A program made the position numbers and the translations under genes. This document shows, in pieces, positions 1 to 25,873 of a stretch of DNA of 25,873 nucleotides (position 1 is the stretch's first letter; each line of letters starts with the position of its first letter). The stretch spans positions 1 to 25,873 of IMG/VR virus record IMGVR_UViG_3300007722_000098, one strand, 5' to 3'. Source of the DNA: a virus. The notes below the pieces were generated by a model. The model was given only the letters and a program-made list of their open reading frames with translations. It was not told the DNA's origin and did no database searches.

Positions 1-2579
1 GCTGGTAGTCGCAAAGTATTGAGTGTTCCTGATGAGATATTATCAGCGTTTGAAGCATAGGTGTTTGTATATGATACGCTGTTTGAATATGCGGCCGCAG
101 CGTTACCTGAATAATTGATTGCGTTTGCGTAAGCGAGAGCAGCGTTACCAGAATAAGTGATTGCGTTTGAGTAAGCTGTTGAAACATCATTATTCGTCGC
201 GATGTTCAAATATGTAGAACCATCGGTCGTTAGCGTCCACTTGTCTGTAGACTCGTTCCAAATCATAAACACGTTTGCACTAGATCCACGAGCAATTTCG
301 AGGCCGGCGTTTTCTGAAGGGGCCCCTGACGCGTCGCTGTTCAATGTTATGATTGAATCACCGATCTCAACAATATTTGTGTTGACATATGTTGCGGTCC
401 CAGAAACCGTCAAGTTGCCAGCAATTGTGACGTTATTACTAAATGTGGCTATACCAGCAACGTTGACTGTATTGGAAAATGTTGCTGCACGAAGAACATC
501 GAGAGTCCCATCAGTATCAATAGACGTTGAAGTAATTGATGTATTAATTGTTGAATTACCGACTGTAACTTTTGATGTCGATAGGTTTATATTTGCACCA
601 ACGTTAACTGCGACCGACGCGTTAGCGGTTCCAGTGATTGTTGCACCACTGGATCCAGTAATTAACCCTGTTACATCTAACGTGTTCGAAAGCGTAGCTG
701 CTCCTGTAACAAACACTGTGTTCGAAAGTGTCGTAACACCTGTCACACCAATAGTATTTGAAAGTACAGCTGCACCTGTTACATTTAACCCAGCTGAAGC
801 AACTACGTTAGCAACAAATATTTTTGACCAAACAAGTGCTGTGTTACCAAGGGAATATGTTACGTTTGCACTTGGAACAAAATCACCTGTAGAAGTTCCT
901 GTGTAAATCAAGTTTCCGGTTACTGTTAGATCACCACCAATTTTCACGTTGTTGATGACGTTTGCAAATGCAATATTTGCACCACCAGAAAGTGTCACAA
1001 GACCGGTCACACTCAACGTATTTGAGAGTATAGCAGCGCCGGTCACGTTAATTGTATTTGACAGTATAACTGCACCAAGAGCATCCAGCGTTCCATCCGT
1101 ATCAATAGATGCACTTGTAATTACAGTGTTGACTGTGCTGTTGCCGACTTTAACTTGTGATGTTGAAAGATTAACGTTAGCGCCGACATTCATAGCTGAA
1201 GTTGCGTTAACATATCCTGTAAATGATGCACTGTTTGATGATGTAACTAGCCCTGTTATACCAACCGTATTTGAGAGTGTTGCTGCCCCAGCAACGTTAA
1301 CCGTGTTCGAAAGTGTTGTTGCTCCAAGAACTGCTAGCGTTCCATCAGTATCAATAGAAGTTGAAGTAATTGCTGTATTAATCGTGCTGTTGCCAATCTT
1401 AACTTGTGTTGTCGATAGATTGACGTTCGCACCCACGTTAACACCAACGGAAGCATTAGCAGTTCCAGTTATTGAAGCACCACCGGTCCCTGTAATAAGC
1501 CCCGCAACTGTTACTGTATTTGAAAACGTTGACACACCTACTGCATTTACAGAGTTTGAAAATGTTGCTGCGCCTGTCGCGATAATTGTATTTGAAAGTG
1601 TTACGGCCCGAAGAACACCTAGTGTTCCGGCAGTGTCAATTGCTGAGCTGGTTATAACTGTATTTACTGTGCTATTCCCAACACTAATTGCTGTTGATTC
1701 GATGACAACGTTCGCCCCAATTGTGATCGTAGAATTAGATAGCGTTGTGTTGACTGTGCTATTACCTACTTTGATTTGCGTCGTTGTTAGGTTTACATTC
1801 GCACCAACATTCACCGCACCGGAAACATTAGCTGTTCCAGTAATCGTCGCTCCACCAAGGGCAGTTAATAATCCTGTTACACTAGCAGTATTAAGAAATT
1901 GAGCATTCCCTGCAGCAACAATTGTGTTCGAAAATGTTGCTGCACCCAACGCGGCGACTGTTCCAGCAGTTTCGAAACTGCTTGAGGTAACTGTTGAATT
2001 GACCGTTGAGTTGCCAACAGTAATTGTGCTTGGTGTTAAAACGACGTTCGCCCCTACTGTTACACCACTTTTTAGTGTAGCGGTGTTTGAAGCAACATCT
2101 GTAGAAGTGATTACACTATTAACAGTCGAGTTACCAACTTTGATTTGTGTCGTCGTTAGGTTTACATTTGCGCCAACATTTACAGCTGTCGAGACGTTAG
2201 ATGTCCCCGTAACAGTTGACCCACCAAGACCCGTAACTAGACCCGTAACGCTTAATGTGTTTGAAAGAGTAGTGCTGCCAGTAACAGCAAGAGTATTCGA
2301 GAAAGTAGCATTGCCAGTATTAACAAACGTGTTCGCAAAAGTGACTGTACTATTAACACCCAACGCCCCAGCAATATTCGCCGCTCCACCAATACCTACT
2401 GTCGAGAGAAGATTGGCTGCCCCGGTAACAGAAAGGGTGTTTGAGAGCACTACGTTGCCGGTCAACGCAGTCCCACCAGCAATATTCAGACTCTCAACAA
2501 CATCGAGGTTACCTGTTGCAACGTTCACTCCATTAAGAGCGAGTAAACCATGTTCTACTTTAAATGCTAGATTTGCCAT
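1..2579 (-). CDS. Repeat-built tail fibre protein (partial, C-terminus beyond window)
   Basis: The reading frame is open from ATG at 2579 to the left edge (859 codons, no stop), so the C-terminus is missing. The protein starts MANLAFKVEHGLLALNGVNV and is very rich in Asn, Thr, Ser, Val and Ala. About 650 residues are degenerate repeats of types 'VGANVNLSTTQVKVGNSTVN', 'SIDTDGTL.VLGAATLSNTV' and 'VTGLVTGLGGATITGTANVS', as expected of an elongated beta-structured fibre shaft. Next comes a segment with IVEIGDSIITLNSDASGAPS, ENAGLEIARGSSANVFMIWN and DKWTLTTDGS, which I recognise from fibre proteins of marine T4-like phages. The visible end has two 'AYANAI.YSGNAA' repeats and then NISSGTLNTLRLP, a motif that in such fibres often precedes the tip. 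Likely role is host recognition. It is last of the visible minus-strand operon, 6 nt after the preceding gene, with no clear Shine-Dalgarno. The fibre call is firm; receptor and tip are not visible. Confidence 0.85.
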   Translation of the reverse strand, partial: MANLAFKVEHGLLALNGVNVATGNLDVVESLNIAGGTALTGNVVLSNTLSVTGAANLLSTVGIGGAANIAGALGVNSTVTFANTFVNTGNATFSNTLAVTGSTTLSNTLSVTGLVTGLGGSTVTGTSNVSTAVNVGANVNLTTTQIKVGNSTVNSVITSTDVASNTATLKSGVTVGANVVLTPSTITVGNSTVNSTVTSSSFETAGTVAALGAATFSNTIVAAGNAQFLNTASVTGLLTALGGATITGTANVSGAVNVGANVNLTTTQIKVGNSTVNTTLSNSTITIGANVVIESTAISVGNSTVNTVITSSAIDTAGTLGVLRAVTLSNTIIATGAATFSNSVNAVGVSTFSNTVTVAGLITGTGGASITGTANASVGVNVGANVNLSTTQVKIGNSTINTAITSTSIDTDGTLAVLGATTLSNTVNVAGAATLSNTVGITGLVTSSNSASFTGYVNATSAMNVGANVNLSTSQVKVGNSTVNTVITSASIDTDGTLDALGAVILSNTINVTGAAILSNTLSVTGLVTLSGGANIAFANVINNVKIGGDLTVTGNLIYTGTSTGDFVPSANVTYSLGNTALVWSKIFVANVVASAGLNVTGAAVLSNTIGVTGVTTLSNTVFVTGAATLSNTLDVTGLITGSSGATITGTANASVAVNVGANINLSTSKVTVGNSTINTSITSTSIDTDGTLDVLRAATFSNTVNVAGIATFSNNVTIAGNLTVSGTATYVNTNIVEIGDSIITLNSDASGAPSENAGLEIARGSSANVFMIWNESTDKWTLTTDGSTYLNIATNNDVSTAYSNAITYSGNAALAYANAINYSGNAAAAYSNSVSYTNTYASNADNISSGTLNTLRLP
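505..2195 (-). repeat. Imperfect coding repeats in the fibre shaft
   Basis: About seven degenerate copies of a roughly 100-115 bp unit begin near 505, 1090, 1339, 1625, 1738, 1959 and 2090 on the plus strand. On the coding strand each encodes a version of VGNSTVN(T/S).(I/V)TS.SIDTDGTL, preceded in most copies by VGANVNL. Shorter units encoding A(A/T).SNT(V/I).V(T/A)G lie between them. The copies differ at many silent and some coding positions, so this is an old array and not a recent exact tandem duplication. Confidence 0.75.
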
Positions 2580-2585
2580 TGTTTT

Positions 2586-3377
2586 TTACTTTATTAGGTT
2601 AGCAACAATTTTTACTGATGAGTTGTTTTGTGTCTGTGCAAAACTGACAATCACGTTCGACGCGTCAGTTGAAACAGAATAAACGCCCAAGTTTGCTCCT
2701 GCTGGTGCCACGATGGTTGCATAAACGGTTAACTGTGCAGTATTTGTGGTAGTGTCCTGCGCCACAACGAGTTCGTTGATCTGCGTGTTTGTACCAAGCT
2801 GGGACTGTGCAGTAATCTTTCCTGAAGAGTATGTAGCTTTAGGAAACGTAAAAACGGGAAGTGGTGTCAAGCCCGTCCCAAGATTCGCGTTTGCGGAAAC
2901 AATGTGGGTGTGGTTGGTATTAAAAATAACATTCGAACCGATGTTCACATTATTTAACGTTATTGTGTTTGATGTGACAACTACAGTATTCGACCCAATA
3001 TTTAATGTATTACCATTCAACGTGCTGTTGACGGCATTGCAAAAAAGATTCGCGGCCGAAATACTAGTGTTTGTTTGTAGTCGAACAAAAACTGCTGTTG
3101 AATTGACAGTGAGGTTTCCAGACACAGCAACATCAGAAATAATATTAAGCGTTGCGAGTGTTTGGACATTGCCACCACGAAGAGCTGAATCAACAACAAC
3201 GTTGTTTGATCCGAGAATACCAATAACAAACGCGTTACCGGTAACGAGAGAACCATTCGCCTCAGAGTTAGCAGTTAGTATTTCGTTTGTTAGGGCATCC
3301 AAAAGTTTGTTTGTTTGTGTTACCCAACCCCCGAAGGTATCGGTTGCAATATCGACGTTTGCTACTGGTTTGGCCAT
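2586..3377 (-). CDS. Fibre-like virion protein, 263 aa
   Basis: The product starts MAKPVANVDIATDTFGGWVT, a type of N-terminus I associate with short structural proteins of marine T4-like phages. The middle is Asn/Thr/Val-rich and repeats 'GSN(V/T)VV' and 'LN(N/G).(V/L)NIGSN', echoing the shaft repeats of the next gene. The last 90 residues (YSSGKITAQSQLGTNTQINE, then YATIVAPAGANLGVYSVSTD and SSVKIVANLI) fit a domain often found at the ends of T4-like fibre proteins ('Y.S.K...Q......E......T..Y.T.......LG..S....NV'). A role as an accessory or short fibre, or fibre-attachment protein, is inferred. It overlaps the preceding 71-aa gene by 16 nt and ends 6 nt before the large fibre gene, so the three are probably co-translated. 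Confidence 0.7.
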   Translation of the reverse strand: MAKPVANVDIATDTFGGWVTQTNKLLDALTNEILTANSEANGSLVTGNAFVIGILGSNNVVVDSALRGGNVQTLATLNIISDVAVSGNLTVNSTAVFVRLQTNTSISAANLFCNAVNSTLNGNTLNIGSNTVVVTSNTITLNNVNIGSNVIFNTNHTHIVSANANLGTGLTPLPVFTFPKATYSSGKITAQSQLGTNTQINELVVAQDTTTNTAQLTVYATIVAPAGANLGVYSVSTDASNVIVSFAQTQNNSSVKIVANLIK

Positions 3378-3577
3378 TTTTTATCCTGTAATTCTTGAAC
3401 TTTTTTTGTTAAAACGGCAACTTGCTGTTGCAAATCTCTCACCAAATCAGCAAGTTGCATTAATTTTTGCCGCTCTTCGCGGCGTTGCTTATAAGTTTTA
3501 TACGCGTCTCTATCATTATTTATGACCGCATTTGTTGCGGGATCACGCTCAAAACCAGGAGCTATCGGTGTTTTCAT
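3362..3577 (-). CDS. Small coiled-coil protein, 71 aa, unknown
   Basis: I do not recognise a family. The product begins MKTPIAPGFERDPATNAVIN. Residues about 28-66 form a charged heptad pattern (KQRREERQKLMQLADLVRDL, then QQQVAVLTKKVQELQDKKWP) that looks like a short coiled coil. It starts 2 nt after the stop of the 691-aa gene and overlaps the next gene by 16 nt, so it sits inside the operon and is unlikely to be a shadow. No signal peptide or membrane segment is visible. A small chaperone or a trimerising linker for the fibre proteins downstream is possible, but only from position and the coiled coil. No strong Shine-Dalgarno is seen. Confidence 0.65.
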   Translation of the reverse strand: MKTPIAPGFERDPATNAVINNDRDAYKTYKQRREERQKLMQLADLVRDLQQQVAVLTKKVQELQDKKWPNQ

Positions 3578-3579
3578 GT

Positions 3580-5655
3580 TTATGCTGATACCGCGATTGC
3601 CCTCACGTCTTTAATCAAAGGAACACTGAACGTGTATGGCGAAAGAAGAACAACCTTCAACGCAAATTGTTTATACGTGTCGACAGGAGCGAGACCGTTT
3701 GTGTAATACCGAGCAATATTGCTGTTTTGTGGATTAATAAAAGCAGAAAATTTGTTAGCGTCAGAGACCTTTTCAATTTGCAACCCGTTCGAATTAAACG
3801 AGGTATTGCTTACTGTATCCGCGACTGTAATCGATATTGAATTTGCAGCTGTCACAAGTGACACGAAGAAATTGTTCGGTGAACCTTCCTGGTACACGCG
3901 AATTAACGTGCTATTAACTGTAACGTTCGACGAAATATCTGCAGACGTGCGTATCACGTTGTTTGGTGTTACCATACCACCTGCTGCAGCAAGAAGCGTT
4001 CCGTCAGTGTAATAATTAGGAATCTGATATTCGCGCTCAACGACGTCATCTTTATTTTGTGATGAGCTAACGTAGTCAGCTTGATTAACTTCTTCAAGCA
4101 ATGACCAGTTCTTTGACATTGAGCTCTCATAATCTTCGCCATTCAGCAACTGCGCATATATTTTAATATTTGTTTGCGTAGGAATATAAGCTGACGTGTA
4201 CACTCTCAAATCCTCTGCGTCTTGTTCATTTCCAAGGACGACCTTCTTTGAAATATAACGTGAGGTGGCGTTACCATTACTTTGCTCTTCGCCAGTGGCG
4301 TCGTTGTTTATGATATAACGGTATACAAGGATATCCAAATCATCTTCAGCAATATATGGTGACGTGTAAGCGTTCTGTGTAGTGAAGACAAGTGAACCAT
4401 TTACTGACACGTTGCCTGTGAACAAGTTGTTTGTCAAGTTTGGTTTAACAAGAGATTGTGAACCAATCATTGCGTCGTAGCTGTCAATAAATTGTCTTTT
4501 TGCTACTGGAATATTTGTTGAAATTGTTTGGGTGCCGTAAACCGTGTTAGCAAATTCGATAGAAGCATTAGAACCCGCTTGTGATGGAACGACGACATTC
4601 AATTGGGATGTTACGCGTCCGATATCAAAATTTTCTACTTGAGAAATTACAAGCTGAGCTCGTGAATCTTCCCCTTTAATCACGTCCGCTGCATCAAAAT
4701 ATACCGTGCTGTTTGCAGTTGAATCTGTAAGAATTACATAGTCAGACTTCTTATCAAAAATGTATACCTTTGCTATTGCAGGGTTGTAGTATGAGAGACC
4801 GGCTGCAGTAACATGTGGTTGCTCGTCTAAGGTCATTGACGAAGCACTAGCAACAGAATCAACAAAACGAATAAACGTGTTTCCTGGTGTGCTGTCCGAT
4901 ATAACAACAGAACTACCAACAGCGAAGGTCGTATCAAAGGTTGTTCCGCCTGTTCCCACCACAACCAGCGAGCTACTATTAGACGTAATTGATCCCGTCA
5001 GAGCAGCCGTGTTTTGGTAAACATATTCACCAGTGATTAAATCTGTTGAGTAAGAGTTCGAAAGATACTTAATTAGTTCGTAACCTCTCTCTTTAAACAA
5101 GTATGTGTTTGTAAGAGGGTTGAATTTAGCGACGTTTACGTGGAACTGTAAATCGGCTGAGGGGTTCTTCGTTAGCACTGATCCGTTTGTAATCACGTAA
5201 AATGCCCCGTCATTATAACCAGAGTTTATTGATGCTGTGTATGTTGAGTTGAGATATGTTTTGCCACTTTCCCCCCAATAAAAACTAAAACCAGGATCCC
5301 CACCATCAATCTTAATTAGTATAGCGTATTGGGTATCGGTCGCAACAATTACAGGCCGCTCAAACGAAAATTTCGTGGCAACCTTAGGGACTTCAGTCAA
5401 TTCTGATGTATTAATATCGTCCCATTCGACGCGGGCACGTGACCCCTGAACAACCCGGTTTAATTGAGGTTGGTCGTTAAGTATTGGACATAGGTATACA
5501 GAGATACCTGGCTTATAGAGGCCGGTAGTGCTATTACCAGCCTCTGGCTTCGTTTCTAGATATAACTCGACGCTTGTAATGTGCACAACGGATGCGTCGG
5601 CAACCGCACCCTTATCGAGGTAAAAAGATTGTGCTAGATCAAACTGTGTTGACAT
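3580..5655 (-). CDS. Large virion structural protein, 691 aa (baseplate/fibre-associated)
   Basis: The N-terminus (AQSFYLDKGAVADASVVHIT, then SVELYLETKPEAG, FSFERPVIVATDTQYAILIK and FSFYWGESG) has the beta-sandwich-like pattern 'Q(T/S)F.(V/L)....G.F.TSV(D/E)L.F' common in T4-like phage virion proteins. Around residues 440-520 there is 'SPYIAEDDLDILVYRYIIN', 'SRYISKKVVLGNEQDAEDLR' and VYTSAYIPTQTNIKIYAQLL, a block I know from large structural proteins of marine T4-like phages. No enzymatic motif is visible. In relatives these blocks often sit in one long polypeptide C-terminal to a DUF4815-type region; here they form a separate gene two places downstream of it. A clear AAGGA ribosome site precedes the ATG. 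Role in the outer baseplate or fibre connection is inferred from position. Confidence 0.75.
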   Translation of the reverse strand: MSTQFDLAQSFYLDKGAVADASVVHITSVELYLETKPEAGNSTTGLYKPGISVYLCPILNDQPQLNRVVQGSRARVEWDDINTSELTEVPKVATKFSFERPVIVATDTQYAILIKIDGGDPGFSFYWGESGKTYLNSTYTASINSGYNDGAFYVITNGSVLTKNPSADLQFHVNVAKFNPLTNTYLFKERGYELIKYLSNSYSTDLITGEYVYQNTAALTGSITSNSSSLVVVGTGGTTFDTTFAVGSSVVISDSTPGNTFIRFVDSVASASSMTLDEQPHVTAAGLSYYNPAIAKVYIFDKKSDYVILTDSTANSTVYFDAADVIKGEDSRAQLVISQVENFDIGRVTSQLNVVVPSQAGSNASIEFANTVYGTQTISTNIPVAKRQFIDSYDAMIGSQSLVKPNLTNNLFTGNVSVNGSLVFTTQNAYTSPYIAEDDLDILVYRYIINNDATGEEQSNGNATSRYISKKVVLGNEQDAEDLRVYTSAYIPTQTNIKIYAQLLNGEDYESSMSKNWSLLEEVNQADYVSSSQNKDDVVEREYQIPNYYTDGTLLAAAGGMVTPNNVIRTSADISSNVTVNSTLIRVYQEGSPNNFFVSLVTAANSISITVADTVSNTSFNSNGLQIEKVSDANKFSAFINPQNSNIARYYTNGLAPVDTYKQFALKVVLLSPYTFSVPLIKDVRAIAVSA

Positions 5656-5666
5656 TTATTTTTCCT

Positions 5667-6242
5667 TTAGTCGTCGCCGCCATCATCACCATCATCACCA
5701 TCATCACCATCATCACCACCATCATAGTCATCGACTGGTTCTGGTAGTTTTGGTGGATAGGCAAACGTATAATCCGAACGAACTGGTAATTCTGTAACGA
5801 GCGACGTTTTAAAGAATATCTTTTGTGTTCCATATGATGAAAAGACCCTCTCGTACAACTCTGGAAGATCGTTAACACCCGCAGCCGCATTAGCAACAAC
5901 AAGAGTCTTATCACCACCGATCCGTTGGGCCATTTCGTTGTATCGCTCTTCGGACGTTGCTGCGGCAATAGAAGACCTGTAATAGAACAGAAATTCTGCG
6001 CGCCCAGAATCATCGGTGATAATTGGACTTCCGATCGCACCGTTCAAAGGTTTAATATCTGCTGCCGCTACTTTCCTTCCCTCAAAGAACACAACATGCG
6101 TGGTCGAAGGCATCAAACCATTAACAACGATTGTGAACACTCCTTGCTTAGCAAGAAATATATAATTTAAATTTGTTGCTGTTTCGGAAGCGAGTGAATA
6201 TCCACCTGGGATTTCAGGACGCGGAGTTAAATTTACACCCAT
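5667..6242 (-). CDS. Virion-associated protein with Gly-Asp-Asp repeat tail, 191 aa
   Basis: I cannot assign a named family. Residues 1-170 look globular: MGVNLTPRPEIPGGYSLASE, a hydrophobic strand IFLAKQGVFTIVVNGLMPST, then THVVFFEGRKVAA, reminiscent of an Ig-like or beta-sandwich fold. The last 20 residues are almost only Gly and Asp (four GDD-type units then GGDD). Such acidic tails can bind calcium or remain disordered. The start overlaps the stop of the DUF4815-type gene (TAATG) with an AAGGA site upstream, so translation is probably coupled. It lies between two large structural genes, which suggests a virion component, but this is inference. Confidence 0.65.
   Translation of the reverse strand: MGVNLTPRPEIPGGYSLASETATNLNYIFLAKQGVFTIVVNGLMPSTTHVVFFEGRKVAAADIKPLNGAIGSPIITDDSGRAEFLFYYRSSIAAATSEERYNEMAQRIGGDKTLVVANAAAGVNDLPELYERVFSSYGTQKIFFKTSLVTELPVRSDYTFAYPPKLPEPVDDYDGGDDGDDGDDGDDGGDD
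5681..5725 (-). repeat. 9-bp tandem repeat encoding (GDD)n
   Basis: On the plus strand a CATCATCAC unit is repeated about four times, with a variant at the right end. Read on the minus strand it is GTGATGATG, encoding Gly-Asp-Asp. Units are nearly identical at the DNA level, so slipped-strand changes in copy number in steps of three residues are expected and would keep the frame. Confidence 0.85.
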
Positions 6243-9200
6243 TATGATTCCTTATCTTTAAGCTGCGATATCATATAAAAGAAGCTTGCCATGACCCACA
6301 AACTTAGTCCAGCAATAACACCTTTTTGTTGTGGTTTGTTGTTTGAAAATCTTCCGACAACAGAGGATACAAGTAGACCAAATTTCATGATCGCGCGACC
6401 TGCCCTACTATCATTAACAGCTTCGCCCATTATATAGGCCATATGATTGGCCCATGGTGTCGCAATTTTCTGCGCCCATTTGATTGCGACAGCTTTCTGG
6501 GTCTGCGCGCGAATTTCTGGATCGCGGATCCAAAACATAAATTGAGGACCTTTCCCTTCCATCCATTCAACAACTGTTGTTGCCCACGCCACGTAACCTC
6601 TGTATGTTGATGGCTTCGATGCACGAAGCATATTACCAAACTTTTGATCAGCAAGGAAAATGTGGTCTGGGAGAAGCCCAAGCTCATGGAGTTTTGTACA
6701 AATAATCTTACATCCGCCGTATGAACCCACTGGTTGAGCGTGAGCAAGACTCAATGTTACTGTTTGCTCAAACTGCCCTTCAACACTGAACGTTTTCGGT
6801 GTAACCGAAATTTCCCCCTGGAATTGATTGCGAACACCGCTACCAGCAACAGAACCAGTCGCAATTGGTTGTGTAACAACGCGTTGCTCAGTATATGGAA
6901 GCATTAGGGTGTTGTTAACAATTGAATTATTCGTTGTGGTGTCTGAACGCTTGAAGGCCATTTGCATGTTAACATGCATTTCTTCAGGATGCAACTCCCC
7001 ACGCTCAAAATCGATATAAGCAGCAAATTCTTTATTAGCCTCGTCAACCTTTACGTTGTCTATAAAGCTGTCAACAAAGAATCCGTTTTTAAACCTACTT
7101 ACTGAAGGATCCAGGCTACTTGGAATATTAAGTTTATTAATTTCGTTTTCAAGTGTATTAAACGACACCTGCGCCTCAACATTTTTTAGCCTTCTTTCGA
7201 GCGCGGCTATATCCGTCATCTTATACTGCGCTGGTTGTCGTGAAATAGCTGGTGTTGTAGCATCACTTTTAATCATGTGATACTTCTTCTTTGGATTGCG
7301 CACACCATTAGCGCTACCGACAAGACGCGTCATGAACGTTGATATAGTGTTGCTTGAAATTGCGCCGACGGATGGATAAGCTGGTATTGTTATAATACCC
7401 AACGAAATCGTTTCCATTGGTGTTGCTGGTGCTTTAACACTCGCCGCACCTGTCATACCAGTAAGAACTTCAAAACTACCGTTGCGATTAAGAACAACAC
7501 GATCCTTACGTGACAAATAATGCTCGACGTCGTACGTAAACTGGCTGTCTGGTGTCGGAAAGTATTTCGTTGAAGCTGATAGCGTGCCGACATTGGAAGG
7601 GTTCGTTGTAATCTGAAACAGGTTAGCGTTATTTGCAACATTAGCTGTTGCAATTGTAGCAGGCCGGAAATCAATCGTGTTCCGCAAATCAAAATTTCCG
7701 AAGTCGGGGATTTCAAATGTGTTAATTGTGTTGATTGAGTCTGCAAGCGTCTTTGTATCATCAATAGTAAATGAGCTGACGGTTTTGTGACCTTCACCAG
7801 AATGCTGCAGTATATCAACCTTCGCAACAAGATAATCAGACCCCGTTAATACGAGGTTTGAGTCTGACATCTTATTTAAAGCAGCAAGTTGATACGTATC
7901 ACCGGTTTGGCCATTATTAACAAAAAAGTTCTTTGTTACTTTTGGGTATGTTGTGTCGACGCTCGAATTACCAATATAAACTTCTTTCAGACGAATTACG
8001 TCTGGAAGGCCGAGTGACCATGGTCCGGCGACACCACCGGCGTTGTTTGAAATATTAAAGCGCACATAAGCGTCGCGATACACACTTCTTGTAATTTCCG
8101 TTACGTCGTTTCTTTGAACAACATATGAACCAGCTACGGCTACGCCAGATGAAACAGCGTGCCCAATATTTGCTGTTATAACTTTTGAGTTCGCCGACAA
8201 CACCATATTACCAGAGGTAGTAAAACGGAGAGGTCGGAATGCTGGGAAGAATAATACAGCGTTAGCTGAAATCGTATTCATCGTTGTTGCGTTAGCTGTC
8301 GTTACAGCAACAGTGCTATTTGCAATTGCAGCAATTTGGAAAATCTGGTTAGCTGTCGTATTCGCAACCTTCAAAAAATCACCAACGTCGATAAGCGACG
8401 TATCGTTGATAACCAGACTATTATTTGTTACAACTGCCCCGCCAGCAAGGTTTGCGGTTGCCTGCGCGTTAGCAGTAGGGACAAGAACAAAATTCTCTAT
8501 TTGGTTGTCTGATAGTTGTGTTGACGGCGTGTACGGGAACGTTTCCTCGCTTGCTGACAACGAAATGGTAATATTACCATTGCTTGCAAGAGAAAGCGAT
8601 TCGTTAACTGCTCTGTATGGATAACTAGCAGCATTGACAACCGCAGTCGCTGTAAATCCAGTATCAAACACTATCTGACGATCAACTGATTGCCTTAATA
8701 CAGCAACGTTTGCGTTAAGTGAAGGGTCATACTGCAACTTCACATCTGCAAGCCCATCAACCGCCCCGTTGTAATATACTGAACGAACGTCACGGAAGTT
8801 CTTTCCAGCGTTCATTGTAATACTAAACAAATACAATTCATATTGTGTTGTTGGAAGACCCATAACACCAGTATCGTGCATCATTGAACGGAGTTTTGCT
8901 GTTCCAATCTCGGCACCAGGCGCTACAATTGCTACACCAGCAGCTGTTGTTGTGATTGCGTCACCAGCTGTGTCGCGAAGCGACACACTTGAACCGGCGG
9001 CAACATTAAAAGAACCTACTAATTCGTTGACGATTGTATATGAACCGTAACTAGCGGTTACTAATTGGTTGGTGATGTATCTTGTGTCTGTCGCTTTAGG
9101 AACCGCGACAAGCGTGTTTTCAAGCGTTTCTATACGTGTTCCTGAGATGTATGCAACACCTGGATCGACGATTACTTGAAAATGGGTTGTGTTTGGAGAA

Positions 9201-10660
9201 CTATTGGCCGCCGAAATCACCAGGTCTTTTGTGCTAACTGTGAATGGATCAGTTACGTAATCACCTGAAGATTCAGACGTGCGCCGTTCAAACTCTTTTG
9301 CAAGAGTGTTATAAACTGTGACGCGGTTTTCTTTATATGGTTCCCCCAAAGCGAACTCAACTAATGGAAGGAATGATGTGTTCGACTCTGCTTGTGTTTT
9401 TGTAAGAACAACTAGTGTTGGTTGAAGTTTAAGTCGATCAGCGCCTGGGGCGGTCTCGTTTGGTTCACCAGTAGCGTTGTCAAGCAAACTAGTGTCAACA
9501 ACACTTGATACTACACTTTCCGCGGTGTCGAAGCCAACAACAATTTGGTCAGGATTGTCTGTATATTTTTTGACGACAATTGACTGTGGATCTACTTTAA
9601 GGAAATGCCCCTTTTGATAGATTAGACCACCAGTGACCGCGAACGCGTAACCGTTACCGACTACTGGAGCCGACATCGTGTTGTTTGCTACAGTAATTTT
9701 CGTTAGGTAATTCTGCGACTGAACATTCAATGCAGCAACTGTTGCAGAAGCCAAAAGTGGTTTGATTGTTGTGTGTGGTGTGATTAAGTATGCGCTACCA
9801 CCTGATGTCACTTGGATACTTGACACAACACCAAGGCTATCGGTGATTGGCGTTCCTGCAGCCCCACTACCAACAAGAGACACAACGTTTGCTGATGCAC
9901 CAGACGAGCTTCCGGTAACATTGTATCCTGGTACAAACGTCCACTCAACACTATTTGCAGACGTGTTTGTAAGATCCGCTGTTAGTGGTTTTACTTTAAG
10001 TATTAATGTGTTCGAGAAAGCGGTAGCATTAACTTCGGTAACTTGTGCTTGCGCACCTGTCGTTGCTTGCGTGAGCACATCAGATGTAGTAAATGTGCCC
10101 GAGTTTGTATTCACAGACAGCGCGCTCATGAAAACAATAATGTCGCTGTTCGAAAAGTTCACACCACCGTTATAGACATTAACGGAGAATACGGGCCAAT
10201 TGCGATCATATACTGTGAGCACATCGTTATTTGAATAGCTGCTGGCGCTGTTTGATGCTCCTGAGTTTAAATACTGAAGATATAGAGTGTTGAGGTTAGG
10301 GTCACGACTTGTTAAACCGTCCGCGTAATCAACAACCTTCGAAACAAGGTTAGCAGTATTTTTTAACCAGTATTGGTTATAAGTTAGTAGGTCGACCGGC
10401 TGATCTGTTGTGGTAACGTCAAGAATTTTAACGAACGGGTAGTAAGGGAGGTATTCAAAGTTTATACCACCAACAATTGTACCGTTTTTGAATACATGGC
10501 TACCAAAACGCTCGATCTGATTTTGAAGGATTGTTTGTAGTTGATTAATTTCGCGTGTTTGAACCGCCACACTTGGCTTGAAGAGAATCTTGTAAAATAG
10601 CTTCTCTTCGTTGTAGTCGTCAAAATATGGCGCGACGTTAAAATTTGTTTCGAGTGACAT
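6242..10660 (-). CDS. DUF4815-type giant virion protein with extra C-terminal domain, 1472 aa
   Basis: The N-terminus (FNVAPYFDDYNEEKLFYKIL, FKPSVAVQTREINQLQTILQ, then NQIERFGSHVFKNGTIVGG) matches the pattern I associate with DUF4815, found at the start of long baseplate-associated proteins of T4-like and other contractile phages. The body is long and beta-rich, with Asn/Ser/Thr/Val loops. Residues about 1317-1472 are different: CKIICTKLHELGLLPDHIFL, ADQKFGNMLRASKPSTYRGY and VAWATTVVEWMEGKGP, an alpha-helical stretch, then a hydrophobic segment (GVIAGLSLWVMASFFYMISQ) just before the end. This tail resembles a C-terminal domain I have seen on phage and prophage tail proteins, but I know no function for it. 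The ATG has a strong GAGGA site and follows gp8 by 11 nt. Likely part of the peripheral baseplate. Confidence 0.8.
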   Translation of the reverse strand: MSLETNFNVAPYFDDYNEEKLFYKILFKPSVAVQTREINQLQTILQNQIERFGSHVFKNGTIVGGINFEYLPYYPFVKILDVTTTDQPVDLLTYNQYWLKNTANLVSKVVDYADGLTSRDPNLNTLYLQYLNSGASNSASSYSNNDVLTVYDRNWPVFSVNVYNGGVNFSNSDIIVFMSALSVNTNSGTFTTSDVLTQATTGAQAQVTEVNATAFSNTLILKVKPLTADLTNTSANSVEWTFVPGYNVTGSSSGASANVVSLVGSGAAGTPITDSLGVVSSIQVTSGGSAYLITPHTTIKPLLASATVAALNVQSQNYLTKITVANNTMSAPVVGNGYAFAVTGGLIYQKGHFLKVDPQSIVVKKYTDNPDQIVVGFDTAESVVSSVVDTSLLDNATGEPNETAPGADRLKLQPTLVVLTKTQAESNTSFLPLVEFALGEPYKENRVTVYNTLAKEFERRTSESSGDYVTDPFTVSTKDLVISAANSSPNTTHFQVIVDPGVAYISGTRIETLENTLVAVPKATDTRYITNQLVTASYGSYTIVNELVGSFNVAAGSSVSLRDTAGDAITTTAAGVAIVAPGAEIGTAKLRSMMHDTGVMGLPTTQYELYLFSITMNAGKNFRDVRSVYYNGAVDGLADVKLQYDPSLNANVAVLRQSVDRQIVFDTGFTATAVVNAASYPYRAVNESLSLASNGNITISLSASEETFPYTPSTQLSDNQIENFVLVPTANAQATANLAGGAVVTNNSLVINDTSLIDVGDFLKVANTTANQIFQIAAIANSTVAVTTANATTMNTISANAVLFFPAFRPLRFTTSGNMVLSANSKVITANIGHAVSSGVAVAGSYVVQRNDVTEITRSVYRDAYVRFNISNNAGGVAGPWSLGLPDVIRLKEVYIGNSSVDTTYPKVTKNFFVNNGQTGDTYQLAALNKMSDSNLVLTGSDYLVAKVDILQHSGEGHKTVSSFTIDDTKTLADSINTINTFEIPDFGNFDLRNTIDFRPATIATANVANNANLFQITTNPSNVGTLSASTKYFPTPDSQFTYDVEHYLSRKDRVVLNRNGSFEVLTGMTGAASVKAPATPMETISLGIITIPAYPSVGAISSNTISTFMTRLVGSANGVRNPKKKYHMIKSDATTPAISRQPAQYKMTDIAALERRLKNVEAQVSFNTLENEINKLNIPSSLDPSVSRFKNGFFVDSFIDNVKVDEANKEFAAYIDFERGELHPEEMHVNMQMAFKRSDTTTNNSIVNNTLMLPYTEQRVVTQPIATGSVAGSGVRNQFQGEISVTPKTFSVEGQFEQTVTLSLAHAQPVGSYGGCKIICTKLHELGLLPDHIFLADQKFGNMLRASKPSTYRGYVAWATTVVEWMEGKGPQFMFWIRDPEIRAQTQKAVAIKWAQKIATPWANHMAYIMGEAVNDSRAGRAIMKFGLLVSSVVGRFSNNKPQQKGVIAGLSLWVMASFFYMISQLKDKES

Positions 10661-10671
10661 TTATTTTCCTC

Positions 10672-12423
10672 TTAAAACTTCAGTAGTATCTTTAATTGTT
10701 CTGTTTGTGAATTTGATCTTGGTATAGGGTTGACGTTTTCAATATAAAGCACACTTCCCGAAAAAGGTACTATGTCCTGGGGAACGCGTCCCACAACATT
10801 AGCAACTGCTCCCGAATCAACGCCAACAATCGGCTCACCAATATTAAAGGTTCCACGAACCTTCGTTAAACTCAAATATGTTGCGTCATTACTATGGAAA
10901 ACACCATTAGCAAGGGAAACATTATTTTGGTAGACGGCCTCGTCTTCAACAAACGTTCCTGAAATATAGTCGACAACGTAGCGGAACCGCTGATCAAAGG
11001 TCGTAAAATTCTTCGCCACGGTATTTATCTCGTATGAATCGACATTTCCCGAAGCAGTGTTCCCTGTTGTATAAACAGAGTCGCCAGTAACGAAAACACC
11101 AGCAGCGGCTGTTATTGTTAGTATTGTTCCACCAAAACTGGTAACGACTCCAGTTGCACCAGAAACTGGTTGTGAAATTGATACACCAGGGGTAAACACA
11201 CCAGAGACGGATGAAGCGTTTAATGTTAATTGAACGTTGGCATACAAAACATCCTTTACAATTCCTATCGTTCTAAAATCATTATCTACCGGAAGGACAC
11301 CCGATTCTGAATTAGCAAATGACACACCAAAACAGACGGCAGTTGCACCTAATTCAGAAGCTGAATTTGCCCCGTGGCCGCCTCGAGGTGAGTAAATAGG
11401 AACAAGAACTGCTGCGTTAGATATGCCGCCAGTATTACCACCAACCGTTAGCGTAACGTATGAATAATCGCTACCTCTATTAATAATCTCTACTTTATAC
11501 ATCGAGTTGCTCGTTGCTGTGTTGACTAATCCTCGTGCAACAAAACCAGACCCATCACCAACCGAAACAATATTAGGAGTTATTTCATACGTACTCGAAG
11601 AGGTTGGTGTCGTAGTAAACGCGCCGTTCGTGGTTACCCTTCTTTGGGCACCATTGTAATCAATGATAGACTTTAGCTCGCCGGCCCCTGGGCCAGAGAT
11701 AATATATAGTGCACTTCCCACATAAAAACCACTGTTTGAGCTTGCATAATTTGGAAGATCAAACTTTAAAGGATTGCCGCCGACAGAAATCTGCGAAGTA
11801 GCAAACGTATTTGCAAGAGTAGAGTCGTAATTTGATCCAGATGTGTCAACCCTTACGAGCTCAATTGCACCTGATACGGCATTACCAGCCACGTTCGCGT
11901 TCGGTTGAATTGGCATCCACAGCTGTGTCGCGAACTTTTGCCAGTTCGCCGCTAAAACACTATACATGTATTTCCATACGTAACCGTCCGATGTGCTATA
12001 ATATGCGTCCGATGGTGATGTTTGTGCAAGGCCTGGTTCAACGGTTGACGGCGCGCCACCAAAATTGTCGAGTACTTTAAACACGTCGTACTGACTTTCT
12101 GCATTAACTGCAACGTAGAAGTTTTCGCCGAAAACTACCTCTGCAGAATTATATGGTGTGTAAACCGTATCAGTTACCCACTCTACACGAGGAATCATCA
12201 ACGCAACGTCTGAATCAGCAACACGCTTCCCGAACACCATATCTTCATATGTGTTGTAAAGCACCGATTCAACCGAATCGATAGGTTGAGGGATCGATCC
12301 GTTAGCGTACGATGTTGGTTTTCCAGCGAAAACAAAGTATGTGGTGTTCGCTGCTTCAACAACCGACTCTTTAAGTTGCTCGGCATTGTGGCGCCGAAAA
12401 TTTCTCGTTACAAGAAAACTCAT
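10672..12423 (-). CDS. gp8: Baseplate wedge protein gp8 (long form, 583 aa)
   Basis: T4 gp8 (about 334 aa) is a dimeric wedge component. Matching landmarks are: an N-terminus starting VTRNFRRHNAEQL; 'ALMIPRVEW' (T4 has VIPRRDW); 'DGYVWKYMYSV' (T4 DGYVWEYLFEI); and the C-terminus 'NPIPRSNSQTEQLKILLKF' (T4 RPPIIMAMDQTEEINILFTF). The extra length comes from beta-type insertions between residues about 230 and 550, including two copies of a 'SG.F..G(D/E).(V/I)....A.G.V' module at 406-461 and 487-543. The start codon overlaps the stop of gp7 (ATGA), with GAGGT upstream, so coupled translation is likely. In the wedge it is expected to contact gp6 and gp7. Identification rests on the end motifs, which are good. 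Confidence 0.9.
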   Translation of the reverse strand: MSFLVTRNFRRHNAEQLKESVVEAANTTYFVFAGKPTSYANGSIPQPIDSVESVLYNTYEDMVFGKRVADSDVALMIPRVEWVTDTVYTPYNSAEVVFGENFYVAVNAESQYDVFKVLDNFGGAPSTVEPGLAQTSPSDAYYSTSDGYVWKYMYSVLAANWQKFATQLWMPIQPNANVAGNAVSGAIELVRVDTSGSNYDSTLANTFATSQISVGGNPLKFDLPNYASSNSGFYVGSALYIISGPGAGELKSIIDYNGAQRRVTTNGAFTTTPTSSSTYEITPNIVSVGDGSGFVARGLVNTATSNSMYKVEIINRGSDYSYVTLTVGGNTGGISNAAVLVPIYSPRGGHGANSASELGATAVCFGVSFANSESGVLPVDNDFRTIGIVKDVLYANVQLTLNASSVSGVFTPGVSISQPVSGATGVVTSFGGTILTITAAAGVFVTGDSVYTTGNTASGNVDSYEINTVAKNFTTFDQRFRYVVDYISGTFVEDEAVYQNNVSLANGVFHSNDATYLSLTKVRGTFNIGEPIVGVDSGAVANVVGRVPQDIVPFSGSVLYIENVNPIPRSNSQTEQLKILLKF

Positions 12424-14972
12424 ATTAGCGTGACCTCTGTATTACTTGCGGTTATAAGTATGTCGCCTTCCAGTTCGTGGGTTAATGTGCCGAAAAGCTT
12501 AGTACCAGCTACGTGCATTACTTGCTTCAAGACGTTTTTATATTGTTCAAAAGGAATGCTTACCTGGACATCATATGAGAAATTCTGGTAATAGTCGCCG
12601 TCATGTAGGTATTTATCACTACTCAAAAAGCCTTTTGTTCCTTTGTAGTAACCTTCTCCTGTGCCCTGTGTTTCCGCATATGTTTTCATCGACAGCGCGC
12701 TGGTCGAATTTGCGGCACTCACGCCTGTTACAGTCTCGTTTTGCAAATATCCAAATCCTGAATTATACACTTCTGCAGCAATAATTGTTCCGTTTGCAAC
12801 AATAACGTCGGCGGTGATGACAGCATTATTACCAATATTAAGGGTATTGTTATCGCGTAGGACTTGATCAATCACAGCTACCGCCCCCGATTGCTGGCCG
12901 ACAACGTTTGCAGAGTCCGCGGTCCACGTATCAAAAAACGATAACCTACGAACATTTAAAACTGTTGTGTTAGATCCCTCTTTGATTTGCTTGACTGCAG
13001 TAACAGCAATTGTTGCTGTAGTATTAACGCTGACCACGTCCGCAGTTACTAGAGAGGTTGATGTCGCCACTTGGTAAGTATTAACAAAATTGCCGGGGGT
13101 AGTGCTTGTGAGAATAACAGTAATCGTCCCCGAGTTTGCCGCAATCGACGCACTATGCACATAACCAACAGCGATGTTTCCGCCACCGTTATCCTGGTAG
13201 ATTGCTTCGCCAACGTCGACAGCAGAATTCCCACCAAAATTACTCACTGTTAACACCGTCGCCGGTGGGGTATTGATTTGTTCAACAATTTCTAACGTTG
13301 CGAATTCTGAAGAAGCGTTAGACACATACAAAATATAATCGTGCTTATCGTGTGCAGATGTTTTTGCTTCAAAAACTTTTACAAACGGAATCTTCGTATA
13401 ATCTTGCCCACCATCGATACTCGTAAGAGTGGCAATTGCCCCAATCGTGTAATCGGAAATATCTAAACAATCGTAAATAACAGTGGCATTGTTTCCAGAA
13501 GGGAATTTTTGAAAACCAAACCCAGGGCCACCAGTGTTCGAATTAGATGTGTCGAGTCGGACGTCAACAAACCGCACGTTACCAGTATTAAAGTCCCTGA
13601 TGAATGTGTTATCAATTCGGACATCTTCTTCGTAACTCAAATCGCCAATATTGAATGTTGCGCCTGACCCAAGGCCTACACTCGTAATAACAACATTACC
13701 ACCACTCGACGAGTAAAGGAAATTATGTGGAAGTTCAGAAAAGGCTCCAGTAACGTCAATAACTCCCAGTGAAGATGAATTCGAACCTATCATGTTTCCG
13801 GTGGCTGTCGTTGAAGTAAATACGTTGCCTAATCCTTGTGCTGTATTTCCTGCACGGTAAACGAGACCTGATGGGTTACCGTTTGCAATGTCGCCTGATC
13901 TCGGCGAAGCTAGAATAATACCTGACGTGTTACCGGCATCATATGTTATCCCCATCACTACAGCGTTCCCTGCAAGATTATTATTTGCGTAGTAAGCTTC
14001 AAGAACATCACCAGCCACAAAAATCCCCGAGCCAGTATCAAAATCAAAAGTTAACGTTGGTTGCGTGACGGTATCAAAAATTTTGGTTGGTTCGAGATTA
14101 CCTGTAAAATCCAACACCTTTGTCGACACCAAAACTTCAGCATTAGTTGTGTATCCAAATCCTCCGGCGACAGACTCAAAAACAAGAGAGAACCTAACGA
14201 CACCCGTCTCGTTTGAAATCTCTGTTACACGAACGATACCACCACCACCGGAACCAGTAGTAATGTTAACAAGGTCACCAACCGAAAAGTTTTCACCGCC
14301 TGTTATAATATCTACAGCAGATAATGAACCAAGCACTTTTGGGAAACCTTCAATCAACGGGTTACCCTGAAGCGTGATGATTTCGCCAGCGGAAAATGTG
14401 CCAATAACATTACTCATGAAAAGCACGGCGCGGTATTTTCCAACGACACGTTTAGTAATAATGCTTTCAGCAAACGCCGTAGCTCCTGACTGCGTTCCAA
14501 TAACTTGTTTTTGAACAAGCTCGGCGAGATTTGGCGCGCCCGGCAGCAACTCAAGGTATACTGGTTTATACCATTTGCCGTCGGACAATTTAAAGATATC
14601 CTCTTTTGGATAATACAAAGTAGGAGCTGCATTATATACTGACCGGAAGAAAATCTCGTACCCACGTTCCGACCCTTTGGAACGGTAGAAATCCATAATA
14701 TGCTTAACCAAAAACCGCGTGTCATTAACAGCGAGTTCAAAAGGGAAATATTTGAGATACTTTTCTTTGAAGTGTATTATAAATTGATCGAGTGTTTCGT
14801 CAATGTCTCCATACTCGCTAAGATTTCGAGAGTGGTATGTTGGGTTACCTGAGGCTTCCATATACTCAAAATATGCACGAACAAACTCTACGAAATTTGG
14901 ACCCTCGTCTCGGTAAAACGCAGGAAATTGCCGTTTTACAAAAAACGAAATATTGTCTTCAATGAGCTGCAT
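12420..14972 (-). CDS. gp7: Baseplate wedge protein gp7 (short form, 850 aa)
   Basis: The N-terminal 160 residues (FVKRQFPAFYRDEGPNFVEF, VRAYFEYMEASGNPTYHSRN, FYRSKGSERGYEIFFRSVYN and a K/GTQSGATA block) align in order with the C-terminal third of T4 gp7 ('NFEAFCEAYIQYLSDGYGTQYNNLRNL', 'FYSTKGIEASYKFLFKVLYN', 'GQTIYTATGRC'; shown in part). The end (YYQNFSYDVQVSIPFEQYKN, VLKQVMHVAGTKLFGTL) matches T4 'YYVMKIKSNLPSSRWKSDVI'. T4 gp7 is about 1032 aa, with a large N-terminal propeller-like region absent here. Instead about 500 residues of Gly/Asn/Thr-rich beta modules lie between the two conserved blocks. TAATG overlap with gp6. Ties the wedge together between gp6, gp8 and outer proteins. Confidence 0.85.
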   Translation of the reverse strand: MQLIEDNISFFVKRQFPAFYRDEGPNFVEFVRAYFEYMEASGNPTYHSRNLSEYGDIDETLDQFIIHFKEKYLKYFPFELAVNDTRFLVKHIMDFYRSKGSERGYEIFFRSVYNAAPTLYYPKEDIFKLSDGKWYKPVYLELLPGAPNLAELVQKQVIGTQSGATAFAESIITKRVVGKYRAVLFMSNVIGTFSAGEIITLQGNPLIEGFPKVLGSLSAVDIITGGENFSVGDLVNITTGSGGGGIVRVTEISNETGVVRFSLVFESVAGGFGYTTNAEVLVSTKVLDFTGNLEPTKIFDTVTQPTLTFDFDTGSGIFVAGDVLEAYYANNNLAGNAVVMGITYDAGNTSGIILASPRSGDIANGNPSGLVYRAGNTAQGLGNVFTSTTATGNMIGSNSSSLGVIDVTGAFSELPHNFLYSSSGGNVVITSVGLGSGATFNIGDLSYEEDVRIDNTFIRDFNTGNVRFVDVRLDTSNSNTGGPGFGFQKFPSGNNATVIYDCLDISDYTIGAIATLTSIDGGQDYTKIPFVKVFEAKTSAHDKHDYILYVSNASSEFATLEIVEQINTPPATVLTVSNFGGNSAVDVGEAIYQDNGGGNIAVGYVHSASIAANSGTITVILTSTTPGNFVNTYQVATSTSLVTADVVSVNTTATIAVTAVKQIKEGSNTTVLNVRRLSFFDTWTADSANVVGQQSGAVAVIDQVLRDNNTLNIGNNAVITADVIVANGTIIAAEVYNSGFGYLQNETVTGVSAANSTSALSMKTYAETQGTGEGYYKGTKGFLSSDKYLHDGDYYQNFSYDVQVSIPFEQYKNVLKQVMHVAGTKLFGTLTHELEGDILITASNTEVTLI

Positions 14973-16768
14973 TACTCTCTTACCTTTATCACATTGATAT
15001 TAATGTCGCTCTCGAGGATTCGAAGAATGACATTACGGCGCGAGAAAATATCTTTACTTTCGGGCACAGCATAGAATTTAATAAGACCTCCAGGAGCTGA
15101 TGCTGGCGCAAAATTTGTTAGGACGATTCTTCCTGTTTGGTAATCAACAGTGCCGATAGGTTCAACAACACTAGTGAACCCCGATCGATCTGTAACTATG
15201 TTTAACGTCCCAGTATTATCCATGATTGAACAAATAATACCTTTATATGTAAACAGCGAGGTAGTCACAGTATGTGCCGCATCTGACGAAAAGGTGCTCT
15301 CTGTCACATAGTACTCTCTAGAGAGTGGAAGATCAAAGTTTATGATGTAATTTTTAAGAGTGCCGAAATCCAATATTGGAGCAGCGAGAAACTTGAGTGC
15401 AGCGATTGTGGTCTCGTTACTAACGATTGACGAATCAGCATTATCAATTTCGTTGACCAATTTGCTATATCGCAGTGTTGCTTCAAAATCATCAAGATTT
15501 AAACTGCTATATCCATTTATAGCCCCTTGCACTAACGTTGCAATCTCTTCTGATTGTTTTTGTGTGACGTTAATGTTGTATCGGACTGTCGTGTCAACAT
15601 CAACATACGTAAAATCAGGGTCGACAATGACGGGTGTAATTGTTAGGGGTGTTCGTGTTTTAATAAAGCTGAGATATGCAGCCTTATTCACATCAGGTAT
15701 ACCATCGGAATCAGCAATATCAACAGTAATGAAAACTTTACCAAACTGTGGTGGCTCGGCGTCTTCGCCGCCGTATACGTTCAAAGATTGAATCTCAGGA
15801 AACTGAATTTGTAGAAGTGTTTTGTAGTCGTTTGTTGTCACGGCGCGCTCTTGTGTTGCAACGGCGCGCGGAGCATTAAATCTAATTGATTCGATTGACT
15901 CGCTAATACTACCACTTATTGCAGCGCTAACAGTTGTTATTGCAACATTTGTGTGACTATCAATCGCACCATCATTGAGGAACATGTCGACGCCGTTCGG
16001 AAGCTCGCCGTTACAAGCTGTGTATGATGCAACAATCGTTGCACCTTCTTTTGGTGTGCGGCCAAAAGTTCCGTCACCAAATAGTATCTCATATTGACCA
16101 TTAACAGTCGGTTGAATAAAGAACACTTCCGATGTTGGGCTAACACCAAACAATGAAAACGCTCTATTGTATGAAAGTTGAGCGGCACCGTTATCTTCTA
16201 CTACAGCAACAGCGAGTGATGCGAGATCAATTGTTGGGTTTGAGATGTTGAATTTTTGGATTGCTGCTGAATTAAAGACAAAACTATCGCTTGTATACAC
16301 ACCTTCGTAAATAGGAAGATCTGATACAACGTATGCCCCATTGGCGGTCGCGTTGTTAATTACATATGAGCGATCAGTAACAAAAGTATAGCTCTTACTG
16401 CCGCGGCGCCCTGTAAACGACGTTCCCTTTCTAACAAGCACAGATGACACGGGTGTAGTTGGGGTTATTGAGAGGTCTATTGTCGCTTGGGCTGCGGAAA
16501 AACTTCGTGGTGTGTAGTTGAGTTCTTTTGCGTGCGAAATAACGCTGTCTCTTAGCTGCGCTGTGTCCATAAACATTTCTGACGCAACCATGTTTGTGTA
16601 AAACGAATTTAGGTACGTATTGTATGCAAGAATTTCTAAGAGAACATTGATGTTCGACCCTTCAAAATCAACGTCGCGGAACGCGGTGTTATTTTGAAAG
16701 TGATTTTTTAGGTTCTGTTTGATTGTATCAAAATCTAAACCTACTAAATTTACTGATGTATTTGCCAT
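14972..16768 (-). CDS. gp6: Baseplate wedge protein gp6
   Basis: At 598 aa it is close to T4 gp6 (660 aa), whose dimers form the continuous inner ring of the baseplate and which is related to the gpJ family of contractile tails. The N-terminus is characteristic: LDFDTIKQNLKNHFQNNTAF, DVDFEGSNINVLLEILAYNT and NMVASEMFMDTAQLRDSVIS. A central 'GRTPKEGATIVASYTACNGE' and 'FNAPRAVATQERAVTTNDYK' fit the J-type core, and the C-terminus 'SRRNVILRILESDININVIK' is also typical. The start lies 2 nt after the gp25 stop. Order gp25-gp6-gp7-gp8 on one strand is as expected for sequential wedge assembly. A GATAAATA box lies inside gp25, 50 nt upstream of this start. Confidence 0.95.
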   Translation of the reverse strand: MANTSVNLVGLDFDTIKQNLKNHFQNNTAFRDVDFEGSNINVLLEILAYNTYLNSFYTNMVASEMFMDTAQLRDSVISHAKELNYTPRSFSAAQATIDLSITPTTPVSSVLVRKGTSFTGRRGSKSYTFVTDRSYVINNATANGAYVVSDLPIYEGVYTSDSFVFNSAAIQKFNISNPTIDLASLAVAVVEDNGAAQLSYNRAFSLFGVSPTSEVFFIQPTVNGQYEILFGDGTFGRTPKEGATIVASYTACNGELPNGVDMFLNDGAIDSHTNVAITTVSAAISGSISESIESIRFNAPRAVATQERAVTTNDYKTLLQIQFPEIQSLNVYGGEDAEPPQFGKVFITVDIADSDGIPDVNKAAYLSFIKTRTPLTITPVIVDPDFTYVDVDTTVRYNINVTQKQSEEIATLVQGAINGYSSLNLDDFEATLRYSKLVNEIDNADSSIVSNETTIAALKFLAAPILDFGTLKNYIINFDLPLSREYYVTESTFSSDAAHTVTTSLFTYKGIICSIMDNTGTLNIVTDRSGFTSVVEPIGTVDYQTGRIVLTNFAPASAPGGLIKFYAVPESKDIFSRRNVILRILESDININVIKVRE

Positions 16769-16770
16769 TT

Positions 16771-17190
16771 TTATCGGGCTCTATTTAAAATGATGTCTAT
16801 TGATTGAATTGTTGGATTATTTATCACACGAAAAATTAATGTGACCACCATAGCATTAAGGTCAACAACGGGTGTCAAATTAACCTCTAACAAGCTCACG
16901 CGTGGCTCGTTTTCTTCAATAGCTGTCGTTATCGCACCTTTAATCGCGGACTCTGTAGACGGATCAAAATTTTCAAACAATAGCTGCCTAATGTCACACC
17001 CGAAAAACGGATTAAAAAATCGTTCACCTTTATTCGTGCTCACAATATTTCGCAGCGATTCTCTCACAGCACTTTCGTTAGTTATTTTGTAAACGTCACC
17101 AGACGAGCTTTCTAAATTCCCACCAAAATCGGAATATTTTACGATAGCTGTGCGTGCTGTATACCTATCTCGTTTTGCGACAATTGCCAC
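16771..17190 (-). CDS. gp25: Baseplate wedge protein gp25 (GPW/gp25 family)
   Basis: A 139-aa protein of the size of T4 gp25 (132 aa), member of the GPW_gp25 family shared with type VI secretion TssE. The hallmark is STNKGERFFNPFFGCDIRQL followed by LFENFDPSTESAIKGAITTA and NEPRV; the conserved E-R/P-F-G elements that nucleate sheath assembly are present. The start is GTG, not ATG: codon 17190-17188 reads GTG and is preceded at good spacing by a strong TAGGAGA ribosome site. The start lies 1 nt beyond the gp5 stop at 17192-17194. In the wedge it contacts gp6 and gp53 and the first sheath ring. Confidence 0.95.
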   Translation of the reverse strand: MAIVAKRDRYTARTAIVKYSDFGGNLESSSGDVYKITNESAVRESLRNIVSTNKGERFFNPFFGCDIRQLLFENFDPSTESAIKGAITTAIEENEPRVSLLEVNLTPVVDLNAMVVTLIFRVINNPTIQSIDIILNRAR

Positions 17191-17191
17191 T

Positions 17192-18073
17192 TTAGTCTCC
17201 TAGTTTTACTGCAGATGCAACTTCTGAGCAATCCGTTGAACCCGATCGAATATCGGCAGGGCAAGAGAAATTTATTCTCCCAGTTTGCCGTCGAGCATAA
17301 TGATGATCGCCATAATAATCATGTAAAGGTCCTTCATATCGTATATCCGTCTGTCCAGTAATTGTTTCGCGTTTCGCACCAGCAGTAACGTTATATGTAC
17401 CATCTACAGTAACATTCATATCACCCTTAACGTGATAATTTACGTTGCCTTTAATAGTGAGATTGACCTTGCCCTCAATATGTACATGTTGGTCTTTTGC
17501 TACAATTACGTAATCGTCACCGACAATTTTCTGGACGCGCGTACCATCCTTATCAATTTCAACGTACGTTCCCGAACGGTGATATTGGTGAAGCCGCTCG
17601 TGGTTTGGTGTATCGTCTATCTCAATCACATGACCAGACTCCGATCTGAACACCTTGTTATACGGATATCGTGCTTTATATGGTGATGGAGGTTCTGGAC
17701 CTAATGGTTGTTTATTTAGCGAGTTACTCCCGCGCGATAAATCTGGAAGATCGTTTGACGCGTCGTTCATTCCTGGTGCACCGGCAACTGTACCAATAAC
17801 AACAGGTATTTGCGCTTTATCGCCATCAGCAAAAAAACCAAAAACAGTTGCTCCCACTACACATCCAAGGGAAGTAATCCCCACTTGACGGGTGCTCGCA
17901 CCAAAAACAGGATTTACAACTATTGCCCACGGCAAATCGCTAACACTAACCTTCACCGTATTTGTTGAGTGATAGTTGTGAATGCGAATTTTCAGCCGGC
18001 CAATTTTCATGGGGTCGTCGCGATTCTCGACCACTCCAAAGAACCATTTAAACCCGTCACCTAATTCATGCAT
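17192..18073 (-). CDS. gp5: Baseplate central spike protein gp5-like, without lysozyme domain
   Basis: A 293-aa trimeric needle protein by family. Residues 1-100 form the OB-fold (FKWFFGVVENRDDPMKIGRL, then VFGFFADGDKAQIPVVIGTV). Residues 139-174 carry the VgrG/gp5 signature 'SESGHVIEIDDTPNHERLHQ' and 'HRSGTYVEID'. Residues about 195-240 are octad repeats (VHIEGKV, NLTIKGNV, NYHVKGDM, NVTVDGTY) expected to wind into a three-stranded beta-helix. T4 gp5 is 575 aa with a lysozyme domain between the OB-fold and the helix; here only a Pro/Ser-rich linker (about 100-138) is present, as in many marine T4-like phages. So it can pierce the outer membrane but has no visible peptidoglycan-cleaving site. 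TAATG overlap with gp27-like gene; GGGGGAAG ribosome site. Confidence 0.92.
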   Translation of the reverse strand: MHELGDGFKWFFGVVENRDDPMKIGRLKIRIHNYHSTNTVKVSVSDLPWAIVVNPVFGASTRQVGITSLGCVVGATVFGFFADGDKAQIPVVIGTVAGAPGMNDASNDLPDLSRGSNSLNKQPLGPEPPSPYKARYPYNKVFRSESGHVIEIDDTPNHERLHQYHRSGTYVEIDKDGTRVQKIVGDDYVIVAKDQHVHIEGKVNLTIKGNVNYHVKGDMNVTVDGTYNVTAGAKRETITGQTDIRYEGPLHDYYGDHHYARRQTGRINFSCPADIRSGSTDCSEVASAVKLGD

Positions 18074-19347
18074 TATACACTTCCCCCAACCTTGACTAAT
18101 CTTGCTGATATGTGGTAACTGAAGTTCCCATTATCAACAATATTGTGCCGTAATTTTGTTATCAAATAATTGCCTGCTATGTTACGTTCAAGATCACGAT
18201 CTTTATTTTTGGTCGCCGATTTATCACTCACGTCAAATACTTCCGACGAAAGAAGGTTAAGTTTAATAACATCACCAACTTTCATTGAAGAGTCACCATA
18301 AAAGAGAGCGAGAATAGTTGTTTCTCCTAGAAGAGAAGAATAGATGTGCCGTGCTCCTCTTACATTATCAACAAAACTTGTCGCCACGTCTGCAGCTTTT
18401 GCGCCGTATATAATATGGGCCGGTGAAATTTCACGAAGAATGCTTGCGAGCTCTTTTGCTGTATTGTTGAAACGGCTCGCTTTATCTGAAGCCTTAAAAC
18501 TAAAGTCCGCAATACTATATTGGTTCTGTGTGAATTGTTTCGTCACCACATCAAAAGACCTCACATCAGTCTTATATGCTCCTGAAGTAAGTTTGTGTAC
18601 CGTATCAGTTCGACCGAGCACTGTATATTTAATGATGTTCCTGAATAGCTTAATATCTGTTTTATGCTCACGGCGCTGGATAGGCTGATATGTATACGTC
18701 TTTATACCGTCTATTGTTTCGCGCTTTTGCCCTGTATCCATTAAATGCTCAACAGTAACAAAGTTAAACCCCCGCTGGTTTTCAAAGAAAACGTATGAAC
18801 TGCTATCGTACGTTGCACTAATCGCTTTCCGTCGTAAGTAATCGACCGCCTGAAACGGAGCCGTCTTAGCAGGAAACACCACACTCTCTGTTCCTTTTGA
18901 GCGCTCAACGATAATGTTTTTATTTGATTTTGTATAGTTTTTTAAAACACCTTCAACCAAATCGTCAACTGACCCGACAAGCGCAGTGTCAACGTTTCTC
19001 TTTGCGTTCTCGATGCTCTCGTTGCTAACACACCTCAACACATACACCTTCGCAGAGAGGTCATTTGGGACACTTTCGTTATCAACCTCATACACTTTAA
19101 AATTAAACGATACTATATCGTATGAAGGAGTGTTGAATGCAATGCGAATGTCTTCTTCACCAACTACAGGAAGATTTGCTAAAAGGTTAACGTCGTCATG
19201 AACAAGTATATTACATAACATAGTAGGAGCATCAATATCTTCAAAGATATCAATCTGTTTAATTGATTGACTTATATCGAGAGTTACGTCTTTGTAAGGT
19301 GACGTAATTGTTACCGCAGAGATGCGGATATCGCCAGGATTGTTCAT
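18073..19347 (-). CDS. gp27: Baseplate hub protein, gp27-like
   Basis: At 424 aa it is slightly longer than T4 gp27 (391 aa), the trimeric torus that joins the spike gp5 to the tail tube. The order of features fits the gpD/gp27 family: an N-terminal beta domain (DVTLDISQSIKQIDIFEDID, VHDDVNLLANLPVVGEEDIR), a mid region with SIENAKRNVDTALVGSVDDL and AVDYLRRKAIS, and a C-terminal barrel ending in ITKLRHNIVDNGNFSYHISA (compare T4 'VIHELSNNNSVTHLYMF'). Residue identity with T4 by eye is low, so the assignment leans on size, motif order and position immediately before gp5 (TAATG overlap). It overlaps gp53 by 4 nt (ATGA). Confidence 0.8.
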   Translation of the reverse strand: MNNPGDIRISAVTITSPYKDVTLDISQSIKQIDIFEDIDAPTMLCNILVHDDVNLLANLPVVGEEDIRIAFNTPSYDIVSFNFKVYEVDNESVPNDLSAKVYVLRCVSNESIENAKRNVDTALVGSVDDLVEGVLKNYTKSNKNIIVERSKGTESVVFPAKTAPFQAVDYLRRKAISATYDSSSYVFFENQRGFNFVTVEHLMDTGQKRETIDGIKTYTYQPIQRREHKTDIKLFRNIIKYTVLGRTDTVHKLTSGAYKTDVRSFDVVTKQFTQNQYSIADFSFKASDKASRFNNTAKELASILREISPAHIIYGAKAADVATSFVDNVRGARHIYSSLLGETTILALFYGDSSMKVGDVIKLNLLSSEVFDVSDKSATKNKDRDLERNIAGNYLITKLRHNIVDNGNFSYHISARLVKVGGSV

Positions 19348-20198
19348 GCTAGTAATGATTTAATTTTATCTTCTATTGATCCAACAAACCGCTTGTCGAT
19401 TATGTTTATTGTTTTGCGAGACTCGTTTAGAGCGTCTTCATAATCGAACGCTGTAACTGGTGCCCAATAAATTTCTTCTTCTGCCGCGAAGGCGTTGACA
19501 ATAATTGTTGCTGTTGAAATGGTCGCCGACAATGTTCCGTCGTAGTTAATAACAGGCTCGTCAATATCAAATGTTCCATCAATTTTATCTATGGCAGCGA
19601 CGCCGCTACCAAAATACTTCACAAAACCCGATGCGATTATTTCTCCGCTGACAACTTGTTTGATCTTATCACCGACAACCAAAGCCCCCGACGAAATAGT
19701 ATATTCGAGCTCTACAACTCTGTTTGTTTCAACAGCAACTTCGAGATCTGATCTTACATACGACGATATTCTTCCGAACACATCAAATTGTGCAGCCCAA
19801 TACTTCTTTAGTCGACCTGGCAACGAATCATAAGCCCCCACTGTCAACGTACTATCATCTTTGTCCCAATTTACAGCGTAATATAATATTTTTTCCTGTG
19901 CAGCGGCAGTAGAGCCATATTTAAGTTTCAAGAAATCGTTAAAATCTTCTTGTGATACCGGCCACTGGTAATAAGGATCAGTAATATTGTTCGCGAGATA
20001 AATCAACCACGCATACTCAGGTGAACCGTAGTATGACGATGCAATTAGGTCCGGTCTGTCGCCTTCTTTAACAACGTACGGATGCATTAGTGTCGGGTCA
20101 TTTAGTTCCGACATCGTCAACGTCACCTTCGAAAGAATGTTTGTTGCGAGTGCCCCACTGTGCGGAACAATTTTATTGTATGCTAGAAATTTTGACAT
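19344..20198 (-). CDS. gp53: Baseplate wedge protein gp53 with C-terminal insertion
   Basis: Residues 40-100 (PYVVKEGDRPDLIASSYYGS, EYAWLIYLANNITDPYYQWP and VSQEDFNDFLKLKYGS) carry the LysM-like motif of T4 gp53 ('RPEELANAIYGNPQLYWVLL', 'DPYYGWI'). T4 gp53 is 196 aa and this is 284. The extra length includes residues 171-227, 'SGALVVGDKIKQ' to 'DGTFDIDEPVINYDGTLSAT', a beta module of the kind also seen in gp7 and gp8 here. The C-terminus (FDYEDALNESRKTINIIDKR) looks like the wedge-contact tail. The start lies 1 nt from the stop of the gp48-like gene. gp53 holds adjacent wedges together around the hub. Confidence 0.92.
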   Translation of the reverse strand: MSKFLAYNKIVPHSGALATNILSKVTLTMSELNDPTLMHPYVVKEGDRPDLIASSYYGSPEYAWLIYLANNITDPYYQWPVSQEDFNDFLKLKYGSTAAAQEKILYYAVNWDKDDSTLTVGAYDSLPGRLKKYWAAQFDVFGRISSYVRSDLEVAVETNRVVELEYTISSGALVVGDKIKQVVSGEIIASGFVKYFGSGVAAIDKIDGTFDIDEPVINYDGTLSATISTATIIVNAFAAEEEIYWAPVTAFDYEDALNESRKTINIIDKRFVGSIEDKIKSLLA

Positions 20199-20199
20199 A

Positions 20200-21579
20200 T
20201 TAATTTGTGGTTGACAGCCATCGCTTTATGGATGCAGCGTTTGATTCATCAACAGCCTGCGCGCCACTTACTAGTAGAGCGTTTCGGGCACGTTGACTGG
20301 CTTCTAGTGCACTTGGAGCGGCTTGAGCGGCTTTTCTAATAGAAGCCGATAAGGACATTACCGGTAGGCGTGACAACTCTCTATCATTCTGGGATTTAAT
20401 TTGAGCAGGATCAAGCTTCGCATTGACTACTTTGTTTGCCCAGAAATTCTTGTCGTTGAGGTCTTCGGTAATATCTTCCCTAGTAAATATTGCCGTCTCG
20501 GTAATTGATATTGTCACGTCGATGATTGATGGGTACTTTTCTTTGTCATTAAAGAATACTAGCCCTTCAGGAGCGTAATTATACGCAAGACCTGTCACAA
20601 AACATTTCTTCTTGATCGGATGAACATTGGGGCGGAGCTCAATATCAACGTTATCGGGATATCCGAGAATTGCTCTACTTTGCCCACCGAAACCGTCTTT
20701 GCTGTGTGGTAGACTTCTTCCTTTGATGTTGCGGAGTATCTCTTTGAGCATACCAACTTCTTTTGGATTTTTTGGAGAAAATCTAAAAGTGAAATCAAAT
20801 GCGCGGAGATTGACTGTATTAAAGAACATCGACTCTTGAGGATTAACAACAGCACCGGCGATTGTTTCTATTTCCGATCCAATCACACCAAGAGTATTGC
20901 GGCTCTGGTAATAAGCTATTTCAGGAAACCTCGTCACAGCGTCTTGCATCAACTTAGAAAGGTTACCGCGACCTCCACCTTTCTGCACAGTTTCAAACCC
21001 CTGCTCTATTAATCCTCCCATTGGACCAATGTTGAACGATTTGTAATCGAGCTTCGTTGTATCACGGAGATTTGTAGGGAGCGGAAATACGACAGTGTAT
21101 ACTTCAGCGGACCGCGGCGCTGTCGTTTTTGAATTTTTTTCGTATCGTGTAAACTTGAACGTGATAGAAAAATCGTCGTTCAAATCTGAAGGAAACTTAT
21201 TGACACCTTTGTTGTTGTGTTTCGGCGCCATTGTTTCTTCTGGTGACACAGCATTAGTTGGTGCCACCGCACTTGCTTTGTTTTCTTTAATAGTGTCTAG
21301 TAACACAGATTTTTCATCTGCAAATATCGAGGCTACCTTATCTGTCAAGCCGGAAACGTTTGATTGAATTGTGTCCTTAATAACGTTACCTTGAGTTAAG
21401 ATTCCATCAACCGTTGTGTCAAGAAGCCCACCTAACTGGTTACCTACCGTGCCAATCCCCTTCTGTACAATATTAGTGCCTAGACCTGAAACAGAATTTA
21501 AAGCGTCCGACGCTGTTTTTTCGAGGGTGGTAAGACCATCTTGGGCTTTGAAATAAAATGAATCAAAGATTGACGGCAT
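20200..21579 (-). CDS. gp48: Baseplate tail-tube cap protein, gp48/gp54-like
   Basis: A 459-aa protein; T4 gp48 is 364 aa and is the first tube-like ring on the baseplate. The central part has NPQESMFFNTVNLRAFDFTF, RFSPKNPKEVGMLKEILRNI and KGRSLP, the tube-fold pattern of gp48 (T4 'NPREEMLFKNVDFREFTFDF'), then YAPEGLVFFNDKEKYPSIID and VTISITETAIFTREDI. The first 130 residues are Ala/Thr/Val helical, with 'ALNSVSGLGTNIVQKG', and may reach toward the hub. The last 60 residues are Ala-rich. It is the first gene of the leftward operon: a CAGGAG ribosome site lies upstream, and a minus-strand TATAAATA box sits 34 nt before the start. gp54 is the alternative, but a better gp54 candidate lies on the other strand. 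Confidence 0.78.
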   Translation of the reverse strand: MPSIFDSFYFKAQDGLTTLEKTASDALNSVSGLGTNIVQKGIGTVGNQLGGLLDTTVDGILTQGNVIKDTIQSNVSGLTDKVASIFADEKSVLLDTIKENKASAVAPTNAVSPEETMAPKHNNKGVNKFPSDLNDDFSITFKFTRYEKNSKTTAPRSAEVYTVVFPLPTNLRDTTKLDYKSFNIGPMGGLIEQGFETVQKGGGRGNLSKLMQDAVTRFPEIAYYQSRNTLGVIGSEIETIAGAVVNPQESMFFNTVNLRAFDFTFRFSPKNPKEVGMLKEILRNIKGRSLPHSKDGFGGQSRAILGYPDNVDIELRPNVHPIKKKCFVTGLAYNYAPEGLVFFNDKEKYPSIIDVTISITETAIFTREDITEDLNDKNFWANKVVNAKLDPAQIKSQNDRELSRLPVMSLSASIRKAAQAAPSALEASQRARNALLVSGAQAVDESNAASIKRWLSTTN

Positions 21580-21580
21580 C

Positions 21581-21588
21581 TATAAATA
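21581..21588 (+). promoter_or_regulatory. T4-type late promoter box, rightward
   Basis: Exact TATAAATA on the plus strand, directly next to the ATG of the leftward gp48-like gene (21579). The predicted RNA start is near 21594, about 35 nt before the preferred gp4 start. The box also overlaps the spacer between the ribosome site and the start codon of the leftward gene, so the two promoters face each other across about 24 nt. Confidence 0.75.
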
Positions 21589-21612
21589 CTCCTGATGTTT
21601 TATGTTATTAAC

Positions 21613-21620
21613 TATTTATA
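21613..21620 (-). promoter_or_regulatory. T4-type late promoter box, leftward
   Basis: The plus strand reads TATTTATA, that is TATAAATA on the minus strand, an exact match to the T4 late -10 element recognised by the gp55 sigma factor with gp33 and the gp45 clamp. The predicted RNA start is near 21607, giving a leader of about 28 nt with a CAGGAG ribosome site before the gp48-like ATG at 21579. It would drive the entire leftward baseplate operon. Confidence 0.8.
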
Positions 21621-21628
21621 GTCTTAAA

Positions 21629-22072
21629 ATGGCACACAAAGGTTTTTTTAACCCACGAAATCCGCAAAAATACAAAGGCGACCCCACAAAAATCGTGTAT
21701 CGATCGTCGTGGGAGTTCAAATTTATGATGCATATCGACCTCCACCCGAGCGTACTACAATGGTCCTCGGAAGAGTTTTCGATTCCTTACGTCTCGCCGA
21801 TTGATGGTAGGATCCACCGTTATTTCCCCGATTTCTGGGTCAAACAAAAGAATTCAAAAGGATTAGTTGAGGTGCTTGTTGTTGAAATCAAACCAAAGAA
21901 ACAAACAATTGCGCCAACACCATCTAAAAAGCGGACAAGAACCTATGTTAACGAGGTTAAAACGTGGGGTATAAACTCGGCGAAATGGACCCAAGCAAAG
22001 CAATTTTGTGAAGACCGCAAATGGCGGTTTGTAATTTTCAACGAGCACGATTTAGGTATTAAACCTAGGTGA
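21629..22072 (+). CDS. gp4: Head completion protein gp4
   Basis: The product, 147 aa from the ATG at 21629, follows T4 gp4 (150 aa) along its length: 'KGFFNPRNPQKYKGDPTKIV' (T4 KWVPKNISKYRGDPKKIT), 'YRSSWEFKFMMHIDLHPSVL', 'HRYFPDFWVK', 'VVEIKPKKQT' (T4 FIEIKPKKET), and 'YVNEVKTWGINSAKWTQAKQ'. The D...EIKPKK pattern is that of a PD-(D/E)XK nuclease fold. gp4 acts on filled heads before tail attachment. An in-frame ATG at 21602 would add nine residues (MLLTIYSLK). I prefer 21629 because the family starts with MA and because 21602 lies only about 8 nt from the predicted RNA start. Neither start has a clear Shine-Dalgarno site. Confidence 0.93.
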   Translation: MAHKGFFNPRNPQKYKGDPTKIVYRSSWEFKFMMHIDLHPSVLQWSSEEFSIPYVSPIDGRIHRYFPDFWVKQKNSKGLVEVLVVEIKPKKQTIAPTPSKKRTRTYVNEVKTWGINSAKWTQAKQFCEDRKWRFVIFNEHDLGIKPR

Positions 22073-22084
22073 AATACCGGTTAG

Positions 22085-22092
22085 TATAAATA
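22085..22092 (+). promoter_or_regulatory. T4-type late promoter box before the endonuclease gene
   Basis: Exact TATAAATA in the 40-nt gap between gp4 and the endonuclease-like gene. The predicted RNA start is near 22098, with a short leader holding AAAAGGGGAC before the ATG at 22113. It can also serve the genes further to the right. Confidence 0.75.
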
Positions 22093-22112
22093 AGGCAAAA
22101 GGGGACTACATA

Positions 22113-22853
22113 ATGCCGAGAAAACTAACAACGTCAGAGTATATCGAAAAAGCTAAAAAAGCTCATGGGGACAAATATGACTACAGCAACGTTACTTATA
22201 TAAGCTCCCAAACAAAAATTGAAATTGTTTGTGCTGTTCATGGACCATTCTTTCAAACACCAAATAGCCACCTCACTGGTTGTGAATGCCCAATCTGTGG
22301 AGAGGAAAACGGGAGAAAAAGTAATCGCTTAACCACTGCCGACTTTATTGCACGGGCACGCAAAATACATTTTGACGCTTACGACTATTCTTTAGTAAAA
22401 TACACTGTTAACTCTGAGCCAGTAACTATAATATGTAAACTACACGGCAAATTTGAGCAAAACGCTTACGCACATATCCACCCATCAAAAATGAGTGGTT
22501 GCCCCGCTTGCTCGCGCAAAGGGTATTCGTCAAAAGCTCTTGTCTGGATTAAATCACAACCAAAAAGTCACCTGATTCAACACGCTTTAAACGGCGGCGA
22601 GTTTAAAATTCCTGGAACCAGATTTAAAGCTGATGGGTATTGTAAGCAAACAAACACCATATATGAGTTCTACGGTGATGTATTTCACGGCAACCCCAGA
22701 TTATTTAAACCCCACGATCTGTGTCACCCGTTTAATAAAACAACAGCTGCAGAACTTCTAGAGAGAACACAAAACAGGGAAGCAAAAATTAAAAAACTAG
22801 GTTACAATATCAAGGTAATGTGGGAAGATCAGTTTGATAAAGGACTGAGATAA
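22113..22853 (+). CDS. Putative homing-type endonuclease: two DUF723-like zinc repeats plus Vsr-like nuclease
   Basis: A 246-aa protein with two tandem repeats, residues about 5-66 and 73-134, each 'F/YI.(K/R)A(K/R)..H...YDYS.V.Y' followed by C-x2-H (C40/H43; C108/H111) and C-x2-C (C59/C62; C130/C133). These look like DUF723-type DNA-binding units with a zinc site each. Residues about 162-240 hold a nuclease-like domain: 'FKADGYC' (D174), 'TIYEFYGDVFHGNP' (E185, D189, H192, N194), then 'ERTQNREAKIKKLGYNIKVM' and WED, the pattern of Vsr-like/EDxHD endonucleases. Such genes occur as free-standing homing or intron endonucleases in phages. It is not a virion gene by sequence. It sits between gp4 and a tail gene with its own late promoter box, and its stop overlaps the next start (TAATG). 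No intron is visible around it. Confidence 0.8.
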   Translation: MPRKLTTSEYIEKAKKAHGDKYDYSNVTYISSQTKIEIVCAVHGPFFQTPNSHLTGCECPICGEENGRKSNRLTTADFIARARKIHFDAYDYSLVKYTVNSEPVTIICKLHGKFEQNAYAHIHPSKMSGCPACSRKGYSSKALVWIKSQPKSHLIQHALNGGEFKIPGTRFKADGYCKQTNTIYEFYGDVFHGNPRLFKPHDLCHPFNKTTAAELLERTQNREAKIKKLGYNIKVMWEDQFDKGLR

Positions 22854-23431
22854 TGGCAATTCTTTTTTCGGAATTATTAGAACAAGCACATCTTCAAAAC
22901 AATATTCCTAACAAGAACGATCGATCTCGCGAATGGTTTAGATCTTTGTTTGAAAAGCGGAGCAACGCAGCGTTTCCTAAAGTCAACAGATCAATTGTCG
23001 GCCGTCTTTATTTTTTTGAATATCTAGCAAAAGGAAGAAAAGAGCTACCTTACCACGACCGAATTCCTTTGGTTATTCCAATTAAAAAAGAAACTGACGG
23101 TATACTAGGTATTAACTTGCATTATCTGAGCCCCGTTTATCGGGCCCGTCTTTTTGATGCCCTTCTTGACGTTGTTGCAGTAAAAGACGAAGATGCACAG
23201 TTTAAAATAAAGTATGATGTTCTAGACAAGTTTTCAAAATTCAAATACTTCCGACCTTGTGTCAAAAAATACTTGCTAAAGGGTATTCGAACAAGCACTT
23301 TAATACCACCCACCGACTGGCAGCAAGCTTTGTTTCTACCAGTAGAAGATTTCCGAGGACCAAATAGTGTTGTTTACCCAAGGCGACTTGTTTGGGAAGA
23401 TTCACGAGATTTAATAAAGAAGCGTCCATAA
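22853..23431 (+). CDS. Conserved-looking protein of unknown function, 192 aa
   Basis: I do not recognise a T4 gene for certain. Notable segments are 'DRSREWFRSLFEKR', 'VNRSIVGRLYFFEYLAKGRK', 'LPYHDRIPLVIPI', 'GILGINLHYLSPVYRARLFD' and, near the end, 'IPPTDWQQALFLPVEDFRGP'. I have the impression of the 'LPY.DR.PL(V/I).PI....G..G.NLHYL' block from other T4-like phages, where it is listed as a hypothetical or structural protein. It is basic, with no signal peptide or membrane segment. Its position before the tube, chaperone and tape-measure genes would suit a hub component (T4 has gp28 and others in the comparable region) or a head or tail completion protein, but nothing in the sequence decides this. 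TAATG overlap with the endonuclease gene. Confidence 0.75.
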   Translation: MAILFSELLEQAHLQNNIPNKNDRSREWFRSLFEKRSNAAFPKVNRSIVGRLYFFEYLAKGRKELPYHDRIPLVIPIKKETDGILGINLHYLSPVYRARLFDALLDVVAVKDEDAQFKIKYDVLDKFSKFKYFRPCVKKYLLKGIRTSTLIPPTDWQQALFLPVEDFRGPNSVVYPRRLVWEDSRDLIKKRP

Positions 23432-23436
23432 AGGTT

Positions 23437-23444
23437 GATAAATA
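23437..23444 (+). promoter_or_regulatory. Possible late promoter box (GATAAATA)
   Basis: One mismatch from TATAAATA, in the 40-nt gap before the tube-like gene. The predicted RNA start is near 23450, leaving a leader of about 22 nt with TAAGGTAAC before the ATG at 23472. The intergenic position supports it; the same GATAAATA string also occurs inside genes, so it is less certain. Confidence 0.5.
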
Positions 23445-23471
23445 GTATAAAACAACCAAAAGTAAGGTAAC

Positions 23472-24332
23472 ATGGCTAAAATTTTAGAAAACGCAACAAG
23501 AGCAATTGGAATTGCATCTACGATCAAATCGTTTCTCGATATACAAGAACCGTCGGAGTTGGCTGGCGGGGCCGGCAGGTTTAGAGCACACATTGGTAAA
23601 ACAGGGCTTGCTCCTACTAATAGATTTATTTTGACGATCAACATACCATCGAAACTCGGTGCGTTTACAAATAATGTCAAAAGCGAAGAAGTGTCAATGA
23701 TGTGTAGTAGTGCAAACCTACCAGGAATTACACTCAACACTGTTCCTTTTAAGCCTTATGGTATTGGTATGAACAGGAATATTGTTACCGGCGGTGTTGT
23801 AAATACTTTAACCACAAACGTTTATTGTGACGCCGACGGAGTGATGCAAGGATTTTTTTACGAGTGGATCAACCGTATATATGGTTTTTCGAGTACTCCT
23901 CAAAACGACCAATCGTACGGAGACTCCAGCAACAGGTATCCAAACTGCGTTGAATTTTTTAGCAATTACGTTGTTGATATCAAACTTGTTATGTTCAACG
24001 AATTAGATCAAGACATACTTACGTGCACTATGTTAGACTGCTTCCCAACAAGTTTTGGTGAGGTGAGTCTATCGTGGGACAACCAAAACCAAATTGCTAT
24101 GTTGCCCGTGACATTCTCGTACGTCAACTGGAGGTTTGAACCTCTTGGGTATGGAGCAGACGCGGTACCTTCTTCGAAAGATTCCCGTGGGCTTTCTGGT
24201 TTACAAAGTGTGGTCAAAGGTTTAACGGTTTTACAAACACTTGGTATGATCAAGAAACCACGCTCAGTTCAGGACGCAATAGGTATTGCAAATAACGCAA
24301 AAGTATTACTACAAGCATTTAAATTTAACTAA
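23472..24332 (+). CDS. gp54: Tail-tube-fold protein: gp54-like baseplate tube initiator (or tail tube gp19)
   Basis: A 286-aa protein with the phage tube-protein pattern: 'NRFILTINIPSKL', 'EEVSMMCSSANLPGITLNTV', 'GVMQGFFYEWINRIYGF', 'VVDIKLVMFNELDQDILTCT', 'DCFPTSFGEVSLSWDNQNQI' and 'AMLPVTFSYVNWRF'. The last block matches T4 gp54 ('CIPVAVSSPELSYEDNNTIT', 'FNVTFAYR'). T4 gp54 is 320 aa and gp19 is 163 aa, so size and the helical ends (residues 1-30 and 255-286) favour gp54, the protein on which tube polymerisation starts; gp19 uses the same fold and cannot be excluded. A TAAGGT ribosome site precedes the ATG. It lies just ahead of the chaperone and tape-measure genes. Confidence 0.75.
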   Translation: MAKILENATRAIGIASTIKSFLDIQEPSELAGGAGRFRAHIGKTGLAPTNRFILTINIPSKLGAFTNNVKSEEVSMMCSSANLPGITLNTVPFKPYGIGMNRNIVTGGVVNTLTTNVYCDADGVMQGFFYEWINRIYGFSSTPQNDQSYGDSSNRYPNCVEFFSNYVVDIKLVMFNELDQDILTCTMLDCFPTSFGEVSLSWDNQNQIAMLPVTFSYVNWRFEPLGYGADAVPSSKDSRGLSGLQSVVKGLTVLQTLGMIKKPRSVQDAIGIANNAKVLLQAFKFN

Positions 24333-24345
24333 CGGAGTATAAATT

Positions 24346-25053
24346 ATGGCCTTACCTAAAATTCAGCACCCAATTTTTGATTTGAAGATTCCTTCACTAA
24401 ACAAAACAGTAAAGTTCCGCCCCTTTCTTGTCAAAGAAGAAAAGATTCTTCTTACGGCTCAGAGTGCCGGCGACAAAACAGATATTATAACATCGCTCGT
24501 GCAAATTATTAATAATTGTGCTTTAGAGGATATCAATGCCGAGAATCTCGCGACATTTGACCTTGAGTATTTGTTTATTAAGCTGCGCGCCCGATCTGTT
24601 AACAATATAATTGAGATCAAGTATAAGGATGCTGATGATCAAAAGGAATATCCACTCTCAATAGACCTCGATAAAATTGAGGTTAAGTTTAACAGCGAAA
24701 ATAATAACACTGTCAAAATTAGTGACAGCGTCTCACTAAAACTTGGGTTCCCAAAACCTGGGATGATCGACTCTCTGAAGCAAGCAGCAAATCCAACAGA
24801 AGTTTACTTTAAAATTCTCGCCCACACTCTCGAGTATGTTATTGATAATAACGTAACTACCGATGTTCGCGACGTTAAGTTTGAAGAGGTTGAAGAGTTT
24901 ATCGAAAATCTTAACATTGCGTCATACAAGGAAATCGAAAAGTTTGTTGAAACACTCCCTGTTGTTAGCCACGAAGCTTCGTACACAAACAGCAAAGGGG
25001 CATTAAAGGTTGTGAAGTTGGAAGGCCTAGAAGATTTTTTTACGCTGGGCTAG
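24346..25053 (+). CDS. gp26: gp26-family (T4_baseplate) tail/hub assembly protein, zero-frame product
   Basis: 235 aa. The start 'MALPKIQHPIFDLKIPSLNK' and 'TVKFRPFLVKEEKILLTAQS' is the hallmark of the T4_baseplate family (T4 gp26-type hub proteins). The remainder fits: 'FDLEYLFIKLRARSVNNIIE', 'LKLGFPKPGMID', 'VEEFIENLNIASYKEIEKFV' and 'LEGLEDFFTLG'. In position and architecture it equals the first product of a tail-assembly chaperone pair: a cytoplasmic factor that coats the tape measure during tube growth. It ends 10 nt after a TTTTTTT heptamer that allows a -1 shift (see the extended product). Ribosome site CGGAG. Gap of 13 nt from the gp54-like gene. Confidence 0.88.
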   Translation: MALPKIQHPIFDLKIPSLNKTVKFRPFLVKEEKILLTAQSAGDKTDIITSLVQIINNCALEDINAENLATFDLEYLFIKLRARSVNNIIEIKYKDADDQKEYPLSIDLDKIEVKFNSENNNTVKISDSVSLKLGFPKPGMIDSLKQAANPTEVYFKILAHTLEYVIDNNVTTDVRDVKFEEVEEFIENLNIASYKEIEKFVETLPVVSHEASYTNSKGALKVVKLEGLEDFFTLG

Positions 25054-25211
25054 CCTACAATAACTTAAATAATTATTATTCGGTCGTGTTTGCATTAGCC
25101 CACCACCACAAATGGAGTATAAGTGAAATTGAAGGGCTAATTCCCTATGAGAGGGACATATATGTTGAAATGTTAGATGCGCTTATAGAAAAGCAAAAAG
25201 GACAACAGTAA
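24346..25211 (+). CDS. Predicted -1 frameshift product of the gp26-family gene (288 aa)
   Basis: Inferred join of 24346-25041 and 25041-25211. The zero frame reads GAT TTT TTT ACG at 25033-25044, so 25035-25041 is a perfect T-TTT-TTT slippery heptamer. After a -1 slip, reading continues TAC GCT GGG CTA and so on without a stop for 56 codons, to TAA at 25209-25211. The added peptide (YAGLAYNNLNNYYSVVFALA, HHHKWSISEIEGLIPYERDI, YVEMLDALIEKQKGQQ) is protein-like, and 'W(S/T)..EIE.L.PYER..Y..(M/L)L' resembles extensions of other phage tail chaperones (gpG-T type; T4 gp51 may be the counterpart). The -1 stop overlaps the next ATG as TAATG, as elsewhere in this genome. The extension has no plausible start codon of its own upstream. 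The shift itself is not demonstrated. Confidence 0.8.
25035..25041 (+). promoter_or_regulatory. Slippery heptamer T TTT TTT for -1 frameshifting
   Basis: Seven T residues in exact register for tandem tRNA(Phe) slippage. Four nt downstream, TGGGCTA (25046-25052) is perfectly complementary to TAGCCCA (25096-25102), giving a possible 7-bp stem with a 43-nt loop that contains the zero-frame TAG. Such a stem could stimulate the shift; the loop is long, so the structure is less certain than the heptamer. Confidence 0.75.
25046..25102 (+). other. Possible frameshift-stimulating stem-loop
   Basis: Arms 25046-25052 and 25096-25102 pair perfectly (7 bp, four of them G-C), with one extra G-U possible inside. 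It starts 4 nt after the slippery heptamer. The AT-rich loop includes AATAATTATT. No energy calculation was possible. Confidence 0.45.
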
Positions 25212-25873
25212 TGGCAGATATCGTAACATCCGCAGTACGTGGAGCAGGAAAAACAGCAAAGGACGCGGCAAAAGGAGCTGTAGGTGTCCTCACGGCACCA
25301 GCAAAGGCAATGCTTAGCTTCTACAAACAGATTCCAATTCTCGGCAAGATGATGGATAACACCGTCAAGGAATACAAGAAGACGAATGATCGTTTGAATA
25401 AGACGGTTATGACAAACACAAAGTCTATTGATTCGTTGAGTAAAAACATTCACCGTCTAGGTGTCAACGCCGGCCAATCAGCCCACAAATCGCTCCACAA
25501 CGATCGTTTCGGGGATATGAAGAAGGTAGCTCTTGGCGGTGGTGTTACAGGGTTAGGTGGTGCAACTACTCCTGCAATCATGATCGGGCTCGTTGCTGCA
25601 GCAATGTCAAACAAAACTATTAGAGAGTCGGCGATCGGTGCTTTGGAAGGAACAACGCTTGGAGCTCTTCAGCTCGTTCTCGGTAAAAAGAAAGCAGAAG
25701 CGCTTCGTGGCCAAGTAGAAGATGTTGGTAGTGTTGTTGTGGAAAAGATCGCAAAGTTTGGTGATAACATGAATGATATTATCACTGTGCTTAAACCTCT
25801 TGGAACGATTTTCAAGGGGCTGAGTGATGTCTCGAAGTATCTGTGGGAGAAGCTGGGTGGCAAGGAGGATAAC
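25211..25873 (+). CDS. gp29: Tape measure protein, gp29-like (partial, C-terminus beyond window)
   Basis: Open from ATG at 25211 to the right edge, 221 codons without a stop. The N-terminus is Ala/Lys-rich and helical (AVRGAGKTAKDAAKGAVGVL), followed by a charged helix (NTVKEYKKTNDRLNKTVMTN, TKSIDSLSKNIHRL). A Gly/Ala-rich hydrophobic stretch at residues about 106-137 (KVALGGGVTGLGGATTPAIM, IGLVAAAMS) is the sort of membrane-active segment found in tape measure proteins. The start overlaps the stop of the frameshifted chaperone, and AAGGA precedes it. A chaperone frameshift pair directly before the longest tail gene is the standard arrangement, so the assignment rests on context plus composition. 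T4 gp29 is 590 aa, but the length here cannot be seen. Confidence 0.75.
   Translation, partial: MADIVTSAVRGAGKTAKDAAKGAVGVLTAPAKAMLSFYKQIPILGKMMDNTVKEYKKTNDRLNKTVMTNTKSIDSLSKNIHRLGVNAGQSAHKSLHNDRFGDMKKVALGGGVTGLGGATTPAIMIGLVAAAMSNKTIRESAIGALEGTTLGALQLVLGKKKAEALRGQVEDVGSVVVEKIAKFGDNMNDIITVLKPLGTIFKGLSDVSKYLWEKLGGKEDN

Follow-up and report, generated by a model that had tools for sequence, protein, structure and literature searches.

A gp26-family phage gene very probably encodes a gp51-type extension through -1 frameshifting on a conserved T-rich heptamer

What is encoded in the 157 nt that separate the zero-frame stop codon of a gp26-family gene from the next ATG (25211) is the question raised by the window analyzed here, a viral contig from IMG/VR (25,873 bases) that belongs to a marine T4-like phage. 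The gene itself (24346-25053, plus strand) specifies in its zero frame a protein of 235 aa, the putative short chaperone form, which matches PF12322 (T4_baseplate; E 5.7e-50, 170.5 bits versus a cut-off of 24.5) and phrog_150 (E 5.9e-57). Its 3' end reads GAT TTT TTT ACG CTG GGC TAG, with the TAG stop at 25051-25053 and, in phase and 5' of it, the candidate slippery heptamer T_TTT_TTT at 25035-25041 (plus strand). In the -1 frame the same strand reads FFYAGLAYNN...QKGQQ, with an extension of 56 aa after the two Phe residues (25041-25211, stop included) that ends at TAA (25209-25211); the final A of this stop is also the first base of the ATG that opens the following gene, in the sequence TAATG (25209-25213). 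The predicted fusion would comprise 288 aa and 32.9 kDa, in line with the roughly 33 kDa given in a preliminary description of this DNA, whose coordinates for the heptamer, stops, -1 frame, TAATG and downstream stem we re-derived and found correct throughout. From the comparisons set out below, we consider -1 frameshifting on T_TTT_TTT very probably the best explanation of this arrangement.

The preliminary description left conservation of the heptamer and of the -1 frame as a question, which comparison with relatives answers in the affirmative. A search with the family profile yielded 80 further IMG/VR loci, several phage records were added, and 89 non-identical loci were compared; the search pattern demanded a Phe-Phe pair and, by its description, no particular codons. 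The heptamer T_TTT_TT(C/T) was found in all 89 (T_TTT_TTC in 79, T_TTT_TTT in 10), as against T_TTT_TTY at 49 of 372 other Phe-Phe pairs from the same loci (13%), the loci being related and the counts therefore not independent. The first Phe codon is invariably TTT (74% gene-wide), and the Asp or Ser codon preceding the pair ends in T in every locus. The second Phe codon is TTC in 79 of the 89 versus 26% gene-wide, a bias that we do not put down to slipperiness alone because the last base also opens the next -1 codon (often Arg). Without exception the zero-frame stop lies 0-9 nt past the heptamer, and the -1 frame leads on into gp51 for whatever length of it the contig includes. Over 45 codons this frame is free of stops in 85 out of 85 loci, both other frames being closed in all of them, and substitutions at its three codon positions amount to 0.344, 0.215 and 0.543, the pattern to be expected if this frame is coding. 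The closest distinct relative, L003 (gp26 59% identical, extension 72% identical), has the site GAT TTT TTT ACC TTT CGC TGA.

Searched on its own, the extension hits phrog_634 (gp51, described as 'baseplate hub assembly catalyst') with an E-value of 5.4e-21. The T4 proteins gp26 (208 aa) and gp51 (249 aa) both belong to PF12322, and T4 gp51 carries the PF12322 domain and the extension in a single frame: approximately 48 residues lie past the PF12322 match, the C-terminal 100 residues match phrog_634, and the C-terminus matches a profile of 44 extensions, with no T4 sequence among them, at E 4.1e-7. The alignment to T4 gp51 proposed at the outset has thus shown the extension to be homologous to the C-terminal part of that protein. 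Because of these PF12322, phrog_634 and T4 gp51 profile matches, the unshifted product is assigned the architecture of gp26 and the predicted shifted product that of gp51. An AlphaFold model of gp26 (pLDDT 89) found nothing among solved structures in the PDB at E <= 0.001, and its matches in a viral structure library were mostly gp26-type baseplate proteins. The extension is modelled as three predicted helices (pLDDT 75), and its search against viral models also returned nothing at E <= 0.001. A fold match to solved chaperones is not required for membership, since such chaperones diverge widely.

The gene following the extension (25211-25873, plus strand) is cut by the window end, and its 221 residues present gave no significant tape-measure match. 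At the same place L003 encodes a 765-aa protein with a phage tail lysozyme domain, and Cr30 has a gene annotated as tape measure. The earlier naming of this gene as the tape measure therefore stands as regards its position and the long tail gene of relatives, but finds no significant family match in the truncated product; we call it, by position, the probable tape measure protein. A chaperone role for the gp26-gp51 products is suggested by their architecture, by the literature, and by their place ahead of a long gene whose counterpart in relatives is the tape measure. In the Konradin record both proteins already bear the label 'tape measure protein assembly chaperone'.

Several other genes of the window deserve mention. 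Between head-closure gp4 and a gp2-like DNA end protector lies a 246-aa homing-endonuclease-like protein (22113-22853, plus strand; phrog_681/559, DUF723). The gp4-like head closure protein (21602-22072, plus strand) has a second match, to PF08722, a TnsA-like endonuclease domain (E 2e-21), which is what a structural protein derived from an endonuclease would show. On the minus strand, a long tail protein of repeated motifs such as GANVNLTTTQIKVGNSTVN (3-2579) is open at the contig end, and a 191-aa protein (5667-6242) has an acidic tail with a DDGDDGDD repeat at its C-terminus.

Eight records lack an in-phase heptamer, namely those of T4, Konradin, Cdu_VP8, CfP1, KP15 and RB49 and the two T4-like IMG/VR genomes L094 and L097, the latter having G_TTT_TTT with the first T gone. 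All eight possess two PF12322 genes. A single PF12322 gene was found in 23 records with a slippery site, a copy number that is firm for the complete phage records only, since most IMG/VR contigs in this set are fragments. The sites in these 23 are T_TTT_TTY in 20, T_TTT_TTG in P10VF, and variants in two members of the Ackermannviridae, where A_ATT_TTC (Salmonella phage Vi01; L010 from 3290) and G_GTT_TTC (Serratia phage 2050H1; L106 from 3250) are each followed by an unannotated -1 gp51-like extension after gp26; that of 2050H1 matches the extension profile at E 9e-9. In the records compared, the heptamer and a second PF12322 gene are mutually exclusive, as expected if frameshifting and duplication are alternative routes to the same two proteins. 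The earlier suggestion that T4 gp26 and gp51 make up the chaperone pair is supported in that the extension is the gp51 part, but T4 itself, with two PF12322 genes and no heptamer, is free of the frameshift.

Two further elements flank the heptamer. Across 63 dereplicated loci, predicted pairing with the anti-Shine-Dalgarno sequence is strongest at Glu-Gly codons about 10 nt 5' of the heptamer, with a mean of -7.25 kcal/mol compared to -5.62 +/- 0.20 kcal/mol in a synonymous-codon null (codons redrawn by gene usage). Only this excess is counted, because the conserved Leu-Glu-Gly residues give part of the Shine-Dalgarno-like signal. The corresponding stretch of the window, TTGGAAGG (25018-25024, plus strand, Leu-Glu-Gly codons), pairs weakly at -5.5 kcal/mol. 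On the 3' side, sliding-window folding across loci produced a single clear dip, with a mean z of -1.63 in the 60 nt immediately downstream of the heptamer; the overlapping folding window that begins 20 nt earlier has a z of -1.39, and all remaining ones range from +0.5 to -0.9. In the window, folding predicts a stem-loop at 25042-25103 (plus strand), whose 7-bp arms at 25046-25052 (TGGGCTA) and 25096-25102 (TAGCCCA) are perfect complements and begin 4 nt 3' of the heptamer. The stem pointed out previously is real as a pairing, but compared with dinucleotide shuffles the fold has no exceptional stability (z -0.80), and the structure signal is clear across loci rather than in the window by itself. 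What is conserved is the position of the structure only: RNAalifold returned an empty consensus for the ungapped alignment, with no fold common to all loci. The stem of L003 has 9 bp; its 3' arm occupies the same codons as that of the window, and its 5' arm has slid by about 5 nt. Taken across the family, the Shine-Dalgarno-like element and the downstream RNA structure probably stimulate slippage.

The same extension might be read as a separate small gp51 gene in the -1 frame, with a start of its own and translated by termination-reinitiation at the gp26 stop. The records of P-SSM4, Cr30, Moby, P10VF and S-RIM2 do annotate gp51 as a separate gene, an in-frame ATG lies no more than nine codons from the site in 67 of the 89 loci, and TGATG junctions occur in Cr30 and Moby. 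Nonetheless, we judge this explanation very unlikely. No such ATG exists in 22 of the 89 loci, the window and L003 included; in the window no ATG stands ahead of the conserved core, the only candidate being a GTG at 25086, within the conserved region. Moreover, the ATGs found past the site are devoid of a Shine-Dalgarno sequence (mean -0.31 kcal/mol versus -4.13 kcal/mol at gp26 starts), and at the most frequent ATG position Met alternates with Leu. The loci without ATG, the Met/Leu alternation and the missing Shine-Dalgarno sequences together indicate that reinitiation is not the general mechanism, although some phages may gain additional product from it. A separate start also leaves unexplained the invariant heptamer, the spacing of the Shine-Dalgarno-like element, and the coincidence of heptamer loss with a full-length second gene. 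Transcriptional slippage, whereby RNA polymerase would slip on the T run and mixed mRNAs would supply the -1 frame, appears less probable again: the window does have a run of seven T's, but 79 of the 89 loci have no more than six T's before a C, which is short for polymerase slippage, the phase of the run relative to the codons is invariant, and both the Shine-Dalgarno-like element and the 3' structure would be irrelevant to such a process. Finally, homopolymer runs are error-prone, but a sequencing or assembly error is rejected by the identical frame relation in 89 of 89 loci, coming from many assemblies as well as isolated phage genomes.

Ribosomal -1 frameshifting, on the other hand, survives every comparative test that was run, and would allow one gene to supply two tail-assembly chaperones. 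Most ribosomes would end at 25051-25053 and release the 235-aa short form, while a minority would shift back by one base on T_TTT_TTT, with tRNA-Phe re-pairing in both sites, and translate on in the new frame as far as 25211. Their product would be a long form of 288 aa that includes the C-terminal domain of gp51. Within the family, slippage would be aided by the Shine-Dalgarno-like sequence about 10 nt 5', a dnaX-like spacing, and by the RNA structure just 3'. Lambda gpG/gpGT suggests how the work would be divided, with short forms as a coat on the tape measure protein and the few long forms as recruiters of tube or hub partners. T4 and its relatives would obtain both forms from the separate genes gp26 and gp51. 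A literature search turned up no experiments on this point in cyanophages. Whether the dnaX-like three-part signal (a GAGGG-like Shine-Dalgarno element, U_UUU_UUY and a 3' structure) is the ancestral route to gp51, replaced by duplication in the T4 relatives, is a proposition on which we are evenly divided, taken as a whole and including its extension over T4-like myoviruses and, with variant heptamers, the Ackermannviridae.

These findings amount to an annotation fix for a large phage group, in which gp51 is usually either overlooked or called as a small gene of its own from an arbitrarily chosen start, and should instead be annotated as the C-terminal portion of a gp26-gp51 protein made by frameshifting. 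In S-RIM2 (L006:3262-3399) and similar records, the annotated gp51 start is an internal ATG that drops the conserved first part of the extension; these annotated proteins are probably the C-terminus of frameshifted gp26. The locus further offers a clean evolutionary contrast between frameshifting and a duplicated gene for one protein pair, and the 'hub catalyst' function long ascribed to T4 gp51 becomes testable as that of a tail-assembly chaperone long form.

Among known systems, E. coli dnaX has a Shine-Dalgarno-like element about 10 nt upstream, a slippery heptamer and a downstream structure. This three-part layout is shared with the gp26 site, where only the conservation pattern suggests the stimulators; dnaX differs in slipping on A_AAA_AAG, whereas the site here is U-rich, and is an unrelated gene. 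The lambda heptamer is G_GGA_AAG, in place of T_TTT_TTY here. In lambda gpG/gpGT, and in the general frameshift of phage tail-assembly chaperones (Xu et al. 2004), a single gene just ahead of the tape measure gene yields short and long forms through -1 slippage, as predicted here; the protein families bear no detectable relation to the gp26/gp51 described here. In the Vandenendeviridae and Andersonviridae (PMC12846349), which are other phage families, the short-chaperone gene also carries a U-rich -1 site at its 3' end, and no stop interrupts the -1 frame until the tape measure gene (here, the probable tape measure gene) is reached; the site there is GTTTTT, a shorter T run. According to the Atkins review (PMC5009743), G/GT frameshifting is broadly conserved among long-tailed phages 'except T4'. 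Citing Vladimirov et al. 2022, PRFect (PMC10274946) states that some T4-like phages have a short and a long gene in place of the frameshift, and the Adele paper (PMC12846349) that polyT is a known -1 signal in T4-like TAC-N genes. Through these two papers, the T4-like gp26/gp51 chaperone idea is credited to Vladimirov, Gautam and Davidson (Virology 2022). As far as these citing accounts convey it, neither that idea nor polyT slippery sites are new, and the predicted frameshift of the window is a good though unexceptional case of a known phage strategy. The T4-like gp26/gp51 system, as credited to Vladimirov et al. 2022 in the same accounts, involves the same protein families in the same place and includes the polyT site; T4 employs two genes, whereas the phage of the window has one gene and a predicted frameshift.
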